A stretch of DNA of 64,000 nucleotides, from positions 52,383 through 116,382 of IMG/VR virus record IMGVR_UViG_3300020447_000001; one strand, 5' to 3'. This document shows, piece after piece, positions 1 to 64,000 of this stretch. Within the stretch, counting starts at the first letter, position 1; every line of letters starts with the position of its first letter. The notes below the pieces were generated by a model, which was given only the letters and a program-made list of their open reading frames with translations, was not told where the DNA came from and did no database searches. A program made the position numbers and the translations under genes. This DNA is from a virus.

Positions 1-8
1 GGAAAAAG

Positions 9-209
9 ATGAGTCGTAAGAAAGTATTGATAACGATTGCGAAAAACGGGGACATAGAAAGTATTCAACCCGTAGGATATTCGGGACCAAATGCCTGTTA
101 CAAGGCTACTGAACCGTTTGATAAGGCGTTAGCTCCTAATACTAAAACAGACAAAAAGACACCGGACTATTATAAATCCGAAGCAAACAAATTGAGGGAG
201 ACAGAATGA
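9..209 (+). CDS. DUF2997-like small protein
   Basis: A 66-residue protein with a short beta-rich start (RKKVLITIAKNGDIES), then a Gly-Pro-x-x-Cys segment near residue 28 and a tail rich in Lys, Asp and Glu. This pattern (basic start, GxSGPxxC, charged tail) matches DUF2997 proteins, which in cyanobacteria and other bacteria sit beside Ycf46-like AAA ATPases. Here the next gene, overlapping by ATGA, is such an ATPase, which supports the call. Function is unknown; a partner or substrate of the ATPase is an inference. The first bases of the window give a GGAAAAAG ribosome-site-like start. Confidence 0.65.
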   Translation: MSRKKVLITIAKNGDIESIQPVGYSGPNACYKATEPFDKALAPNTKTDKKTPDYYKSEANKLRETE

Positions 210-2104
210 GTAAACTAACTACTGAGCTAAACGAAGCGCAGGCGTGCCACGAAAGCGCAATTGTTATTGAAACAACTGAGCCAAGAGAAGTGGAGAATGA
301 GATTCGGGAATTGGTGTATAGTCAAAACAAATCGGTAGACGATGCCGACAAATCAGTTTTATTGGCTATTCATGATCCGGTTAAAGGGCTTTGCGATTCT
401 GAGGGAATGCCGTTCAATGGCGGTGCAGGAGCACAAGACCCTGAGTTAGCAAAGCTAGGTATTGTGCCACAAGCACAGGGCGCTGAAGATGCCCTAACCG
501 CAGTCCAGTTCTTTATGGATATAGCACAGGAGCGACTTACCCGGCTAGAGAATGACGAAGCTCAACCTGGGGATAGTTCGCTTCAGATTCTGATGCTGAA
601 GTACTTCGATCGTCAACTAATGCCTAACGGGTCAGACTCAAACGCTGATCCAATATTATTGACGGCAATTGACCATCTATGTCGCATAGGTGCTCAAGTC
701 AACGTATGCGCAATTTTGTTAACTCAACCCGGAGCAAAGCTTCCAGCTGAGTTCATTGAGTACTGTGCAGTTATTGATCACGAGCTTCCTCCGAATGATG
801 TGAGAGAACTCATCATTGAGGATCTTGTTGAGACGTGTTCGTTTGCTTCGGACATATCTAAAGAAGAGATAACTGCAACTATAAAAGTCACGAGCGGCTT
901 GAGTTACTCAGGTACCGAACGAATTGTAGCGAGAAGTCTTACTAAGCATAAGGGTTTGAACCCATCCGCTATGTTGCGGGAGAAAGGAAAACAGTTAGCA
1001 AAGCGAGACCTGGGGTTCTGGTGTGCTGACATGGACCCCTTTGTATTGTGGCCCGTTCCGGATAATGAGTTTAACCAATACCGCGAGGTTATTTGTCTGG
1101 CGGAGGAAACTCATCAGATGAATTCTCAAGTTCCAGACGGTCATGTTAGAGCCCGTGTTCGATATTTAGATGAGGAGATTAAAAAGGAACACTGGCTTGA
1201 TCCAATGCCTCTCGTAGACTTCGAATCGCAATTTCGCCCTGAGCGAGATTATTTCAGTTACAAAAACTGGATTGGGTTTGAAGGCGTTAAAGATTATATG
1301 CGTAGGGGCGCAGGTACGGTGCAGCCAGATCGTTGCCATATGAAGGGCATCTTGTTTGTTGGCGTTCCTGGGGCTGGTAAATCCTTCGGTATTAAGTGTA
1401 CCGCAGGAGAACTAAAAATGCCCGTTACCTCAATTGAATCGGGTAAGTTGTTTAGCATGTGGCAAGGTGAGACTGACAAGAACTTGTCTCGTATGCTGAA
1501 AACTATCGAAGCGATTGGGGGAATGCTCGCTATTGACGAATACCAACGATTCATCAGCGAAAAGAAAGATAGTTCTGGTAAGTCATCTGGTGACGGAGGC
1601 ACCGGCGAGCGAGTATCTGGAGGTATTCTAACTTGGCAGCAAAACCAGAACGGCGTGTTCATTTTTGGATGTGCTAACGATATCAGTTCTATCCCGTCTG
1701 CGTTTACAAGGTCCGGGCGTTTTCAAAGCACCTTTGTTGTCGGTTTTCCTGGTCGTAAGGCTAAGGATAAAGGCTGGGAAGGGTATAGAAAACGTCATTG
1801 TCTTGAGCAACAGGAGCCGCCAAACGACGAAAACTGGACCGTCGGTGAGATTGCAGAATGCTGCAAGATTGCCGAGCAACAGCGCCTTTCCCTTAAAGAC
1901 GCAGAAAAGTACGTCAAACGCGTCTATAAGGGAGATGGTAAAAAGGAGCAAGACGCTTTATTTGAATGGGCAGAAGACGCTGATTGCATGTGCGTAGAAA
2001 CTGGCGAGAAGTTTGTGCATCCGCGCAAGCAGAAAAGAACTAAGTCAGCTAGTTCTAAGCCCACTACTCGTGCACCTCGTCGAGGTGTCAGAAAGGTTGA
2101 TTAA
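206..2104 (+). CDS. Ycf46-like AAA+ ATPase
   Basis: A 632-residue protein. The C-terminal half is an AAA+ module: Walker A GVPGAGKS near residues 386-393, Walker B MLAIDE near 440-445, sensor 1 (CANDIS) near 490 and an arginine-finger-like SGRF near 503. The N-terminal half contains a degenerate P-loop-type domain ending in a KLPAEF...DHELPP segment, as in Ycf46 proteins, which pair an inactive first domain with an active second one. The start overlaps the DUF2997-like stop by ATGA and is preceded by GGGAG. Ycf46 is linked to CO2 use in cyanobacteria, but the phage role is unknown; remodelling a phage or host complex is inferred. The C-terminal 25 residues are very basic. Confidence 0.8.
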   Translation: MSKLTTELNEAQACHESAIVIETTEPREVENEIRELVYSQNKSVDDADKSVLLAIHDPVKGLCDSEGMPFNGGAGAQDPELAKLGIVPQAQGAEDALTAVQFFMDIAQERLTRLENDEAQPGDSSLQILMLKYFDRQLMPNGSDSNADPILLTAIDHLCRIGAQVNVCAILLTQPGAKLPAEFIEYCAVIDHELPPNDVRELIIEDLVETCSFASDISKEEITATIKVTSGLSYSGTERIVARSLTKHKGLNPSAMLREKGKQLAKRDLGFWCADMDPFVLWPVPDNEFNQYREVICLAEETHQMNSQVPDGHVRARVRYLDEEIKKEHWLDPMPLVDFESQFRPERDYFSYKNWIGFEGVKDYMRRGAGTVQPDRCHMKGILFVGVPGAGKSFGIKCTAGELKMPVTSIESGKLFSMWQGETDKNLSRMLKTIEAIGGMLAIDEYQRFISEKKDSSGKSSGDGGTGERVSGGILTWQQNQNGVFIFGCANDISSIPSAFTRSGRFQSTFVVGFPGRKAKDKGWEGYRKRHCLEQQEPPNDENWTVGEIAECCKIAEQQRLSLKDAEKYVKRVYKGDGKKEQDALFEWAEDADCMCVETGEKFVHPRKQKRTKSASSKPTTRAPRRGVRKVD

Positions 2105-2106
2105 GT

Positions 2107-2343
2107 ATGATTTCTAGCGATCCTTTAGTGGGAACGTTGGAAGAGAAAGCAATCGAAAATCCCCACGAGTCGCAAGATGAGTGGGGATTTTTGCATTCTC
2201 CTCCGAAGTCAGTGAAGATTATTTATAAGACCACGGCATACGCAGGAATGATAGTGGGAATTGCTTTAGCGTTTCCGCTCATCGCTGTATCTAGCGCTAA
2301 GAAGTGGTACGACAAAAGTAGAAAGGACAAATACGGTGAGTAG
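2107..2343 (+). CDS. Small single-pass membrane protein
   Basis: A 78-residue protein with one hydrophobic segment at about residues 41-60 (AGMIVGIALAFPLIAV), followed by a basic tail (KKWYDKSRKDK), so the C-terminus is probably cytoplasmic. It starts two bases after the AAA ATPase stop behind AAAGG and overlaps the next start by eight bases, so it belongs to the same transcription unit. No family recognised. It could tether the neighbouring ATPase or its partners to the membrane, which is speculation from context only. Confidence 0.6.
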   Translation: MISSDPLVGTLEEKAIENPHESQDEWGFLHSPPKSVKIIYKTTAYAGMIVGIALAFPLIAVSSAKKWYDKSRKDKYGE

Positions 2344-3781
2344 TAATGAACAATGGGAGCCGTTTTTCAACGCGTATCCCGAGCAAAGTGACGATCTACT
2401 CTTACAAACGATGGAGGAAGAAATGGCAGAAAATGCACAGGAACCTACCCCACAAACACCGCAGGATGCAGTAGATAATTTGGGTGAAATTGACGTGGAT
2501 CAAGCAGCGAATTGGGTGGGCAGTAATTGTTCATTCTTTTGTTATAGCATTAGCAGCCCGCCCAAAAGTCGGACGATTCCTAGGAATGAGATGGAAGTTA
2601 TTGCGTCTGCTGCTCATGCAGATCCGGATGCAGTTCAAACTTCTTTGAAGATCTTTGATCCGAAGGAATTTCCTATTATCAAGGAGGGAGCGGCAGTACA
2701 AAAGCGCTTTGACGCGCTCATTAACAAATACGCAGTTCCGAAGCAAACACTTGTGCGGGGGTTAGCTGCAAAGACCGCAGAGGAAAATGGTGGTCTTAAA
2801 CAAGTTGTAGACAACGAGCGCGATAAAGGACGTTATATGATTCTCAACGAGAACATTGAAACGTTCGTGACGCAGTTCGATGTGATTATGGCTTCTTACA
2901 TGGATTGGGGGCAACGATTGTTGCAACGATATGAAACCATTAAAGAACGCGATAAGACGCGATTAGCTGATTTCTGGTCGTTGATTCGCCATAAGTATCC
3001 GAGTCAAGCTTATGTGGAGTCAAAGATTCGTGTTCGCTCGCCCTCGTTTGAAGCAGCTAATCACATGCTGAGTACGACTCATTTGCCGCAAAGGATGCGA
3101 GAAGCATTAACTGAGCAATATAAGTCCGAAGCTGCTTCGCAGGTTCAGGCTTGTTGTGAGGCTATGATGCAAGCGCTTCTGGATGCGGTGACGCTCGCCA
3201 CTAAGCAGTTGGGACGAAGGACTCGAGTTAATCCTGCAATTGAGGATCCGGATTACGCCCATCTTCGAGATGGAGAAGTAGCTTTCTTTGAGAGTCACGA
3301 AGACGCCAAGGAAGATATTCCGGAGGATTTTGTTCGTGTGAAAATCCAACTCGTTAAGACAGACGAGAACGGAAAGCGAACGAATAAGCGTGATCAGCAG
3401 GGTAATCCAGCGACGGAAGTGTTATTAATTCCCGAGGAAGAGTTTACTTCGCGTTTAAAGCCTCGCCAAACGAATGACGAGTATTGTCGCTTGTTCGACG
3501 GACAAATACAGGCTTTGATTGATATGGGCGAGAAGCTGCATAAGTTCGAGGGATTGTTGGACGTAGGGAATAGCCCGTTGAAATCGTTTTCAGACCAAGT
3601 GCAAACTATCTTGACTGCACATGGTGAATCTAGTTCGTCTATCACTAACAGCCTCAAAAATAGTGGATTACGACGAGATACTGTGCATGGTCAATTGTCT
3701 GATTTAAAAGGAAAATTGGCGGAGCAACTTACTATTCAAAGTAAGAAGAAAAAGGTAAGTCGACGTAACTTAGGCGTTTAG
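2336..3781 (+). CDS. Unknown helical protein with basic KKKVSRRNLGV tail
   Basis: A 481-residue, mostly helical, charged protein with a GTG start (AAAGGA upstream). The N-terminus is acidic and Gln/Pro-rich, the middle is helical with many Arg and Glu residues, and the end is Lys/Arg-rich and finishes in KKKVSRRNLGV. The next protein ends in almost the same sequence (KKKIARRNLGV) though the two are otherwise unlike. It lies in the operon of the Ycf46-like ATPase and could be its substrate or partner. No catalytic motif was seen and no family recognised. Confidence 0.6.
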   Translation: MSSNEQWEPFFNAYPEQSDDLLLQTMEEEMAENAQEPTPQTPQDAVDNLGEIDVDQAANWVGSNCSFFCYSISSPPKSRTIPRNEMEVIASAAHADPDAVQTSLKIFDPKEFPIIKEGAAVQKRFDALINKYAVPKQTLVRGLAAKTAEENGGLKQVVDNERDKGRYMILNENIETFVTQFDVIMASYMDWGQRLLQRYETIKERDKTRLADFWSLIRHKYPSQAYVESKIRVRSPSFEAANHMLSTTHLPQRMREALTEQYKSEAASQVQACCEAMMQALLDAVTLATKQLGRRTRVNPAIEDPDYAHLRDGEVAFFESHEDAKEDIPEDFVRVKIQLVKTDENGKRTNKRDQQGNPATEVLLIPEEEFTSRLKPRQTNDEYCRLFDGQIQALIDMGEKLHKFEGLLDVGNSPLKSFSDQVQTILTAHGESSSSITNSLKNSGLRRDTVHGQLSDLKGKLAEQLTIQSKKKKVSRRNLGV

Positions 3782-3793
3782 TAGGAGTTTAGT

Positions 3794-4159
3794 ATGTCTC
3801 TAACTACTCGTGACATGGAGCATGCACGACAACGGGTAGCTGGTATGACTCCGCCTCAATTACTGACTAGACTAAATCGTATAACGAAGCCGGAAAAGTT
3901 GCATGCTTTTTCTGCCGCAGTTGCAGAGCATCTTGAGGCGTGTAACTCAGAGCGTGAGGTTAAAAGATACCATCGTGTACTTGTACGCATTGATGAACGT
4001 CGAGATAGCAATACGCTAGATTTAGAGTATTACCTAGGTAGATTTCAGGCAACAAAAATGCCCGAGAAACCTAAGGTTAAGGAAGTAATTGTTAAGCAAC
4101 CAGTTATTCAACTACCTAAACCTAAGAAGAAGATAGCGAGGAGAAACTTAGGCGTATGA
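3794..4159 (+). CDS. Unknown protein with basic KKKIARRNLGV tail
   Basis: A 121-residue basic protein with a TAGGAG ribosome site. It is predicted helical through about residue 90, then has a linker rich in Lys, Pro and Val (KPKVKEVIVKQPVIQLPKPK) and ends in KKKIARRNLGV. The final RRNLGV is identical to the end of the preceding 481-residue protein. The Pro/Lys linker suggests that the tail is a flexible extension. Function unknown; the stop overlaps the next start (ATGA). Confidence 0.6.
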   Translation: MSLTTRDMEHARQRVAGMTPPQLLTRLNRITKPEKLHAFSAAVAEHLEACNSEREVKRYHRVLVRIDERRDSNTLDLEYYLGRFQATKMPEKPKVKEVIVKQPVIQLPKPKKKIARRNLGV

Positions 4160-4464
4160 AGATCGTGATCGATAAGGACGCTACTGTCCATAAGATCTAC
4201 GAAAAAGAATTTGATGATGAGCTTGGTCTCACGCATCAACGGGCATCGCACGTTGAGCCGGTTAATCCGGTTCTTCGTGCGTTGTTCCATCTTATTCGTA
4301 GGTGGGTGCACGACACCAGCATCCTGGCAGACTTTACACGGCTATGGCCCTGTAAGTGGAGAGCCAGGATATTTGACGGCCCTACGTTGGGTCCGTTTAG
4401 CCGCAGGAGCGACGCCATCGGGGCAGAAATTAAACACATTGAAAGACAGTTTTTGAAAGGGTAA
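4156..4464 (+). CDS. Unknown small protein
   Basis: A 102-residue protein whose start overlaps the upstream stop (ATGA). A second reading frame at 4211-4456 is also open, but this frame has the coupled start and a plausible amino-acid mix. It is basic, with a conserved-looking aromatic core (WPCKWRARIFDG). No family recognised. Confidence 0.5.
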   Translation: MKIVIDKDATVHKIYEKEFDDELGLTHQRASHVEPVNPVLRALFHLIRRWVHDTSILADFTRLWPCKWRARIFDGPTLGPFSRRSDAIGAEIKHIERQFLKG

Positions 4465-4468
4465 CAAA

Positions 4469-4909
4469 ATGACAGTAACACTAGATGACGTAACAACAGC
4501 AGCACTAGCAAAGTATTACACCAAGGAAAGCAAAAACATCGATGTTGCGCCTGGCGCACATACGATTGACGAAGAATTCTCCGTTCGTGTCGTTGGAACG
4601 ATTGAGCGAAAGCCTGACACAGAAGCAAAGCCGCCTATGCGGATTCCAATCGCACATGTGTTAGCTGTGTTCATTGGAAACATCGATACCTACCATCCGG
4701 AAATTGCAGATGACGTACGGGAGGATCTGCAAAAAACGTTGAAAGAATGCGCCACAAAACCAGAGCGTATAGAGAGAAACTATCCGGCTGAGCTAGCGAT
4801 CACCAAAGACATGGTGGACGATGCAGAAGCTTATTACAAGAAGCGTGTTGACGCTAAGCCCCGAAAAGGTGCGACGTCTTTCCACGGCAAAGTAACGGTT
4901 ATCAGCTAA
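4469..4909 (+). CDS. Unknown 146-residue protein, last gene of the first operon
   Basis: The gene starts after GAAAGGG and ends just before a strong intrinsic terminator. It encodes an N-terminal helical start, a beta-type middle (EEFSVRVVGTIERKPD) and a helical second half with many Lys and Glu. In several phages a protein of this kind precedes other early genes, but I cannot name the family. No catalytic motif seen. Confidence 0.55.
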   Translation: MTVTLDDVTTAALAKYYTKESKNIDVAPGAHTIDEEFSVRVVGTIERKPDTEAKPPMRIPIAHVLAVFIGNIDTYHPEIADDVREDLQKTLKECATKPERIERNYPAELAITKDMVDDAEAYYKKRVDAKPRKGATSFHGKVTVIS

Positions 4910-4924
4910 TAACTAAACTAGCTT

Positions 4925-4958
4925 ACGGGGGCGGCATATTAGTGTCGCCCCCGTTTTT
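4925..4958 (+). terminator. Intrinsic terminator
   Basis: A perfect 9-bp stem, ACGGGGGCG pairing with CGCCCCCGT, is followed directly by TTTTT. It closes the first operon. The next ribosome site (GGAGG, 4959-4963) begins right after the U-run. Confidence 0.9.
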
Positions 4959-4968
4959 GGAGGTACAC

Positions 4969-6486
4969 ATGAGTTGGTTTGAAGTAGATCGAAAAGGGAT
5001 GAGGCAGGTTAATCAGAGGATTGTTGATCGCCGTGGATTCGGCATCATGATGGGAGAGTTGTATCAGAATGTAATGGATACAGATGCGACGGAGTGTTTC
5101 ATCACTACGACAAATCTAGAAGGACGTTCTCGAGTTGAGGTAGTTATAACAGACAATGGTCCTGGTTTTGCTCGTCTTTCGGACGCCTGGACAATGTTTG
5201 CACCGTCCATGAAGAAAGACGATCCTACAAAAGCCGGTCGTTTCAACCTGGGCGAGAAGATGGTGCTATCGTTCTGCCACAGTGCGCAGATCGAGACGAC
5301 GAGCGGTACTGTTGAGTTTAATGAGGATGATGACGATCGAAAACTGGATGTGCGACGAAAATACGCGGACGGTACTCGAGTTACGTTGGAGTTGATGTGT
5401 AATCAAAAACAGTTCGATGAAATGCTGGATTACATACCTACACTTATTGTGCGTGAAGGATTACGTCTTTGCGTAAACGGCGCGGAGATACATCATCGCG
5501 AACCTATCGCAACGTGGGAAGAAACTATCCCTACCGAGATCGGAGAAGATTTACGGAAGAGCCGCCGTAAAACAGAAGTTCGTATCTATGAGCCTGAAAT
5601 AGGCGAAGTACCTATGCTTTACGAAATGGGTATCCCCGTCGTTGAGACAGGAGATAAGTGGCATGTTTCTGTTGAGCAGAAGGTTCCTCTCAATACAGAG
5701 CGGGACAACGTAACGCCTTCGTTCCTGAAGGAAGTCCGCGTGTCTGTTGTTAACAACATGCACGAGCAGTTGGACGAGGAAGATACTCAAGCGGCGTGGG
5801 TCAATGAGGCTACGTCCGATAAGCGTTGTAATGACGATGCATCTGAGACTTTTCGCATTAAGAAGTATGGCGAGAAAAGTGTGGCGTTTGATCCCTCCAA
5901 CCCCGAGGCAAACGCTGTAGCCATGAGTGAGGGATACACGATTATCCCTTCGCGTGGTCTTACGTCTGGGCAGCGAGATAATCTGAAAGGCGCTGGAACA
6001 TTAAGTTCGTCATCTCAAGAGTTTCCTACCGCAGGTGTAGGAGCGTACAGCGACGATCCTACATCTCCACCAGTGGAAGTACTTGCAGAGGATGACTTAA
6101 CCGAAGCTATGGTGGAGGTTCGTCAGTACTCCAAGGTGCTTGGTATGGAGCTTTTGGGTGTGGCAATCAGCGTTAGGTTTGTCCGCATGAAGAGGTTCCC
6201 AGGAAAACCCTGGATTGCGGCTTTTGGGGCCAAACAATTGGACTTTAATGTCCATAAGATTGGTAAGAAAGCATTTGCCACAAAGTACGCAGTTGGAACC
6301 GAAAATCTAGACTCGCTATTGATTCACGAGTTTGGTCATCATTTCGAGTCTGATCATCTTAGCTCTAAGTACCACGAAGCTTTGTGTAACTTAGGTGCGA
6401 AACTAAAGGCTGTGACTTTAAACCAATTGCAGGCCGCTCAAAAGGCTAATGACGACGGAGTCTCTTATGAGAAGGTACAGAAATGA
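4969..6486 (+). CDS. GHKL ATPase fused to HExxH metallopeptidase-like domain
   Basis: A 505-residue protein. The ATG at 4969 is chosen because GGAGG lies at 4959-4963; an upstream in-frame GTG (4942) lies inside the terminator stem. The first 200 residues carry GHKL (Hsp90/MutL/histidine-kinase) ATP-binding motifs: an N-box helix (GELYQNVMDTDAT, about 28-40), DNGPGF at about 62-67 and GRFNLGEKM at about 90-98. The C-terminus carries HEFGH at 453-457 followed by ESDHLS, the zinc-binding signature of metallopeptidases. The two halves are joined by a low-complexity linker. An ATP-driven protease or remodeller is possible but not shown. Not known to me as a common fusion. Confidence 0.8.
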   Translation: MSWFEVDRKGMRQVNQRIVDRRGFGIMMGELYQNVMDTDATECFITTTNLEGRSRVEVVITDNGPGFARLSDAWTMFAPSMKKDDPTKAGRFNLGEKMVLSFCHSAQIETTSGTVEFNEDDDDRKLDVRRKYADGTRVTLELMCNQKQFDEMLDYIPTLIVREGLRLCVNGAEIHHREPIATWEETIPTEIGEDLRKSRRKTEVRIYEPEIGEVPMLYEMGIPVVETGDKWHVSVEQKVPLNTERDNVTPSFLKEVRVSVVNNMHEQLDEEDTQAAWVNEATSDKRCNDDASETFRIKKYGEKSVAFDPSNPEANAVAMSEGYTIIPSRGLTSGQRDNLKGAGTLSSSSQEFPTAGVGAYSDDPTSPPVEVLAEDDLTEAMVEVRQYSKVLGMELLGVAISVRFVRMKRFPGKPWIAAFGAKQLDFNVHKIGKKAFATKYAVGTENLDSLLIHEFGHHFESDHLSSKYHEALCNLGAKLKAVTLNQLQAAQKANDDGVSYEKVQK

Positions 6487-6623
6487 CATTTTTTGTGTAC
6501 GCAGAAACAATGATTGCTTCGGATGCGGAATCGGAAGAAGACGCTAAGGAGGAGGCTCGACAAACGTTGATTGAGCGCCTGCTGAAAAACGAAGTTGAAT
6601 GGCTAGTAGAGGAGGAAGAATAA
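6483..6623 (+). CDS. Small acidic protein
   Basis: A 46-residue ORF beginning MTFFVYAETMIASDAE and ending EVEWLVEEEE. The start overlaps the upstream TGA and the stop overlaps the next ATG (TAATG), which is typical translational coupling. The pattern, a short beta strand followed by acidic Asp/Glu/Ala helix, resembles the small proteins at 22507 and 22824. Function unknown. Confidence 0.6.
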   Translation: MTFFVYAETMIASDAESEEDAKEEARQTLIERLLKNEVEWLVEEEE

Positions 6624-7060
6624 TGGGAGCTGATCTTATTTTAACTTCACTTCCTCGTTGTCAACTTACTGACGAGAGGAAAGTAAAGATTAGAGAAGCA
6701 GTAGAAGGAGTACCCGATAAGGAGGTCCTTGCATTTAATAGCGATTTTCGCTGCATGGAGTTATCGGACGAGAAAGATCCTTCTAGTTTAAGCGAGGAGG
6801 AACACGATAAGGAACTTGCCAAGGAAGTGCGAGAAGATATTCTTGAAGCCTGCCTTGAGATTTTGCGCGATGCTGACGAACCTCGAGATATGAGTACTAT
6901 ACGTTTTCCAGGAATGAAATATGACGTCCTGATAAGCGGAGGTATGTCTTGGGGGGATATGCCTACAGACAGCTGCGACTTGTTTGACCGGTGTCAAAAC
7001 TTTGAGCCTATTTGGGATCTTCTTCAAGCATTTGCGGAGGAGGATTTTAAATGTCAGTAA
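6623..7060 (+). CDS. Conserved-type phage protein of unknown function
   Basis: A 145-residue acidic protein. The ATG at 6623 is preferred over one at 6599 because GAGGAGGAA precedes it and it overlaps the preceding stop. It begins MGADLILTSLP and has a C-terminal segment with Gly, Met and Trp (ISGGMSWGDMPTDSCDLFD). Such MGAD-type proteins recur in phages and bacteria with no assigned role. It overlaps the GP88-like gene by ten bases. Confidence 0.6.
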   Translation: MGADLILTSLPRCQLTDERKVKIREAVEGVPDKEVLAFNSDFRCMELSDEKDPSSLSEEEHDKELAKEVREDILEACLEILRDADEPRDMSTIRFPGMKYDVLISGGMSWGDMPTDSCDLFDRCQNFEPIWDLLQAFAEEDFKCQ

Positions 7061-7740
7061 CAGCGGGTAATACCAAGCTGGGGAAACTCATTTGGTGTTG
7101 GTCGTTGCCTACGTTAGCGGCTATCTGTGTTGGATCCACAGAGGTCTGTAGAAAATTATGCTATGCAATGAAGGGCTTCTTTCGAATGCCCAGTGTGAAG
7201 GATGCACATTACAAAAACTACCAAATGTCCCAAGAGAAGGACTTCTCGCAGTATATGAGTATGGCCCTGAGCAATATCTTTGCCAGGGTCGTACGCGTCC
7301 ATGTAAGCGGGGACTTCTATAATGAGGCCTACGTACGGAAATGGCTCAAGATCGTCCGTAGGAGGCCATATATTGCGTTCTATGCCTATACACGGAGCTG
7401 GCGTAGCGACGAGATACTTCCAGCGCTGAAAGAGCTGGCAAAAGAGCCTAATTTCTTCATGTGGTGGTCCTGTGACAAAGACACAGGGGCTCCGCCGCGT
7501 AGTAGATATGTTAGGCGAGCTTACTTAATGGAGAACGACGATGACATCGCTTCTTACAAGGTTGATCTCGTATTTCGAGACAAATGCAAGACAGTGATGA
7601 AATATGACCCGAAGGGCAATCAAGTGTGCCCGTACGATAACGGGGTAACACTTACAACTTGCTCTAAGTGCAAGCTGTGCTTTACAGACGAGGTAATAGC
7701 TAAGAAAAAGCTCGTCGAGCTTAGCCCATCAGTCGTATAG
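7051..7740 (+). CDS. GP88-family protein (DUF7227-like)
   Basis: A 229-residue protein with NTKLGK...WSLP near the start, a Cys-x3-Cys-Tyr-Ala motif (CRKLCYA) at about 33-39, RVHVSGDFYNE near 85 and a Cys-rich C-terminal cluster (CSKCKLCF). These are the hallmarks of the gene product 88 family first named in mycobacteriophages. The Cys clusters suggest a metal or iron-sulfur site. The biochemical function is unknown. GAGGAGGATTTTAA precedes the ATG. Its end overlaps the end of the convergent minus-strand gene by 12 bases. Confidence 0.8.
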   Translation: MSVTAGNTKLGKLIWCWSLPTLAAICVGSTEVCRKLCYAMKGFFRMPSVKDAHYKNYQMSQEKDFSQYMSMALSNIFARVVRVHVSGDFYNEAYVRKWLKIVRRRPYIAFYAYTRSWRSDEILPALKELAKEPNFFMWWSCDKDTGAPPRSRYVRRAYLMENDDDIASYKVDLVFRDKCKTVMKYDPKGNQVCPYDNGVTLTTCSKCKLCFTDEVIAKKKLVELSPSVV

Positions 7741-8904
7741 TTTAGCTAGAGCTTCTAGAACCTCTTGAGGAGGTCCTTCATGCGAAGCTGTTTTCCCGAA
7801 AGCCGGGTCTTGTCCAGATTCTGCCAGTAAATGCTCTAGTAGTTCTGCGTCAGGGGTGGGCAGTGTATGTGCAATTTCAGCCATTTTTTCTGAATCAATC
7901 TCTAATCCGGTACAAACTTCATTAGCAAAATCAGAGCCAAACAAAGACTCTACATCGTCTTTAGCTAACTTGGCTAGTTGATTTTTATTATAGACACTAC
8001 CGGTTTGAAGAGTGCACAACTCTGCCTGCTCTGATGCAGCTTTAGTAAAAGTAACTTTGAAGATAACGTCTTCAGGGCGTTGGATATTATCTGTGTACTT
8101 GCCTTTGATATGCAACGCACTATCGATAATATCGATTGTCTCCGCTAGCTTAACGAGCTCTGTTGGTTGTAAAGCAATACGTGCGTGATTTTTTACTGCT
8201 GAAGCTAGCTTAAGAATTTCTTCTTTATACGTAGCTTTTGTAGCTAAATTAGCACGTTGTTTAATCATAGAAATAACTTCGTCAGGATCGGGAATACCGT
8301 GTCCTGCTTGTTTTTCTGTATGCTCGCCCAATTGCTCCCCTAAGTTAGTACCAGTATTACCGGCCTTTTCCAGGATCTTTTTGGCAATAACATTCCGGTC
8401 TGAAAACGGTAACCGGTCTTGGTACTTATGCAGCCACTCAGCGGCTGCCTTAATGTTCATAGAGGAATTAAGCGGAAGATATCTTTCTTTACCTCCCCGA
8501 TCGTCTACCCACACGTAAGCGTAGGAAGAATCGGGAAGTTCTTGTGAAATCAGGTCGTTTGCTTGTTTAACTAAAGCGTCGTAAGCGGGACGAATTCGCC
8601 AGTAATTAACGTAATTTTCTAGCCTAGATTCAATACGTTGCCGGTCTTTGGGGTGATATTCGGCCTTCTTTTCGTGGAAATACATTCCTGAAACCCATGT
8701 AGCAGCAGCGGTATGGCACGCAAACTTTTGACGTACAGGATCTGCGTACGAATTAATAGCAATACCATCAGGATTCATAGTAAAATCTAAGTTGGCCTGC
8801 TTTACGAAGGCAGGAATCTCGTACAATTTAACCATACGAGCCAGTTCTTCGCGATTTGTATCGCTAGCTGCATCAATAATTAAAGCATTTGCTGAAGGCA
8901 TCAT
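7729..8904 (-). CDS. Unknown 391-residue protein, minus strand
   Basis: A long, mostly helical protein with many Ala, Lys and Glu residues and no catalytic motif that I recognise. It is one of only three minus-strand genes in the window; the others are the terminase and a DUF6165-like protein. Its start codon overlaps that of the divergent gene (CATG at 8902-8905), and GGAG lies upstream on its strand. Being beside the terminase and on the same strand, it could be a structural or late protein, which is inference only. Confidence 0.65.
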   Translation of the reverse strand: MMPSANALIIDAASDTNREELARMVKLYEIPAFVKQANLDFTMNPDGIAINSYADPVRQKFACHTAAATWVSGMYFHEKKAEYHPKDRQRIESRLENYVNYWRIRPAYDALVKQANDLISQELPDSSYAYVWVDDRGGKERYLPLNSSMNIKAAAEWLHKYQDRLPFSDRNVIAKKILEKAGNTGTNLGEQLGEHTEKQAGHGIPDPDEVISMIKQRANLATKATYKEEILKLASAVKNHARIALQPTELVKLAETIDIIDSALHIKGKYTDNIQRPEDVIFKVTFTKAASEQAELCTLQTGSVYNKNQLAKLAKDDVESLFGSDFANEVCTGLEIDSEKMAEIAHTLPTPDAELLEHLLAESGQDPAFGKTASHEGPPQEVLEALAKLYD

Positions 8905-11158
8905 GAGTCTCCATCAGTTAACGTGGCCGGTGATTGCCCCTTCATTGGGGTTGCCACAAACAAATCCGGTATTTCCAGTACAGACGTTGTGCCCTCTGTG
9001 TGAGGGAGCATTGTCCATATATAAGGATAACAAAAGTGGCGAAGAATGGGCATACTGTTTGGATTGCCAGTGGTCTTCCTCCGCGCTGCAATTAGCTGCA
9101 CATCTTTGGAACGTCCCTCTTTCAGTAGCAGTCGAACGTCTCGCAGAGTTACATAATACTAGCGTAACTGAGAGCGAGATTCAAACCTATATCAAACGAT
9201 GTGTCTTAACCCACGAAAAAGCAAATAAGCTGTGGAATAAGGCACAAAATAATATAAGTCGTCCTAGCCCAGGGTTGTCTAAATTGAGAACGCACTTTGG
9301 GCTGAACATTGGTCAGCTGAGCATCTCTCGTATTGTAGACGGGCCTGCCCGCTTGTTTGGCATTATACACGTCGCCGATGTAAAACGTTTATGGGTATAC
9401 GGGGGGAAGAATCGAGCCTATCGAAAGGCAGAGTTTTTCAAAGGCAAAGGGTGGGAAGATGTGCTGGTAATTCCGTACTTTAAGGCTCCCGGAAACGTGG
9501 CCAGTATTTTATTTGTAGGTAGAGAAGGCAAAGAAACCAGCGATCAAATTTTTCAGACTTACGCTAGGCGAGGAAGAAGTAGTAACTCAAGTAATGCGTC
9601 TTCTGGTTTTGCGGGACTGCATTCAGTTATTGATTATGATTGTGGTCACGTCATATTAACGAGCGACGTGTTAGCTAATTTCCGTATACAGACACGACAT
9701 TTTTTAACTAGTGTAACTCCATTACCATTGGTTTCTTGGTACGACGATCCTGGTGGCGTTTATGCGTCTAACTGGGGTCTTTTTAGCGGTAAACGTTTAG
9801 TGTTCTGGGAGTGGGAACCAAAAGCTAGTGTGTTGTATCAGTGCATGACAACAAACGCAGATTTGGTTATCAACGTTGGCCCTAAGAAATATGACGTACG
9901 AAACATTAGTCATTGGGTGCGGAATCAAAAATCTATGTTGGACATAGAGCGACAAGTTGTACGAGAGGCGAAACCATGGAAAAAAGCATTACGAAACTGG
10001 ATTCGAACTAGAGACGCAACGGAAGGACGAATTTCAACTTTATTGTTAGAATGTAACAATCTAAGCTCCAAGCTTGCGGAAGAAGTCCGCTCTGCAATTG
10101 GGTGGGAACGTACACAAGCTAAACATTACACACGTTCTGTTACGATAAATAGCAATACATATACTGATCGTGGTGGAGTGTGGTATCAAAACAGTACGGA
10201 AAAACCGTTATTTGACGGTAACATTCGTGTAGACCGTGTGATCGTTCGAGACGGTTGTTTACCGGAGTATGTGGGAGAAATATTTATACAGGATTCCGCA
10301 ATGCCGTTTCGTGTGAAAGGGCGTACACGAGCTAAGCTAAATAAAGCTATCTGGGATGTTATTGAATCCTCCGGCTATTTTTCAGAAAGAAAAGCCCCTT
10401 GTGGTGTGGGGCTTATTCAATTGGCGTTGGCTTTTTATAAGCCTGACATCTGGAAAGGCAAAGACATACTTGGGTGGGACGGAACTGGCTTTCAGTTACA
10501 AAACTGTAAAATTGTTCGTGGCAAATACGAGAAGACTCCGCCAGAGTTATTTTCACATCAATTTGAGGGTCCAGCCGGTAGTTCCTACAGATGGCGTGCT
10601 GAAGTAGTAAGTTCATTACTTCAAGCTACGTCCCTAGAGTCAACATGGGCGTGGTCTATAGTGTTCGGGTGTATCAACCAGATTTTGTCCCCTGTGGCTC
10701 AACATCCTGTGTCAAAACTCGTGTTTGAGTACGATGAATATCATAATACAGCTTTTACACGTATCTTGCGTTTGTTGGGTGTTCCAACTACCACAGAATT
10801 TTGGAAGCACAATTGGCCTGCTATATCAATAGAAAAGCCGACCCGACACCAAAAATTTAAAGCTGTTACTGTATCGTCACAAGACGAGATAATAAAAGGC
10901 AGAGGTATCTATCTAATTAAAGCGCCTTCTGCCCACGAATTGCGACCTGTAAATATTCCTACAGCGTTTAGAACTGTGATTCCAAACTTTTTAGCGTGGT
11001 TTACGCTACAGGACTTTGCTACTTGCTTTAACGAGCAAAGTTCGTGGGAAAAGCAGACGTTGAGTCTTGTGCAGAAATGGGCCACAGAGAGAGAAATTAA
11101 AAAGCTATTTCCTGTGTTTCAAGCGGCAATACAACTCACTCGTCCTCCCAATCATTAA
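8903..11158 (+). CDS. Zinc-finger protein of unknown function (primase-like N-terminus)
   Basis: A 751-residue protein. The ATG at 8903 is chosen because GAAGG precedes it and the sequence before it reads as a non-coding shadow of the minus-strand gene. Residues 21-60 contain CPLCEGALSIYK...YCLDC, a four-cysteine zinc ribbon like that of DnaG/CHC2 primases. The rest has no clear Toprim, P-loop or other motif. A replication or transcription role is possible. The end overlaps the terminase end by 23 bases. Codon use and length argue for a real gene. Confidence 0.65.
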   Translation: MSLHQLTWPVIAPSLGLPQTNPVFPVQTLCPLCEGALSIYKDNKSGEEWAYCLDCQWSSSALQLAAHLWNVPLSVAVERLAELHNTSVTESEIQTYIKRCVLTHEKANKLWNKAQNNISRPSPGLSKLRTHFGLNIGQLSISRIVDGPARLFGIIHVADVKRLWVYGGKNRAYRKAEFFKGKGWEDVLVIPYFKAPGNVASILFVGREGKETSDQIFQTYARRGRSSNSSNASSGFAGLHSVIDYDCGHVILTSDVLANFRIQTRHFLTSVTPLPLVSWYDDPGGVYASNWGLFSGKRLVFWEWEPKASVLYQCMTTNADLVINVGPKKYDVRNISHWVRNQKSMLDIERQVVREAKPWKKALRNWIRTRDATEGRISTLLLECNNLSSKLAEEVRSAIGWERTQAKHYTRSVTINSNTYTDRGGVWYQNSTEKPLFDGNIRVDRVIVRDGCLPEYVGEIFIQDSAMPFRVKGRTRAKLNKAIWDVIESSGYFSERKAPCGVGLIQLALAFYKPDIWKGKDILGWDGTGFQLQNCKIVRGKYEKTPPELFSHQFEGPAGSSYRWRAEVVSSLLQATSLESTWAWSIVFGCINQILSPVAQHPVSKLVFEYDEYHNTAFTRILRLLGVPTTTEFWKHNWPAISIEKPTRHQKFKAVTVSSQDEIIKGRGIYLIKAPSAHELRPVNIPTAFRTVIPNFLAWFTLQDFATCFNEQSSWEKQTLSLVQKWATEREIKKLFPVFQAAIQLTRPPNH

Positions 11159-13097
11159 CAGTTATTGGTTGGACTGCCTGCTTTACTTCATCTCCCATTG
11201 ATACATTTTCATACTCAGCCAGATTAGGCCATTGTCCTGACATGTGGCAAAGCATCATAGTACCCATATTGACTGCCTGTGCAAAATCATCAGGACCAGC
11301 TGGGTCTCTAAGAATTTGATACCGATCTCTGCCAAATCCTGTTTCTGACTTATCTTCAATGAGATAAAGAAAATCATGTAGCAATCCAGGCTCACCAGAA
11401 CTTATATAATCGTAAGTAAAGAACCTGAGAACACCAGATTTAATAAATTGACAGGTGTAACTAAGACTTCGAGCTTTCTCCATATTAAAGTGTTCACGAG
11501 GATGGAGCGAGGTTGCAGGCTTAAACTGAAGAACATTGCCTTTTGCAGGTCCCGTATATGCAATCGGTATGATATTAGCCAGCGGCAACCCTGCGTGATT
11601 CATCACGGTTTCTCGAATCGAACCGGCTCCTGTGTAATCGTGAACGAGATGACTGCACTGGAAGTGGTTCATAACCCCTAAAATCATTCGAGCTTCTCTT
11701 ACATGATCGTGGGGGTGCAGGCTGCGATATCCGTACAAAACATCAATTTTCCCCTCTGGTCCCATCCCTAGTACCGCAATAGCGGTATAAGACTGATACT
11801 CCATAACTGATTTACCGCCTTTTACGCCCCCTCCGCCCCAGTCTACAGAAACAACCTTATAGCTGTATTCATTTATGTGCGCCTTAGCTTCGTCTATGTC
11901 TCGTTTCCACGGAAGACAAGCCGCTTTTCTAATATCGGTTACGCTGACAAGTTTGCTACCAGAATCGTATGATTCCCCACAAACTTCGTTCATAAATACA
12001 TTAATAGGTGTATTGCCTTTACCCTGTTGTTTGCCTACCAGTATTTCCCATTTTTCAGGGTCGGCATAATGCATTGGCATAATGATTTGTGGTACGTGAT
12101 AACCTGCGGAGGTCCAGCGTCTGTCTTTTATACGATGTACCCAACGACCTGTTCCTCCTTGGTAAGCAGGGCGTGGGTTGACTGGCTTTCTGCATTTTGC
12201 ACATACAACACCCGGACATTTTTCTGAGATGTCTGCGTGGTAAGGGCCAATCATAGCTACGAGATCGTACTCTAATGCTGGGATGTTCCAGTGGGCACAA
12301 TGTGGACATTTAATCATCCACTCAGCCATAGAGGAATCTTGCCATAAAACTTGTATCGTGTTGTCATTTGTCTTGGGCGTTCCAGCATATTGAATCAGTC
12401 CCCACTCTTGAGAAGCAGATATTGTTTCATGAATCACAGGCAAAAAAGATATGTCCATATCCTGAACTTCATCAATTACATTTTTGTCCGCTGAGATGCC
12501 GCGAGTACGTTCGGCATCTTGGTAGGCAAAACTAAAAAGCATTTGAGATCTATTTTTAAACGAACGCTGTAAAACTGAATTAATAGTACTAGTACCCATG
12601 AAAAGATCGACTACGGGAGATGTTTCGATAAATGGGCGAACGTAGTTCTGACTAAAACGACGAATCATTTCAAAAAGAGGAGTAATATACAATGTGCTGA
12701 AATAAGGAATACAATTGCTGAACAAAACACCTTGCGCAGCTAAAGACGTAGATTTAGAAACTTGTCGCCCTGTTTTTAACAGCGTTCGACGGGGCATTCG
12801 TGTACGAAAAAACGGAGCAAATGGAAAATGATCGTGAAGATGATAAGGCTTTCCACGAATTTCAAGCAGTAAAGGTAATAGCGGTTTCAGGGTAAGATAT
12901 CCGCTCTTATTTAGAACGTGGGAAGCGGTTTTTAATCGTTTCGTAATTTGGTCGTCTCCAACAGACCACCTGACACCTTCCCCTAGGGAAGATCGTAGTA
13001 GGTTTTCAAAGTCAACTCCTTGGTCAGCCTCGACTTGGTCTAACGTTTCCTCGGATTTTTCGAGGGCAGTTAATGTTGGGTTTGTTTGAGTATTCAT
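11136..13097 (-). CDS. terL: Terminase large subunit (GpA-like)
   Basis: A 653-residue DNA-packaging motor ATPase/nuclease. A Walker A-like LLKTGRQVSKST lies near residue 107, a Walker B-type VIDEVQDM near 205, a zinc-ribbon pair CPHC...CAKC around 268 and 301, and nuclease-type acidic motifs VSVDWGGGG near 405 and HDYTGAG near 480. The cysteine pair and general order match the phage lambda gpA family. It is encoded on the minus strand while the portal is on the plus strand far downstream. No clear Shine-Dalgarno sequence precedes the ATG on its strand. Confidence 0.85.
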   Translation of the reverse strand: MNTQTNPTLTALEKSEETLDQVEADQGVDFENLLRSSLGEGVRWSVGDDQITKRLKTASHVLNKSGYLTLKPLLPLLLEIRGKPYHLHDHFPFAPFFRTRMPRRTLLKTGRQVSKSTSLAAQGVLFSNCIPYFSTLYITPLFEMIRRFSQNYVRPFIETSPVVDLFMGTSTINSVLQRSFKNRSQMLFSFAYQDAERTRGISADKNVIDEVQDMDISFLPVIHETISASQEWGLIQYAGTPKTNDNTIQVLWQDSSMAEWMIKCPHCAHWNIPALEYDLVAMIGPYHADISEKCPGVVCAKCRKPVNPRPAYQGGTGRWVHRIKDRRWTSAGYHVPQIIMPMHYADPEKWEILVGKQQGKGNTPINVFMNEVCGESYDSGSKLVSVTDIRKAACLPWKRDIDEAKAHINEYSYKVVSVDWGGGGVKGGKSVMEYQSYTAIAVLGMGPEGKIDVLYGYRSLHPHDHVREARMILGVMNHFQCSHLVHDYTGAGSIRETVMNHAGLPLANIIPIAYTGPAKGNVLQFKPATSLHPREHFNMEKARSLSYTCQFIKSGVLRFFTYDYISSGEPGLLHDFLYLIEDKSETGFGRDRYQILRDPAGPDDFAQAVNMGTMMLCHMSGQWPNLAEYENVSMGDEVKQAVQPITVNDWEDE

Positions 13098-13149
13098 AGA
13101 AGGGAGGTATTTTGACTACAATGTGAGATTGCGGGTAAACTTTAATTGT

Positions 13150-13184
13150 ATGGCATGTATCGTAATACACGCTATAATTTTTTC
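13150..13184 (+). promoter_or_regulatory. Candidate promoter before small genes
   Basis: A perfect TATAAT lies at 13173-13178. No good -35 box is at standard spacing; TTGTAT lies about 20 bp upstream, so the match rests on the -10 box. Downstream lies TCACTATAGACAGGAG, where CACTATAG resembles the core of T7-class promoters but spacing from the TAAT element is off by one. It would serve the gene at 13209. Confidence 0.4.
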
Positions 13185-13208
13185 ACTATAGACAGGAGTA
13201 TTTTCACT

Positions 13209-13421
13209 ATGCCAAGTCGTAACCCGTGGGGGTATCAAAAGAGAAAGCGGCTCAGACATACAAATTTGTTTGGTGAAGTTCCAGGGTTTGATACTGGCGA
13301 GTTTTTGGTGCGTAAGTATCCGTTGGGATTGACTATTGACAAGTTAATGGCGTCTGAGGGGCAAGGAGACGCTCCAAATAGAGCCGCAATGGTTCAGTGG
13401 CGTACTCCTGAGGGAACGTAA
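13209..13421 (+). CDS. Small basic protein
   Basis: A 70-residue protein starting MPSRNPWGYQKRKRLRHT. The ATG at 13209 is preferred because CAGGAG lies just upstream. The N-terminus is strongly basic and the C-terminus ends in WRTPEGT. It could bind nucleic acid, but no motif allows a call. Confidence 0.5.
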   Translation: MPSRNPWGYQKRKRLRHTNLFGEVPGFDTGEFLVRKYPLGLTIDKLMASEGQGDAPNRAAMVQWRTPEGT

Positions 13422-13429
13422 AATGCTTT

Positions 13430-13585
13430 ATGGGGAAATCTACTGGGGTACTAGTCGCAGGGGCAACTTTGTTTTTAGCTTTGGGTGCCGCTTGTGCGTT
13501 CATAGTAAGCGGTGAATGGATGATACCCGCTTGTGGTATTGGCGGTTGGCTTATAGGAATAATGCTGATTCGTTCTCTAGGATAG
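13430..13585 (+). CDS. Small two-pass membrane protein
   Basis: A 51-residue ORF, MGKSTGVLVAGATLFLALG..., with two hydrophobic segments (about residues 6-25 and 32-48) and a short polar loop (SGEW). A competing 31-residue ORF at 13423 in another frame lacks protein-like composition. The ribosome site is weak (GGGAACG). Size and topology resemble small holin-like or spanin-like proteins, but there is no lysis gene nearby to support this. Confidence 0.45.
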   Translation: MGKSTGVLVAGATLFLALGAACAFIVSGEWMIPACGIGGWLIGIMLIRSLG

Positions 13586-13591
13586 ATAATT

Positions 13592-13954
13592 ATGTTATTT
13601 GACGTGTTTATTGCGGCTCTAGCCACATGGCAAATTATTGAAATTTGGCATCACAGTTTACTGTTTGCTGGAGCCAGAGCACGTGTGGAACTCTGGGAGA
13701 ACAAGCTAGGGGAATTATTAGTATGTCCCTTTTGCTTGTCTCCCTGGGTAGCCGCTTTGTCTGTAATAGTACTACTTGTTCCAGCGTGGTTACAATTATC
13801 TGGGTGGTACATACTAACCACACATATAGTATGGTATGCTTTTGCAGTTTCTCGGTTAGCTAATATATGCAACGACATAACACGCAAGATGTCGCGAACG
13901 CCGAAACCGTTCGACGGCATTTTAGATTCTTTTGACACTGACGTGAAGGAGTAA
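13592..13954 (+). CDS. DUF1360-like membrane protein
   Basis: A 120-residue protein with a hydrophobic N-terminal segment, a central CPFCLSPWVAAL motif (about 47-58) and two further hydrophobic stretches. The Cys-x2-Cys...Pro-Trp arrangement inside a small membrane protein matches DUF1360 proteins, found in bacteria and phages with unknown role. It lies in a string of small genes with the same orientation. Confidence 0.6.
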   Translation: MLFDVFIAALATWQIIEIWHHSLLFAGARARVELWENKLGELLVCPFCLSPWVAALSVIVLLVPAWLQLSGWYILTTHIVWYAFAVSRLANICNDITRKMSRTPKPFDGILDSFDTDVKE

Positions 13955-13956
13955 AC

Positions 13957-14391
13957 GTGGCCGATACCGATACACCATCAGTTGAACTAGCTTCTAATGC
14001 TAAGCAACCTGGAGTTATGTTTGATAGTCAACTTGTTGAACTATTTCACCCGACAATCGACAAAGCCTTCATGGAGCATTCAGATGTTCTTCGCTCTGTG
14101 CTAGTGTCTTTTGATTATTACGGGTCGTTAAATGACGCGCCTGACTTGAATAAAGCTATATGGCTTGGACCGCAGGGCGCACAACAAGAACCGGCAGGTA
14201 TTATAGGGTCTATAGGCGCTACACTCCAGGCGGTAGCTCATATGATTGATCGGGCATTTCTACTAAGAAACGCAATTCGCGAAGACCTAGAAGAAACTAT
14301 ACAAGCCCTCCACGAAAGGAAAGCAGAACTTGAGCAAGTCAAAAAAGAACTTGAAGAACGAGGAGGAGTCTCTGGAGGAGCTTCTGAGTAG
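13957..14391 (+). CDS. Unknown protein with C-terminal coiled coil
   Basis: A 144-residue protein with a GTG start preceded by GAAGGAG. The N-terminal half is soluble and mixed; residues 105-138 form a heptad-like coiled coil with Glu, Leu and Lys (LEETIQALHERKAELEQVKK). Function unknown. The RNase H-like gene begins within its last codons. Confidence 0.55.
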   Translation: MADTDTPSVELASNAKQPGVMFDSQLVELFHPTIDKAFMEHSDVLRSVLVSFDYYGSLNDAPDLNKAIWLGPQGAQQEPAGIIGSIGATLQAVAHMIDRAFLLRNAIREDLEETIQALHERKAELEQVKKELEERGGVSGGASE

Positions 14392-14911
14392 GTTAAATAT
14401 TCAACCGGATGAATGGGATCTTTTAATAATAGGAGACGGTTCTGGCTCTAATTGGACTCGTGAAAGTGGGTGGGCCTCTGTTTCAATTGAACGTGCTACG
14501 TTAGAAAGGCGTGTATGGCTAGGGGCCATGAACCGAGGAACGGTTAATTTTGCGGAGATGATGGCTTATCTACAGCCCCTTAATTGGTATGCTTCTGCTG
14601 AGCTTACTAAACGTAAAAAATCTGGTAACGTCCGTTTCAGAAAAGTTCACATTGTTACCGACTCAAAATACTGCAAGGAACAGGGCAGTAGAAAATTATT
14701 TACTTCTAAGAAAAATTCTGTGCTGTGGAAAATATTCGATGGCTTTCAAAGACACGGTATTTTGCTGCATTGGCACTGGATACCGCGAGACACAGTTAGT
14801 TTGAATGTATACGCGGATAAAGTGAGTAAAGCTGCACGTAAATCCTTAGCGGGGGTTCAAACAAACTTAAACCCAGGTAATTTGACAGGTCCCTACCAAT
14901 TTAACCCCTAG
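14330..14911 (+). CDS. RNase HI-like protein
   Basis: A 193-residue protein with the RNase H acidic residues in order: DLLIIGDGSGSNW (Asp near residue 36), FAEMMAYL (Glu near 70), IVTDSKYCKEQ (Asp near 110) and a C-terminal YADKVSKAA (Asp near 160). The HWHWIP segment fits the strand before the last Asp. It would cut RNA in RNA-DNA hybrids during replication or remove R-loops. The start is uncertain: the annotated TTG overlaps the upstream gene by 62 bases; a nearby TTG at 14351 or CTG starts behind GGAGGAG are alternatives. Confidence 0.7.
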   Translation: MSKSKKNLKNEEESLEELLSRLNIQPDEWDLLIIGDGSGSNWTRESGWASVSIERATLERRVWLGAMNRGTVNFAEMMAYLQPLNWYASAELTKRKKSGNVRFRKVHIVTDSKYCKEQGSRKLFTSKKNSVLWKIFDGFQRHGILLHWHWIPRDTVSLNVYADKVSKAARKSLAGVQTNLNPGNLTGPYQFNP

Positions 14912-15146
14912 TAACATTATTTAATACGCAGAGTCTGTGGCAAATAAAAGTATAAGGTTATTCCTGTTACACACGGAACGTGCTATAAATTAGCAACGTG
15001 GTACGAAGGACCGCATTTTCGCTAAATAATATAACTGAGGAGGCTTGACATGAAATTTTAACCAGTAAATATAGAGGCATAACGGAGTGGAGTTTTAACA
15101 CGGACGGTGGGTTAGTTATCGTAGTTCAGCTACTAAGGACTTTTTA
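14912..15146 (+). promoter_or_regulatory. Intergenic region with candidate promoters
   Basis: No gene is seen in these 235 bases. TATAAA at 14984-14989 is preceded by TGC (extended -10). TTGACA at 15045-15050 is followed 17 bases later by AATATA (or TATAGA at 19), so it is a weak sigma70-type candidate. A four-codon ORF (ATG AAA TTT TAA at 15050) sits behind GAGGAGG. It is unclear whether this is a leader peptide or chance. Confidence 0.4.
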
Positions 15147-15554
15147 ATGGTAAACACAAGTATTTCAACACTAACGAAGGCAGAAGACGTATCGAAGGGC
15201 AACAAAGCTACTAAGGTTGTTCAATTGCGTATGGATAACCCGACTATGACTAATGTCAACGTAGCTAAAACAGTTGGTTGTTCTCAAACTTACTCAAGCA
15301 AGATCTGGAGTGATTACATGAAAGCAAAAGGCAACGCAACGAAGACACAGAGTAAAACAAAGAGTGCGGCCCCAGCTAAGGCAAAGAAAAGAATTACAGC
15401 GGCTAGGAAAGCCACAACGACGGCTCCTTCGGCAACTACGCACAGTGCAGAGCAAATTCTAACTGCATATGATGACATGAAGTGTCTTGTTAATCGTGTT
15501 GGCCCATGTGCTGCAACACATCTTCTAAAGAGAGCTGAGAAGGAATTGAGCTAA
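15147..15554 (+). CDS. HTH-like DNA-binding protein
   Basis: A 135-residue protein behind AAGGA. Residues 20-50 resemble a helix-turn-helix (NPTMTNVNVAKTVGCSQTYS), then comes a Lys/Ala/Thr-rich linker (KAKKRITAARKATTTAPSA) and a helical C-terminus. The linker resembles those of histone-like or nucleoid proteins. It is followed by a terminator, so it forms its own short transcript from the promoter region upstream. A regulator or nucleoid-type protein is inferred. Confidence 0.6.
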   Translation: MVNTSISTLTKAEDVSKGNKATKVVQLRMDNPTMTNVNVAKTVGCSQTYSSKIWSDYMKAKGNATKTQSKTKSAAPAKAKKRITAARKATTTAPSATTHSAEQILTAYDDMKCLVNRVGPCAATHLLKRAEKELS

Positions 15555-15576
15555 CGGTAATTAATGTATTGCGTTC

Positions 15577-15620
15577 ATTCTCGTCGTCCTCGTCATTGAA
15601 CGTGGGCGGCGAGAATTTTT
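15577..15620 (+). terminator. Intrinsic terminator
   Basis: A stem of nine pairs (ATTCTCGTC with GGCGAGAAT, one G-U) encloses a 22-base loop and is followed by TTTTT. It ends the preceding gene's transcript. Confidence 0.65.
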
Positions 15621-15637
15621 AATTGGTGGTGTCAGCA

Positions 15638-16174
15638 ATGAAACTAGGCGGCTTAGAAATACTCAAACGAGTGCGGGACGGTTCAATAGTTATTGATCCG
15701 TTTGACGAATCTCAGCTTAACCCTAATTCCTACGACCTAAGACTAGCGGATACGTTAGTGACTTATGCCCACGATGACATGCCGCTGGACATGGCAAAAG
15801 AACACGACAGTTTTCAAGTTAAGATACCCACGGAGGGTGCCCTGCTACGCCCCGGAGAAATATACCTAGGATCAACTGTAGAGTACACAGAGACAGCGGA
15901 TTTGATTCCAGGCATCGAAGGGCGTAGTAGTGTAGGACGGCTAGGAATCAACATTCACGCAACAGCAGGTTTCGGAGATGTTGGCTTTAAAGGAACATGG
16001 ACGTTAGAATTAAGCGTCGTACGACCGGTTAGAATCTACGCTGGCGTACGTATTTGCCAGATCTATTACGAGCCTCTTATGGGTGATTTTACGCCTTACG
16101 AATCAGACAAGTATCAAGGGCAAACATTACCTAGACCTAGCGGCCTATGGAAAGAAGCAGAGGAGTGGACCTGA
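15638..16174 (+). CDS. dcd: dCTP deaminase (Dcd family)
   Basis: A 178-residue enzyme that converts dCTP to dUTP (or directly to dUMP in bifunctional members), feeding dTMP synthesis. Motifs: QLNPNSYDLRL near residue 26, GRSSVGRLGI near 95, HATAGFGDVGFKG near 107 and TLELS near 122, where the Glu is the catalytic base of the family. An in-frame TTG at 15623 is possible, but the ATG at 15638 fits family length. It pairs logically with the thymidylate kinase and the UDG-like polymerase domain. Confidence 0.85.
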   Translation: MKLGGLEILKRVRDGSIVIDPFDESQLNPNSYDLRLADTLVTYAHDDMPLDMAKEHDSFQVKIPTEGALLRPGEIYLGSTVEYTETADLIPGIEGRSSVGRLGINIHATAGFGDVGFKGTWTLELSVVRPVRIYAGVRICQIYYEPLMGDFTPYESDKYQGQTLPRPSGLWKEAEEWT

Positions 16175-16175
16175 C

Positions 16176-16517
16176 ATGCACGAATATTTCTGCACCCTCG
16201 ACCAGAGCAAGTACGAAATGGGAGCCGTAGACGGAGACACAGTAGATGTCATGGTCGACCTAGGGTTTCATACCTTCCAGAAGCTACGTATACGACTTCT
16301 ATTGGTAGATACCCCAGAAAGAGGCGAAGAAGATTTCCATGAAGCTACACAGGTATTTCGTGACCTTCTGAAGCAAGCGACCGAGGGCGACCCTCGATTG
16401 TACCTACGGACACAGAAACGAGGGAAGTACGGTAGATGGCTAGGTGAGTTTATTAGTTTGGATCGCACCTTAAATATTAACGAGGTGTTAGAAGAACGAT
16501 GGCCATATGTTAAATAG
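16176..16517 (+). CDS. Staphylococcal-nuclease-like protein
   Basis: A 113-residue protein whose ATG lies one base after the dcd stop. Motifs of the SNase (thermonuclease) fold: VDGDTVDVMVD, RIRLLLVDTPERGEE (Arg, Asp and Glu of the calcium-dependent active site) and KRGKYGRWLGEF with the second Arg. It probably hydrolyses DNA or RNA. No signal peptide is seen, so it acts in the cell, perhaps on host DNA. The stop lies within a palindrome shared by other intergenic gaps. Confidence 0.8.
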   Translation: MHEYFCTLDQSKYEMGAVDGDTVDVMVDLGFHTFQKLRIRLLLVDTPERGEEDFHEATQVFRDLLKQATEGDPRLYLRTQKRGKYGRWLGEFISLDRTLNINEVLEERWPYVK

Positions 16518-16527
16518 TACTATTTAA
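16510..16527. repeat. Recurrent intergenic palindrome (perfect copy)
   Basis: TTAAATAGTACTATTTAA is a perfect 18-base palindrome that includes the upstream stop. Close variants occur at 21651, 22476, 29480 and 47897, each between a stop and a ribosome site. Confidence 0.7.
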
Positions 16528-16546
16528 ACCACGTTAGTTAGAAGTA

Positions 16547-16574
16547 AATACCCTGCTTATTGCGGGGTATTTTT
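16547..16574 (+). terminator. Intrinsic terminator
   Basis: AATACCCTGC pairs with GCGGGGTATT (10 bp, one G-U) around TTATT, followed by TTTTTA. Confidence 0.8.
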
Positions 16575-16587
16575 ATAGGAGGATTAA

Positions 16588-16827
16588 ATGGCAGATTTAA
16601 AAGAATATGAGGTGGTGTGGACGCAATGCCCAACGGCATACAATCGCCCCAGAGTATTATTTATTGAAGCACAAAACAAAGAAGACGCAAGAGTTTTAGC
16701 TAAAGACCACATAAAGAGAAGCTTTGGAATTGGGCAGAGTGTTATTGATAAAATTACAGAAACCAAAGAGATGCCTGAGGGAGGTGTTGTTGGTTCAAAG
16801 TATGGGGATCATCATGTAAGGAGATAG
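16588..16827 (+). CDS. Unknown small protein
   Basis: A 79-residue protein behind TAGGAGGATTAA. The N-terminal half reads as beta strands (EYEVVWTQCP...PRVLFIEAQNKEDARVLAKDHI), a pattern often seen in small phage ferredoxin-like folds. Followed at two bases by the zinc-ribbon gene. Confidence 0.55.
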   Translation: MADLKEYEVVWTQCPTAYNRPRVLFIEAQNKEDARVLAKDHIKRSFGIGQSVIDKITETKEMPEGGVVGSKYGDHHVRR

Positions 16828-16829
16828 TT

Positions 16830-17060
16830 ATGGGTAGACCCATTTGCGTCAACTGTAAACAAGAGTATCAATGTAAGAAGAATGAGCAGGTCGTTAACGA
16901 CAAAGCGGCAGGAGTATTCCCCGCTACGTTTTGGATGGGAGATTTATGGGAATGCACTAACTGTAGTCATCAAATTGTCACAGGACGTGGTAAAAGCCTG
17001 GGGTTAACACCCTTTGAAGTGGAAAGCCTAGGAGGCTCTATTGAATTTGGACATTGTTAA
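16830..17060 (+). CDS. Small zinc-ribbon protein
   Basis: A 76-residue protein with CVNC at residues 6-9 and CTNC at about 49-52, giving a four-cysteine zinc-ribbon. It starts behind AAGGAGATAGTT. Zinc ribbons of this size are common in phages as RNA or DNA contact modules, but function is unknown. Confidence 0.6.
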   Translation: MGRPICVNCKQEYQCKKNEQVVNDKAAGVFPATFWMGDLWECTNCSHQIVTGRGKSLGLTPFEVESLGGSIEFGHC

Positions 17061-17081
17061 AACAAAAAAGGAGCTTAAATC

Positions 17082-17348
17082 ATGAGTCACGATCCAACTG
17101 AAACTATTCGTAGAAGTGAAGTTAATAGAATTAATACAGCAGTAGAAAGTTCAGACGAGGATGCTGAACGCGCAAGACTTGAAGCAGAATACGGACAAGT
17201 ATGGGATACGAAACAACTTCAAGAAGATTTTGCGGTAACTAGCTTTGGAGCCCCATACGTGGTTGTAACACGTAAAACAGATAGTGTTGTTGGTTCACTG
17301 GAATTTCAACACAGTCCACGTTATTATTTTAACTTCACGGAAAATTAG
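17082..17348 (+). CDS. Unknown conserved-type phage protein
   Basis: An 88-residue protein behind AAAGGAG. The C-terminal half reads VWDTKQLQEDF, SFGAPYVVVTRK and GSLEFQHSPRYYF, a pattern I associate with a widespread phage protein of unknown role. A metal-binding or enzymatic site is not evident. Confidence 0.55.
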   Translation: MSHDPTETIRRSEVNRINTAVESSDEDAERARLEAEYGQVWDTKQLQEDFAVTSFGAPYVVVTRKTDSVVGSLEFQHSPRYYFNFTEN

Positions 17349-17378
17349 ATAAAGTAACCATATAGAAAGGATTCGAAA

Positions 17379-17741
17379 ATGGTACAGCGATTTGGGCCTA
17401 GTAAACGCAGGACACGGAAACCACCGGAAAACGAATGGCTCCAGTTTATGTCGACGAGTGAAAAAGAGACTCTAAGGCAAAAAGAATGGTTAGATACATC
17501 TCTAGCGGATACTGGTTTACCGGTTCGTGTGGTAAATTGCCTGGAGGAGGCCGGAATTCTTACTGTGGAGGACTTGACGAAACAAACCGCAGATGCGTTA
17601 CTACGTATTACCAATTTTGGCGAGCAAACATTGGGACAATGTACTCGCCTGCTGGCAAAACTTAATCTTCCGCATTGCTTGCAGGAAGAGGCACATGAAG
17701 ACCCCGGTAGGTGTATTAACCTTAAGTCTCCTTCCAGGTGA
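17379..17741 (+). CDS. RNA polymerase alpha-subunit C-terminal-domain-like protein
   Basis: A 120-residue protein. Residues 44-95 align with the bacterial alpha-CTD: PVRVVNCLEEAGILTVEDL, then ADALLRITNFGEQTLGQCTRLLAKLNL. By alignment to E. coli alpha, Arg265, Asn268, Cys269 and Gly296 are kept (here R50, N53, C54, G81), while Lys298 and Ser299 become Gln and Thr. In E. coli these residues contact UP-element DNA and activators. There is no alpha N-terminal domain, so it cannot assemble as a normal alpha subunit. It could bind UP-type DNA or compete for alpha-CTD partners. The N-terminal 35 residues are basic and probably disordered. A strong hairpin overlaps its end. Confidence 0.75.
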   Translation: MVQRFGPSKRRTRKPPENEWLQFMSTSEKETLRQKEWLDTSLADTGLPVRVVNCLEEAGILTVEDLTKQTADALLRITNFGEQTLGQCTRLLAKLNLPHCLQEEAHEDPGRCINLKSPSR

Positions 17742-17753
17742 CCTACCGGGGTC
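17700..17753 (+). promoter_or_regulatory. 13-bp inverted repeat over the alpha-CTD-like stop
   Basis: GACCCCGGTAGGT at 17700 pairs perfectly with ACCTACCGGGGTC at 17741, with a 28-base loop holding the stop codon. It lacks a clean U-run, so it may be an RNA hairpin that stabilises the transcript or slows the polymerase. A conventional terminator follows 27 bases later. Confidence 0.6.
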
Positions 17754-17779
17754 GCTTTAAATCAATTCAATTACTTCGT

Positions 17780-17809
17780 AGCCTGGAGTCGATACTCCGG
17801 GCTTTTTTT
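17780..17809 (+). terminator. Intrinsic terminator
   Basis: AGCCTGGAGT pairs with ACTCCGGGCT (10 bp, one G-U) around CGAT, followed by seven T. Confidence 0.9.
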
Positions 17810-17829
17810 ATGCGCAAAGGAAAAACAAC

Positions 17830-18654
17830 ATGGCTACAATTACTAAAGCAAAAATAGCAAAGAACGGAAAAGTATCGACAGCAAAGAAGGCAACTTCACA
17901 GAGAAAGGATCCTTTTGAAAAGACGCGTATTGTAATACCGGCAATGAAGAAGGCGATCTACAGGGCTACCCTATATGGAAAAACGGATCTGATCGTACAT
18001 GCTTTAGGCACGAAGGCAAAAAAGAAGTTGTTGGACTCAATGGGGCCGAAGAACGCTGCGTCGAAAGTGCGACCTGCTAAAGATCCCGCCGCTGAGTATT
18101 TTGACAGCATGTACATCCTTAACAACAAGTACGACTTTGTGACTGGAGAATACTCCAATCCTCACATGAAAGATCAGCCGTACACGGGCGACATCGACGC
18201 AGATTATGAGACTATTATGCGTCCCATCCGGTACGAAGATTGCACGGCTATTCACGGGGTAGCTTGCGCGGGTATCCGAAAGGGCATGGTTCGTGCGGCA
18301 AAGTCGTGCGGGGCCGTTATGACAGATACCAACTGTAATATACGGGTAGAAAGTCCTTATGGGAACGAGCTTGCCATTAAATTTGAAACTCTTGTTTCTG
18401 GGGAAGTCCCGGTTAAAGTCGGTAAAAACCAAACGGACTTGCGATATCGTCCTCACTATTCAAACTGGAGCATAGATATTGCGATTACTCACCAGTCTGA
18501 GATTATCGGGCCGGAAGAATTGACACAACTCCTTCGAAATGCCGGGGAATTTGTCGGCCTGTCAGAATGGAGAAACGAGAAGGGCGGTCAATACGGCGCG
18601 TACGAAGTAGACCTCAACAGTATTCAATACGAGCTAACTAAAGACAACAAGTAG
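17830..18654 (+). CDS. Unknown protein with GLSxW...YGAYEVD C-terminal motif
   Basis: A 274-residue protein. The first 30 residues are Lys/Thr-rich and probably disordered. The remainder is mixed, ending with NAGEFVGLSEWRNEKGG and QYGAYEVDL. The 177-residue protein at 34202 ends with a very similar arrangement (KAGQYKGLSPWKPGEFGFYDVV), so the two share a domain. A terminator follows the stop. Function unknown; genes with this ending occur in other large phages. Confidence 0.6.
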   Translation: MATITKAKIAKNGKVSTAKKATSQRKDPFEKTRIVIPAMKKAIYRATLYGKTDLIVHALGTKAKKKLLDSMGPKNAASKVRPAKDPAAEYFDSMYILNNKYDFVTGEYSNPHMKDQPYTGDIDADYETIMRPIRYEDCTAIHGVACAGIRKGMVRAAKSCGAVMTDTNCNIRVESPYGNELAIKFETLVSGEVPVKVGKNQTDLRYRPHYSNWSIDIAITHQSEIIGPEELTQLLRNAGEFVGLSEWRNEKGGQYGAYEVDLNSIQYELTKDNK

Positions 18655-18674
18655 ATAATTCTGTTTTCGTTATA

Positions 18675-18705
18675 AGCCCCTAGCCTCCGGGCTAGGGGCT
18701 TTTTT
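18675..18705 (+). terminator. Intrinsic terminator
   Basis: AGCCCCTAGCC pairs with GGCTAGGGGCT (11 bp, loop TCCG), followed by TTTTT. It separates the upstream unit from the gene that precedes the pentamer array. Confidence 0.9.
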
Positions 18706-18718
18706 AAAAGGAGAACTC

Positions 18719-19243
18719 ATGGAAGCTGCAATTAATTTTGAGTATCAAGCGAAGAAGGGTCGTCCGTTATCAGATGCGGTAGCCGAATTGGTGGGTCCTG
18801 AAATTCGATCGCTTAGCCAAGAGACAGGGGAGGAAGTCACCCCTGTCGAGTATTTAAACTGGGTAGCTACTCATCCACATAGTGAAAGTCACGCTTTGTT
18901 TGAGTGGGACGACACAGAAGCAGCGAAGAAATATCGTCTGCACCAAGCACGAAACATTATCAACTCGATTGAGATTAAGATAATTGATCATCGTGGAGAT
19001 GAAACTTTTGTCCCTGCTTGGCTAAACATAAAGGTACAAAACGACGAAGAGGAATCTCCTCGTCAAGTCTACACTTCGTTTGAAAGTGTCGTAAATGATA
19101 ATGAAAAAAGTCAAATAGTGGTGGCACAAGCGAGAAAAGAGTTTATTTCCTGGCGACGACGTTATTTGTTGTTTAGGAATGAGTTACCTCTAGCCGCTAT
19201 TTTTGAGGCTACTGATGAGCTTGAGCTAGAAGAAGAAGGTTGA
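18719..19243 (+). CDS. Unknown 174-residue protein upstream of the pentamer array
   Basis: Starts behind AAAAGGAG. It is acidic with a charged Glu-rich C-terminus (ELELEEEG). No family recognised. It is the only gene between the terminator at 18705 and the one at 20104, so a transcript starting near it would continue through the G-rich array as a very long 3' untranslated region. Whether the protein binds that RNA is unknown. Confidence 0.55.
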   Translation: MEAAINFEYQAKKGRPLSDAVAELVGPEIRSLSQETGEEVTPVEYLNWVATHPHSESHALFEWDDTEAAKKYRLHQARNIINSIEIKIIDHRGDETFVPAWLNIKVQNDEEESPRQVYTSFESVVNDNEKSQIVVAQARKEFISWRRRYLLFRNELPLAAIFEATDELELEEEG

Positions 19244-19253
19244 CACCTTAAAA

Positions 19254-20051
19254 CAAGGCGAGGTACGGCTAGGCTAGGTACGTCATGTTCAGGTGGGGCG
19301 AGGCAGTCGTGGCTGGTTCGGGCGAGGCAGAGGCGTGGACTGGATGGGCAGTCGGGGCGAGGTCGGGCAAGGCAGCGTGGGGTCTGGTAGGGCAGGGCAG
19401 TCATGTCACGGACGGGCGAGGCAAGTCCGGGGCGGGCAAGGCCTGGCAGTCAAGTCAGGGTTTGGTCTGGAACGGCTAGGCTAGGCTGGGTCGGGCGTGG
19501 TTTGGCAGTCAGGGCGAGGCGAGGTCCGGTTTGGTGCGGAATGGTGGGATATGTAATGGCTGGTCGTGGCTGGTTCTGGCAGTCGGGGCTTGGTGGGGTA
19601 CGGTAAGGTTTGGTTGGGTATGGTCTGACTTGGCAGTCTCGGCGAGGTCGGGCTAGGCTAGGCTAGGCTGGGTCGGGCATGGTGAGGCAGTCATGGCAAG
19701 TTCAGACTTGGCTAGGTAGGGCGGGCTCGGGCACGGCAGTCACGGCTAGTTCGGGAGTGACAAGGCGGGTTCAGGTCAGGTACGGCAAGGCAGTCAAGGC
19801 GGGGAAAGGCTGGGCTAGGCTGGGTGGGGTCTGGACAGGCAGTCACGGTGAGGTCTGTTGCGGTGAGTCGGGTACTGGTAAGGACGGGTTCGGCAGGCAT
19901 GGTCGGGCAGCGTAGCTCATGGCGAGGCCAGGCGAGGCCAGGCACGGCAGTCAAGGCGATGTGGGGTGTGGCTTGGCTAGGTAGGGCTTGGACAGTCGAG
20001 GCAGTCTAGTCATGACAAGGCTAGGTGTGGCGGGGTGCAGGTAAGGCAGTC
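19254..20051 (+). ncRNA. G-rich NNGGY pentamer array, 15 blocks joined by AGTC
   Basis: About 800 non-coding bases made of degenerate pentamers NNGGY. Counted by hand, 147 pentamers: 120 have GG at positions 3-4, 143 have G at position 3, and 134 have a pyrimidine at position 5, while positions 1-2 vary freely. Blocks of 8-14 pentamers end in GGC and are separated by AGTC (one AGGC). The GGCAGTC starts are at 19302, 19347, 19396, 19445, 19504, 19578, 19632, 19686, 19735, 19789, 19838, (19892), 19946, 20000 and 20045. Spacing is mostly 49 or 54, averaging about 53. The strand is strongly G-biased, and all six frames are low complexity, so it is not coding. A terminator follows directly, so it is probably transcribed on this strand, perhaps as the 3' end of the preceding gene's mRNA. 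Confidence 0.7.
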
Positions 20052-20064
20052 ACGTCCAGCTATG

Positions 20065-20104
20065 AACACCGCAAGTGCTACCATGCGCTTGCGGTGTTTT
20101 TTTT
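20065..20104 (+). terminator. Intrinsic terminator ending the pentamer array
   Basis: AACACCGCAAG pairs with CTTGCGGTGTT (11 bp) around a 12-base loop, with a run of eight T. It is one of the strongest terminators in the window and lies only 14 bases beyond the last AGTC, so the array is inferred to be transcribed left to right. Confidence 0.9.
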
Positions 20105-20221
20105 CTCTGGTACAAACCCTGGTACTTTTTTAGGGGGGACAAAAAGGGAGTCATATATTAGCCGATTAGACCGCAACTGCGCCGCAGCTAATTACCGGGG
20201 TTTGTACTAGCGCCGCAGCTA

Positions 20222-20400
20222 GGACGCAGCTGAGGACGCACTTGGGACGCACTTGTAATGCACTTGGAACGCACACTCCAGTGCACATTTTCTGCATATT
20301 TTCTGCACATTTTCTGCATACTGGAGTGCACATTTTCTGCACAATGGGCTGAGGACGCACTTGGGACGCACACTGGAGTGCACATTTTCTGCACAATGGG
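20222..20400. repeat. Helically phased GCA array, 11-12 bp period
   Basis: GCA (mostly GCAC, some GCAT or GCAG) occurs at 20226, 20238, 20249, 20260, 20271, 20283, 20294, 20305, 20316, 20328, 20339, 20357, 20368, 20380 and 20391, i.e. every 11 or 12 bp with one 18-bp gap. Units are GGACGCACTTG and TGCACATTTTC. Larger direct repeats lie inside: a 24-bp copy at 20229-20252 and 20348-20371, and a 29-bp copy at 20320-20348 and 20372-20400. The repetition on one helix face is like iterons of a replication origin or a cooperative operator. No gene is present. Confidence 0.8.
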
Positions 20401-20417
20401 GGGTAAAAAACTAAAGT

Positions 20418-20463
20418 TTTACCTCCTACAATAACTTAACGCGTCCCTTATACTACGTATAAG
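20418..20463 (+). repeat. Left 46-bp inverted repeat flanking the glycosyltransferase
   Basis: This segment is the exact reverse complement of 21371-21416, by base-by-base comparison. It contains TATACT at 20449 and the palindrome CTTATACTACGTATAAG. The glycosyltransferase ribosome site (GAAAGG) follows immediately. Confidence 0.85.
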
Positions 20464-20473
20464 AAAGGCGAGC

Positions 20474-21232
20474 ATGATTAAACGAATTCCACTGGGGCTG
20501 CAAGACATACTGACCCGAATCGAAGATCCGTCGGACGCATTCACATTTAGTCGTTGGGGTGATGGCGAATGGCAAGCGATTGCAGGGGCGAGAAGCCGTA
20601 GTAATCGAGACGGGCACAGGTATTTCCCAGAAATGGGCAAAGAACTACGCCAAATCTTGCTGGAACAGCCAGATTACGTTATGGGCATGCAGGGATTAGC
20701 CCTGCGGGTCATGGGAGACAAAATTAACACGCAAGTTAAAGCCGCAGGCCTAGATTACGTCGATTGGGTAGATTCGGATGTATTTCACCAAGCTGCTTTA
20801 AACGGACATCTCTATTGCGTTGTAAACGCAGTAAATACACGAAAGGTGTTGCTGGTTGGTCCACCCCATCTAAGGAAGGTCAATACAAATACAAATTTAC
20901 CCCTACATTATTGGGAATTTGTAGAGGTCTCGCCAAAGAATGCTTATCTGGATATAGAGCGCGTAATAGGGGATATAGAGCAAATTTTAGCAGAATACAA
21001 AGGAAAAGAGCCTTTGTGTATCTCAGTAAGTGCCAGCTTACCTGCGGGTATTATTCTTCACAGAATATACCCATTAACCAAGGGGCGACACACTGTAATA
21101 GACTTCGGATGTTTGTGGGATCCGTTAGCTGGTGTAATTACAGCGGGATATCACAAGGAGCAAGGTATTAAAGCTATTGTGGAAGCTAGAAGTACAGAAC
21201 CTTACATCACGGAAGTAAGTGAAGAACAGTAA
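20474..21232 (+). CDS. GT-D-fold glycosyltransferase-like protein
   Basis: A 252-residue protein. FTFSRWGDGEW near residues 25-35 matches the RxGDGE motif of GT-D (DUF1792-type) glycosyltransferases, where the acidic residues bind the metal-nucleotide sugar. A later VSASLPAG and VIDFGCLWDP agree with the fold's strands. No membrane segment is seen. It would add a sugar to a glycan, protein or other acceptor; the acceptor is unknown. The gene is bracketed by 46-bp inverted repeats (20418-20463 and 21371-21416) with a weak terminator inside the right one, so it may be a movable or invertible cassette. Base composition is similar to its neighbours. Confidence 0.7.
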   Translation: MIKRIPLGLQDILTRIEDPSDAFTFSRWGDGEWQAIAGARSRSNRDGHRYFPEMGKELRQILLEQPDYVMGMQGLALRVMGDKINTQVKAAGLDYVDWVDSDVFHQAALNGHLYCVVNAVNTRKVLLVGPPHLRKVNTNTNLPLHYWEFVEVSPKNAYLDIERVIGDIEQILAEYKGKEPLCISVSASLPAGIILHRIYPLTKGRHTVIDFGCLWDPLAGVITAGYHKEQGIKAIVEARSTEPYITEVSEEQ

Positions 21233-21345
21233 CACCTATTTACTATAGTAACATAGCATATGTTACTGTGCAATAAGAAGGTAATTTACTACGTAAATCC
21301 ATATGGAATTGGCGAAGATTAACAGATAAGTAATTTACTTAAGAT
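21233..21345. other. Gene-free region with small palindromes
   Basis: Contains AGTAACAT...ATGTTACT (8-bp arms) at about 21246, and GTAATTTAC at about 21282 and 21330. They could be operator half-sites or RNA hairpins; function unknown. Confidence 0.35.
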
Positions 21346-21370
21346 ACAGGGAGAAAAAAGACTCCCTGTT
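21346..21370 (+). terminator. Weak intrinsic terminator
   Basis: ACAGGGAG pairs with CTCCCTGT (8 bp, A-rich loop) followed by TCTT. It lies just before the right inverted repeat. Confidence 0.5.
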
Positions 21371-21416
21371 CTTATACGTAGTATAAGGGACGCGTTAAGT
21401 TATTGTAGGAGGTAAA
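21371..21416 (-). repeat. Right 46-bp inverted repeat
   Basis: The exact reverse complement of 20418-20463. Together they bracket 907 bp holding only the glycosyltransferase. It lies 31 bases upstream of the next start codon. Confidence 0.85.
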
Positions 21417-21447
21417 GTTTTAAGTTACAACCACGAAGGAGTTAGTA

Positions 21448-21657
21448 ATGACCATGTATGGTTCTCTTACAAAGAGACAAATGGCTCTTCTTACCCCCCA
21501 TGCTGGCATCTTCGATTGGGATGACCTTCCCAAGGAGACGCAGCAGCAGGTCTTGGCAATCAGGGATCACGAGACAACGTGGTCTGACGCACAGCGCTAT
21601 CTGGGCGATCTCTACAATCCACATTTCGTAGATGCTGCCGCTAGATTGCTTAAATAG
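21448..21657 (+). CDS. Unknown small protein
   Basis: A 69-residue protein behind GAAGGAG. Its C-terminal half is helical (WSDAQRYLGDLYNPHFVDAAARLLK). No family recognised. The stop lies in a copy of the intergenic palindrome. Confidence 0.5.
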   Translation: MTMYGSLTKRQMALLTPHAGIFDWDDLPKETQQQVLAIRDHETTWSDAQRYLGDLYNPHFVDAAARLLK

Positions 21658-21666
21658 CACTATTTA
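21651..21666. repeat. Intergenic palindrome variant
   Basis: TAAATAGCACTATTTA, 7-bp arms, overlaps the stop of the upstream gene and lies 13 bases before the next ATG. Confidence 0.6.
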
Positions 21667-21679
21667 CGGAGAAAACACG

Positions 21680-22471
21680 ATGCTCCAGCCAATACCGGAC
21701 AAGTTGGTGGTGTTGACCTTTGATGACGGGCATAGATCAGACCTTCATACAGTGGTTCCACTACTGCAACGTTTTTGTTTTGGAGCTACGTTTTTCATCC
21801 CTGGAAGGTGGAAACACCGTGCGGATGCTGCGGCTTTTTTAACTTGGGAGGAGGTAGAGCAGCTAGACAGTTTTGGCTTTGAGGTTGGTAATCACACACT
21901 TAGACATCCAAACCTTTTGGAGTGTGAGGCCTGGGAAGTTGCCAAAGAGATTGATGATCTTCATCAGTGTCTTTCAGACCGAGGTATTTCTCCCCCAGTG
22001 TCTTTTTGTTACCCCGGATTTCACCACAATCCTTTGGTAGCGTCAGTAGTACAAGAGAAGAATTTCTTGTTTGCGAGACGGGGGGTTGATGGTGAGTTTA
22101 AGACAAAGGAAGGGTTTTGGAGAACCCTTAACGTTGATTCTCGTTTTGAAGATGGTAATTGCGGAGCACGGGGTCCGACTTACGACATAACACATGATCA
22201 CCCGTTGCTAATACCAATTACGTTGTACTATGGCTCTGCCATGTCTTTTGATGACGTAAAGTGGGCTGTTTCGCAAGCGGTTAACAAGCAGATTACTGTG
22301 TTGTGTTATCACGGCGTGCCAGAAGAGAAAGTATCTATAAGCACGTCTGTGGCGGACTTTAAACAACACATGGAGTACTTACACCATGAGGGTTGTCAGG
22401 TGATTGCCATGCGAGACCTGCAAAACTATGTGGATCCCGCCAAGTTCACGAGAGGTCCGTACGATGTTTGA
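21680..22471 (+). CDS. Polysaccharide deacetylase (NodB/CE4 family)
   Basis: A 263-residue enzyme. The ATG at 21680 is chosen because the sequence before it is untranslated and the CE4 core begins there. Motifs: VVLTFDDGH (two Asp, metal and catalytic base) near 10, HTLRHP (metal-binding His) near 74, CYPGF near 115 and LCYHGVP near 213. It removes acetyl groups from N-acetyl sugars in polysaccharide or peptidoglycan. No signal peptide is seen, so it may act in the cytoplasm or on virion glycans. Confidence 0.85.
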   Translation: MLQPIPDKLVVLTFDDGHRSDLHTVVPLLQRFCFGATFFIPGRWKHRADAAAFLTWEEVEQLDSFGFEVGNHTLRHPNLLECEAWEVAKEIDDLHQCLSDRGISPPVSFCYPGFHHNPLVASVVQEKNFLFARRGVDGEFKTKEGFWRTLNVDSRFEDGNCGARGPTYDITHDHPLLIPITLYYGSAMSFDDVKWAVSQAVNKQITVLCYHGVPEEKVSISTSVADFKQHMEYLHHEGCQVIAMRDLQNYVDPAKFTRGPYDV

Positions 22472-22475
22472 CAGT

Positions 22476-22491
22476 TCAATAGTGCTATTTA
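22476..22491. repeat. Intergenic palindrome variant
   Basis: TCAATAGTGCTATTTA lies between the deacetylase stop and GAAGGAG of the next gene. One arm has a mismatch. Confidence 0.5.
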
Positions 22492-22506
22492 ACGAAGGAG
22501 AAAGAG

Positions 22507-22824
22507 ATGAGTGACGTAGCTACAAAGACGGTATACGAAGTAAAGACCTCGTTCACGATATATGCCAACTTCAAAGTTCCGGCAGACAGTTTTGACGAGG
22601 CACTAGACAAGCTCTGCAACAAGGAACTTCTCACTGAATACTGTGGAGATCCCGCCACGTGGGGGTTCGATGAACGCAAGTTGGAGGAGGAGGGGATTAC
22701 TGTCGAAATAGATAATGTTGACGGTGACCCGTCTCCAACAGGCCGGGCTTGTGTTGTGAGCGATTGGGATTATCGAGAGTTTAAAGCGGATGAGAACGGA
22801 GACGAAATTGAGGAGGACGAGTGA
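22507..22824 (+). CDS. Unknown small beta-strand protein
   Basis: A 105-residue acidic protein behind GAAGGAGAAAGAG. It begins with two short strands (TVYEVKTSFTIYANFKVPA) then a helix DSFDEALDKL. The next protein (22824) shows the same pattern, so they are probably paralogues. Function unknown. Confidence 0.55.
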   Translation: MSDVATKTVYEVKTSFTIYANFKVPADSFDEALDKLCNKELLTEYCGDPATWGFDERKLEEEGITVEIDNVDGDPSPTGRACVVSDWDYREFKADENGDEIEEDE

Positions 22825-22997
22825 TGCCGATTTTTAAGATTTCCACGTCCTGGGAAATGTCTGCGAACGTTGAGGTTCAGGCGTCCGATCTGGACGAAGC
22901 GGTTGACATAGTTGAATCAAGCGACTTCCCGTTGCCTACCGATGCTTCGTACATAGCGGGTAGTTTTTCAGTTGATCAGGCTAAGCCTTCGAAATGA
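22824..22997 (+). CDS. Small paralogue of the preceding protein
   Basis: A 57-residue ORF starting MPIFKISTSWEMSANVEVQASDLDEAVDI. The ATG overlaps the upstream TGA. Strand-strand-helix order and the DLDEA helix match the 105-residue neighbour. Confidence 0.55.
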   Translation: MPIFKISTSWEMSANVEVQASDLDEAVDIVESSDFPLPTDASYIAGSFSVDQAKPSK

Positions 22998-23056
22998 CTT
23001 GCTAGTTAGTAGAAGTGATGAACCATCTTATTTCACAATATCTAGGAGAGCGGACG

Positions 23057-23497
23057 ATGAAGGTTTTACTTATGGTTTTGGTATTGTTCGTCGCAAGTGT
23101 AGCCCAAGCTGGGGATTGGAGCGGACAAGAATTAACGTTGATGGAAAACGTTAACATTCAACAGATGTATGAAGTACATACCAAGCATCGAAGTCGTAAC
23201 GGACTGCGACCACAGATTCTTAATGGTGAATTATGTCGTGCGGCTCAGGAGTGGTCAGAATATATGGCCGAGCATCACTATTTTAAGCACTCACATTATC
23301 CCGTCGCCGAAAATATTGCGGTGGGGCAGAAATCAGCAAATTCTGCCATGAATGCGTGGATACACAGCAGAGGGCACAATGCGAATTTGTTAGGGGGACA
23401 TAATCAGGTCGGGTTCGGGATTGCTGAGTCTGCGGACGGAACTAGGTACTGGACATCATGTCATGGTTCAGGCTTTAAAGTGCACAAAGGAGGATGA
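23057..23497 (+). CDS. Secreted CAP-domain (SCP/YkwD-like) protein
   Basis: A 146-residue protein. The ATG at 23057 begins a classical signal peptide (KVLLMVLVLFVASVAQAG), with likely cleavage after residue 19. The mature part contains the CAP domain: HTKHRSRNGLRP, LCRAAQEWSEYMAEHHYFKHS, ENIAVG, AWIHSRGHNANLL and a C-terminal SCHGSGFK. His and Glu residues of the CAP cavity are present. Such proteins are exported by bacteria; carriage by a phage is unusual. The role may lie outside the cell or at the wall. Confidence 0.8.
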   Translation: MKVLLMVLVLFVASVAQAGDWSGQELTLMENVNIQQMYEVHTKHRSRNGLRPQILNGELCRAAQEWSEYMAEHHYFKHSHYPVAENIAVGQKSANSAMNAWIHSRGHNANLLGGHNQVGFGIAESADGTRYWTSCHGSGFKVHKGG

Positions 23498-23548
23498 ATG
23501 ATGTCGTTTATACAACGAGGATTACCAAATAGAGAAGGAGGAGAAGTG

Positions 23549-23776
23549 ATGAAAACGGGATGTTGTATTTGTGGTGGCGTAATTGACAAACATTACACTC
23601 CAGAGGGCAAGATGTATTGGGATAAGGGACATAACCCTTACCCGGTTGCAGTAGATGTAAATGGCGACGCAATCGACACAGAGCACGAGGATTATCGTTG
23701 TTGCGACGTTTGTAATGCAGGCGTAGTAATCCCAGCTAGGATGGAGGGAATTCTTTTGGCAAGGAGTAAGAAATGA
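23549..23776 (+). CDS. Zinc-ribbon protein, phage conserved type
   Basis: A 75-residue protein. The ATG at 23549 has GGAGGAG upstream; an alternative ATG at 23498 with AAAGGAGG would add 17 residues. Motifs: CCICGG at about 4-9, YTPEGKMYWDKGHNPYPV and CCDVCNAGV, giving a four-cysteine zinc site. Proteins with this CxxCGx...YWDKGHN pattern recur in phages with no known role. Confidence 0.6.
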   Translation: MKTGCCICGGVIDKHYTPEGKMYWDKGHNPYPVAVDVNGDAIDTEHEDYRCCDVCNAGVVIPARMEGILLARSKK

Positions 23777-24276
23777 CACGTGATCGGTTTGAGAGGACGA
23801 CTTGTGCTTGTAACGAGTGTAAGCTTGCTTGTCGTCATATGCCGGGAGCATTAATTCCCGGAGATGTTGAGGCTATTGCGGGTCACCTGGGTGCCCAAGC
23901 TACTGATGAATGGATCGAACAACATTTCCGTGCCAGTGATGGTGCGAAGGTAGTTCTGCAAGGTAATTTCTTAGCTGTCCCTTCTATGGTTCCAGCGCAG
24001 AAAGCAGACGGTAGCTGTACTTTTCTAGACGACGATGGTCGTTGTACGGTACATCCAGTAGCCCCCTTTGGATGTGCATACCTCGATATGCACATGGGAC
24101 AAAGCGAGGCTGATGAACGTAGTCAGGCAACCATCCGAGCTCAGCTAGAAGACCTAGCAAAACAAGGTGATCATTCTAAACACATTGCTAACTTGGCTGA
24201 GAAAGGTTTAGTAGCGCCTCCCCTTTTTGAACGGCGGCGTAACTTGGAGAACGCCTTTGAGGAGGTAGAAGCATGA
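23773..24276 (+). CDS. CxxC-type metal-binding protein (YkgJ-like)
   Basis: A 167-residue protein. Cys residues TCACNECKLAC at 10-20 and GSCTFLDDDGRCTVHPVAPFGCAY at about 80-100 match the YkgJ-type family (Cys-rich zinc- or iron-chelating). The ATG overlaps the upstream stop (ATGA). Function unknown in phages. Confidence 0.7.
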   Translation: MTRDRFERTTCACNECKLACRHMPGALIPGDVEAIAGHLGAQATDEWIEQHFRASDGAKVVLQGNFLAVPSMVPAQKADGSCTFLDDDGRCTVHPVAPFGCAYLDMHMGQSEADERSQATIRAQLEDLAKQGDHSKHIANLAEKGLVAPPLFERRRNLENAFEEVEA

Positions 24277-24680
24277 CAACAATTGATTCTGTAGATAGCT
24301 TGGCTAGGACGTGTTATGAGTGGCCACGTACGGCAGAGAACGTGAGTGCTGAGGAGTATATAAAAAGAGGAGTTTACAGATATACCAACTGTGGTGCTTG
24401 TTTTGATACGTATGGCAAATATGTAACGGTTTCAGGGTATTGCGAAGGATCCGAGGGTGAGTTGCCTGTTTACGAGTTACGGCTACCTTTTCCAGAGAAA
24501 GTTTGGTGGGAAGCTTTAGCTAAAGCTGAAGCTGATGCTTTTGAAAAGTGGAACTCGACGCACGGATGCGAGCGGTGTTGGCCACAAGGACATTGCACTG
24601 ACAACGAAGAGTTAGAGTTTGGTAACTGGCCTATCAATCCCGAGTGTGTCAATTGCGAAGGCGACGGGGTAATTTTATAG
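24273..24680 (+). CDS. Cysteine-containing phage protein of unknown function
   Basis: A 135-residue protein overlapping the upstream stop (ATGA). Motifs: RGVYRYTNCGACF and a later HGCERCWPQGHC...CVNCEGDG zinc-knuckle-like cluster. The GVYxxTxCGA pattern is common in phages, with no known role. Confidence 0.6.
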   Translation: MTTIDSVDSLARTCYEWPRTAENVSAEEYIKRGVYRYTNCGACFDTYGKYVTVSGYCEGSEGELPVYELRLPFPEKVWWEALAKAEADAFEKWNSTHGCERCWPQGHCTDNEELEFGNWPINPECVNCEGDGVIL

Positions 24681-24691
24681 GAGCACACATA

Positions 24692-24970
24692 ATGGCAGTT
24701 AAAGATTTCGTAATGGGGGGTGTGATGATTACTGAGCAAGAGCCTGGGTATCATCCCCATCGTTCTACTCCCACTAGCCTCACTTACTACAGAGGTGGCC
24801 AGCTTTATATTGATTTCACAGAGGACTGTTACGGTCTTACAAATGGCGTGGCTTTAGATATGAACGAGGGTAACTTACGTGTAATCGTATGGGCGGACCC
24901 AGAAACTGAAGATCCTACTCATATAATTGTTATTAAAAAATCAAAACTGAAGGAAATTAACAATGACTGA
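24692..24970 (+). CDS. Unknown small protein
   Basis: A 92-residue protein; the ATG at 24692 sits behind TAGGAG. It is beta-rich (LTYYRGGQLYIDF). No family recognised. Confidence 0.5.
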   Translation: MAVKDFVMGGVMITEQEPGYHPHRSTPTSLTYYRGGQLYIDFTEDCYGLTNGVALDMNEGNLRVIVWADPETEDPTHIIVIKKSKLKEINND

Positions 24971-25475
24971 ATTAACACGGGAAGAGCTTGAGGCACGATG
25001 GAGAAAGAATCGCGAGGAAGAGACGGTTAGACAAGCGGAAAAAGAGAAGGCAACTAAACCTCTCTTTATGAGGATGTGCGAGCTGCTTTTGGCGAGGGAT
25101 ATTCGTTTTGTGGAGGTAGAATACGATGGGCAGGGGGACAGCGGTTGTATCGAGACCGTTAGTTATTTAGACGAGAAGGAGGAGCACTCGCCGCAGCCGC
25201 CGATTAGTACTGATTTTTTGCCGGGATGGAAGACTTTTGGTGGGCAGGAGTTGGATTTGGAAACTGGTATCCGGAAACGACAAGAAGTCGATGGTACTGT
25301 CGAAGACTTCATCGAAGATTTCGTGTACGAGAGACTTCCGGGCGGTTGGGAAATTAACGAGGGAAGTTTTGGCACTTTCAAAATTGATTTGAAAGAGAAA
25401 AGTTGGGACAGTTCTCACATGATTCGAACGTACTCGGTAGAGGACTTCGGCATGAGCGGAAGTTACGAGGACTAA
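24963..25475 (+). CDS. DUF6878-like protein
   Basis: A 170-residue protein overlapping the preceding stop. A charged helical start is followed by VEYDGQGDSGCIE and GGWEINEGSFGTFKIDLKE, which resembles the DUF6878 pattern seen in plasmid and phage genes. Function unknown; the conserved Asp and Gly residues suggest a binding site. Confidence 0.6.
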   Translation: MTELTREELEARWRKNREEETVRQAEKEKATKPLFMRMCELLLARDIRFVEVEYDGQGDSGCIETVSYLDEKEEHSPQPPISTDFLPGWKTFGGQELDLETGIRKRQEVDGTVEDFIEDFVYERLPGGWEINEGSFGTFKIDLKEKSWDSSHMIRTYSVEDFGMSGSYED

Positions 25476-25476
25476 C

Positions 25477-25881
25477 ATGGCACACCCATATCACCATGCG
25501 GAAAGCTCTGTAATTAAGTGGGGTGGTGACGTAAAGGACTACGTTGCCATCCATAGTTGGTTTGACGAGTCAAAGGCACACATGGCTGACTTTCGTCATC
25601 GAGCTTTACGACATCATACCGAAGGTATTTTCATGTGCGAAAGTATCTTTGGTGTTACCATTGTTAATTCACAAGGACGTAAGGTGCCTGTTCGATTTAT
25701 CGGCGAGCAGCACGTAAAGGAGGACCTTGGTTGGATCCCAACCGTGAAGGATTGGTTTAAGAACATTGAGTCGGAATCTTGGATGATGAAACGTGGAACT
25801 AACGTAGCGGAAAACGTTAAGAAAGCGAGTAAAAGCAATGGAGCTAAAGTCAAAGCAGTGGACCATGCAGAAGCAACATAG
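25477..25881 (+). CDS. DUF6915-like protein
   Basis: A 134-residue protein. YHHAESSVIKWGGDVKDY, ADFRHRALRHHTEG and RFIGEQHVKEDLG match the DUF6915 pattern (many His and Trp residues in the first half). It may bind metal. The basic C-terminal tail (KSNGAKVKAVD) is probably flexible. Confidence 0.65.
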   Translation: MAHPYHHAESSVIKWGGDVKDYVAIHSWFDESKAHMADFRHRALRHHTEGIFMCESIFGVTIVNSQGRKVPVRFIGEQHVKEDLGWIPTVKDWFKNIESESWMMKRGTNVAENVKKASKSNGAKVKAVDHAEAT

Positions 25882-26065
25882 GGAGGAGAACGGAAAGTCT
25901 CGTTCTTCTTTTGCCCTTCTGTACGTTAAAGACAATAAGGCTAAGAACCTTATATCGTTAACCGTTCCTGAACATCTTCGCCAATTTGGTGACTTACTCA
26001 AGGAAGCGGGGTATTCTTATGTTTCTTTCGACTCGCTCGATGTAGACAATATTTTTCAGCTGTAA
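25838..26065 (+). CDS. Unknown small protein
   Basis: A 75-residue protein overlapping the upstream gene by 44 bases. The start is uncertain (ATG at 25838 or 25865) as neither has a clear ribosome site. The C-terminal part (ALLYVKDNKAKNLISLTVPEHL) looks like a small folded unit. Confidence 0.4.
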   Translation: MELKSKQWTMQKQHREENGKSRSSFALLYVKDNKAKNLISLTVPEHLRQFGDLLKEAGYSYVSFDSLDVDNIFQL

Positions 26066-26078
26066 CGAAGGAGGGGAT

Positions 26079-27071
26079 ATGGCGGATTTTAAAATCACTA
26101 TGGCACCACAAGAACCAACACCTCAACGGATTGCGGCGGCGTTGTCTTTAAAGGATATGGCCCCACAAAAATTTGAAGCTTCTCTAAAGAATAAGAATTT
26201 TGTTCCTTTTATAGAGGGGGTGCAGCGGAATTGGCGTAACTGGTTAGCAATAATGAAAGAAGCTGGGTATGCGGCATTGGACGGCAAGAAGTTTGGCTAT
26301 GCTCGTAACTGTCCTCCTGTGTTGGTTTCTTCTGCGGTGGATGGTGCGGTTGGGCTCAACGTTCGATTAGTGCCGTGTCGTCTTCCTGCGTGTCCGTTTT
26401 GCAACGCAAGAGCTGTAATGAAAATACAGGAAACATTGTCGGCTACTTTAACTAACCTAGAAAAATTCGACACACTTAGCTTTGTTTCTTATGACGTATC
26501 GCACACGTCGTTAGAAAGTTGCGTGCAAGAGGTGGAGTCGCTGTGGTCAACGCTTGGAGGACCGGATTGTGCGGGGGTTATTAGTAGACGAGTGTTTTGG
26601 GTAGAGCCCTCTCCGCCGGGGGGAATCCTCGGGGTCCTGAACGTCCCCAGCGTATATAACGGTCGTTTGTCTTTTATACAGATAAATCCAGAAGACCCTT
26701 GTCGCCTTTCGCAAGACCTAGGCTTGCCGACGGTTGATCTCAGGCACAACACTGATTACCACCTGCAAGTGGCGCCTTCAAACAAAGACTTAGGCGCAAT
26801 TGCTAAACACATTGGAAAGACATTTGCGTATCCTCCTATGTTGTTGTCTTGGAAAGACACAACAGATGCCGCAGCGAGTATGTTAAACGAGCTGCATAAG
26901 AAGAAGCGGCGTTTCTACAGAACTGCCGGTATATGCAGAGGTAACTCATCACAGGCAACCCCTAGCCGACAAATGAGTACTAAGTCGTGGCGGCATGATG
27001 TTAACGAAAAATTGGATGTTATTGTTAAGGAGTTAGCGGAATTGAAAGAAATGCTAGCTCAGAAAGGGTAA
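26079..27071 (+). CDS. Unknown zinc-site protein with coiled-coil end
   Basis: A 330-residue protein behind GAAGGAGGGG. RLPACPFCNARA near residue 105 gives a Cys-x4-Cys-x2-Cys cluster. The C-terminus is a coiled coil (DVNEKLDVIVKELAELKEMLA). The CPFC and later AIAKHIGKTF recall plasmid Rep proteins, but no HUH motif or catalytic Tyr could be identified. A replication or DNA-contact role is therefore only a guess. Confidence 0.5.
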   Translation: MADFKITMAPQEPTPQRIAAALSLKDMAPQKFEASLKNKNFVPFIEGVQRNWRNWLAIMKEAGYAALDGKKFGYARNCPPVLVSSAVDGAVGLNVRLVPCRLPACPFCNARAVMKIQETLSATLTNLEKFDTLSFVSYDVSHTSLESCVQEVESLWSTLGGPDCAGVISRRVFWVEPSPPGGILGVLNVPSVYNGRLSFIQINPEDPCRLSQDLGLPTVDLRHNTDYHLQVAPSNKDLGAIAKHIGKTFAYPPMLLSWKDTTDAAASMLNELHKKKRRFYRTAGICRGNSSQATPSRQMSTKSWRHDVNEKLDVIVKELAELKEMLAQKG

Positions 27072-27079
27072 TTACAACG

Positions 27080-27649
27080 ATGGCGTTTGAAAATTTAGGC
27101 AGTTGGGACCATAGTCCACCATACCCAAGTGATTTGAGTACTCCTTTGAGCATGCACCGTATATTAATAAGTGTATCTGACTGGATTACTTACCACGAGG
27201 ATTGGGTAAATGAAGAGGCGGAGCGACTTGGGGCTACTGAGGACGAAGAACCGTTTCTTGGTCCGATGTTAGTAACCCCTTCTAGTTTGGGTAACGATGC
27301 TCTTATGCGGGTATCTGTTCCTTCGCTTTTTCGTACGTGGATGACAATGCGTGCAGTACGGGAACGTTGGGACTGGGTCTTTAGAACATTCGAGGAAGAT
27401 TGGACTTCCGATAAGTGTGTTAAAGCCCGGTTGCTTTGTTTTAAAGTCGCAGCGCTCGCATTAAATAGTGCCTTTTTAGACCCTGAGACTTTGGAAGCTA
27501 AACAAGAGGAAGAGGTACAGAGAACCAAAGAGCAGACTTATCAGACGCTCAAAGGGTTAGGTCTTCCTGATAAATTACTTAAAGTAATGGGAGTCATACA
27601 CGATGACGACGAAGAAGAAATTGACTTTGACGAGTTGTTCCACCCGTAA
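27080..27649 (+). CDS. Unknown 189-residue protein
   Basis: A helical, acidic protein with many Trp and Glu residues, ending DDDEEEIDFDELFHP. No family recognised. The next gene starts inside it. Confidence 0.5.
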   Translation: MAFENLGSWDHSPPYPSDLSTPLSMHRILISVSDWITYHEDWVNEEAERLGATEDEEPFLGPMLVTPSSLGNDALMRVSVPSLFRTWMTMRAVRERWDWVFRTFEEDWTSDKCVKARLLCFKVAALALNSAFLDPETLEAKQEEEVQRTKEQTYQTLKGLGLPDKLLKVMGVIHDDDEEEIDFDELFHP

Positions 27650-27917
27650 ATGTAAATCTAGTACATCTCCGTATGCAGGGAAGCGCGGTGTAACTCGAAT
27701 ACATGTGAATCAACATAATATTCGCGCTAATAAAAAGAACGGAACGGATCTTCCAATTGTTACAGTAAAACGAGGAAAACAGAATCTGTATGGACACGTT
27801 GTAGAAATAGAAGGACCTTCTGTTGTGATTTACAGCCCGGACAAGCCGTTAAGTTGTGGCGCTCGCGTTTGGGTAGAAACTTTATCTGATGTTCGGGTGC
27901 TTTCGCGTACAGCGTAG
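27603..27917 (+). CDS. Conserved-type phage protein of unknown function
   Basis: A 104-residue protein with GGGAG before the ATG; it overlaps the previous gene by 47 bases. Residues 32-98 read IHVNQHNIRANKKNG, PIVTVKRG and KPLSCGARVWVET, a pattern that recurs in phages. The first 30 residues are Lys/Ser/Thr-rich and may be an unneeded extension. Confidence 0.6.
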   Translation: MTTKKKLTLTSCSTRKCKSSTSPYAGKRGVTRIHVNQHNIRANKKNGTDLPIVTVKRGKQNLYGHVVEIEGPSVVIYSPDKPLSCGARVWVETLSDVRVLSRTA

Positions 27918-27952
27918 CTCTCCCGAAATAGAATAACGAGGGTAACTTAGTT

Positions 27953-28498
27953 ATGACTAAACGTTCTTCTGTTACGAGTGCTGCGTCGTTTAAATCAGCA
28001 CTCCGCACGGTAAAAGCGGATCTTAAGGGACTAGGATTCTGGAGTAAAAAGTTAGCAGACATTAATGTACGTCAAACCTTGTGGGGACTTGCCTACGGTT
28101 GGCAGTATTATCGCGGTAGCGGCGATATTGTTATTCCTAAGTTGTCTATAATTAGGTGGTTTAATACGGCGTGCTATGGGGATACTTTTCCGGTTAGAGA
28201 TGTCATTAGACACGAGTACGGGCATGCTGTTGCTGATTGTCATCGCGGTATTATAAGATCAGCGAAGTTCAGGGACGCTTTTGGCATGTCGCATGATGAC
28301 GACAGTAGTTCTGAGTACGATGACGAGGACTTTGTCACGTATTATGCGTCTGATAATGCAGGGGAAGATTTCGCAGAAACATTTATGTATTATGTTAAGC
28401 ACAAGGGACGTATTCCCGCTAATTTTGATACTCCTACAATTAAAAAGAAGTGGGAGTTTATAAAACATGTAGGTTGTTGTTTGGAGGAGGCAGTATGA
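27953..28498 (+). CDS. HExxH metallopeptidase-like protein
   Basis: A 181-residue protein with HEYGHAVAD at about 83-91 and a later EDFAETFMYYV, which supplies a third zinc ligand (Glu). This is the arrangement of a zincin-type peptidase. No signal peptide is seen, so it would act in the cytoplasm. It could cut a host protein or process a virion protein. This is the second HExxH in the window besides the GHKL fusion. Confidence 0.65.
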   Translation: MTKRSSVTSAASFKSALRTVKADLKGLGFWSKKLADINVRQTLWGLAYGWQYYRGSGDIVIPKLSIIRWFNTACYGDTFPVRDVIRHEYGHAVADCHRGIIRSAKFRDAFGMSHDDDSSSEYDDEDFVTYYASDNAGEDFAETFMYYVKHKGRIPANFDTPTIKKKWEFIKHVGCCLEEAV

Positions 28499-29037
28499 GT
28501 AAACCTAGTGAGGTGTGTGTATTATCGGATCCTTGGAAGGTAACCAAGCATGAGGATGGTGGCATTCTTATGTCTTTGTCTTTTGGTTGGTCTGCCGTAG
28601 AAAATTGTTATCACTTAGTTGGAAAGGTTTATTCCAATAACGGCGAGCAGCACGACGAGCAGGTAACCACACAGATCCCCGCAGGCAACAAAATTTTAGT
28701 GCCAGGCGAGTTTTTTATCGATTGTGCTGGCCCTTTTCGTTTTTGGTGTGAGCATTTAATTTCGAAAGGAATATTGTCTACTGCGGGTAAAACATTTCGA
28801 TTTAAGCACGTCGAATATACGGCTTGTAAATTTCACAAAGATAAATGTGCTCCTCGTTTTAAATGTGATCAATGTGGTTTTTTGGCAAGTTCTTCTCAGG
28901 CTTATTATGATGAAGGAATTGGGGGAACTCGGTGCTTGAAATGCGAGGCAATATTAACTGGAAATGTTAGTGTAGGCGAGAACTTTGTAGCTGAGGTCGA
29001 GCAGGCTATTGCCAAGCTTGATAAGTTAGATATTTAG
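28495..29037 (+). CDS. Zinc-ribbon protein of unknown function
   Basis: A 180-residue protein whose ATG overlaps the upstream stop behind GGAGGAGG. The C-terminus has CDQCGFLAS...CLKC, a zinc ribbon. The N-terminal half is a beta-rich domain with several Trp and Phe. No family recognised. Confidence 0.5.
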   Translation: MSKPSEVCVLSDPWKVTKHEDGGILMSLSFGWSAVENCYHLVGKVYSNNGEQHDEQVTTQIPAGNKILVPGEFFIDCAGPFRFWCEHLISKGILSTAGKTFRFKHVEYTACKFHKDKCAPRFKCDQCGFLASSSQAYYDEGIGGTRCLKCEAILTGNVSVGENFVAEVEQAIAKLDKLDI

Positions 29038-29094
29038 CAAGGTATATCGCTGCGCAGGGAGGCGCTTGGTGTGTTATGTCGAATGATTTTTTAA

Positions 29095-29475
29095 TTACTC
29101 TGCGTAGTTCATTTTGCAGTCTTTAAATCCGTCGCCCGTTAGTTCGATGATATCGTTTTTGACTTTCATTCGGATTCGATTAAGATCCCGAATTTGTAAT
29201 GCACGTCGTCCGATCTCTTCAAGACCTAGATTTTCGTCCTGGCCTTTGCGGATAGCGTACTCGGCATCCCACATTTTGCCGTTTATTTCATATAGATCGT
29301 TTACGAGTATGGCTAATTCAGGGTCTTCTAGTTTTAGTCCTTCTCTGTAATAATCTATTTGTTTCCGCATATCATCAATGTCTATTTCGTCGGGACCGAG
29401 ACGCTCAATTTTGAGTAGGGCTATAGTGTACCGGTCTGCAACTTCGGGTACGGGTGTGACAATAGGTTTAACCAT
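29095..29475 (-). CDS. DUF6165-like protein, minus strand
   Basis: A 126-residue helical protein. YTIALLKIERL, NGKMWDAEYAIRKGQ and NRIRMKVKNDI match the pattern of DUF6165, a family often near glycan biosynthesis genes. It stands alone on the minus strand between plus-strand genes. Its upstream region on that strand carries a variant of the intergenic palindrome, shared with the divergent SbcD-like gene. Confidence 0.6.
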   Translation of the reverse strand: MVKPIVTPVPEVADRYTIALLKIERLGPDEIDIDDMRKQIDYYREGLKLEDPELAILVNDLYEINGKMWDAEYAIRKGQDENLGLEEIGRRALQIRDLNRIRMKVKNDIIELTGDGFKDCKMNYAE

Positions 29476-29479
29476 AGTT

Positions 29480-29495
29480 TAAATTCCACTATTTA
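29480..29495. repeat. Intergenic palindrome variant
   Basis: TAAATTCCACTATTTA between divergent genes. One arm differs at two positions. Confidence 0.45.
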
Positions 29496-29506
29496 GGAGG
29501 ATTGAG

Positions 29507-30655
29507 ATGGGTGATTACTTTGCCTTAGTCGCGTCCGATCTTCACTTGAAGAAACGTACTTGGAGCAACCGCCCTATCGAGGGTGATTCATATTTTGCGT
29601 GGGAGCAAATCGTAGACAGAGCAATTGCTGTTGAGGTTGAGGTTGTCATTTTAGCAGGTGATATTCTTGACAAGCAGATTAATGGCTCAGGCCCAATTGT
29701 AAAACTACAAGAGGGCATTGAAAAGCTGGGTGCTGCCGGTATTAAAACATTGTTTATACAAGGGCAGCATGAATATCAAGAAATGCCGTGGGCATCTCTG
29801 TCAAAACACGCCATTCATTTGCATCGGAATGAGGCAACGTCTCTTGATCCGTTTATAGAGGTAGCGGGTTACACGATAGCAGGCATTGATTTTCAGGCGA
29901 AGGAACGTCTTCAGGACGAGTTAAGCTACGTAGCGGAGACGCTTAAGTCTCCCCCTGAGAAGACAATTCTAGTGATGCATCAAGTGTGGGAAGAGTGGAT
30001 GGGAGAACGTGCTCTCCCGCAAGGAAAGCTGTCGGATGTGGATAATTGGCTCCCTGGGTTAGGTTTGTTAATCACCGGCGATCTGCACGAATCTCACGTG
30101 GAAGACGAGCCGCTTCGTGTTCTTTCTCCTGGAAGTACATGTATGCAAAGTATTTCTGAGCCGGAGGATAAGTACATGTACTTCCTTAGTAGTGTAGATG
30201 GTTCCTTGGAAATAAAGAAAAACACGTTACTTGGAAGGCCGTTTATTGATTGGCCGTTTATTGGAACGGTAGCGGACATTGAAGATTGCATTCGTGAATA
30301 CTATACCGTATACGAAGATTCTCAATCTCATGCGGAACAGCATTCAATTCCAGCGGAAATATGCAAACCTCTTGTTCGTTTTCAGTACGAGCATTCTCTT
30401 TCGGGAGAAATACATCGTTTGGAGAAGCTTGTAGGGGATACAGGGCATATCTTCTGGAAAGAACACGCGCCTAAAGATGTAGTCGCGGATGAAATAATTA
30501 CATCTGGCGATCATATAACGATGGAGTCCTTATTAAAGTCGGCTGAGTGTGATGATAGTGTGCGTCAGTTAGCAGAACGTTTGTTAGCTGGCGGTGATCC
30601 AAATCAGGAATTACATCGATGGCACAAGGAGCGACTAACAAATGAAGGTAATTGA
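29507..30655 (+). CDS. SbcD/Mre11-like metallophosphoesterase
   Basis: A 382-residue nuclease subunit. Motifs: SDLHLK near residue 10, AGDILD near 52, GQHE near 85 (usually GNHE; Gln replaces Asn), LVMHQ near 149 and GDLHES near 187, giving the two-metal site. It would act with the SbcC/Rad50-like protein encoded two genes downstream on double-strand ends and hairpins, as T4 gp47 does. GGAGG lies upstream. The Asn-to-Gln change at the second motif is worth noting. Confidence 0.8.
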   Translation: MGDYFALVASDLHLKKRTWSNRPIEGDSYFAWEQIVDRAIAVEVEVVILAGDILDKQINGSGPIVKLQEGIEKLGAAGIKTLFIQGQHEYQEMPWASLSKHAIHLHRNEATSLDPFIEVAGYTIAGIDFQAKERLQDELSYVAETLKSPPEKTILVMHQVWEEWMGERALPQGKLSDVDNWLPGLGLLITGDLHESHVEDEPLRVLSPGSTCMQSISEPEDKYMYFLSSVDGSLEIKKNTLLGRPFIDWPFIGTVADIEDCIREYYTVYEDSQSHAEQHSIPAEICKPLVRFQYEHSLSGEIHRLEKLVGDTGHIFWKEHAPKDVVADEIITSGDHITMESLLKSAECDDSVRQLAERLLAGGDPNQELHRWHKERLTNEGN

Positions 30656-31286
30656 TCTAGGCACAAAGCACGGTCCTTCTGTCATTCATTTTATACGCAA
30701 AGTGAATACGTTTTTTCCTTCCTATGAGCAGACTATCACCCCCTCCGAGTGTGTCGGGGTGGATGTTAATGAGAAGTTTCGTCGCGATATAGCTGGACAA
30801 GAAATTTGCTTTATGTGTGGTGACATAACAGACGCTACTTTTCGCGATACGTTACCCGAGACAGATTTCTTCCTTGTGTGCAATCTTCTGCACCATCTTC
30901 CGAACCGTCAAGTTGTGGAAGAGGTTATAGGTTACGTGTTAGACACAGCTAAGTGTGGGGTTTGGTTTCGAGTAAAAAGTTTTGAAATTGATTCTGACAG
31001 TGGAGAGGGTATTTTGTTATTTCATGGTTTGCGTTTCAGTTGGTCAACTAATTCTACGGCGTACACGTGCGCTGACTTTTTTAAGTTTATTCGAAACCGT
31101 TGTTCAAAGTCAGCTTCTCGTTTTGAGGCAGCTAAGCGTATTCGTCACACTAGTGACAAGCGTGTAGTGCCTGAAGACATAGTATCTTCTTCTTTTTATT
31201 ACGAGCCTGCTATGGGAGATAAAGAGCAGGTTGCGCTTACTAAGCCGGTCGTATGCGACTGGGATATTTTTGTTGAAAAGGGTTAA
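30642..31286 (+). CDS. Methyltransferase-like protein
   Basis: A 214-residue protein with VIDLGTKHG near residue 3, VGVDVN near 37 and FFLVCNLLHHLP near 76, which match motifs I, II and IV of class I SAM-dependent methyltransferases. It lies between the SbcD and SbcC-like genes. The substrate is unknown. It overlaps the upstream gene by 14 bases. Confidence 0.55.
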   Translation: MKVIDLGTKHGPSVIHFIRKVNTFFPSYEQTITPSECVGVDVNEKFRRDIAGQEICFMCGDITDATFRDTLPETDFFLVCNLLHHLPNRQVVEEVIGYVLDTAKCGVWFRVKSFEIDSDSGEGILLFHGLRFSWSTNSTAYTCADFFKFIRNRCSKSASRFEAAKRIRHTSDKRVVPEDIVSSSFYYEPAMGDKEQVALTKPVVCDWDIFVEKG

Positions 31287-31287
31287 T

Positions 31288-33231
31288 ATGCAACTTACAC
31301 AAGTTCGGCTAAAGAATTTTGGTCCGTATGAAGACTCTACGTACGAGTTGAGTCAAGGGTTGATTGGGATTGTAGGACCGAACGGATCGGGTAAATCAAC
31401 TTTAGTGAATGGAATTTATGCGTGTTTAACTAACGATTTTTCGAGGTTCGAAGGGCGTAAGGCGGGGGTTATTCGTGACACTGCGGGAGAGCGCGACAGC
31501 AGTTTAGTTTCAGTGGTTGGCAAGCACAACGGAGCTTCTTTTCAGTTAACACGTAGTTTACGTCCTAATCGTTCAAAGCTTGATATACGGGATAAATCTT
31601 ATACTAAAGCTGCGGATATTGAGCAGCACCTTATAAAAGATTTGGGTTTGAACCGTAGATTGATTGATGCCTATGTTTTTGTAAATCAGTGGGACATGTT
31701 TTCTTTCTTGGACCAGACAGACAGTAAACGAGCGGCAGTGTTTCAGTATTTGTGTGGGACTGAAAAATCTACAGATATTTACGACGCTTGCACTAAGTTT
31801 GCTACAGACAAGCGGTTTACAGAGAGAGGGTCTGATAATAGCGACCAAATTAATGTGGAATTGGCGTACGCCGAAAAGGAGTTAAGGGAGCTCCAGTTGC
31901 AGTACGAGGACTGTAGTCAGTATTTAATGGAAGACAACAGTCTAGCTAGTGCCGAAAAGATTATTCGTCGTCGTGACGTTTTAAAAGGACAACAAGAAGA
32001 ACTATCAACACGCAAGAAGGCTTCTACTACAGCTAATCGTGAAATTCGTAAACTGAAGCAGACGTTGGTGCAGGATAGGTGCGAGTATGAGAAGCTTCAC
32101 AATGCCGTAGAGGTCGCGGATAAAAAATTGGCTGCACTCCAGGTTGATGAGGCTAACAATATTACGGCACGTCATCTTGTAGCTCGTCAAGAGTCTTTGT
32201 TGATTAAGCGCAGTTCATACGAAAATATTAAGCCAGTGCTCGAATTACCGGACGAGAAAATTTGTCCCACGTGTAGCCAGGTTGTTACAGACGAGGAGTT
32301 AGAGGCAATCTATATAAAGGAATTTAAGGCCAACCTCGACGCTTATAAGAAAGCACTTGAAGAGATCGATTCTGAATTAGCTTCTATTGAAGTAGATGAA
32401 TCCCACTTGAATTTTAAGCCTGATCGTTTAGAGAAGGCTAAAGAGGTGTGTTATCACTTGGAGGATGAGCACGCTAAAACAAATAAGAAGGTTATTGCTT
32501 TTGAATTGATGTTAGCTAGGCAAGAGGGTGAGTTTAATGCGTGTCAACAGAGAATTACGGTACTAAAGACTCATCTCCAAGGTTCGTCGATAGAAGAGTA
32601 TAATAAATTGTATGATCGTGCTAAACGTAGGAGGCGAGAGCATTACGATTACAAGGAAAAATCGGATCACTTAGATGGAGCAATTAAGGCTAAGCAAGGG
32701 ACTGTAGTTCGTTACCGGAAGTTGCTTGCTTCATTAGAGGAGCAAAGAGCAATCGCTGCGAAATATGGCGATCTACTGGATGTTGTATTAGAGGCCCGAG
32801 AGTTATTTCATTGGCAGAAGTTACCTAGGCAAGTTGCTCAGGCTAACTTAGAGGCCATTACTGGGGAGATTAACGCTGGGCTGGAAAATTTCGGAAGTCC
32901 ATTTTGGGTAGAAGCAGACGTTAACTTAAGTTTTAAAGTACATTTTCCTGGGGCTCCGTCACGTGCGGCAGCGGCATTGAGTGGCGGACAAAAGGTTGTG
33001 TTAGCCATATGTTTTCGAGCAGCTGTTAATTGTTTGTTTGGGCAGAATATTAGCATGATGTTTCTTGACGAACCAACTTCGGGGTTAGACGGTGAAAATA
33101 TCGAGTATTTCCGAGAAGTGTTGGTTAAGATGGCTAATAAGATTAGAGGTAAGTACCAGTTGTTTGTTGTTACTCACGACGAAGCTTTAACACCTGCTTT
33201 TGACAAAACGGTTTCGATTGGTGAGAGATGA
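31288..33231 (+). CDS. SbcC/Rad50-like ATPase
   Basis: A 647-residue protein. The ATG at 31288 fits the first strand of the domain. Walker A GPNGSGKST at about 30-38, zinc-hook CPTC near 326, long coiled coils on each side, signature LSGGQK near 564 and Walker B MFLDEP near 591. It is the ATPase partner of the SbcD-like nuclease (T4 gp46/gp47 type) and probably processes DNA ends for recombination-dependent replication. Confidence 0.9.
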   Translation: MQLTQVRLKNFGPYEDSTYELSQGLIGIVGPNGSGKSTLVNGIYACLTNDFSRFEGRKAGVIRDTAGERDSSLVSVVGKHNGASFQLTRSLRPNRSKLDIRDKSYTKAADIEQHLIKDLGLNRRLIDAYVFVNQWDMFSFLDQTDSKRAAVFQYLCGTEKSTDIYDACTKFATDKRFTERGSDNSDQINVELAYAEKELRELQLQYEDCSQYLMEDNSLASAEKIIRRRDVLKGQQEELSTRKKASTTANREIRKLKQTLVQDRCEYEKLHNAVEVADKKLAALQVDEANNITARHLVARQESLLIKRSSYENIKPVLELPDEKICPTCSQVVTDEELEAIYIKEFKANLDAYKKALEEIDSELASIEVDESHLNFKPDRLEKAKEVCYHLEDEHAKTNKKVIAFELMLARQEGEFNACQQRITVLKTHLQGSSIEEYNKLYDRAKRRRREHYDYKEKSDHLDGAIKAKQGTVVRYRKLLASLEEQRAIAAKYGDLLDVVLEARELFHWQKLPRQVAQANLEAITGEINAGLENFGSPFWVEADVNLSFKVHFPGAPSRAAAALSGGQKVVLAICFRAAVNCLFGQNISMMFLDEPTSGLDGENIEYFREVLVKMANKIRGKYQLFVVTHDEALTPAFDKTVSIGER

Positions 33232-34196
33232 ACGGTATTTTACGATTGCATACTGACTCTGATGGTATTGTCTGGTGTGGGCAGAACGGTGTTTGTGCTG
33301 TCAATTCTAGATTAACGCCAGAGGAGTTCGTATCTCGCAATTCTTTTTCGTCTGCTAAGCTTGTTCGTATTTTAGGGCTACCAGTTAATGCGAATCTTAT
33401 CGTAAGGGCTTATGAATCGCAAAAAGCTAAACCTGCGGCGCAGTTACCTGTCCATAGTGTCTTGGGTAAGTCAGCTCGTGCTTTAGAGGTGGGGAGTGCG
33501 GCTGTTTGCCCTACTGCCGTCACACGTAGGGATCCTACAGAAGTACTCCAAAGGATGTGGCAACCAGATACTAGCGGTCGATTGTCTGCGTGCTGGAGGC
33601 GTGTTGACAGTGATATGTTCAACAGTTATTTGCTGCGTATAAGTTTGGAAGAATCGGAAGAAAAAGCCATTTCCATTTTCCGGTATCACCCGTTGGCGTG
33701 TCCGTTAGGGTTTTTAAATTCTTTCAATTTAAAGGCGTGTGTATATTGGGCTTCTGAGGTGTTAGATCCTCGTTGGTTTTTCCACCCTGATAAGCCCCAC
33801 AGGTTTACAAAGCTAATGCGTTTTTTGGGGCTATACCCAGATAATTTTAAGTTGTTTTTTGATGAGGACGGTTTAAAGTCGCATAGATCGTTGGGTAATC
33901 AGTCGCGGCTGCAACGTGCTAGAGTAACTTATGATTGTTGGAATACGTTGGTTGCAGCTGAGGTGGACTACACATCACCACATAACTTTTTGTGGAGAAT
34001 TAACAAGTATCATGGGTTTGGCTGGAAAGGAGCATTAGCTTCATCCAGAGCTTTTGTAAGGTTTGCCGCTTTGCATTGGCAAGACAAACTTAACCCGTTG
34101 TCCCGTGTCTTTTTTGATCCTGATCTCTACTTCGGAAGTTCCGAGGAGGTAGAAGCCTACTCGCTTTATACGAATACTGGCCAGGTGCGAGGGTAA
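33228..34196 (+). CDS. Unknown 322-residue protein
   Basis: The ATG overlaps the SbcC-like stop. No clear motif; several Trp, Phe and Arg residues suggest a nucleic-acid-linked protein. Its place between SbcC and the next replication genes suggests a recombination accessory role, unsupported by motif. Confidence 0.5.
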   Translation: MNGILRLHTDSDGIVWCGQNGVCAVNSRLTPEEFVSRNSFSSAKLVRILGLPVNANLIVRAYESQKAKPAAQLPVHSVLGKSARALEVGSAAVCPTAVTRRDPTEVLQRMWQPDTSGRLSACWRRVDSDMFNSYLLRISLEESEEKAISIFRYHPLACPLGFLNSFNLKACVYWASEVLDPRWFFHPDKPHRFTKLMRFLGLYPDNFKLFFDEDGLKSHRSLGNQSRLQRARVTYDCWNTLVAAEVDYTSPHNFLWRINKYHGFGWKGALASSRAFVRFAALHWQDKLNPLSRVFFDPDLYFGSSEEVEAYSLYTNTGQVRG

Positions 34197-34201
34197 TCTC
34201 G

Positions 34202-34735
34202 ATGCGAGAGCTTACTATTAGGATTAGGTTTTTGACCCCTTCATTAGGGAATCAAAAAGTAAATGACGGCTCAGGGAAGTTTGTGTTTCAACGTAGCCCT
34301 GATAACAACATTATTTTTTTAGCTAGCTGGCACCATTCTAATATGCGAATGGCGGCACAACTTTTAAATCGTTTTCAGTCAGACGTTGTTTCTATTCACT
34401 GGGATATACACATTGACGGGAAGTTGAAAAACAATAAATGGCATAAAAACTATTATAGAGCGGCAAAGAATAATCGGTTGAGATATTCTCTTCACGAGTC
34501 TTTTCTTGAAAATCAGATTATAGGTATTAATTGTTTAGTACCTAACGCTATTTCAGACGAGGATTTTTGGCGTCTAATGAGTAAGGCAGGACAATACAAA
34601 GGATTAAGTCCTTGGAAGCCCGGAGAGTTCGGGTTTTACGATGTTGTTTCTATTCGTCCACGCAGAGTGCATCGAGGGCCTGAGGACGTAGCTGAGCTGG
34701 AGGAGTATCCTCCTCCAGGGGCGTGGCCTGAGTAA
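34202..34735 (+). CDS. Unknown protein sharing a C-terminal motif with the 17830 gene
   Basis: A 177-residue protein. KAGQYKGLSPWKPGEFGFYD near residues 135-155 matches NAGEFVGLSEW...QYGAYEVD in the gene at 17830. The rest is different in length. Function unknown. Confidence 0.55.
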   Translation: MRELTIRIRFLTPSLGNQKVNDGSGKFVFQRSPDNNIIFLASWHHSNMRMAAQLLNRFQSDVVSIHWDIHIDGKLKNNKWHKNYYRAAKNNRLRYSLHESFLENQIIGINCLVPNAISDEDFWRLMSKAGQYKGLSPWKPGEFGFYDVVSIRPRRVHRGPEDVAELEEYPPPGAWPE

Positions 34736-34747
34736 ATACATAGAAAA

Positions 34748-34821
34748 GAGCCGGTCAGTGTGGCACCTGACCGGCTCCTTATGGCACTCTTGGTTCCGGT
34801 GTGTTTATGGCGAGGAACCAA
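34748..34821 (+). promoter_or_regulatory. Two hairpins in an intergenic gap
   Basis: GAGCCGGTCAG pairs with CTGACCGGCTC (34748-34777, 11 bp), and TTGGTTCC pairs with GGAACCAA (34790-34821). Neither has a strong U-run, so the first is at best a weak terminator. Confidence 0.5.
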
Positions 34822-34873
34822 CTTGTCTGTATTCTAGCGGTAAAAAGTTAAATAAGTCAACCCAGGATATGTC

Positions 34874-36400
34874 ATGTCAATAGCAGATAATATAAAAATT
34901 GTAACACTTTTGAAGCATGGTAACCGGTTACTGGTGGAACCTACAACGACTCAAATCTTGGATATTTTGGCTCCTTGTCTTACGTTTACAGAGCAAAAAC
35001 GGCATGTGGGGTGGAAGGCAAAACAGAGGATGAAGCAGCTAGGTAAAGGACCTGTGGAATTTATAGAACATTCTCTATTTGTACTGGATCACAAGTCTAG
35101 GGTAGTTTGTCCGTATGGATTTTGGAAGAAAGTAAAGCGGGCGCTTACGACAGCTGGGTACGGGGTTAAGTTCAAGGATTTGGCTCCGTGGCCTCCGGCA
35201 GACGTTATGACCCCTTGTTGGGAAAACATACGTAACTATGAGCTGCGACCAGGCCAGCGGGAATTTATCACGAAGGTTTTATCGCATAGATGTGGCCGAT
35301 TTGATTGTCCGCCTGGATTTGGAAAATCTTTTTTAATTGGCTTAGTTTGTGCGTTACTTCCGAAGGCAAAAATAGATATTGTAACTCAACGAGTTCCTGT
35401 ATTACGTGAACGTATTTACCCTGAGTTATGCCAAATGGTAGGAGACGTCGGTATTGTTGGTGGAGGTAAGCGACGAACTGGCCACCGGGTGATGTGTTAT
35501 ACAGCGGCTAGTATGCAGCATGCGAAGGAGCCTAGTAATACTCACATTATGTTTGGAGACGAGTGCCACGAACTTGCAGCGGATTCGTATGCTAAGAAAT
35601 TAATGGCGTGGGACACTAGTCGTAACTATGGCTTGTCGGCTAGCCAGGACATGCGAATTGATAACAAAGATTTACGACTAGAGGGGATTTTTGGTCCGAT
35701 TATTTACAAGGTTGATTATGCAGAAGCACAGTCTCACGGGCTTGTGATGCCTATTAAAGTGCATTGGTCTAACGTAAAAATGGACTATGATCCGTTGGCT
35801 GGAAAAGCGGATGATTTTGTTACACGTAAGAGGTACGGAATTTGGCGGAATGACGTAAGGAACACGGTTATCGCTAAGGACGCAAATAAGTATGATGAAG
35901 ATACACAAGTTTTGATAACGTGTGAAACTTTGCAGCACGCTATACAGCTTAAATCTCTATTACCTGATTTTACTTTGGTATATCGCGAAGGATCTTTAAC
36001 TCCGTGGGATCGGGCAAAATATGCTAAAGCAGGGCTTATTTCTCCGGACGAGCCTTTAACAAGTCTTAAGCGACGTATTTGGCTAACGAAACAGTTCGAG
36101 AAGGGTAAGTTAAAGAAAGTTATCGCTACTACTGTTTGGAACGTAGGAGTGTCCTTTAATTTTCTGGAGGTTTTAATTCGTGCTGATGGCGGAGGGAGTC
36201 CCATTAATGACGTGCAGATACCCGGACGTGTATCACGGTTAAGTGAAGGAAAAACGCATGGTATAGTTCACGACTATTTAGACCAGTTTAACTCGTCGTT
36301 TCATGCGAGAGCAAAACGAAGGGCAACTACTTACAAGAAAAATAGTTGGGAGCAAGTGCTGCCTCAAAAAAGTGCGCTAGAAAGTTTACTAAGCAAATAA
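34874..36400 (+). CDS. SF2 helicase (UvsW-like)
   Basis: A 508-residue helicase. Motif I FDCPPGFGKSF near residue 143, motif II GDECHEL near 231, motif III GLSAS near 254 and motif VI QIPGRVSRL near 450. The N-terminal 130 residues form an extra domain. The motif II sequence DECH and the layout fit phage UvsW-type recombination helicases that unwind branched DNA and R-loops. Confidence 0.8.
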   Translation: MSIADNIKIVTLLKHGNRLLVEPTTTQILDILAPCLTFTEQKRHVGWKAKQRMKQLGKGPVEFIEHSLFVLDHKSRVVCPYGFWKKVKRALTTAGYGVKFKDLAPWPPADVMTPCWENIRNYELRPGQREFITKVLSHRCGRFDCPPGFGKSFLIGLVCALLPKAKIDIVTQRVPVLRERIYPELCQMVGDVGIVGGGKRRTGHRVMCYTAASMQHAKEPSNTHIMFGDECHELAADSYAKKLMAWDTSRNYGLSASQDMRIDNKDLRLEGIFGPIIYKVDYAEAQSHGLVMPIKVHWSNVKMDYDPLAGKADDFVTRKRYGIWRNDVRNTVIAKDANKYDEDTQVLITCETLQHAIQLKSLLPDFTLVYREGSLTPWDRAKYAKAGLISPDEPLTSLKRRIWLTKQFEKGKLKKVIATTVWNVGVSFNFLEVLIRADGGGSPINDVQIPGRVSRLSEGKTHGIVHDYLDQFNSSFHARAKRRATTYKKNSWEQVLPQKSALESLLSK

Positions 36401-36416
36401 TGGGGATTTATCGGAA

Positions 36417-37202
36417 ATGTTAACAATGACTAAATATCGAAAACAGCCTGTACCAGGAAAGAGAGCTACGCCTATTGAGGGCGCAGGTTCTGGTAATGCA
36501 GAGGAGCGCGACTTGTGTGAGCAGTTAAAGACTACTTACACCCTCGAGCGCCGCCTCTTTGAGGCGAGACTCGGTAAGTCAGTTAAACACCCCTATTCAC
36601 CGCACCCTCGTTACGATGGGAAAGTAACTGAGGTTACGATTGAGGACAGAAAGCAGCGTGTAAAGCACACGTGGCTTGATATTGTCACGACGTTACGTGC
36701 GGCCCATGTACATCCTTGTTTGTACGTACGAGTGATATTCCGAGGTATTGCGGGGACGGCTATGTCTCCTCCTTACCCGGATCAGCTGGTCAGTAAGAAG
36801 TGGCTAAGATTTTTTCATGAGCAAAGTGAGCTACTTGTAGCTGAAATACCTGGGCAATTTGAGAGACAATGTAAATTTTCTCGTTCCTATCTATTGCGTT
36901 ATCAGCAGGCTTTAGGGTATGACTTTCAATCAGCGGTATATTACTTGTTGACGGATAAGTTGGCACCTTTAACGTCGCTGTATCGTTATTGTTTAGCTGT
37001 GTCGATGTTGAGGGAGCCAAATCGCTCAAAAATCGACAATGAATCGTTATTTACGCAAGTGGCAAATAGAATCGAGCGTGAAGCGGTCATTCAATACACC
37101 TGCTTTTCTCGTGCATACGATGAAGAGTGGGGTGAGTTTCTTCCCCCTACATTTGCGGGAGAAGCGGAAAGGATCTACCGTGGCATGTTATCGGTGTGTT
37201 AA
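36417..37202 (+). CDS. Unknown 261-residue protein in the replication block
   Basis: A mixed protein with two ATG choices (36417 or 36426). No motif. Its place directly before the DnaB-like helicase suggests a loader or accessory, but nothing in the sequence proves this. It overlaps no other gene. Confidence 0.5.
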   Translation: MLTMTKYRKQPVPGKRATPIEGAGSGNAEERDLCEQLKTTYTLERRLFEARLGKSVKHPYSPHPRYDGKVTEVTIEDRKQRVKHTWLDIVTTLRAAHVHPCLYVRVIFRGIAGTAMSPPYPDQLVSKKWLRFFHEQSELLVAEIPGQFERQCKFSRSYLLRYQQALGYDFQSAVYYLLTDKLAPLTSLYRYCLAVSMLREPNRSKIDNESLFTQVANRIEREAVIQYTCFSRAYDEEWGEFLPPTFAGEAERIYRGMLSVC

Positions 37203-37222
37203 AAGTGGCGATGGAGGTACCA

Positions 37223-38908
37223 ATGTCAGTGCAACGGTCACGGTTGACCGTTCGTGAGTATCGACAAGTTCTTAAGGCGTTGTGTAACAGCCCAGAATTA
37301 TTTGAGGTATTTCGCGAACAACTCGAAGTATCACACTTCGGGATTTTAGAGACGTATCAACTTGTTTATCGTGTTTTGTTAAATTTTTATGCTAAGTACG
37401 ATGAACTCCCTACACCTGAATTGATGTGGGTTGAAGTGGAGTCTCTTCTGGAGAGTATGCCGGAGCATTTTTCTACGGAAGAGCTGGAAGACTTAGAAGA
37501 TTTCCTAAACCAAGATTGTGATGGGCATTCTATTGATGCAGCGATGCATAAGTGGGCATCGTCTAAGATAAGGCAGTTGATTGAAGAGTCTGTTCTTCAT
37601 GAGATGGCTGCGAAGGCAACGTCTGAAGTATTGCCAGTTAGTCTTCCTGATATGCTAGAAGGCTGGGAGGAAAAACTTACAACAATACAGTCGTTGGGTT
37701 TTACGGAGTCTTCTACTCAAACGTATCCGCCTAAGTGGGATCGTGTGGCTGGTTTGGCTTTGCGGTCTACTGGGTTATCGTTTCTTGATGATTTTTTGGC
37801 GGGCGGTCATTGTCCTGGCGAAGTATATGGAATATTAGCTCCTTACGGGACTTGTAAAACTACGCTTGCTGCGATGGTATGTTGTAACGAGGCTAGGCAC
37901 GCACAAGCTGTTAGATTAGAGACAGCGGGGTCTGGTGGATATCGTGTGGGTCTTTCGGTTTTGGTGTCGTATGAGGCTCCAAACTCACCAGAGTTACAAC
38001 ACCGTTTTCTTATGTATATGGGGCAGATACAGCGAGCTTCTTTAGCTGCGATGGACTCTACCGGTATACAGAGTCTTTCGGGAGATGTATTAAATCCGCT
38101 GCAATATGAGCGACAGAGATTTGCTCAGCAGATATCAGACGGTATGTTTAGGACAGAACGTGACCGTGTATCAGAAGTTGTATCTGTTATGAATGAACAT
38201 TCATTGGTACTGGATATGACGGGAAGTGACGAGTCTTTTCGAGGAGCGGGAGGTGGCGGTTTGAAGGAGATTGCTTCTCGATTAAAAGCTGAAATTAGTC
38301 ATCGTTCGCGGGATAGTATCCATGATTATTATATAGAGAACATAGTCATTGATTACGTTGGCGCGATGGTGAAGCGGCATTTAGCTTTTGCTGGTGACGA
38401 TTCGTCAGATCTTCGCCATCGAATTACAGAGGCTCCTCTGATGGCAGCAAATCTTCTAGCTAAGCCCTTTAAGTGTCCTGTGTGGTTGGTGCATCAGCTT
38501 TCTGGTCAGGCTAATGCTTCGTTTAAGCCGGGAGCTAGATTACACCATACGGATTCGGCGGAATCTAAGTCATTCGCAGAGAACTTAGATTTTGCTTTTG
38601 TGATTGGTAATTTGAACGAAAAGAATCAAGGACAGATTTCATGCACTAAACATCGACGTGCTGCCTCTAAACCTGCGAGGGTTATAGAGGTTGACGGCGA
38701 TTTTAATACTGTTGTTGCACGTGACGATTTATACATTGATCCGTCTAGGATGACAGTGGTTGATCGTGATATTGCACAAACAGTCGGGTATGCGACGCCT
38801 GTTACAAATGCGCATCAAAATGAGCAGGAAAATTTAAATCACAATGAAGAAGTAGTAGAGTGGGATCATTATCATGACAATGACGGAAGTGAGCCAGGTA
38901 CTGAATAA
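37223..38908 (+). CDS. DnaB-like replicative helicase
   Basis: A 561-residue RecA-fold ATPase. ATG at 37223 with GGAGG upstream. Walker A-like APYGTCKTT at about 205-213, in which a Cys replaces the usual second Gly; Walker B NIVIDYVGAM near 373-382; and a DnaB-type LVHQLSGQ near 425. It unwinds duplex DNA ahead of the polymerase. The next gene is the primase, overlapping by 35 bases. Confidence 0.75.
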   Translation: MSVQRSRLTVREYRQVLKALCNSPELFEVFREQLEVSHFGILETYQLVYRVLLNFYAKYDELPTPELMWVEVESLLESMPEHFSTEELEDLEDFLNQDCDGHSIDAAMHKWASSKIRQLIEESVLHEMAAKATSEVLPVSLPDMLEGWEEKLTTIQSLGFTESSTQTYPPKWDRVAGLALRSTGLSFLDDFLAGGHCPGEVYGILAPYGTCKTTLAAMVCCNEARHAQAVRLETAGSGGYRVGLSVLVSYEAPNSPELQHRFLMYMGQIQRASLAAMDSTGIQSLSGDVLNPLQYERQRFAQQISDGMFRTERDRVSEVVSVMNEHSLVLDMTGSDESFRGAGGGGLKEIASRLKAEISHRSRDSIHDYYIENIVIDYVGAMVKRHLAFAGDDSSDLRHRITEAPLMAANLLAKPFKCPVWLVHQLSGQANASFKPGARLHHTDSAESKSFAENLDFAFVIGNLNEKNQGQISCTKHRRAASKPARVIEVDGDFNTVVARDDLYIDPSRMTVVDRDIAQTVGYATPVTNAHQNEQENLNHNEEVVEWDHYHDNDGSEPGTE

Positions 38909-39944
38909 ACAGTTGTACTTAAGTTGTAAACAAATATTTAGTTATGTAAGGATACAAAATAAGGGCGAGAGCCAGCAGCGACAGGTGGGTTACGACGTTA
39001 GGACAAACACTCACAAGGCTCATGTCCGTTACTCAGGAGAGTATTACATTGTTAGTTGCCCGTTCTGCAACGATACTCGATATAGGTTGTATATTAACCA
39101 CAGGTTCGGTGTACCTGACGAGTTTGGCAGGCCAGAGCTTCACCTAGCACATTGCTTTAATGAAGATTGTCTTTCAGACTATCGAAACCGTGAAAAATTA
39201 TATGATTTAGTTCGTGGGCACTTTACGTTTGAGCCGGTTGTAAAAAAGGGTAAACAAGTTGTCGCGTCAGATTTCACTGCTAGTTGGCCGGGGGAGGTTA
39301 TACGTGTTGATAAACTCCCTGAGGATCATACAGCAAGATCTTACTTAGACTCTCGCGGTTTTGACCCGAATAGAATTGGTACGTACTACAACGTACATTT
39401 CTGCCACAGTAGTGACAGGTGGTTGTGTAAGAATCGTCTAATTATTCCCATCTATCAGAATAAGAAGATGCGTGGGTGGCAGGCGAGATATGTGGGTGAG
39501 CTAGACTGGAAGGACCCCAGCACACCTCCTAAGTATTACACATGTCCGGGCACACCTAGGGCTCAATTACTTTATAACCTAGGCAACGCGTCTAACTATC
39601 ACACAGGTGTTATCACTGAGGGTGTGAGTGATGTATGGTCTATCGGCCCTATGGGTGTTTGTACGTTTGGTGCGAGTATGACGGGAAAACAACAGAGTAT
39701 GTTTATTTCGGCTTTCAAGGATCAAGCGGGCATCCTTCTTTTCGATCCAGAGGAGATGGAGAAGGCGGCGATTCAAATGTTAATTAGTAACATGAGAGGA
39801 AAGTTCAAGAATGGTTTTGCTGCGGTAACTCTTCCGGACGGTGTAGATCCTGGTTCATTGGAACGGGATACTTTAAGAAGCTACATTGTGGAAAAGGCGT
39901 TAGAACAGAAGTGTGTAGTTTCATGGAAAAGAAAGGAAGGCTAG
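38874..39944 (+). CDS. DNA primase (zinc finger and Toprim)
   Basis: A 356-residue primase. Cys residues CPFCND near 62 and HCFNEDC near 93 form the zinc finger, and VITEGVSDVWS near 247 with ILLFDPEE near 284 form the Toprim fold that binds metal and joins nucleotides. It is about half the length of DnaG because no helicase-interaction domain is seen. It lies between the helicase and polymerase genes, giving a compact replisome operon. Confidence 0.8.
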   Translation: MTMTEVSQVLNKQLYLSCKQIFSYVRIQNKGESQQRQVGYDVRTNTHKAHVRYSGEYYIVSCPFCNDTRYRLYINHRFGVPDEFGRPELHLAHCFNEDCLSDYRNREKLYDLVRGHFTFEPVVKKGKQVVASDFTASWPGEVIRVDKLPEDHTARSYLDSRGFDPNRIGTYYNVHFCHSSDRWLCKNRLIIPIYQNKKMRGWQARYVGELDWKDPSTPPKYYTCPGTPRAQLLYNLGNASNYHTGVITEGVSDVWSIGPMGVCTFGASMTGKQQSMFISAFKDQAGILLFDPEEMEKAAIQMLISNMRGKFKNGFAAVTLPDGVDPGSLERDTLRSYIVEKALEQKCVVSWKRKEG

Positions 39945-39946
39945 TG

Positions 39947-42900
39947 ATGGCAAGAATTCGTAGAAATCTGGCGATTGACAATAGGGCTTCTCCTTCGGGT
40001 GGTGCTATGTCTAAGTCAGCGTTGAGTTACCAGAAAACGTACAATAAGCTTCGCAAGGCCGTTGAAGATTCTAGTATGTATCCGTTGAATGCGCCAGGGA
40101 TGCCTGTACCTCCTCCTGGTGGTTGTTTTGTTTCCTTAGCAAAAGGATTAGGAGACAATGAAACTTCTATAGCTGAAAAGACTCGCGGCGGTAAAAAAGT
40201 AACTGAATTCACACCAAGCGAGCTATTAGATCGGTTGTACGTTGAAGCGTTACGCAAGCCGAATTTTCAGTGCAAGGTTTCTGTGGGACCACATAGAGAA
40301 CAGCTAGCTTCTTTTGTTCCAGGGCATATTTGGAGTCAGAATCTAGATGTAGTGGACGCTGTAGATGGACCACATCCTGCGGATGTGATGATCATTGGCA
40401 AGATGCCGTGGCGAGAAGAGGTTCGTGAAGGTCGTAATTTGTGGGGTGACACTGGTGTATTGTTGCGTGAAATTTTAACCGAGCTTCGAATTTGTGGCTG
40501 GGCTAATTGGTATGTGACTAACGTTCTTAAGTTTATGCCTCCGGATTACTCCACACGCATTAAAGCTTCGTGGATTAAGGATTGTCTTCCTCTGTTGCAT
40601 CAAGAGTTACGTATTGTTAGGCCTAAATATATTTTGTGTCTTGGTACGGATGCGAGTAAAGCTCTTCTGGGAACCAAATATTCTGTGACGCACATGGAAG
40701 GTCGTGTCGAAGATCTCTCGTTTCCTACGGCGTTTGATCAGAAAGATCCTGAAGGAGACCGCACACATACAGCTAAAGTTATGACTGTGGTACATCCAGC
40801 ACAGGTATCTCGTGATCCATCTTCACGTCGGCAGCTGGAGCGTGGACTGGGACGTTTTGGGCAGCTTATTCGAGGGGTAAACCCAGCAGGAGAAGAAGAG
40901 GATTTAGATCATCGAACTATTAGCAGTGTTGGTGATCTTTTTCATACACTCGTTGAAATTGAAAAAGATCCTGTGTTCCGTAAATCTAATGTTATTGCGG
41001 TGGATGCAGAGTGGCATGGAAATCATCCTGGTAACGAGGGAAGTTATTTGAGAACGGTTCAGTTTTCGTGGTTACCTAAGAAGTCGGTTGGTGTCTGTTT
41101 GACTGGCCCAGGAGGCAAATCTGTTTTTGATCCAGACATTAAAGCTTGTATGTATTTGCTTACAGAGTTCTTTTGTGGGGGGGAGCTTTATGGGCATAAG
41201 TTCCGTAAGAAACGAGTAGTGGGTCATTTCTTTAACGCGGATCTCGAGTGGCTTGTGCATTACGGGTTAGATCTTCGTAACGAGTTTGCGGCACCACTTT
41301 ATGACTTAGAACTCGCAGACGAGGATAAGAATTCGTTACGGTACAAACACTACGCTTCCCTTGGGTTTAAGGCAGATGATGCGGTACCTGCTTGGTACCG
41401 TACGAAATATGAGGGTGGAGCCGATACAGGTTTAATGGCGCACGCTATTGAAGAGACAGCTCAATATAAGTTGGAGTCTCTTGCAATTCGTTACACTACA
41501 TGCCCTCGATACGACTCCGATTTGAGCGACTGGAAAACGTCTTATTGCAAGGAGCAAGGGTTATCTTCTAAGGACTTGGAGGGGTACGGAGAGTGCCCAG
41601 ACGAAGTACTTTTACCATACGGTATTTACGATGCGGACGTAACGCTTCGTCTCTTCTACGAGTTTGATGTTCTTCTTGACAGTGATTACGAGGGTAATAA
41701 TTGTCGAGAGGCGTTCTGGGAAAGTCAGATAGCTGCTCCGGCAGTCTTGGAGATACACCAGAGTGGAGTTCGTCTAGATATGGAGCGTGTCGAATCGCTA
41801 ACAATAGCTTTCCTCGCTGCTCGTGAGGAAAAGGTAGAGAAACTTCGAGAGTTGATTAGCTGGTCAGAGTTCAATCCGAGGTCGTTGATTCAGGTGCGTG
41901 AGTTTCTGTACGGTGTCAAGTTAAACGGTAAGAAGACGGAGGACGGGCAGCCTGTGCGAGTGAGCCCCGCTGATGCGTTGCGTTTGAATTTAGAGCCTTT
42001 GTTCGATACGTCGAAACCACCTAAGCCTTGGACAGATATTCGTGTTAAAGGCAAGGAGGATGAGCATACCCCTTCGACGGGAAAACAAGCTTTAGCTTTG
42101 CTAGCGCAAGACGCGTATGACGTGCAGTACGATTTAAAGGATTCTCTTACGGCTGCTGACTACATTAATATGCTGAGGGACTATCGTTTTCTAGACCAAG
42201 TCGTAAAGACTGTTCTTCGCCCTCCTGAGATGTTGGATGACGAGTTCGTTAGAGATGAGGATGACGAGCTTGTTTATAAAGAAGGACTAGCTGGTCATAT
42301 GTGCGACGATGGTCGTGTCCGAACGCATATTTATCAAACTAAGGAAACAGGTAGGTGGGCTTCTGCACGCCCTAACTTGCAGAATATCAGTAAGAGCCGG
42401 GATAACGATTACAAGCGATTACTTGGCGATCGATATAAAAACAAGTTGAGGAGTGTTATGTGTGCTTCTCCGGGATGTGTGCTGGTTGAGGCAGATTATA
42501 TTGGGGCGGAATTATTTGGAATGGCGATTATGTCTAATGATCGTCGTATGATAGATCACGCACAACGTAATCAGCTTGGCGAGTCGCACCCTGAGTTTTA
42601 CGACATTCACTCGAATGTTGCGAAGTTATCGTTTGGTTTAGAGTGTGAGCCTACTAAATCTGCTATGGCGGCTATTGATAAGTCACATCTTCGCATAGTG
42701 GCTAAGAGCGTGATATTCGGTATTGCATATGGTCGAGGGGCTAAAGCAATTGCCATGGCAGCTAAGGAGCAGGGCATTAGCGTGAGTATTGATGATGCGC
42801 AGCGCATTGTCGACACGATTTTTTACATGTACCCAGGGCTAAAGCCGTTTTTTGCTGAGTGCCAAGATAGGGCCAACAGAAAACCTCGCCAGAATAGCGA

Positions 42901-43387
42901 AGTAAATTATGAGGGGTGGTTAGTTAACTGTTTTGGCCGGTATAGGCGGTTTCCCCCGGTGGCAGAAGACGATCGTGGGTTGCAAGGCGAATTTGGTAGA
43001 CAAGCTATGAACTTCCCTATACAGTCAATGATCGCCAGTGTAGTTTCTCGTGCGATGGGTTATCTATATCAGGCGCGTTTAGATACAGGTGACCCTGGTT
43101 TGTTTAAGGTTTTGTTGCAGATCCATGACGCTGTTTTGTTGGAGGTGCCTTATGAAAATGTGAAGTTTGTGGCGGAGGAAATATTACCTTTTGCCATGCG
43201 GGAATGCGTTCCGATTTACCCTACTGATTTAGATGGAGCGGCTACCACCAAGGAGCCTTACTATTTAGGTATTGAGGCAGACATGATGTTGCATTGGGGT
43301 GAGACTCTTTCTACAGAGAAAGCACAGAAACTAGGTTTGCCTACGGGTACTTCTACAAAGAACGGAATGGTTATGAACTACACTTAA
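39947..43387 (+). CDS. UDG-like domain fused to family A DNA polymerase
   Basis: A 1146-residue protein; ATG at 39947 behind GGAAGG. Residues about 100-290 match the uracil-DNA glycosylase superfamily (VMIIGKMPW, WYVTNVLKFMPP, YILCLGTDA, VVHPAQVS). Residues about 330-600 are a 3'-5' exonuclease (VDAEWHG, HFFNADLEWL, YGIYDADVTLRL). The C-terminal half is a Pol I core: motif A EADYIGAELFG near 848-858, motif B KSVIFGIAYG near 917-926 and motif C QIHDAV near 1058-1063 (Ala instead of the common Glu). SPO1 polymerase has the same fusion. The UDG part may read uracil but its catalytic status is untested. Confidence 0.9.
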   Translation: MARIRRNLAIDNRASPSGGAMSKSALSYQKTYNKLRKAVEDSSMYPLNAPGMPVPPPGGCFVSLAKGLGDNETSIAEKTRGGKKVTEFTPSELLDRLYVEALRKPNFQCKVSVGPHREQLASFVPGHIWSQNLDVVDAVDGPHPADVMIIGKMPWREEVREGRNLWGDTGVLLREILTELRICGWANWYVTNVLKFMPPDYSTRIKASWIKDCLPLLHQELRIVRPKYILCLGTDASKALLGTKYSVTHMEGRVEDLSFPTAFDQKDPEGDRTHTAKVMTVVHPAQVSRDPSSRRQLERGLGRFGQLIRGVNPAGEEEDLDHRTISSVGDLFHTLVEIEKDPVFRKSNVIAVDAEWHGNHPGNEGSYLRTVQFSWLPKKSVGVCLTGPGGKSVFDPDIKACMYLLTEFFCGGELYGHKFRKKRVVGHFFNADLEWLVHYGLDLRNEFAAPLYDLELADEDKNSLRYKHYASLGFKADDAVPAWYRTKYEGGADTGLMAHAIEETAQYKLESLAIRYTTCPRYDSDLSDWKTSYCKEQGLSSKDLEGYGECPDEVLLPYGIYDADVTLRLFYEFDVLLDSDYEGNNCREAFWESQIAAPAVLEIHQSGVRLDMERVESLTIAFLAAREEKVEKLRELISWSEFNPRSLIQVREFLYGVKLNGKKTEDGQPVRVSPADALRLNLEPLFDTSKPPKPWTDIRVKGKEDEHTPSTGKQALALLAQDAYDVQYDLKDSLTAADYINMLRDYRFLDQVVKTVLRPPEMLDDEFVRDEDDELVYKEGLAGHMCDDGRVRTHIYQTKETGRWASARPNLQNISKSRDNDYKRLLGDRYKNKLRSVMCASPGCVLVEADYIGAELFGMAIMSNDRRMIDHAQRNQLGESHPEFYDIHSNVAKLSFGLECEPTKSAMAAIDKSHLRIVAKSVIFGIAYGRGAKAIAMAAKEQGISVSIDDAQRIVDTIFYMYPGLKPFFAECQDRANRKPRQNSEVNYEGWLVNCFGRYRRFPPVAEDDRGLQGEFGRQAMNFPIQSMIASVVSRAMGYLYQARLDTGDPGLFKVLLQIHDAVLLEVPYENVKFVAEEILPFAMRECVPIYPTDLDGAATTKEPYYLGIEADMMLHWGETLSTEKAQKLGLPTGTSTKNGMVMNYT

Positions 43388-43399
43388 CGAGGATTATAC

Positions 43400-44086
43400 A
43401 TGTTTATCGTCATAGAAGGAGTTGACGGTTCGGGTAAGGGTACGCAGACAAAACGTCTTTTTGCGTACCTAGCCTCCCAAGGCAAGGATGTGGCTCAGTT
43501 TTCTTTTCCGCGTTACCAACAAACAGTACACGGAAAGTTAATTGGCGAGTATTTAAACGGGCAGTACGGTGATGTTCACATAAAGATCGGCAGCACGTTA
43601 TTTGCAGTGGATCGTTTTGAAACACGACCTGAGTTGGAAGCAAATCTAGCTGTGCGAGATTACGTTCTCTGTGATCGTTGGTGCCCTTCAAATGTTGCGT
43701 ATAGCTGCGCCAAGGTACCGGATGAGGAGGCCATGGATTTGGCAGTTCATCTAGATAAGGTAGATTACGATGTTTTTGGTCAGCCTGTGCCTGACCTAAT
43801 TATTCACCTAGACATTTCGATAAAAAACAGTGCTGAGCTGGTTGCGAAGAAGGCAGAGCGATGTTACACTACTCGTGATGCTGATGTATACGAATCTGAT
43901 CATGATTTTCAAAAGAAGGTCGCTAAGAATTACCGCTCACTGGTTAGACAAACCACACGTTACCGAAAATGGGTAACGATCGAATTGGAGCGTAACGGTC
44001 ACCTCTTAGATGAAGACGCTGTCTTCGGGAAAATCATATCTGCTGTAGAACGCATCGAAAATGAGCTTAGCAATGAAAAAAATTGA
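43400..44086 (+). CDS. tmk: Thymidylate kinase
   Basis: A 228-residue enzyme with P-loop EGVDGSGKGTQ near residues 6-16, DRFE near 70 and LCDRWCPSNVAY (DR-x-Tyr/Trp type LID region) near 92-103. It phosphorylates dTMP to dTDP. Length agrees with the family. It lies between the polymerase and a putative ssDNA-binding protein. Confidence 0.85.
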   Translation: MFIVIEGVDGSGKGTQTKRLFAYLASQGKDVAQFSFPRYQQTVHGKLIGEYLNGQYGDVHIKIGSTLFAVDRFETRPELEANLAVRDYVLCDRWCPSNVAYSCAKVPDEEAMDLAVHLDKVDYDVFGQPVPDLIIHLDISIKNSAELVAKKAERCYTTRDADVYESDHDFQKKVAKNYRSLVRQTTRYRKWVTIELERNGHLLDEDAVFGKIISAVERIENELSNEKN

Positions 44087-44104
44087 AAAAATGAGGAGAA
44101 AAAA

Positions 44105-45796
44105 ATGGCTAAAAAATTTAGTGGTAAGATTAAGGCACGAAAAACTAACACAGCGGAGAATCGCGCTTTAAAGACAGACGAAGAAAGCGCGATGTCAGTT
44201 TCTACGCCACGCGGCGATCATACGATTAATCCTAGTCTTACAAACGTTCGTCTGGAGCGTTTAGGTCGCTGCTATCGAGGCGGCAAAGCTGCGATTCGTA
44301 TTTGGAATACGTTAACCTCTACGAATCCCAGCGAGTCTTTAGACCCAGGCCGTGTTGGTCCTCGTCAGGATCAGCTTGGTGGAATGTCAATTTACGGGCC
44401 GTGTGCAGTAGCGCCGTGGGTTGGCATCACAAACGATGACATACCTAATTGTAAGTCGGAGGTGTTTAGCGCTATTATTAGTCGCCAAACGCCGTCTACA
44501 CGTTCGTTGCGGTATAAGAAAGATACGTATAACGTTGAGAAGGAAAACGTAGCTTTCTGGAATCTACCGTATGCGACGTTTTACCATAACTGTACGAACG
44601 CTTATGACGCTGGTGAGTTCGGTTCTGGAGGCGCATGGGATTCCAAGTGGAACCGACTTATGAAAGGCGGGATGTCTAGTTCTGGTAACTTTCGGGAATC
44701 TGCAATTGCGACTATGAAAAATCGCTATTTTGCGGTTTGTCATATTTATGAGTTAGGCGAGACGATGAATACAACTCGCTTGACTTATACTAACCGTGAT
44801 CAACAAGTTGAAGTTGTTGACCGGAATGGGCCTTTTGGTCTAGCAGAAGGTGATCCGCTTTACGTTCTGTGGATGTCGTCTGATTGCGGCAGCAAAATTC
44901 TTGAGCTGTGCCAACGGCAAAAAGAAGATTGGTCTGGTGATCCAGACGAGAATCCTGCTGGTTTGTATCGTTACGGTGATCCTTGCGGCACTTTTAATGC
45001 TGAGACTGGGGCTATCAGCGGTGGAAATATTTTCACTATTTTTAACCCGAAGGTCTGGCAGCCGGATAACACAAAGAATTCCACGTGGAATGGTGTTGTA
45101 CCTGGAAAAGATGATGTGGCTAGTTACCAGGTTAAGGTAAATCCGAGTTACACTGCGGATAGCGGTGTTAAGTATTCTGCTTCAATGACAGCGGACGAAG
45201 CGGGACAAATTTTTGAGAAGAATTTGTTCGGTTGGAAGGAAGATGGAGACGATGACGATTCCTATCTTCTCCATGAAACTTCTGTTGAAGAGGAAGCAAC
45301 TTTAACCGCGCGTGCGTTTGCGGACGTGCCTAAGTTGATCGAGTTTGCTTGGATGTCGAATCCTGAGTATCTCCAGTACGATTCGGTGCAAGCAGTTGTT
45401 AAGTCACGTAGCCAGTTCGTTATGCCAAAAGAAGCTTTTGAAGAAGAGAAAGCTTTTGCCGACATTGCCGAGGAGCCTGAAGTGCTTGCTCCTGTTGAAG
45501 TTGGTGACGTTTCCCCGGCGCTAAATACGACTCCAGACGATGAGTTTGAGGGTGGTGAGATCGAAGCGGAAGGGGCCACGGCGGCTACTGACGGAGATTT
45601 TGATGACATGGCGTCTGCGTTTAGTAGCGATTTTGAAGAAGATAAAACGTCTTCCGATGAGTTCGACCCAGAAGAAGAGTCTTCTGACATTGAAACTGCC
45701 ATGGAAACGAGTATGAGTAAGGCAAATAGTGCTTTAGCTAAAACCAAGAGTACGAAGCGAACTAGTCCGAAACGCAAGCTTAAGCGTCGTAGTTAA
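44105..45796 (+). CDS. Possible ssDNA-binding protein with acidic then basic tail
   Basis: A 563-residue protein. A globular region of about 430 residues is followed by an acidic Ser/Asp/Glu-rich stretch and a very basic end (KRTSPKRKLKRRS). Location between thymidylate kinase and the RecA-like gene, plus an acidic C-terminal region as in T4 gp32, suggests a ssDNA-binding protein. No OB-fold motif could be identified by eye, so this is inference from context and composition. A strong terminator follows. Confidence 0.45.
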   Translation: MAKKFSGKIKARKTNTAENRALKTDEESAMSVSTPRGDHTINPSLTNVRLERLGRCYRGGKAAIRIWNTLTSTNPSESLDPGRVGPRQDQLGGMSIYGPCAVAPWVGITNDDIPNCKSEVFSAIISRQTPSTRSLRYKKDTYNVEKENVAFWNLPYATFYHNCTNAYDAGEFGSGGAWDSKWNRLMKGGMSSSGNFRESAIATMKNRYFAVCHIYELGETMNTTRLTYTNRDQQVEVVDRNGPFGLAEGDPLYVLWMSSDCGSKILELCQRQKEDWSGDPDENPAGLYRYGDPCGTFNAETGAISGGNIFTIFNPKVWQPDNTKNSTWNGVVPGKDDVASYQVKVNPSYTADSGVKYSASMTADEAGQIFEKNLFGWKEDGDDDDSYLLHETSVEEEATLTARAFADVPKLIEFAWMSNPEYLQYDSVQAVVKSRSQFVMPKEAFEEEKAFADIAEEPEVLAPVEVGDVSPALNTTPDDEFEGGEIEAEGATAATDGDFDDMASAFSSDFEEDKTSSDEFDPEEESSDIETAMETSMSKANSALAKTKSTKRTSPKRKLKRRS

Positions 45797-45811
45797 TACG
45801 GTTCTTTTTTT

Positions 45812-45851
45812 AAGGTAGAGGGGACGCTCTAGGTCCCCCTACCTTTTTTTT
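45812..45851 (+). terminator. Intrinsic terminator
   Basis: AAGGTAG and GGGGAC pair with GTCCCC and CTACCTT around a 7-base loop, with one A-C mismatch, followed by a run of eight T. Confidence 0.9.
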
Positions 45852-45866
45852 GTTTTGAGGGGAATT

Positions 45867-47309
45867 ATGGGTAAAAAACGAAATAGTAAACCTGACTTTG
45901 ACAAGGAGATGGATGCTCTTTTGAGTTCATCTCCGGAGGATGACAAACATCTTCTTCCGAAGGAGACGGCAGAAACCACGAATATAGCTAAACCGTCAGG
46001 TTATTCTTATCCTGGCAAGACTCCGAAGACTTCAAAGAAGAAGAGAGCAGACTTAAGTGTGCAATGGAATGCAGATAATCGATCAAAGTCACTTGATGCC
46101 ATGATGGATGGTATGACACGGACTGCTCGCCAGACATTTAATGCAGACTCAGTGTTTGGATCGACTGAAGACTTTGCGCAGGTTGTTGTTGGTATTCCAT
46201 TGGGTAGTCTAGCGTTCGAGTATCTCACTGGTAATGACGTGTGGCCGTTGAGTTCACTAGCGCAGCTTTCTGGAAGATGGGGTACGTGTAAATCTACGCT
46301 TGCGTATGAGATATTTCGTTGGTTTTATGAGTTTGGCGGGAGAAGCGTTCATTTAGATACTGAGAGTAAATATAACCCTCAGCTGTGCGCAAATGTGATG
46401 CGGTATGGAGACGATGACCGCGCAGTTATTTACAATCGTTGTGAGTCGCTTGAGGATTGGCAGAGGCGGCTAGAGTTTTATGTTTCGCAGTTTAAGGCTG
46501 GCATGCTGGGAACCGCAGCTGAGCCCGGTCCTGGTAAGGTGATCCCTGTCGTTTTTGGTGTTGATAGCCTGAAAGCAGCTAGTAGCGAAGAGCGACAAGA
46601 GAAAATAAAGAAGCGAGGACACGGGGAACGAGGGTTCCCGATTGAAGCACTTAAGAACAGCGACTTTCTGTCGGGATGGAAAACGGAGCTTGATTACTGG
46701 CCTTTCAGCCTTATTCTAGTTAATCATCTCAAGGAGAAGACGGACGATCTCGGTAGGACGACTGAGTATACTCCTGGGGGTGAGTTAGTTAGCTTTTTAG
46801 AGACGTATGAGATTCGTACTTCTCTGTGGAGCAAACGAATTGCTAACAGTCAGTTTGAGGGTGTTGGTGTGAGGTTGACATGCGCGAAGAATTCTCTAGC
46901 GCCCACTAATCGACGTGTGAGAACACGGTTTATTTGGTGGACAGAGATGGACGAGAAAGGTGAGCCTCAGCAATATCACGTTTGGGATTGGAACTGGGCA
47001 ACTGTTGCAATGCTGCACGAGATCATGACAATCCACAAGGGTCCAGAGAAGGGGAGGCTAAAGAACCTGGGCTGGTCGATGGATGTTAAAAGCCCGAGTG
47101 CTGACCTTGAGTGTTTAGCTAGCGTTCCGCTATTAGGAATGAAGAAGGGCGAGTTTTTGCCTTGGCAAGAGGTTGGTGGAATGATTCACGAATCTCAGGA
47201 AGTAATGACATTGTTGCGTAAGGGACTTGGTATAGAAGTACGTCGCACGATGTCTCTGGGCGATAACTACGAAACTATCTACAGGGGCGAGCAAGCAAAA
47301 ATGAGGTAA
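45867..47309 (+). CDS. RecA/UvsX-like recombinase
   Basis: A 480-residue protein. ATG at 45867 behind GAGGGGAAT. Walker A-like GRWGTCKST near 136-144, again with Cys in place of the second Gly, a LDTESKYNP segment near 168 and a Walker B-like VVFGVDSLKA near 230. The first 100 residues are charged and disordered. It probably forms the recombinase filament for strand exchange, like T4 UvsX, but the altered P-loop must be kept in mind. Confidence 0.7.
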   Translation: MGKKRNSKPDFDKEMDALLSSSPEDDKHLLPKETAETTNIAKPSGYSYPGKTPKTSKKKRADLSVQWNADNRSKSLDAMMDGMTRTARQTFNADSVFGSTEDFAQVVVGIPLGSLAFEYLTGNDVWPLSSLAQLSGRWGTCKSTLAYEIFRWFYEFGGRSVHLDTESKYNPQLCANVMRYGDDDRAVIYNRCESLEDWQRRLEFYVSQFKAGMLGTAAEPGPGKVIPVVFGVDSLKAASSEERQEKIKKRGHGERGFPIEALKNSDFLSGWKTELDYWPFSLILVNHLKEKTDDLGRTTEYTPGGELVSFLETYEIRTSLWSKRIANSQFEGVGVRLTCAKNSLAPTNRRVRTRFIWWTEMDEKGEPQQYHVWDWNWATVAMLHEIMTIHKGPEKGRLKNLGWSMDVKSPSADLECLASVPLLGMKKGEFLPWQEVGGMIHESQEVMTLLRKGLGIEVRRTMSLGDNYETIYRGEQAKMR

Positions 47310-47311
47310 CA

Positions 47312-47899
47312 ATGAGTGATTCTGAACATCCACTTTCTCCGTTAACTTCTAAGCTTGACGTACCTCATTATGACGACACGGATATGCGTGCCTTAAAATG
47401 GGAAACCACTAGGGTTGAGGCTACAGTGAGGCGACTGAAGTTACATAAAAATGTTTTGCATGAGCTTCGTAAGCAAGGAGGAGGTGAACTAACTTTTGAA
47501 GGATTCAACGACAGGTTTCCAAATTTTCCTGTCGTACTATTTGGGACTGCTCTTGCGGGGACGGAGCCCTTGCACAGGAATTCAGGGGCTATCCACCCCA
47601 TGTGGTTTAAGTCTTTTAGAAATTTGCCTTTCATCTCTTTTTACGAAGATGCTTTGCACGTGGCAGGGTCAGAAGGCCTGAGCGATACCGGTGGGCTTAG
47701 GCCTTTTGGTTTAGTTTTTCCTCGCAAAGGGTTCCGAGACGGGCTAATTCTTCACAATGGAGACTGGGAAGCGTTTACGGCAGACAACAGCAGTTTCCAT
47801 TTATTTAAGGGTAAGGATTTTACCTTACTTGTGCAGCCCTACGCTGCGTTTCTAGATCACGTTCGAGACGGGATAGCGTGGACTCCCATGGTCTCGTAA
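47312..47899 (+). CDS. Unknown 195-residue protein
   Basis: A mixed protein following the recombinase by two bases. No motif. The end lies in an intergenic palindrome. Confidence 0.5.
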   Translation: MSDSEHPLSPLTSKLDVPHYDDTDMRALKWETTRVEATVRRLKLHKNVLHELRKQGGGELTFEGFNDRFPNFPVVLFGTALAGTEPLHRNSGAIHPMWFKSFRNLPFISFYEDALHVAGSEGLSDTGGLRPFGLVFPRKGFRDGLILHNGDWEAFTADNSSFHLFKGKDFTLLVQPYAAFLDHVRDGIAWTPMVS

Positions 47900-47912
47900 A
47901 TAGTACTATTTA
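47897..47912. repeat. Intergenic palindrome variant
   Basis: TAAATAGTACTATTTA, a perfect 16-base palindrome overlapping the upstream stop and followed by AAGGAG of the next gene. Confidence 0.7.
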
Positions 47913-47923
47913 AGGAGTGTGTT

Positions 47924-48877
47924 ATGGCAGCAGTAGTAACAATTGAGGATAGCGGTCGGGGGGAGTTACTAAGTTCGATGCACAAGGAAACAGCGAAGGT
48001 AGCTAAGTATGGTTATCAGAAGCTAAGTCGGTTTGCGAATGCAGGCGTTCTTTTGTGTATTGAGCTTGGTTGTCAGATTGATCGGCTTACAGATAACGAA
48101 GCTGTGGCTGACGATGCTGTTGAGGTAACTAAACTTGCTGCTTACTGGGGTATTACTAATACCAATCAACTATACGAGTGGCGTAATACTGCCGCAGTAT
48201 TTTGTAAGACGACTGACGAGGAGACCGGCGAGATTGTTTATGATCAGAGTTTTATTTCTGATCAGACGCAGGATCCTCTGGTGAACGGAAAGTGTTTGCA
48301 GTTTGAGCATTTCAAGCACTTAGGTCGGGTTAGTAGTTCTAGGAAGCGAACTACGTTGTTAAATCAAACTCGCAAAAACGGCTGGTCGTCTAACGATTTG
48401 GCAAATGAGATCAAAGGATCGGTTGCGGACACTAGTAATAAGCGTAGTGCGGGTGGTCGTAAACCGGTGATTCCAGGCACGGTTTTTCAATTTGTTCAAA
48501 AGGCGTATACTCAGACGCTAAAGCTGGACAATTTTTTAATAGCTAGTGAGCCTGCGGTGTTGGACAAGTTTGAAGAAGTTTCAACCGACAAGGCTGACGA
48601 TAAGTTTATTGAGAAGATTGATAGCACTATTGGCGGTCTTGAGCATCTTCAGAAAACAATTCAACGTAATATTGACATCTTGTTAGACGGTCGTGATCGC
48701 GTAGTGACTGTTATAGAGAATACGATTGATCACGTTGAGTCGATTGATGCGGAAGACTCCGCAGAGGAGTATGTAACGGGTACGCAGATGGCAGCAAAAA
48801 TTCGGGAGGCTGTTACGCCTAAAAAGAAGAAGAAGACGGCGAAGAAACAGTTACGTCCTCGTAAGTCTAAGAAGTAA
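47924..48877 (+). CDS. Unknown protein with basic C-terminus
   Basis: A 317-residue protein behind AAGGAG. Mostly helical, ending KKKKKTAKKQLRPRKSKK, so DNA or RNA binding is plausible. No family recognised. Confidence 0.5.
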   Translation: MAAVVTIEDSGRGELLSSMHKETAKVAKYGYQKLSRFANAGVLLCIELGCQIDRLTDNEAVADDAVEVTKLAAYWGITNTNQLYEWRNTAAVFCKTTDEETGEIVYDQSFISDQTQDPLVNGKCLQFEHFKHLGRVSSSRKRTTLLNQTRKNGWSSNDLANEIKGSVADTSNKRSAGGRKPVIPGTVFQFVQKAYTQTLKLDNFLIASEPAVLDKFEEVSTDKADDKFIEKIDSTIGGLEHLQKTIQRNIDILLDGRDRVVTVIENTIDHVESIDAEDSAEEYVTGTQMAAKIREAVTPKKKKKTAKKQLRPRKSKK

Positions 48878-48946
48878 TATTGTTGCGGGGGTCCTGGTAA
48901 GTTCCTTGGCGGGGGCTTATTGGGACTAATTTGTCTCAAAGTAGGT

Positions 48947-49060
48947 ATGGCAGTTGGACCGTTATGCACAACCGTCGGGCTGATTGTCTGCCTGCTTTGG
49001 GCATTTTACAGGGTGTTTAATGTTCAGTATATGCACAATGACGTATGGAGATCATCCTGA
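48947..49060 (+). CDS. Possible tiny membrane protein
   Basis: An in-frame stretch upstream of and overlapping the next gene encodes a 37-residue protein starting MAVGPLCTTVGLIVCLLWAF, with one hydrophobic segment. No good ribosome site was seen and the frame could extend further upstream without a start. It may be chance. Confidence 0.3.
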   Translation: MAVGPLCTTVGLIVCLLWAFYRVFNVQYMHNDVWRSS

Positions 49061-49880
49061 GCTTATAGGTCGTACTTTAGATTCCTTGAAAGCGGTTATT
49101 TTGGGTGAGCAGCAGTCTGAAGCACGCGTGACTGACGTTCGCATTGGTTTAAACGAAGTGTCTGATATTTCATTTCAGCGCGTAATGGATTGGGCTGGGC
49201 ATGTCGGTCGTTATTGTCCTGTCTTCGTTTACCACCCTACGGATAACGCTAATGTTGGAAAGTACCCGTTGATGCGACGGATGTTTCAGGAAGAGCCTTC
49301 TGTTTTAAAGGAGTCCAAGTTTGTCATGTGGTTGGATGATGATTCGTACTTCGATTTAGGGGAGTCGTCTCAGGGTTGGTGGGGGCATGTTAATCGTTGT
49401 TTGGAGGAACATACGCTTGTGGGCTTGATTCATCACATCCGTTCGAGAGGAAATCAGCATGTGGGTATCAAAGAACAACCGTGGTACAGCGGTCAATCTA
49501 TTGAAAAAGCACATAAGTTCAAGTTTGCAACTGGGGCTTGGTGGGCAACGCAGTCTTCTTTTTTAGAGAAGTGGGATTATCCGTTTACGGAGGTGTACCA
49601 TAATGGCGGGGATTCCATATTAGGGGAGTTATGCAGGCAGCAAGGAGCTTCTATTTGTGATATGAAGTCGATAGCTCAATGCCACGCTAAATGTTGCTAC
49701 AAGGGGGTAGACAGAGATTGTGTTGTGCATGTTAATGTAGGTGGGCGTGCAGGTCGTAGAGGCCTGGGCCAAAAAGCGTCAGACGAGGTGTATCCTTGGA
49801 TGCTCCACGGCACTGGGAAAGAATCTCACAATAACCACGATTTTGATTTAAAGGTTTATCGATTCGATGAAGTTCATTGA
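49020..49880 (+). CDS. Glycosyltransferase family 2-like
   Basis: A 286-residue protein. FSICTMTYGDHPELIGRTL at the N-terminus is the first strand and helix of a GT-A fold, and MWLDDDSYF near residues 102-110 contains the DxD metal site. It likely adds a sugar from a nucleotide-sugar donor. The start is chosen at ATG 49020 because the fold begins there. No membrane helix is seen. Confidence 0.7.
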   Translation: MFSICTMTYGDHPELIGRTLDSLKAVILGEQQSEARVTDVRIGLNEVSDISFQRVMDWAGHVGRYCPVFVYHPTDNANVGKYPLMRRMFQEEPSVLKESKFVMWLDDDSYFDLGESSQGWWGHVNRCLEEHTLVGLIHHIRSRGNQHVGIKEQPWYSGQSIEKAHKFKFATGAWWATQSSFLEKWDYPFTEVYHNGGDSILGELCRQQGASICDMKSIAQCHAKCCYKGVDRDCVVHVNVGGRAGRRGLGQKASDEVYPWMLHGTGKESHNNHDFDLKVYRFDEVH

Positions 49881-50235
49881 TAAATATATAAATGTAGATC
49901 AGCATATTGAACGTAAGCAACAACCTGTGTTTATGTTGGAATTTGACCCGGCTAAAGAGTATCACGTAGCCACGTCTTCAATAGCTACGGAAGACATTGA
50001 GTGGTCTATCTCTAGAAGCGGGGATAAGGTGCGTGTTCCAGTCTTTGCATATAGAACTGTCGAGAAGATGGATACGTCTGTGTGGGGGGCAGGGATACAG
50101 TGTGGTTTACGTGCGCTTCATTCGTGGGGGGATAAACCAGACAGTGTGGTGTTAATTTTTGGTGACAAATGCCATGAGGTTGAAGGGGGTTATCGAGTTT
50201 ATCTCGGTTTTGTAATGGTAAAGGATAAAAAATGA
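49867..50235 (+). CDS. Unknown 122-residue protein
   Basis: Starts inside the preceding gene's end. Beta-rich (VRVPVFAYRTVEK). No family recognised. Confidence 0.45.
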   Translation: MKFIDKYINVDQHIERKQQPVFMLEFDPAKEYHVATSSIATEDIEWSISRSGDKVRVPVFAYRTVEKMDTSVWGAGIQCGLRALHSWGDKPDSVVLIFGDKCHEVEGGYRVYLGFVMVKDKK

Positions 50236-50552
50236 TCGAAACAATAGGTGAAATACACCCTAAACGTCGAGCAATCGACGAGTATTTTCATAACGTAGCG
50301 GAGACTGAGGCTATTGTTTTTGACGGGCTAGATGCAGCTATCTTAGGTGTGGCGGAGCAGCACGCGGGTGTAGGTCCCCTTGTAGCTTATTCTATGTCAA
50401 AGATTATTGGGTGCTATGAATCGCAAGGTATGTCCTATGAAGACGCAGTCGAGTTTTTTGCCCACAATTGTCAGTGCCTTGGTGTAGGAGAAGGCACTCC
50501 TATTATTGTGGATGATTTATGTATAGAGCTACAGGAGGTCGAAGATGAGTAA
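50232..50552 (+). CDS. Conserved-type phage protein of unknown function
   Basis: A 106-residue protein overlapping the upstream stop (ATGA). FDGLDAAILGVAEQH, MSKIIGCYESQGMSYEDAVEFFAHN and GEGTPIIVDDL match a phage protein family seen in many genomes, function unknown. Confidence 0.6.
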   Translation: MIETIGEIHPKRRAIDEYFHNVAETEAIVFDGLDAAILGVAEQHAGVGPLVAYSMSKIIGCYESQGMSYEDAVEFFAHNCQCLGVGEGTPIIVDDLCIELQEVEDE

Positions 50553-50922
50553 TGCAATTGAAGATTACATGGACGCACTTGATTACAACGTCGCGAGTTT
50601 AACGAGTTCTTTAATCGCTTGGAGGTCATTTGCGGACGATTCAATACCTATTGTGACTTATCGTGCAGCTGCATACGGCGAGAAATCCGTTGATGTATCT
50701 ACTGACTTATCGGAGCTATCTGCGGATGATTCACAGACGGTTAAGTCAATTTTTTCGCAGCATCACGGCGAGAAGACGATAAAGTTTTTGCGAGAGATTG
50801 AGGCCGTAGCCAAGCACTTTAGAGGACACTTAACGCAGACTCCACAGGAAGTAGAGGAGGACATTCCTGAGGCTTCTTACCCGGAGGGTAATCATGGAAA
50901 CAATATCGACGATTTCGAATAA
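50545..50922 (+). CDS. Unknown 125-residue protein
   Basis: Behind GGAGGTCGAAG. Helical with many Asp, Ser and Glu. No family recognised. Confidence 0.45.
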   Translation: MSNAIEDYMDALDYNVASLTSSLIAWRSFADDSIPIVTYRAAAYGEKSVDVSTDLSELSADDSQTVKSIFSQHHGEKTIKFLREIEAVAKHFRGHLTQTPQEVEEDIPEASYPEGNHGNNIDDFE

Positions 50923-51817
50923 TGAACGTTATGACATTTCGGGTGTTCTTCGTCGTCGTGATCAATTGATGAAGGCTCTTGTTTCTCGTTATGCGGGTGT
51001 GACTCTAGAGGGAGCGACTTTTGGAGTATTTGTCACCGACGTTTGCGAGGAGCTACCTATAGCTTGCCGAACAGAGGCAGTTGCACAGTCGCTTTTTGAG
51101 TACGTAGGATCGTCCCCAACCTCAAAAGATCTTTTTCATACTTTTTGGAGGTTGTCGGCCAATGTTAAATCTTTGTGTGCTGGTGACGTGGTACATCCAT
51201 GGAATGAGCAAAGGAACAAGGAGTGGGTTCCGGTACAAGTTCTTGACGCACAAATTCATCGAGCTTTAAAGACGTTGGTATACGGAGTTACCGTACAAGT
51301 TTTATCTGGCAGTGCTTGTCCCCTTCGGATGCACCAAGATTGGTCAACAAAAAAGGTGTTTTACTTAGCTCAACATCGGGATGATCAAGGGCATGGCTTT
51401 ATGTTCTCTCGCCGGAGGGGAGTACGGCAGGAGCCCAAGTATCCGTTTGAGAACGCTAAGCAATTGTGCGGCCTTCGTTTTTTAGCGTTATTAGAACCAG
51501 CACTGTCAGAGGACGGCCCGGATTTTCGCGAGATTCGGTTTACTTCGAGTATTAGCAGTTATAATCGAGAGTTAATTAAGCGTAGGGCAAGGCTGGAGGA
51601 GCCCTTTGCTTGTCCCAAAAACTTTCCAAACACGGTTAAATGTTACAACTGCTATTTTGGACGCGATAATTGCCCTATGGCTTGTCATACAAAAACATAT
51701 GTTCTTGAAACGTGCGTATCTTGTGAAAAAGAGGCTTACTTTGATCCGCAGGATGTTATAAGTATGTACTGTGTAAACTGCACAGCTAAAAGGCGTATGA
51801 AAACGAGGACGCGATAG
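50894..51817 (+). CDS. Cys-rich protein of unknown function
   Basis: A 307-residue protein behind CGGAGGG. The last 75 residues carry eleven Cys and two or more His (FACPKNF...CYNCYFGRDNCPMACH...CVSCEK...CVNC), probably two metal centres. The first 230 residues show no family. Confidence 0.5.
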   Translation: METISTISNNERYDISGVLRRRDQLMKALVSRYAGVTLEGATFGVFVTDVCEELPIACRTEAVAQSLFEYVGSSPTSKDLFHTFWRLSANVKSLCAGDVVHPWNEQRNKEWVPVQVLDAQIHRALKTLVYGVTVQVLSGSACPLRMHQDWSTKKVFYLAQHRDDQGHGFMFSRRRGVRQEPKYPFENAKQLCGLRFLALLEPALSEDGPDFREIRFTSSISSYNRELIKRRARLEEPFACPKNFPNTVKCYNCYFGRDNCPMACHTKTYVLETCVSCEKEAYFDPQDVISMYCVNCTAKRRMKTRTR

Positions 51818-52594
51818 ATGTACGATTTAGGTTTTTTAGCTAGTGGTGTAGGTAGATTTTACGAAGACATGTTGGTGCCTTTCACGTTTTTTGCCTTACG
51901 TAGCAATCCTCATAGTTTCGTTGAGATAATCGTTCGTGATCCTGCACGATTCGAGGCAATATACAGCGAGGAATTAGCTGCAATTAGGGAGGTTGTTGGC
52001 ACTTCGTTTTTGATACGGAAGTTTCAGAACGAGAAGAATCACCATCACCCTAGTGTGTATCGGTATTTTGAAGTACCTGAAGTGCGAGGAAGGTACACTT
52101 ATATCATTGACGTTGACATAATGTTACTGGAAGACATTTTGCCGAATTATCTGTCTAATTGGCCAGATAAATCTCTCCCATATAATAACGCTATACGGAA
52201 GAATTCGACGCGGATGAGTGGGGTGCACTTCGTAGAGACTGAGCGGTATTACACGCCAAAGTTAGTGCAGCGGCAGCAGGAGCTATACTCGACGCAAAAG
52301 TATATGTATGGAGGCTCTGGCAACGAAACTTACTTGTACGATTTGTGTGCGCATTCGCACGGTCTAGTTAGCGAGAGCTGTAGGTGGCGTCCCATACTCG
52401 GGGTTCATTTTTCTCCGAATCGAGGGCCGGGTAAAATCATGAAGTCGTTTACAATTCCCGCGTACTACGATGAGTTCATGGATATAGCTAAGGAATACAA
52501 GTCGTTGTTTGAGTATCCGGGGTTTTCGCAGTTGGTACATTTGTTGACTTCACAGTTTGAAGTTTCCGATGAGTTTTTGGAAAGGAGCATCTGA
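51818..52594 (+). CDS. Glycosyltransferase GT-A-like
   Basis: A 258-residue protein. YTYIIDVDIMLLEDILP near residue 92 contains the DxD motif, and VHFSPNRG near 200 fits a donor site. The layout resembles GT8-type enzymes. It starts next to the upstream stop with GAGG as a weak ribosome site. Confidence 0.6.
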   Translation: MYDLGFLASGVGRFYEDMLVPFTFFALRSNPHSFVEIIVRDPARFEAIYSEELAAIREVVGTSFLIRKFQNEKNHHHPSVYRYFEVPEVRGRYTYIIDVDIMLLEDILPNYLSNWPDKSLPYNNAIRKNSTRMSGVHFVETERYYTPKLVQRQQELYSTQKYMYGGSGNETYLYDLCAHSHGLVSESCRWRPILGVHFSPNRGPGKIMKSFTIPAYYDEFMDIAKEYKSLFEYPGFSQLVHLLTSQFEVSDEFLERSI

Positions 52595-52596
52595 CA

Positions 52597-53106
52597 ATGT
52601 TACAGGCACGGATGTCTGAGGGGGATCCTCGTTTATACAACGCTTCCCGCGATGTAGCTCATAATTTTCAACAGGTGATGGAGTTAGTCGCTAGCCGTAT
52701 TGAAGACGGTTCGTGGCCGGAATTGGATAATCACCTAAAAGAGCAAGGCGTCACCATGGATGAGCTGGGTGACGCTTGTGGTTCTTACGTCAAGTACGTA
52801 GGGCTCTCTGTAGAAAGTAAGGAGACTACTATGATTAGTGCCCTTACGAAGTCTGGTTGGTTTGAATGTAAACCACTAGCTCAGATGGCTGTGTTGGCTC
52901 TAATTGGCACAGTCATGGCGGGCATCCATTTCAAAGGGTGCCGTGAAGCCACTATAGACTCTACGGGGCCAGCTCACACAGTAGCTGAGCTTGTAGCGAA
53001 AGGCGATGAGTGCATTATGATCATGCGCACGCCCCGTTGGAAAAGACGTTTGGATGGCTTTTGGAAAAACATCAAGGTGGCTGTTCAAACTTTAAGAGGA
53101 AAATAA
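52597..53106 (+). CDS. Conserved-type phage protein of unknown function
   Basis: A 169-residue protein behind AAAGGAG. Helical first half, then AVLALIGTVMAGIHFKGCREA. Similar helical proteins recur in phages. No clear membrane span is proved. Confidence 0.5.
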   Translation: MLQARMSEGDPRLYNASRDVAHNFQQVMELVASRIEDGSWPELDNHLKEQGVTMDELGDACGSYVKYVGLSVESKETTMISALTKSGWFECKPLAQMAVLALIGTVMAGIHFKGCREATIDSTGPAHTVAELVAKGDECIMIMRTPRWKRRLDGFWKNIKVAVQTLRGK

Positions 53107-53151
53107 TTTTGAAACTATTGAATAGCTTTATGCTCGAAGGAACGGGCCATT

Positions 53152-54186
53152 ATGGTAGTAAACGAATGGGAGCCGCATTTTACGGCTCGTTACGGACATA
53201 CTTTTCCTGACACTTACCTCTGTTTAGACACTGAATATACTGGAGGGGATGAGCGTACTGATTTTGTAATGGAAATCGGTCACGTGATGGTGGAGGATCG
53301 TCGTGTAGTTGATCAGTTGAATATAGTGCTAGATTGGTCTGTACATCCTGGTGTTGACGAAGAACTATTACGTTACAAATTAAACCACATCAAGTCGATA
53401 ATGGGGCGTGATTGGCGTATAACATGGGATGTTATGAAGGAGGAGGGCGTTGCCCCGGCTAAAGCGCTTCGTTTTTATAAGAAGTTTTTCAAGGCTTGGA
53501 ATACAAGAGATTTGCCATATGTTGCTCACAACGGAAGAGTAGCTGAGGAGCGTATGTTACGAGGGACATTCAACAGATATCTTGATCATGCTTTTGTGAT
53601 AGGAGACAACCAATTGTGGGATACTGGAGCAATATTTAAAGCTACAGCACTGTTAGACTCATTAGATCCGTCTCATTCCGCGCATCGTTGGAAATGTTTT
53701 CCTAAACGAACTGATTCGATGAAGGATTATTTCAATCGCGTTTTGAATGTTCGGGCAAGAGGTATTAGGTGGAAATTAAAACTGTGTCTGGAGCAATATG
53801 AAGTTACGAATCAGCTCCAGGACGATCATCGATATCATCAAGCAGTGTACGATGCTTATTGTTCTTACCTGTTAATGGAGGCTTACCGTAAGGAGGTTAC
53901 GAGGTGTAACCTTGGCAAACCATTGGAGGCTCAGGAGATGCAGACTTTTGAGCAGAGCGACGATAATTTTCCTGAGTTTGTAGAGGTGCCAAGGCAGCCT
54001 TTAGAAGATAAATCCCGAGAAACAGTTCCTGCTTCGGTAGTTACAGCTCTGCCTCCCAGTCCGGAATTTACAAAGCCAAAATCAGAACAACTGGCTGAAC
54101 AGCACAACTCTAAATCGGAGGGGGATGCCGTTGAGTCAAAGACACAGTTTTTACGTGGAAGAAAGCGGGGACAAAGAGTGGTATGA
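53152..54186 (+). CDS. DEDDh exonuclease (DnaQ-like)
   Basis: A 344-residue protein. CLDTEYTGG near residue 24 (DxE of motif I), VAHNGRVAEERML near 123 (motif II) and DDHRYHQAVYDAYCSYLLM near 220 (His and Asp of motif III). It would remove nucleotides 3' to 5'. The C-terminal 90 residues are disordered and Pro/Glu/Lys-rich. The polymerase already has an exonuclease domain, so this may serve RNA or other DNA substrates. GAAGGAA lies upstream. Confidence 0.75.
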   Translation: MVVNEWEPHFTARYGHTFPDTYLCLDTEYTGGDERTDFVMEIGHVMVEDRRVVDQLNIVLDWSVHPGVDEELLRYKLNHIKSIMGRDWRITWDVMKEEGVAPAKALRFYKKFFKAWNTRDLPYVAHNGRVAEERMLRGTFNRYLDHAFVIGDNQLWDTGAIFKATALLDSLDPSHSAHRWKCFPKRTDSMKDYFNRVLNVRARGIRWKLKLCLEQYEVTNQLQDDHRYHQAVYDAYCSYLLMEAYRKEVTRCNLGKPLEAQEMQTFEQSDDNFPEFVEVPRQPLEDKSRETVPASVVTALPPSPEFTKPKSEQLAEQHNSKSEGDAVESKTQFLRGRKRGQRVV

Positions 54187-54767
54187 AAGAAAAGGATGGT
54201 TATGCCCAGTTACAGGAGTTTTTACAAAGTTTGCCTAAAGAAGATAAGGAGTTTTTAACCTTGTATGTGGGGATTGACCCTGGCGCTACTGGAGCCATCG
54301 CATTTTTACATCCCACAAATTCTCGGAAGTCGATATCAGTGGATATTCCTACTGTGCGTATAGCTATGTCTCGTAAGACAGCTAGCGGCAACCTTAGTTA
54401 TCGTACTCAAACGGATTTAGGGTCTTTATGGGACATATTTCTTGCTTGCAAACCTCTGTGGCACAAGCTTTTTGTTGTCATTGAGCATCAGCAACCTATT
54501 CCCCGAGATACGGCCTTGACGGGATTTACGGTCGGTAAGAATTTTGGCATGTGGCCTTTATTTTTGTACAGCCACGGCATAGTTCATGATACTATTCGAC
54601 CTGTTAAATGGAAAAAAGCACAAGGGTTGATAAAGCAGGACAAGGAAGCCGCAAGGTTGCGAGCTCAGAAGCTGTTTCCTAATGCGTCGTTAAACCGTAA
54701 AAAGGATCATAATCGTGCGGAAGCTTTACTTATTGTCGAGACGTACAGAGCAGCGAGGGAACGATAA
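54183..54767 (+). CDS. RuvC-like Holliday junction resolvase
   Basis: A 194-residue protein. YVGIDPGATGAIAF near residue 28 (catalytic Asp), FVVIEHQQP near 98 (Glu) and KDHNRAEALLIVE near 176 (Asp and Glu). This is the RNase H-like fold of RuvC-type resolvases used by phages for branch removal before packaging. Overlaps both neighbours by ATGA or one base. Confidence 0.8.
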   Translation: MKEKDGYAQLQEFLQSLPKEDKEFLTLYVGIDPGATGAIAFLHPTNSRKSISVDIPTVRIAMSRKTASGNLSYRTQTDLGSLWDIFLACKPLWHKLFVVIEHQQPIPRDTALTGFTVGKNFGMWPLFLYSHGIVHDTIRPVKWKKAQGLIKQDKEAARLRAQKLFPNASLNRKKDHNRAEALLIVETYRAARER

Positions 54768-55903
54768 TGGAACATGATCATAACTATTTAAAGGGGGATA
54801 CGGTCGGTAAAAAGGCGTCCTCTGATGATCCTGTAGATCAAGCAAAAGAAGCAGTTGCAGAAAAGTCTAAGGAAGCGGCTGAGCTAGAGGATAGGTTTAC
54901 TGCGTTGTCTGACCGTGCGCAGGGGCTTGTAGTTTCTGACCAGGGGTTGCGGCAGCTAGTGGGGGCGATGGTAGCTTCTCGCCAATTGTATGCGATGGCA
55001 ATTCACGATTTAGACGCGAGATTAGATTCTGAAAAAATGCCGTATACGGATATCTCAGATGAGGATCGGTCTCCCTTAAAAGAAATATTTATCAGTTCAG
55101 CCGCTACTCAAGCTGCGCATCCGTTTGAGGAGGGCGATTTACTCTCTGGTTTTCGAGATACGGTCATTCCTTGGATGGAGACTGTGTCGGCTGCGCATAC
55201 TGCGGAAGAAGCACGTGCTTTAAAAGAAGATTATGAGGCTTCTGAGGCGGAGCGTCGGGCTAAAGATGTTGTATTGGGTTTAGACTTGCGTCCCGCAGAG
55301 GAGGAGTTTTTAGATCGTGAGCGTAGTTTGGTATTAGTGGGGTGGGGACCAGCGTTAGCTTACTTGTCGGGCAAGATTATTGCTAATTCCTTGACGAATG
55401 TGTTGGATTTCAACCAAGTACTACATCTGGCAAAGTCACCTAGTAAGCAAGGAGATCACAGGTTACTGGAAATAGGCGGAAAAGCGTGGGAGAATTGTGC
55501 CAAGAGCAATAACAGTTGGAACAAGCTTTTTGCGACAAGCTACTTAGAGAAGTTATCTGCGCCTTTGGATTTGTTTATCGTATCTGATTTATCTGCGACT
55601 AATGTCGGTAACACGTTTCAACATGAAGCATCTCGCGGTGCCGAGGCGCAAAAGCGTTTGCGTAAGTGGGCGACTATAATGGGGGCTGCGATGATTGGAT
55701 GTATGCCGCAGGAGACGATGAAGGGAATAGATCTAAATACTCCTACGTGGGAAAAATTACGTATGTTTACACGTCTTCGTGCGGTGGATGTTAAGACGCG
55801 GGACGACGGCGATTACGATATTACTGTAGGCAGACATGTCCTACATAAAGTAGCGAAAAGCGAAGTAGATATTTTCAATCCTAGCGATATTATTACACCG
55901 TGA
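54767..55903 (+). CDS. Unknown protein, possibly a degenerate ATPase fold
   Basis: A 378-residue protein. The N-terminus is a charged coiled coil; the second half has LVLVGWGPALAYLSGKI and LDLFIVSDLSA, which resemble P-loop fold strands but lack the Gly-Lys-Ser/Thr. No active ATPase motif is present. It may be a scaffold derived from a RecA-type fold. Confidence 0.4.
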   Translation: MEHDHNYLKGDTVGKKASSDDPVDQAKEAVAEKSKEAAELEDRFTALSDRAQGLVVSDQGLRQLVGAMVASRQLYAMAIHDLDARLDSEKMPYTDISDEDRSPLKEIFISSAATQAAHPFEEGDLLSGFRDTVIPWMETVSAAHTAEEARALKEDYEASEAERRAKDVVLGLDLRPAEEEFLDRERSLVLVGWGPALAYLSGKIIANSLTNVLDFNQVLHLAKSPSKQGDHRLLEIGGKAWENCAKSNNSWNKLFATSYLEKLSAPLDLFIVSDLSATNVGNTFQHEASRGAEAQKRLRKWATIMGAAMIGCMPQETMKGIDLNTPTWEKLRMFTRLRAVDVKTRDDGDYDITVGRHVLHKVAKSEVDIFNPSDIITP

Positions 55904-55910
55904 GGGAAAA

Positions 55911-56438
55911 GTGGAGCACAAATATAAAAGGGCGATTGCAGTTGGTTATACGTTGACGGAGGATGTAGATGAGCTACAGGATGTGCATTTAATTGTCCCG
56001 TCATTAGAGCGTGCTGTAACGTACCGTGCAGTTAGTCGGGGGAAGGGGAGCAGTAAGTTACCTGTATGTGGTGCGGTCGCTAATTTTTTAACTAAGAATT
56101 CCGAGGCTTTGGGAGACCCTATATTTGTAGGGTTTTCGCTGAAAGATTTTTTTACTAAAGTTGGTATCGGTTGTGCTAGAGCAGGTGTTTATTTTCCTCC
56201 TGATTTATGGCTTTCTCCTGATAAACAGCGAGGCTTTGACTTGCAGCCCGTATTGTTCTCCGAGGCTAGTTCTCCTGCTGCAATGTCCAAATCGGTTGCT
56301 CGATTAGGGGAGCAGTTTTCTGGCGAGGATAAAAAGTCTTTTGACAAGCTAGTGAAGGGCTGGAAACTATTTCATGAAGCTGAACGGGACGGTCAGTTAT
56401 CGTTTATGTTGGGGTCGATGTTTCGCATCTGGGGATAA
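55911..56438 (+). CDS. Unknown 175-residue protein
   Basis: GTG start behind GAGGGAAAA. GDPIFVGFSLKDFFTKVG and GFDLQPVLF read like a fold with buried strands, but no catalytic set is clear. No family recognised. Confidence 0.45.
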   Translation: MEHKYKRAIAVGYTLTEDVDELQDVHLIVPSLERAVTYRAVSRGKGSSKLPVCGAVANFLTKNSEALGDPIFVGFSLKDFFTKVGIGCARAGVYFPPDLWLSPDKQRGFDLQPVLFSEASSPAAMSKSVARLGEQFSGEDKKSFDKLVKGWKLFHEAERDGQLSFMLGSMFRIWG

Positions 56439-56443
56439 AGGAA

Positions 56444-57097
56444 TTGCTAGTCGTGGACGGATCCAACACTCGACCGATACAAAGTAAGTTTACGGAATTT
56501 TCTCCGCACGTTGTGAACGTAGCGGATATTAAATTCCAGGGTAATCCAAAGGCTCTTTCAAATTTCCCGCAGTGGGTGTGGTATACGGTGGCGGCTCCCG
56601 TTTTGTGGGGAGGTTTGGACAATGAAGTTCTATCGTCTATTCAGCAGGAAACTGGATTAACATATCACCGTAAGATTTTTGACAAACCAATTTTTGCGGG
56701 TTTTGAAGTGGACGGTAGTTCTGTTTGGAATCACGTATTGTGGGCAGTTCCGCAAGTGGACTGGCTTAAATTAAAAGCAGAGTTTTTAAGCGTAGCTAAG
56801 GTTGACGTTAAACGAGATTTGATGATGAAGTACGGCCTTCAGGAATTAGTGATTTACGACCCACTTGCAATGGATAAGTCACGTATCTTGCTAACTAATT
56901 CTCCGACACACCAGATACAGGCCTTTGGTGTAATGTCTAACTATACAACGGTGGCGTTCCGGGCGGATCAACCTGCGATAGAACAGCCGCATGTATTTTC
57001 GTTTAAACCTGAAGAAAGCGTGACCCAGCTGGCAAAAAAAACTTTGTTGGGACGTAAAAATATACAAGATGTGTTTTCTTCTATGGAGGATGTTTAG
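56444..57097 (+). CDS. Unknown 217-residue protein
   Basis: TTG start behind AAAGGAA. Beta-rich, no motif. Follows the preceding stop by five bases. Confidence 0.45.
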   Translation: MLVVDGSNTRPIQSKFTEFSPHVVNVADIKFQGNPKALSNFPQWVWYTVAAPVLWGGLDNEVLSSIQQETGLTYHRKIFDKPIFAGFEVDGSSVWNHVLWAVPQVDWLKLKAEFLSVAKVDVKRDLMMKYGLQELVIYDPLAMDKSRILLTNSPTHQIQAFGVMSNYTTVAFRADQPAIEQPHVFSFKPEESVTQLAKKTLLGRKNIQDVFSSMEDV

Positions 57098-57415
57098 GTG
57101 GAACACCCCATAGTTAGCGTTCGAAATTCCCTTGTGCCCACGGCAGTTGTACAAGTTAAAGCATTTCAAGCTCCGACTACGGAAAAGCTGGAAGAGGTTA
57201 TCAACAAGTGGGTGGCAGAAACTCAAAATTTAATTGTATGTCCAGGCCCACTAACTCAAACTGGACGTGAAGCCACCGCGATTGTTACATATGTTTCAGC
57301 AGGAGAAAATCGTGACTCAGTCAGATCAGGTAAAATGGAACACGCTAACGTCGATGTTTCCAAAAAACGTAGCAATGTCTCTTCAGCCGAGAGCGACGGA
57401 TTCCGTATCGCTTGA
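57098..57415 (+). CDS. Small protein resembling Cse60-like folds
   Basis: A 105-residue protein with GTG start, next to the upstream stop. VQVKAFQAPTTEKLEEVINKWV followed by strands resembles the Cse60/DUF2758 arrangement. It overlaps the next gene by about 100 bases in another frame; either one may be shorter than listed. Confidence 0.4.
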   Translation: MEHPIVSVRNSLVPTAVVQVKAFQAPTTEKLEEVINKWVAETQNLIVCPGPLTQTGREATAIVTYVSAGENRDSVRSGKMEHANVDVSKKRSNVSSAESDGFRIA

Positions 57416-57935
57416 CGAGGCACAACAAGATTACGCAGCAGGCTTAACGAGTATACCGTTGGCGTTGTCAGAGCGGATTGCGCGGCCTGACACACAGGAG
57501 ACGGTTGATGTTGATACGTCCCCATCTTGGTGTGTTTGTGAGATGCCCGAAGGTGATTTCCCCAGGGTGAGGGTGTTTGGCGATTTTGAGGTAATGCTTC
57601 GTCATGTGGGAAAACTAGAGAAGAACGAGGTTTCTGTCTGGATATTTTATGGTGTCCCAGTTTCGATGACGCAACCCGATGTTGATGGTTCAAGGTACAT
57701 TCTCACTTCACGTACCGAAGCATTTAAGTTACCGTTTGCTGCGGCTGAAGATATCTCCACTATAGATCGTTCTCGTGTTAGTAAGCTAAGTGTGCAAGAA
57801 GACGGGTGGTTGGGAGATCCTAGCCTGACAAAAAGTGCCGTGCCGAGTTATTATGTTCACGAAGCACCGCGAGACGATGAGTTTGATCCGTCGGATGATG
57901 ATGACGGAGAGGTGGTAGAGCCGTCAGGCATATAA
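57312..57935 (+). CDS. Unknown 207-residue acidic protein
   Basis: GTG start at 57312 is chosen because AGGAG precedes it; an upstream ATG would lengthen the protein without a ribosome site. The C-terminus is acidic (DDEFDPSDDDDGE). No family recognised. Confidence 0.45.
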   Translation: MTQSDQVKWNTLTSMFPKNVAMSLQPRATDSVSLDEAQQDYAAGLTSIPLALSERIARPDTQETVDVDTSPSWCVCEMPEGDFPRVRVFGDFEVMLRHVGKLEKNEVSVWIFYGVPVSMTQPDVDGSRYILTSRTEAFKLPFAAAEDISTIDRSRVSKLSVQEDGWLGDPSLTKSAVPSYYVHEAPRDDEFDPSDDDDGEVVEPSGI

Positions 57936-57963
57936 GCGGTCTTTTTTTTATCTATCAGAGGAT

Positions 57964-58977
57964 ATGATTGTGGCTAAGGCTGATATAGCTAAAGGCGCGG
58001 TAGAAGTTCATACGCCAGACCCAACTGCGTATCATTCTGGGCTCACTCCCTATGGTACTACAATACCTTCGTCAACAAAGGAAGGTAAATCTTTGGGGTT
58101 TGACGCTCATGTGCCTGGGCTGGTAATTGTGGATCCTGATATGGAGGACGGCAACAAGACAGTAGATTATGCGAAGTTCGCTAAGCATCAAGAAAGATTT
58201 AATGCTAAGGTGAATGCAGTAGGCACAGGTGACGCGGATTCTGCCTTTCGTGCTATCGTAGAGGCGGCTGCGGATATTGAAAAATTCGAGGAGGAGGAGA
58301 GAATGGCATCTATTTCTCCGAAATCTTCTAAGTCTGAATCAAAGGGAAAGGTAGAAATGGCTACAGATAGAATTACAATACCACCTCACTCACTTGTATC
58401 AGCAGATAAACAGCCTCCTGCTGTTGACACTACCAGTGATTTGTCGCAGCAATTGGCTAATCAAACTGAGGTTTTATCTCAAATGGCTGGGGTTTTAGCC
58501 AACATGCATTCTTCTACGCAACCAGCTTCTCCAGTAGTGTCGGGACCTATTGAAACGTTCGCTCCGGTGCAGACGATATCTCAGGTGAAGGAAGAGGTAC
58601 ATGACGAGGAGGTACGTGATAAAGTTATTTCGGGGTTTGAGACGTTAGAGATGTCATTCGTTAACGGCCCGTTACCTGTTAAGCCTAAGAAGGAAGTATA
58701 CTTTGAGATGCCAAATATGGGTACAATGGCTGCCAGGTACCATGAAATTCAGGATGGGGGGACTTGTTTAGCTTTAATTTATGACACCCGTTATGAGGAC
58801 GGATATCAGTTTATGCCTCCCGCCCTGGGGGACGTAAAGATTAAAATGACAGTGCCCCGAGAAAATAAGATTTATCATTGTTCTAGCGTGGGTATTCATT
58901 TTAACTGTGGGGTGTTAGACATCGTGGTGTTGTTCAAGCACACACAAGATGACGATAGCATGGAGGAAATCCGATGA
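57964..58977 (+). CDS. Unknown 337-residue protein, possibly structural
   Basis: ATG behind CAGAGGA, or GTG at 57970. A Lys/Glu/Ser-rich central linker (about 105-190) separates an N-terminal part from a beta-rich C-terminal domain (about 230-330). Position before the portal gene suggests a virion or virion-assembly role, unproved. Confidence 0.45.
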   Translation: MIVAKADIAKGAVEVHTPDPTAYHSGLTPYGTTIPSSTKEGKSLGFDAHVPGLVIVDPDMEDGNKTVDYAKFAKHQERFNAKVNAVGTGDADSAFRAIVEAAADIEKFEEEERMASISPKSSKSESKGKVEMATDRITIPPHSLVSADKQPPAVDTTSDLSQQLANQTEVLSQMAGVLANMHSSTQPASPVVSGPIETFAPVQTISQVKEEVHDEEVRDKVISGFETLEMSFVNGPLPVKPKKEVYFEMPNMGTMAARYHEIQDGGTCLALIYDTRYEDGYQFMPPALGDVKIKMTVPRENKIYHCSSVGIHFNCGVLDIVVLFKHTQDDDSMEEIR

Positions 58978-59231
58978 CGATGGAAAAACATGGGGTTATC
59001 AGCAGTTCAACGCCGGGTGAGTGTTGCGGCGGTGGCGGTTGTGAGGTAACTGAAAAGGCGGCTACGGAAAAACAGCAGACCCTACCCTTTACCGATTTAG
59101 AGCCACAATCATCTTCACCAGCAGAAGAGAAGGAACCTGTTACTGAAAAAGAAGCTGACGGTATGCAGGATTCAGTTCTAAATAGTGCTATTGACGCTGT
59201 TGCTAAGGAGACTCATGGCTCATCCAATTAA
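58974..59231 (+). CDS. Small disordered protein
   Basis: An 85-residue protein with CCGGGGC near residue 18 and Glu/Thr-rich remainder. It overlaps the upstream stop by ATGA and the next gene by 17 bases. The Cys-Gly cluster could bind metal. Function unknown. Confidence 0.45.
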   Translation: MTMEKHGVISSSTPGECCGGGGCEVTEKAATEKQQTLPFTDLEPQSSSPAEEKEPVTEKEADGMQDSVLNSAIDAVAKETHGSSN

Positions 59232-59451
59232 ACGCAAAGAAATGGCTTATGAAGCGCTCAGAAACCATTTCATGTCAGAGCAAACATCTGCCCTCCATAA
59301 TTTGATGGTGTATTTTGAAAATCCGGCAGGTATAGGGGAACACCCTGACTTGCAAGAGGAGATGCGAAAACAAGTAGAGGCAATAGCTAATGCAGAGGAT
59401 TCGCTAGAAACGCTAGATCGTCATCGAGATATGCTCCTTACGGAGGGGTAG
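59215..59451 (+). CDS. Unknown small protein before portal
   Basis: A 78-residue helical protein; ATG at 59215 behind AAGGAGA. Two helices with many Glu and Arg. Phage genes at this site are often scaffolds or connectors, but no motif supports it. Confidence 0.45.
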   Translation: MAHPIKRKEMAYEALRNHFMSEQTSALHNLMVYFENPAGIGEHPDLQEEMRKQVEAIANAEDSLETLDRHRDMLLTEG

Positions 59452-59480
59452 TAGTTATTTAAGTCACGGAGGATACGAAG

Positions 59481-61400
59481 ATGCCGCTCACCAATTCCCC
59501 TTATTGGAAAACTGGTTCGGGGGATCAACAGTTCCCTGATCCATTTCTAGACGTCGCCAGCCAGAACATGCCGACGACCATGAAGAATGCTTTGTGGTGG
59601 TCTGAATATATCTGGGGTGTGTTTGGCACCTATCGAATGGCGATGGAGCGGATCATTTCCTATTTTCTGACCGATATTGATATTACAGGCGACGTATCGG
59701 ATGACGAAAAGAAGAAGTGGGTAGCGTACTTAAATGATACTCTTGGCGTTATGGAATTTATCCAGAACATGATGCGAGATCGCATGTGCTATGGCAATGC
59801 GTTCTGTAGCACTATTGTTCCATTTCGTCGGTTTCTAATGTGTCCTAAGACTGGTGATTTGTACCCGTTGAAGGAGGTGTATAATAACAGTCGTTTTAAT
59901 TTTAAGTGGAGTCCAAACTTTGAATTTGTAGCTACGTGTCCTAAGACGGGATGGCGTGGTGCTTGGGAGGTGATGGATAAGCCGGAGGACGAAGAGCACA
60001 ACATTAAGTTGAAGCGGTGGAATCCTCATGAAATTGAATTGTTGCATGATCCTTATACAGATGAAATTTCATACTTGTGGCGTATACCTGAGGACTACAA
60101 GCTACAAGTTAAGAAAGGGCATCTTTATCATTTAGAGAGAGTTAGCGAGCAGGTTCTTCTAGCCATACGGAAGAATCAGGTTTTCCGTTTTAACGAGGAG
60201 TCTATTTTTCACATGAAAGAACCTACCTTAGCGGGCATTAAAAATCGCGGGTGGGGATTACCTCGTAGTCTTATTAACTTTCGACAGATCTATTACGTAC
60301 AGGTTTTGCGTCGTTTTAATGAGGCGATAGCTTTAGATTACGTAATACCTTTTCGTCTAATTACACCTGCTGCTAGAGGTGGCGGTAGCGCTGGCGGTCT
60401 TCCCGCTCAAGACCCCATGATGTTTCACAATGCCGGTGATTTTCGCTCTCAGGTGAAGAGTATGATTAATAGGAGGCGTCGTGATCCTGCTTCATGGCAG
60501 GTGCTTCCTTTCCCCGTTCAATACGACATGTTGGGCGGAGACGCTAATAATTTGGCTCCTCGTGACTTGATGGACCAAGGGCTGGAGACATTATTGAATG
60601 AGACCGGTACGCCTGTCGAACTGTACAAGGGTACCTTAACGACACAGGCGGCTCCTACGGCGTTACGGTTGTTTGAAAGTACATGGAGAAGTCTAGTATT
60701 CGAAACTAATTCATTACTCCAGTGGCTCATCAACGGCATAGCCGAAGTGATGAGTTGGGAGAAAGTGGATGGTTCCTTGACTAAGGTTACTATTGCTGAC
60801 GATATGCAGAAACAGATGGCTGCTCTTCAGTTGATGATGGGTCAGCAGGTTTCTGGTACTACAGGACTCAAGGCAATTGGATACGATTGGGAGTCCGAGC
60901 AGAAGTTACTGTCAGAGGAAGCTCAAACACAGCAGGAACTCCAGGCTCGTGCTCAGGAGGAGATGGAGCAGGCTGGTTTTGCTGCCGAGCTTGCCAAGGG
61001 TCAACAGGGTGGTGCTCCACCTCCAGGCGGTGGTCAGGGTGCTGCTATGGGCCAAGCCGGTTCTATGGCAGGAGCAGCTCAAGGCGGCGGAAACCCCCCA
61101 GGCGCAGACGCTCAGTCAGCTATGGGGGCCGGTATGACGCCCGTCTCTGAGTACATTGGGACAATGGGTCCAAACACACCGGTAACACCTAACGATCTAC
61201 AGGCGGCTGCGCAGGCACTTGCTCAGCAGTTGCTTGGTTTACCTGAGGGGCAGAAGGACTCTCAGTTACGAGAACTCAAACAATTTAATCCAACGCTACA
61301 TGCTTTGGTTCGCGAAACCATGGACGATATTCGCAGAGATGCCCGCATGCAAGGAGGCGCAATGTTGATGGGCCAAGGCGGTGGTGCACCACCTATGTAA
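59481..61400 (+). CDS. Portal protein
   Basis: A 639-residue protein behind GGAGG. The N-terminus (residues 1-110) is Trp/Tyr/Met-rich, the middle contains the beta and wing regions (FRFNEESIFHMKEPTLAG) and the clip-like region, and the C-terminal 150 residues are Gln/Ala/Gly/Met/Pro-rich. The arrangement and length fit phage portals that form the dodecameric ring for DNA entry. The Gln/Gly-rich tail is a disordered extension. The ring works with the terminase on the minus strand. Confidence 0.75.
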   Translation: MPLTNSPYWKTGSGDQQFPDPFLDVASQNMPTTMKNALWWSEYIWGVFGTYRMAMERIISYFLTDIDITGDVSDDEKKKWVAYLNDTLGVMEFIQNMMRDRMCYGNAFCSTIVPFRRFLMCPKTGDLYPLKEVYNNSRFNFKWSPNFEFVATCPKTGWRGAWEVMDKPEDEEHNIKLKRWNPHEIELLHDPYTDEISYLWRIPEDYKLQVKKGHLYHLERVSEQVLLAIRKNQVFRFNEESIFHMKEPTLAGIKNRGWGLPRSLINFRQIYYVQVLRRFNEAIALDYVIPFRLITPAARGGGSAGGLPAQDPMMFHNAGDFRSQVKSMINRRRRDPASWQVLPFPVQYDMLGGDANNLAPRDLMDQGLETLLNETGTPVELYKGTLTTQAAPTALRLFESTWRSLVFETNSLLQWLINGIAEVMSWEKVDGSLTKVTIADDMQKQMAALQLMMGQQVSGTTGLKAIGYDWESEQKLLSEEAQTQQELQARAQEEMEQAGFAAELAKGQQGGAPPPGGGQGAAMGQAGSMAGAAQGGGNPPGADAQSAMGAGMTPVSEYIGTMGPNTPVTPNDLQAAAQALAQQLLGLPEGQKDSQLRELKQFNPTLHALVRETMDDIRRDARMQGGAMLMGQGGGAPPM

Positions 61401-61416
61401 GAAAAATGAGCTTTAG

Positions 61417-62142
61417 ATGATCAAAATGTATTTCACAAAAACTGGAAGACCTATAAAACCTTATCCAAAACCTAAGAATTCAAAACGATTTAAAAACTTA
61501 ACTGGTAAAACATTTGGAAGGCTCAAAGTTGTCAAATATTTAGGCCGTTGCTACCACTCAAATAATACAAACGGTTTTTCCAATCATTGGGCCGCAAACT
61601 GTTCCTGCGGAAAAAAAGATGTTGTTGTTGCCACCGCCAGTTTTAGAAAGGGGACGCAATCTTGTGGGTGTTTAGCCGACGAACAGCGAAGAGAACGTGC
61701 TTTCGTTCATGGCGGACGAGGTTCCTCAAACGAAGATAGAACAGCGACGTATGTTACTTGGTTTCAGATGCGATCAAGATGTAACAACCAAAACAATAAA
61801 GACTTTAAAAACTACGGAGAGAGGGGAATCGTGGTTTGTGATTCCTGGGGTCAGTTTAAAAACTTTCTTGCCGATATGGGCGAGAGGCCACCCCATATGA
61901 CTTTAGATAGAATAGATAACGACGGAAATTACGCAAAAGATAATTGTCGTTGGGCTACTCGTAAAGAGCAGTGTAGGAATACACGTGTTAATCATATCGT
62001 TGAATTTAATGGGCGCAAACAGCCTATAGTAGTTTGGGCGGAGGAGTACAATATTAATGCCCGCACTTTACGGACTCGTATAGTTGACGCCAAGTGGTCG
62101 ATTAAAAAGGCATTGACGACTCCTGTACGTAAAAATAGATAA
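61417..62142 (+). CDS. HNH-type endonuclease
   Basis: A 241-residue protein. NLTGKTFGRLKVVKYLG, CSCGKKD...CGCL, HGGRG and YGERGIVVC...FLADMG, then LDRIDNDGNYAKDNCRWAT match the HNH/AP2-associated homing endonuclease family. Free-standing genes of this kind in phages often move by homing into conserved sites. It sits directly after the portal. The portal and following genes are intact. Confidence 0.75.
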   Translation: MIKMYFTKTGRPIKPYPKPKNSKRFKNLTGKTFGRLKVVKYLGRCYHSNNTNGFSNHWAANCSCGKKDVVVATASFRKGTQSCGCLADEQRRERAFVHGGRGSSNEDRTATYVTWFQMRSRCNNQNNKDFKNYGERGIVVCDSWGQFKNFLADMGERPPHMTLDRIDNDGNYAKDNCRWATRKEQCRNTRVNHIVEFNGRKQPIVVWAEEYNINARTLRTRIVDAKWSIKKALTTPVRKNR

Positions 62143-62940
62143 ATGAAAATTGCTTTCGTATGTCCTACGCATAAAGAGGGCGAGTTACACGACTACACCG
62201 TAGGAGCTCTCCGCACCTTTTTTGCCACTACAGCGAACGGTGTAGCTATTGTGGTAGATGATGCTTCTGCTGACTGGGACGATTCTTTTAACAGTCAATT
62301 TGAACAGATTCCCATGTTCCCCGGTCAGCAGTGCATTATCCATCGTTTTGACGAGTGGGGCGGACTTACACGCAGTTGGAACCAGGGATTACGCATAGCT
62401 CGTGACTTATCTTGTGACTATGCTGTTTGCGGTAACAACGATATTATTTTTCCTAAGGGCTGGTACTTGTCTTTGCTTCATGCGTTGGACAACGGGTACC
62501 ATTTAGCTGGTCCTCTCTCAAACGCTCCTGGTGTTTCTACGGAAGTTCAGCAGGTTTGGCGGCACTTCTCTGGTTATGAAGTATCTGATAGTTTGTCTCG
62601 AATTGAGGCTGTGCAAGCGTATTTATCTCATGCTTACATGGGTTGCGTGGCAGAGTCCTTCATTAACGGATTTTTTCAGATGGCGAAGGTTTCGACGTGG
62701 TGGGAAGGTTGCTTTTCTGATCAAGACGTGTACCGTCCTATAAATACTCACAGTAGTCGTGGTTGGCGCAATCCCACCCCTTTGATGACTTTAAACGAGG
62801 ATGAATTACAGGGGCGATGGCATAAGAAGGGTTGGAAAGTAGCTGTGTGCTTAGCGAGTTTTATTTTTCACTATCGCGCTATTACGAGAGGTGATGGTTA
62901 CAGAGATCGAGGTGGTCGCTGGTTTCGTAAAGAAAGCTAA
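62143..62940 (+). CDS. Glycosyltransferase family 2-like
   Basis: A 265-residue protein starting KIAFVCPTHKEGE. VAIVVDDASADW near 35-46 and CGNNDIIFP near 97-105 fit a GT-A fold, with a rare ND in place of a DxD. The C-terminus (GRWHKKGWKV) is basic. No membrane helix. The ATG directly follows the HNH stop. Confidence 0.65.
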   Translation: MKIAFVCPTHKEGELHDYTVGALRTFFATTANGVAIVVDDASADWDDSFNSQFEQIPMFPGQQCIIHRFDEWGGLTRSWNQGLRIARDLSCDYAVCGNNDIIFPKGWYLSLLHALDNGYHLAGPLSNAPGVSTEVQQVWRHFSGYEVSDSLSRIEAVQAYLSHAYMGCVAESFINGFFQMAKVSTWWEGCFSDQDVYRPINTHSSRGWRNPTPLMTLNEDELQGRWHKKGWKVAVCLASFIFHYRAITRGDGYRDRGGRWFRKES

Positions 62941-62948
62941 AAGTTGCT

Positions 62949-63662
62949 ATGGTGTCTAAACTGATTGTGTATAGTTGTATCACTTCTGGCTTTGACGCAG
63001 CGCATAGGACATTATTACGTGGCGAAGCGTTACAACAAGAAGAAGATGTTCGTTATATTCTTTTTTCAGACACGTTGCAGCCGTGTTCAATGTCTACTGG
63101 CGGAATGACATGGGAGGTGCAGAACATTAGGTGGTCCCACTCGCTGTGTCCCAGGCGTACAGCGAGATATCACAAGTGTTTACCTCACGTAGTTTTGCCT
63201 CCCCATCAGAAAAGCTTATGGGTTGACGGTAATTTTGCTTTTAAAAGCATTAATCCTTTGGTTGATATAGCGAATGTTTACTTAGCGGACGGATTTAATA
63301 TTGCTACTTATAGGCATAGAGACCGCCAGTGTGTTTACCAGGAAGAACGTGCTTGTCTGAGGTTCCGAAAAGACCAAGCACATATTTTACGAAAACAACT
63401 TAGTAGCTATCAAAGCGAAGGGTATCCAACTTATAATGGGTTAGCTGAGACAGGATGTTTGGTTAGGCATAATAATGTTACAATGCAGGAGTTCAATGAC
63501 ACGTGGTGGTCTGAAATTGAAAGGCATAGTTTTCGGGATCAAATTAGTTTCCCGTATGTCTGTTGGAAGTTAGGTGTGCGATACGGCCACATCGAGGGCG
63601 ACCGGGGTAATATCTGGAAGTCTCAATTTTTTCATTACATAAAACATCCAAGACAAAGATGA
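62949..63662 (+). CDS. DUF616/TOD1-like glycosyltransferase
   Basis: A 237-residue protein. LIVYSCITSGFDAA, YILFSD, CPRRTARYHKCLPHVVLPP, SLWVDGNFAF, HRDRQCVYQEERA and FRDQISFPYVCWK match the DUF616/TOD1 glycosyltransferase family. Predicted to act in the cytoplasm; acceptor unknown. Confidence 0.7.
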   Translation: MVSKLIVYSCITSGFDAAHRTLLRGEALQQEEDVRYILFSDTLQPCSMSTGGMTWEVQNIRWSHSLCPRRTARYHKCLPHVVLPPHQKSLWVDGNFAFKSINPLVDIANVYLADGFNIATYRHRDRQCVYQEERACLRFRKDQAHILRKQLSSYQSEGYPTYNGLAETGCLVRHNNVTMQEFNDTWWSEIERHSFRDQISFPYVCWKLGVRYGHIEGDRGNIWKSQFFHYIKHPRQR

Positions 63663-63675
63663 TTGATTTGTTGTT

Positions 63676-64000
63676 ATGTACACTCTTGGAATTTGCGCCC
63701 CCTATCGCCGATCTGAGATCACTTTAGCTGCTATACGTCTAGCCGATTTAGGCCGCGAATTAGCCATGGATGTGCGGTTCTTATCTGTCGGGTCACCGCA
63801 GAAAAATGTAGACCACATATGGGACCATCGGTTTAGGCGAGTTGAATCGGGCGATGCTTATCGTTTATTACATGGGTGTACACATATAGTATGGTTCATT
63901 CATGACGATGACTTACATAAAAAGTCACGGCTCGTTTCTCCAAAAGCTCGACATTGGTTTGTTCCTTCCTGGCATCAGCTTAGTGCGCAGGTGTTGGGTG
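63676..64000 (+). CDS. Partial glycosyltransferase-like protein (cut by window end)
   Basis: The first 108 residues: YTLGICAPYRRSEITLAAIRL, then IVWFIHDDDLHKKSRL and a W-rich segment. The N-terminal part fits the start of a GT-B glycosyltransferase. The end lies beyond the window. No good ribosome site is seen. Confidence 0.5.
   Translation, partial: MYTLGICAPYRRSEITLAAIRLADLGRELAMDVRFLSVGSPQKNVDHIWDHRFRRVESGDAYRLLHGCTHIVWFIHDDDLHKKSRLVSPKARHWFVPSWHQLSAQVLG

What the first reader, a model, noticed from the sequence alone, without database searches (positions are those of the whole stretch)
19254..20051. G-rich NNGGY pentamer array in 15 AGTC-separated blocks: a possible new phage RNA or R-loop element
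Seen: about 147 pentamers in which position 3 is G in 143, positions 3-4 are GG in 120 and position 5 is a pyrimidine in 134, while positions 1-2 are free. Blocks are joined by AGTC and repeat at 49 or 54 bases, about 53 on average. Free positions 1-2 mean this is not a recently amplified tandem repeat; the GG phase itself seems selected. Inferences: (a) an RNA sponge or scaffold for a ring-shaped RNA-binding protein, comparable to TRAP, which reads 11 NAG-type triplets at 5-base spacing over about 53 bases; (b) a G-rich non-template strand forming R-loops or two-tier G-quadruplexes, as in immunoglobulin switch regions, for replication or recombination start; (c) a DNA feature with half-turn GG phasing. 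I know no described phage element with this design.
Basis: partly seen in the sequence, partly recalled or inferred. Interest (0 to 1): 0.95.

Follow-up and report, generated by a model that had tools for sequence, protein, structure and literature searches.

The report
Phage VIPR guide-RNA array
The odd five-letter repeat is a string of about 14 RNA guides, with the gene for the CRISPR-like protein that should carry them lying next door in the same phage; this kind of phage weapon (VIPR) was first described in a 2026 preprint, so this is a new and well-organised example of it, not a new kind of element.

Summary
In-phase GGY pairs number 70, against a maximum of 14 in 500 shuffles. The array is not a TRAP sponge, an R-loop element or a DNA-phasing signal. 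It is a guide-RNA array of a VIPR system (preprint PMC13142463), in which a RAMP-fold protein, Vipr, carries RNAs made of GGY/NN repeats whose free NN pairs read DNA. The neighbouring ORF 17830-18654 is a Vipr: it matches the solved SUSP1 Vipr (PDB 36pp, E 2e-6), and its predicted fold matches only Cas7-type proteins in the top 50. ORF 18719-19243 is the accessory gene (vap); its family occurs in 71 of 140 vipr loci. Such arrays occur in more than 100 uncultured viruses, on the same strand as vipr in 139 of 141 cases. A recurrent detail not found in the preprint's main text is a 4-nt punctuation, GGC|AGTC or GGC|AGGC, delimiting guides of about 8-13 units. The window's targets remain unproven; one guide matches a phage portal gene at 19 of 20 bases.

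The parts
17830..18654 (+). vipr gene: RAMP (Cas7-like) guide-RNA-binding protein, 274 aa, phrog_4652 family
   Evidence: phmmer vs PDB 36pp_D 'SUSP1 Vipr protein' E=2.1e-6, family profile E=6e-46; tblastn to phiSUSP1 ALH47069.1 E=4e-5 and Gordonia phages E~1e-12; AF2 pLDDT 82, pTM 0.76; Foldseek top 50 are Csm3/Cmr4/Cas7/gRAMP entries; conserved G-loop residues W213 G239 G243 R248 G256
18682..18707 (+). intrinsic terminator-like hairpin with T-run between vipr and vap
   Evidence: AGCCTCCGGGCTAGGGGCT + TTTTT; read
18719..19243 (+). vap-like accessory gene, 174 aa, phrog_15946 family; fold confidently predicted but no known match
   Evidence: family present in 76 loci, 71 of them with vipr, mostly adjacent or overlapping; AF2 pLDDT 93.6; no PDB match with E<0.001; not homologous by search to SUSP1 vap1
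19254..20051 (+). vrRNA (guide) array: 147 NNGGY pentamers in about 14 blocks of mostly 9-11 units (single blocks of 14 and 21)
   Evidence: same design in >100 viral contigs
19302..19308 (+). first of 14 GGC-AGTC junctions (AGTC at 19305, 19350, 19399, 19448, 19507, 19581, 19635, 19689, 19738, 19792, 19841, 19949, 20003, 20048)
   Evidence: 4-nt junctions preceded by GGC (not GGT) in 153/156 and 445/464 cases in related arrays, against 77-79% C in the body
19511..19580 (+). block 6, 14 units (longest clean block)
19457..19506 (+). block 5, guide AG TT CT AC TA TA TG CG GT TT; best candidate target is a portal gene in L205 (19/20, skip base on the codon wobble position)
20064..20099 (+). intrinsic terminator ending the array transcript
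   Evidence: 15-pair stem, -30 kcal/mol for the 59-nt fold, z -8.8, followed by a T-run

Best explanation
The array is the guide-RNA (vrRNA) array of a VIPR system of a large uncultured phage. The transcript is read rightwards and ends at 20064-20099. Vipr (17830-18654), a Cas7-type RAMP protein, would bind it one subunit per pentamer, holding each conserved GGY and exposing each NN pair. By the published rule the NN pairs of one block together read double-stranded DNA as NNxNNxNN... with one skipped base, and binding represses transcription of competing phages or satellites. The GGC-AGTC junctions break the 5-nt register by one base every 8-13 units and most likely mark where one guide ends and the next begins. 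The accessory protein 18719-19243 probably helps at the DNA target. Shown here: array statistics, Vipr homology and fold, conserved linkage, the vap family, the junction rule. Inferred from the preprint: RNP formation, DNA targeting, repression. Inferred by me: one subunit per pentamer, the junction role and the Vap role.
For: Loci picked only by the DNA pattern hold a Vipr homolog in 89 of 120 cases. Overall 141 Vipr homologs were found; the nearest array is on the same strand in 139 and within 1.5 kb in all. The window ORF alone matches the solved SUSP1 Vipr. The model matches only Cas7-family structures in the top 50. SUSP1, the published type system, shows the same GGY/NN arrays beside vipr when read here. 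The relative L150 keeps GGY, AGTC and the accessory gene but has different NN content. No self-target above controls in the phage's own 116 kb, as expected for a weapon against others. In cross-locus tests only the 1-nt skip gave an excess of exact 8-dinucleotide matches: 11 pairs, against 2-8 in shuffles; a guide of L155 hits the vipr genes of L034 and L088 in wobble phase.
Against: No transcript or RNP was measured. No secure target was found: guide 8 had no exact hit, the other scans gave mostly chance-level hits, and no second guide hits the B5 candidate phage. Several units are degenerate (27 of 147 lack GG) and two blocks carry one-base insertions, so some guides may be decayed. The excess for skip 1 is modest. 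vipr and the array are separated by a terminator-like hairpin and the vap gene.
Confidence: 0.93

Rival explanations
1. RNA sponge or scaffold that titrates a ring-shaped RNA-binding protein (TRAP-like); the NN positions carry no information.
Against: The linked protein is a RAMP of Cas7 type, not TRAP. Block length varies from 8 to 13 units across relatives, unlike a fixed ring. The published homolog uses the NN positions for DNA recognition.
Confidence: 0.02
2. R-loop or G-quadruplex element for replication or recombination start.
For: Strong G-skew on the non-template strand; some relatives lie beside RusA-like ORFs (read by eye).
Against: Strict GGY phase, GGC-AGTC punctuation and constant pairing with vipr are not needed for an R-loop; cultured homologs express vrRNAs.
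Confidence: 0.02
3. VIPR array, but the whole run is one long precursor whose functional guides overlap (the preprint's 'staggered arrays with overlapping vrRNAs') rather than units delimited at AGTC.
For: The preprint names such arrays; junctions shift the register by one base, which could be what 'staggered' means; one 108-nt block lacks a junction.
Against: Junctions are nearly always preceded by GGC and recur at 8-13 units, as expected of boundaries. The supplement that defines 'staggered' could not be read here.
Confidence: 0.35
4. Decayed VIPR remnant: array and Vipr no longer function.
For: 27 of 147 units are without GG; Vipr's G-loop departs from consensus (GLSEWRNEKGGQYGAY); two one-base insertions in blocks.
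Against: All ORFs are intact, a strong terminator is kept, the invariant Vipr residues are kept, and the relative L150 has similarly degenerate units.
Confidence: 0.1

Closest known systems
VIPR system of Escherichia phage phiSUSP1 (type II; preprint PMC13142463; PDB 36pp)
   Same: RAMP protein of the same family, adjacent accessory gene, intergenic GGY/NN arrays on the coding strand.
   Different: SUSP1 has four separate vrRNAs of about 100 nt, each with a structured 3' tail. The window has about 14 guides fused head to tail with 4-nt junctions and one terminal hairpin. Vap is another family. The Viprs fall in different clades.
VIPR loci of Gordonia phages Ecliptus (gp19/gp20) and Pipp (gp42/gp44), annotated hypothetical
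   Same: Closest cultured Viprs (E ~1e-12), same accessory family, contiguous array with GGC-AGGC junctions.
   Different: Fewer guides, AGGC instead of AGTC, actinobacterial hosts.
Class 1 CRISPR-Cas (Cas7/Csm3/Cmr4 backbones)
   Same: Same RAMP fold; multi-guide transcript.
   Different: No CRISPR repeats and no Cas family among the neighbouring proteins tested; 5-nt guide units with non-contiguous reading.
TRAP / trp leader RNA
   Same: RNA with a short motif at 5-nt spacing, about 53 nt per block.
   Different: NAG triplets and an 11-mer ring of unrelated fold; no TRAP homolog among the neighbours tested.

Membership tests
VIPR system | Vipr: small RAMP-fold protein with glycine-rich loop, homologous to SUSP1 Vipr | tested here: met
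VIPR system | vrRNA region of tandem GGY/NN pentamers, 9-16 per guide | tested here: met
   blocks mostly 9-11 units, one of 14, one of 21 that probably lost a junction; significance
VIPR system | GGY conserved, NN hypervariable between relatives | tested here: met
   all 16 NN used; relative L150 shares GGY, AGTC and accessory gene but shows different NN
VIPR system | Minimal locus: vipr plus a vap gene with adjacent intergenic array, in a phage | tested here: met
   Vap is phrog_15946, not SUSP1 vap1
VIPR system | NN pairs match a DNA target under the 1-nt skip rule | tested here: inconclusive
   family-wide weak excess for skip 1 only; window guide B5 19/20 in a portal gene in wobble phase, about 0.2 such hits expected by chance
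VIPR system | vrRNAs expressed and co-purifying with Vipr; DNA binding and repression | not testable with these tools
   needs experiment
VIPR type II (SUSP1 / P. fulva architecture) | Separate vrRNAs each with a structured 3' tail | tested here: not met
   blocks follow one another with only 4 nt between them; Vipr in a separate clade
VIPR with hammerhead-interspersed array | Hammerhead ribozymes between guides | tested here: not met
   no Rfam match in 16500-21500 at gathering threshold
VIPR 'staggered array' subtype | Overlapping vrRNAs in a staggered array | not testable with these tools
   definition is in supplementary fig. S18, which could not be read
CRISPR array | Identical direct repeats separated by unique spacers, with cas genes | tested here: not met
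   TRF finds no such repeats in the array; the proteins tested beside the array include no Cas family
TRAP-binding RNA | NAG triplets and a TRAP protein | tested here: not met
   motif is GGY; partner is RAMP

The most novel reading that the evidence does not exclude
The 4-nt junction GGC|AG(T/G)C is a minimal punctuation signal that defines guide ends in fused VIPR arrays. It would be a four-letter counterpart of the CRISPR repeat, recognised by Vipr or by the phrog_15946 accessory protein, so that many guides of 8-13 units are cut or loaded from one transcript. This would set the large phrog_15946 clade apart mechanistically from the tailed type II vrRNAs.
Probability: 0.4. Interest if true: 0.7.

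Novelty: new member of a known kind. Interest (0 to 1): 0.55.

Why it matters
VIPR is a newly reported RNA-guided DNA-recognition system that reads targets discontinuously and is proposed to precede CRISPR. This window shows a multi-guide version in a large uncultured virus, and the survey around it shows that fused, punctuated arrays with one dominant accessory gene are common in viral metagenomes. That gives a ready set of over 100 loci for working out how guides are delimited, how arrays gain new guides, and what phages fight over.

Tried and rejected
Coding explanation: 5-nt period; only chance ORFs of up to 80 aa cross the array. Tandem amplification: TRF finds only two tiny local repeats inside it. 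Rfam: no family at gathering threshold. DNA similarity in cultured phages: none. Self-targeting: not above shuffled guides. Targets: exact guide 8 none; guide 8 core 3 hits of 16-18/20 out of coding phase or with stop codons; guide 7 core 18 hits, best 19/20 (L211/L217, one sequence) inside a terminase-like ORF but not in wobble phase, about one expected by chance; guide 6 core 4 hits at chance level; guide 5 in bacterial genomes 4 hits, none in wobble phase. Guide convergence on the B5 candidate phage: none. Fold match for Vap: nothing better than E 0.25. Literature search by motif spelling found nothing; searching by 'pentanucleotide repeats' found the VIPR preprint, and no second paper names the system.

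Full report
Observation. GGY pairs at lag 5 number 70, against a mean of 7.0 and a maximum of 14 in 500 dinucleotide-preserving shuffles. The same score elsewhere in the window never exceeds 3. GGCAGTC occurs 14 times (shuffles 0.5, maximum 3). The record is an IMG/VR virus contig of 116,382 bases of which the window is the last 64 kb, and this is its only such array. An intrinsic terminator closes the region at 20064-20099.

The array is one of many. A second scan for the AGTC junction gave 70 stretches. In the loci read by eye the arrays lie between genes, G-rich on the coding strand.

The partner protein. Array-selected loci share one protein family: 89 of 120 hold a homolog of window ORF 17830-18654. 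With the second set there are 141 homologs in 140 loci; the nearest array is on the same strand in 139 and within 1.5 kb in all 141. The family has invariant W213, G239, G243, R248 and G256, a glycine-rich loop. The AlphaFold model (pLDDT 81.8, pTM 0.76) matches Csm3, Cmr4, type VII Cas7 and gRAMP in all top 50 PDB hits, best E 1.8e-5.

Identification. A literature search found a preprint on VIPR systems (PMC13142463; read): a phage RAMP protein, Vipr, with vrRNAs of 9-16 YNNGG repeats, in which NN pairs read dsDNA with one skipped base, repressing competing phages and satellites; seven types, six accessory (vap) genes, several array architectures. Membership was then tested here independently. 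The window ORF alone matches PDB 36pp 'SUSP1 Vipr protein' (E 2.1e-6), its family profile matches it at E 6e-46, and tblastn finds the phiSUSP1 gene and Gordonia phage genes. The SUSP1 locus read here shows one array upstream and three downstream of vipr-vap1, as published.

The accessory gene. ORF 18719-19243 (phrog_15946) lies between vipr and the array. Its family is in 76 loci, 71 with vipr, usually adjacent or overlapping, and is the most frequent vipr neighbour. A Vipr tree puts the window in a clade of 85 (support 0.99) in which 69 loci carry this gene, apart from SUSP1. Its fold is predicted with high confidence (pLDDT 93.6) but has no significant PDB match. Its role is unknown; by analogy with published vaps I expect a DNA-target helper.

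Array grammar. Between in-phase runs the junction is typically 4 nt, so the register shifts by one base: 930 cases of 4 nt against 44 of 1 nt and 79 of 6 nt (the 4-nt class includes sliding ambiguities, which filters out). In the unbiased set (loci) AGGC leads, 76 of 156; in the AGTC-selected set AGTC and AGGC lead. The unit before the junction ends in GGC in 153/156 and 445/464 cases, against 77-79% C in array bodies, and blocks cluster at 8-13 units. In the window 14 of the 19 AGTC follow GGC and none follows GGT, while body units end in T about half the time. The relative L150, with the closest accessory gene, keeps GGY and AGTC but not the NN content. I infer that the junction delimits guides. 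The preprint's main text mentions 'staggered arrays with overlapping vrRNAs', which may be the same thing; its supplement could not be read.

Targets. The phage's own genome has no site above shuffled controls. Across the fetched loci only the 1-nt skip shows an excess of exact 8-dinucleotide matches, 11 pairs against 2-8 in eight shuffles, including a guide of L155 that hits the vipr genes of L034 and L088 in codon-wobble phase. This is weak but agrees with the published rule and with the published remark that some vrRNAs target other VIPRs. For the window, guide B5 (AG TT CT AC TA TA TG CG GT TT) matches 19 of 20 bases in a T7-like portal gene of another virus, skip bases on the wobble position. 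Four 8-dinucleotide core hits with about a 5% chance each of three or more flank matches give about 0.2 expected by chance, before counting phase. No other guide hits that virus. It is a lead, not a proof.

Verdict. Real, highly structured, and explained: a VIPR guide array with its Vipr and accessory gene. Membership rests on homology, fold and anatomy; function is inferred from the preprint. The part that may still be new is the 4-nt guide punctuation and its link to the phrog_15946 clade.

Noticed in passing
window 20150-20400: Just beyond the terminator there are 11-base-phased repeats (GGACGCACTTG and TGCACATTTTC variants) with inverted ACTCCAGT/ACTGGAGT; possibly a regulatory or replication-start region.
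   Followed up: no
window 17379-17741: Phage ORF with an RNA polymerase alpha C-terminal domain (PF03118, E 1e-13), just upstream of vipr.
   Followed up: no
window 23015-23497: CAP/SCP-domain protein (PF00188, E 1e-13) in a phage genome.
   Followed up: no
L155 guide at about 804 (+); L034 and L088 vipr genes: A VIPR guide whose first 8 dinucleotides match the vipr gene of two other viruses in codon-wobble phase: VIPR aimed at VIPR.
   Followed up: partly
L131 (Pseudomonas phage LESphi2, 3310-3640) and Gordonia phages L129/L130: Cultured, deposited phages carry unannotated VIPR arrays beside 'hypothetical protein' genes.
   Followed up: partly
L167 blocks 319-714 and 1510-2239 (minus strand): Two guide blocks in different arrays of one virus are near-copies with a few NN changes, suggesting guide duplication and drift.
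   Followed up: no

Follow-up and report, generated by a model that had tools for sequence, protein, structure and literature searches.

A GCA repeat array beside a VIPR locus of an uncultivated phage as a candidate multi-site operator

In the DNA of a large uncultivated phage, the intergenic space from an intrinsic terminator (20064-20099) to the start codon of a gene at 20474 is occupied by an array of short units that share a YGCA(C) core, follow one another in an 11-bp register and are independent of the VIPR locus next door. We tentatively consider this GCA array to be a multi-site operator controlling gene 20474. Judged from its sequence, the array looks like a series of protein-binding sites; the protein would bind them cooperatively, and the outcome would be transcriptional control instead of replication. 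When all functional readings are taken together, a cooperative multi-site binding array of some kind is likely. An earlier note on this DNA had joined the GCA units and the neighboring G-rich array into one speculative replication origin, which is now replaced by a VIPR locus with decodable guide blocks and a clean candidate for a multi-site operator. All positions refer to the window, that is, the whole stretch of 64,000 nucleotides analyzed, which corresponds to 52383-116382 of a virus record of 116,382 bases. No terminal repeat was found in this record, which is probably incomplete.

Results

The trinucleotide GCA occurs 15 times within 20222-20400, as the earlier note had counted, at 20226, 20238, 20249, 20260, 20271, 20283, 20294, 20305, 20316, 20328, 20339, 20357, 20368, 20380 and 20391. 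The spacing of 11-12 bp that was claimed for these sites holds for 13 of the 14 gaps and fails for one, which measures 18 bp. The exact direct repeats of 24 bp and 29 bp were recovered with both copies of each (Table 1), and together with a 37-bp repeat they represent higher-order copies within the array. Two extra GCA units of the same form as the array units lie at 20184 and 20215. Nowhere else in the window does a single 3-mer recur at 11/12-bp spacing over so long a run as here, with 12 GCA from 20215 to 20339; the best run away from the array is 4 among those listed, and the maximum for any 3-mer in 20 Markov simulations of the window was 5. The array is real, and its regularity is far above chance.

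Table 1. Coordinates of the features from the VIPR locus to the segment downstream of the GCA array.
Feature	Position	Strand	Remarks
Vipr, RAMP-fold protein with a glycine-rich loop near the C-terminus	17830-18654	+	Alignment, predicted structure, Foldseek
Conserved partner gene, phrog_15946 family	18719-19243	+	FEWDDTEA motif
VIPR vrRNA (guide) array	19252-20056	+	GGY/NN pentamers; blocks mostly of 9-11 units; dividers GGCAGTCNN
Intrinsic terminator closing the guide array	20064-20099	+	15-pair stem followed by a T run; fold -26.9 kcal/mol
Imperfect inverted repeat, terminator-to-array stretch	20107-20210	.	Arms 20107-20127 and 20190-20210
Outlying GCA units at 20173, 20184 and 20215	20173-20222	+	GCGCCGCAGCTA twice, at 20179-20190 and 20210-20221
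Main GCA array, core YGCA(C)	20222-20401	+	Unit types GGACGCACTTG (A) and TGCACATTTTC (B) in a single 11/12-bp register
24-bp exact direct repeat	20229-20252	+	Second copy 20348-20371
29-bp exact direct repeat	20320-20348	+	Second copy 20372-20400; read straight from the sequence
Segment between 61-bp inverted repeats	20412-21422	.	Arms 20412-20472 and 21362-21422, 92%; starts about 11 bases past the array
Gene directly 3′ of the array, 252 aa	20474-21232	+	No family match

The GCA sites are most sharply phased at a period of 10.9-11.0 bp (R = 0.78). With 10.5 bp per turn the phase is weak (R = 0.32): the first eleven sites then turn through about 275 degrees, and the 18-bp gap sets the rotation back. 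Because of the period of 10.9-11.0 bp, the sites wind around the DNA helix and share no single face, and the proposal that they all lie on the same side of the helix is not borne out. When the 17 units are aligned on GCA, YGCA is present in 17 of 17 (the preceding base is C in 8 and T in 9). Because GCA was the criterion by which the units were picked, its constancy is conditioned, in contrast to that of the preceding pyrimidine and of the register. The base after GCA is C in 12 of the 17 units, and the pairwise identity at the positions outside GCA is 41%.

VIPR is a recently described phage-versus-phage weapon. We read 17830-20099 as a VIPR system of a large uncultivated phage, consisting of a RAMP protein, a partner gene, a guide array and a terminator. 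The product of ORF 17830-18654 was modeled with a pLDDT of 79, and a Foldseek search of the PDB matched it to CRISPR effectors, namely chains of the Csm, Cmr and type VII complexes (best E 8.9e-6). Every one of the 50 listed PDB matches belongs to a CRISPR effector complex, with modest TM-scores of 0.25-0.59, and the alignment contains conserved glycines near the C-terminus. The model thus predicts a Cas7-type RAMP fold. The second gene, ORF 18719-19243, probably encodes the VIPR accessory protein (vap); it is conserved together with the locus, its predicted fold has no significant PDB match, and a tblastn search of INPHARED with its family, phrog_15946, produced no match. Relatives of this ORF occur in 86 viral stretches; 80 of these were retained, and many of the loci are near-copies of one another. 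According to a fixed test (at least 25 period-5 GG pairs per 300 bases), 67 of the 80 loci contain a GG array of period 5, compared with 0 of 94 unrelated viral loci. A looser segment test detected the array in 75 of the 80, on the coding strand of the ORF 18719 relative, and relatives of ORF 17830 are present in 73.

According to the available part of a 2026 preprint (PMC13142463), VIPR systems combine a RAMP protein with vrRNAs of alternating GGY/NN motifs, and the vrRNAs recognize DNA with a one-base skip. The locus described here resembles the systems in that source in its RAMP protein, partner gene, GGY/NN pentamer array (the third base is a pyrimidine in 109 of 120 GG-headed units) and phage setting, and differs from them, as far as the source is available, in that its guide blocks are separated by GGCAGTCNN. 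Given these matching features, the G-rich pentamer array appears to be best read as a VIPR guide-RNA array. Since a guide array accounts for the G-rich stretch, an R-loop-primed origin is not needed, and the joint origin once proposed for the two arrays finds no support. Neither the record nor 3.9 Mb of loci contained a sequence that stood out as a guide target, and in the same sequences the guides with nine NN yielded no clear excess for the one-base skip over other skip rules. Just before the VIPR genes, a small ORF at 17379-17741 has an RNA polymerase alpha C-terminal-like domain (PF03118), and it is also found in a close relative, L299. In the VIPR-bearing relative G002 (L381:2265-3713), the guide array is interrupted by approximately 520 pentamer-free bases and then resumes.

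Both VIPR genes have homologues in G002, which also has a guide array, all at the same place; in the 20 kb examined there, no run at 11/12-bp spacing reaches six units. Because this relative has the VIPR locus without a GCA array at that place, sequence comparison puts the GCA array outside VIPR, and the two arrays are separate. Among the VIPR loci, a GCA-type run of seven was found only in L139-L141, where it lies about 4.5 kb away and has a different unit. The six stretches L381-L386 from relatives contain no such run, and a search of eight relatives for the array DNA returned only one 14-base chance match; among the relatives examined, therefore, the function of the array is without support from conservation. 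We also considered the array as a target of VIPR and rejected this idea because no guide matches the array better than chance.

The closer relative L299 (88-91% DNA identity) is collinear with the record up to 17758 and then diverges. Because this collinearity ends right before the VIPR genes, the alignment identifies the region from 17758 onward as accessory. The synteny break directly follows a terminator-like hairpin.

Gene 20474-21232 starts about 75 bases past the GCA array and sits within the segment bounded by inverted repeats. Its product contains the motif FSRWGDGE, which we take to recall GT-D glycosyltransferases. One relative of the gene, L176, is not listed with a GCA-type run. 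On the plus strand past the array, the -10-like hexamers TACAAT (20427) and TATACT (20449) are present, and a sigma-70 scan of this stretch recognized no full promoter and no -35 element. In G002 (L381:3719-4090), another small gene with 36-bp inverted repeats of different sequence is situated right after the guide array, and an inverted repeat of similar size was observed in only four of the other 80 VIPR loci, in none of them beside the guide array.

Direct searches identified no counterpart of the array. Rfam returned no hit, INPHARED returned no match with the region or with P0002, and a collection of phages returned none with L210, L259 or L472. The 15-mer TGCACATTTTCTGCA occurs in 94 stretches of the viral contigs, none with an array among those listed.

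Discussion

According to the operator reading that we tentatively favor, a phage-encoded DNA-binding protein, most likely of the helix-turn-helix type, would bind the YGCA(C) cores head to tail with one subunit per 11 bp, and the resulting filament, winding slowly around the DNA, would switch transcription into gene 20474-21232. This reading draws on the constancy of YGCA in every unit while the other positions have diverged, and on the presence of two unrelated unit types in one register. The closest known counterparts are the operators of Alt/Ltr-type late activators in the Lactococcus phages TP901-1 and BK5-T and in the Staphylococcus phage phi13, which likewise consist of tandem imperfect direct repeats, there in a promoter-upstream position. 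The available text of PMC13123087 places the binding sites of TP901-1 Alt at -76 to -32, in four imperfect direct repeats, and states that the corresponding promoter of phi13 is abolished when the repeat region is deleted. In Lactococcus phage BK5-T (L224:11446-11483), four TGCAC units, exactly 11 bp apart, precede a GATAAT box and lie just 3′ of an Alt-like activator gene. The likeness to this phage includes both the core (TGCAC) and the spacing (11 bp), and the BK5-T unit TGCACGTTTTT is identical to type B at 9 of 11 positions. Moreover, the Alt-like family is matched by 2 of the 58 ORFs that flank intergenic arrays of this kind, among the matches listed.

The resemblance to an Alt-type operator is nevertheless partial. 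The tandem imperfect 11-bp repeats are present here, whereas the promoter is represented only by -10-like hexamers, and 15 or more units contrast with the four described in the accessible part of PMC13123087. No activator gene adjoins the repeats, which have the VIPR locus on one side and gene 20474 on the other, and the gene concerned is not a late structural one. An Alt-like protein (phrog_2198) has no match in the probably incomplete 116-kb record. Lack of conservation also counts against the operator, as does the more frequent location of arrays with the YGCAC core and 11-bp spacing inside replication-initiator genes. The missing full promoter is compatible with an operator, since an activator-dependent promoter would allow its absence.

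The main competing explanation, which we consider unlikely, is that the units are iterons of a replication origin, where a phage initiator would bind the YGCAC units and load a helicase at the array. When viral contigs were scanned for four YGCAC spaced by 11 bp, at least 119 loci were identified, and the exclusion of 39 without a spanning ORF and of 2 duplicates left 78 distinct ORFs of 100 aa or more. Among the matches listed for these 78, the leading families are DnaD-like helicase loaders and replication initiation proteins (PHROG member counts of 10, 9, 8, 8 and so on among the ORFs listed), and a single-linkage homology cluster unites 20 of the 78 ORFs listed, with both replication groups inside it. 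The control, which kept the same core at a spacing of 14 bp, began with 72 loci and, after removal of 34 without a spanning ORF and of 4 duplicates, retained 34 ORFs. A replication-family match was found in 0 of these 34, many of which are probably spurious because only two family matches of any kind occurred among them. With the core fixed and the spacing varied, these comparisons suggest that YGCAC at 11-bp spacing within a phage gene (L180-L298) marks initiators and presumably origins, and such an in-gene rule could help to place origins in unannotated phage genomes. Eight GACGCAC units, which are near type A, occur within a 355-aa ORF of helix-turn-helix look in L237 and L472.

The GCA array shares with these initiator-gene iterons the YGCAC core, the 11-bp spacing and the imperfect units. 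However, it is intergenic, lies approximately 14 kb from the helicase genes and is accompanied by neither a strand-opening region nor a recognized initiator. The AT content does not exceed 0.63 in 60-bp steps over 20040-20549 (window mean 0.55), and no DnaA box is nearby. No initiator gene was recognized in or beside the array, and the three large initiator families phrog_2514, 9474 and 270 have no match in the probably incomplete record, the search with 9474 having been silent in control genomes too. The binding protein suggested in the earlier note, ORF 15147, has no family match. The GC-skew check proposed there revealed no sign change at the array or anywhere in the 116-kb record, the skew being positive in every 4-kb step. 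The array is also missing at the syntenic place of G002. The flanking genes of intergenic arrays do not separate the 11-bp set from the 14-bp control, since primase and terminase genes flank both, and this comparison was not counted as support for any reading. Of the description of the sites as iteron-like, the appearance of a protein-site array stands, with YGCA in every unit and kindred arrays in other phages; the origin features that were looked for in the sequence were not found. The operator is favored over the origin because the array is intergenic, is part of an accessory region, and lacks strand-opening DNA, a skew switch and a recognized initiator.

The remaining explanations are less probable than an origin. 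The units may have arisen by slippage as a neutral tandem duplication with no function, which we regard as improbable; the 24-bp, 29-bp and 37-bp copies do point to recent duplication, and the array is absent from the relatives examined, but slippage alone would decay evenly, and the constancy of YGCA over two unit types whose other positions diverge argues against this origin of the pattern. A packaging or partition site, on which a small terminase (pac) or an adaptor of the ParR/TubR type would assemble on phased repeats, has a slim probability. The pac of phage SPP1 contains direct repeats, as far as PMC4737164 was available, and the accessible part of PMC9426499 states that ParR of plasmid R1 needs 11-bp repeats, so that the tandem 11-bp direct repeats are a point of likeness with R1 parC. 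In addition, a small-terminase family is matched by 3 of the 58 ORFs flanking intergenic arrays, among the matches listed; terminase genes, however, flank the 14-bp control arrays as well, and the terminase gene of this phage is 7 kb from the array. The record is that of a virus rather than a plasmid, it has no ParA match, and it has no match to ParM in a search that was silent in the controls too. Least probable, in our opinion, is a decoy origin, in which the array would mimic iterons belonging to a competing phage or a satellite and titrate the competitor's initiator. The core and spacing of the array are those of initiator-gene arrays in other phages, yet no initiator is recognized in the record; the array adjoins the anti-element VIPR module, and the accessory region that holds both begins where synteny breaks off; and ectopic lambda origins are reported, in the part of PMC4488673 available, to arrest lambda. 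If the decoy were real, RNA-guided repression by VIPR and titration of an initiator would hit the same competitor. A competitor with the exact units was not found, however, and the pattern of a type A pair retrieved 23 stretches with mostly two or three units.

Coding and RNA readings of the array were also considered. A protein repeat was rejected because GCA is spread over all three frames (7, 4 and 4). The minus strand across the array has one chance frame that is open for 76 codons; it was rejected as a gene, with a TTG start and the nearest AGGAGG approximately 26 bases before it. RNA structure was rejected as the main feature, since folding of the plus strand barely beats that of shuffled sequences (z -1.2). 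The minus-strand RNA of 20205-20400 folds better than shuffled sequences (z -3.1), an excess that is expected from inverted repeats rich in GTGCAC.
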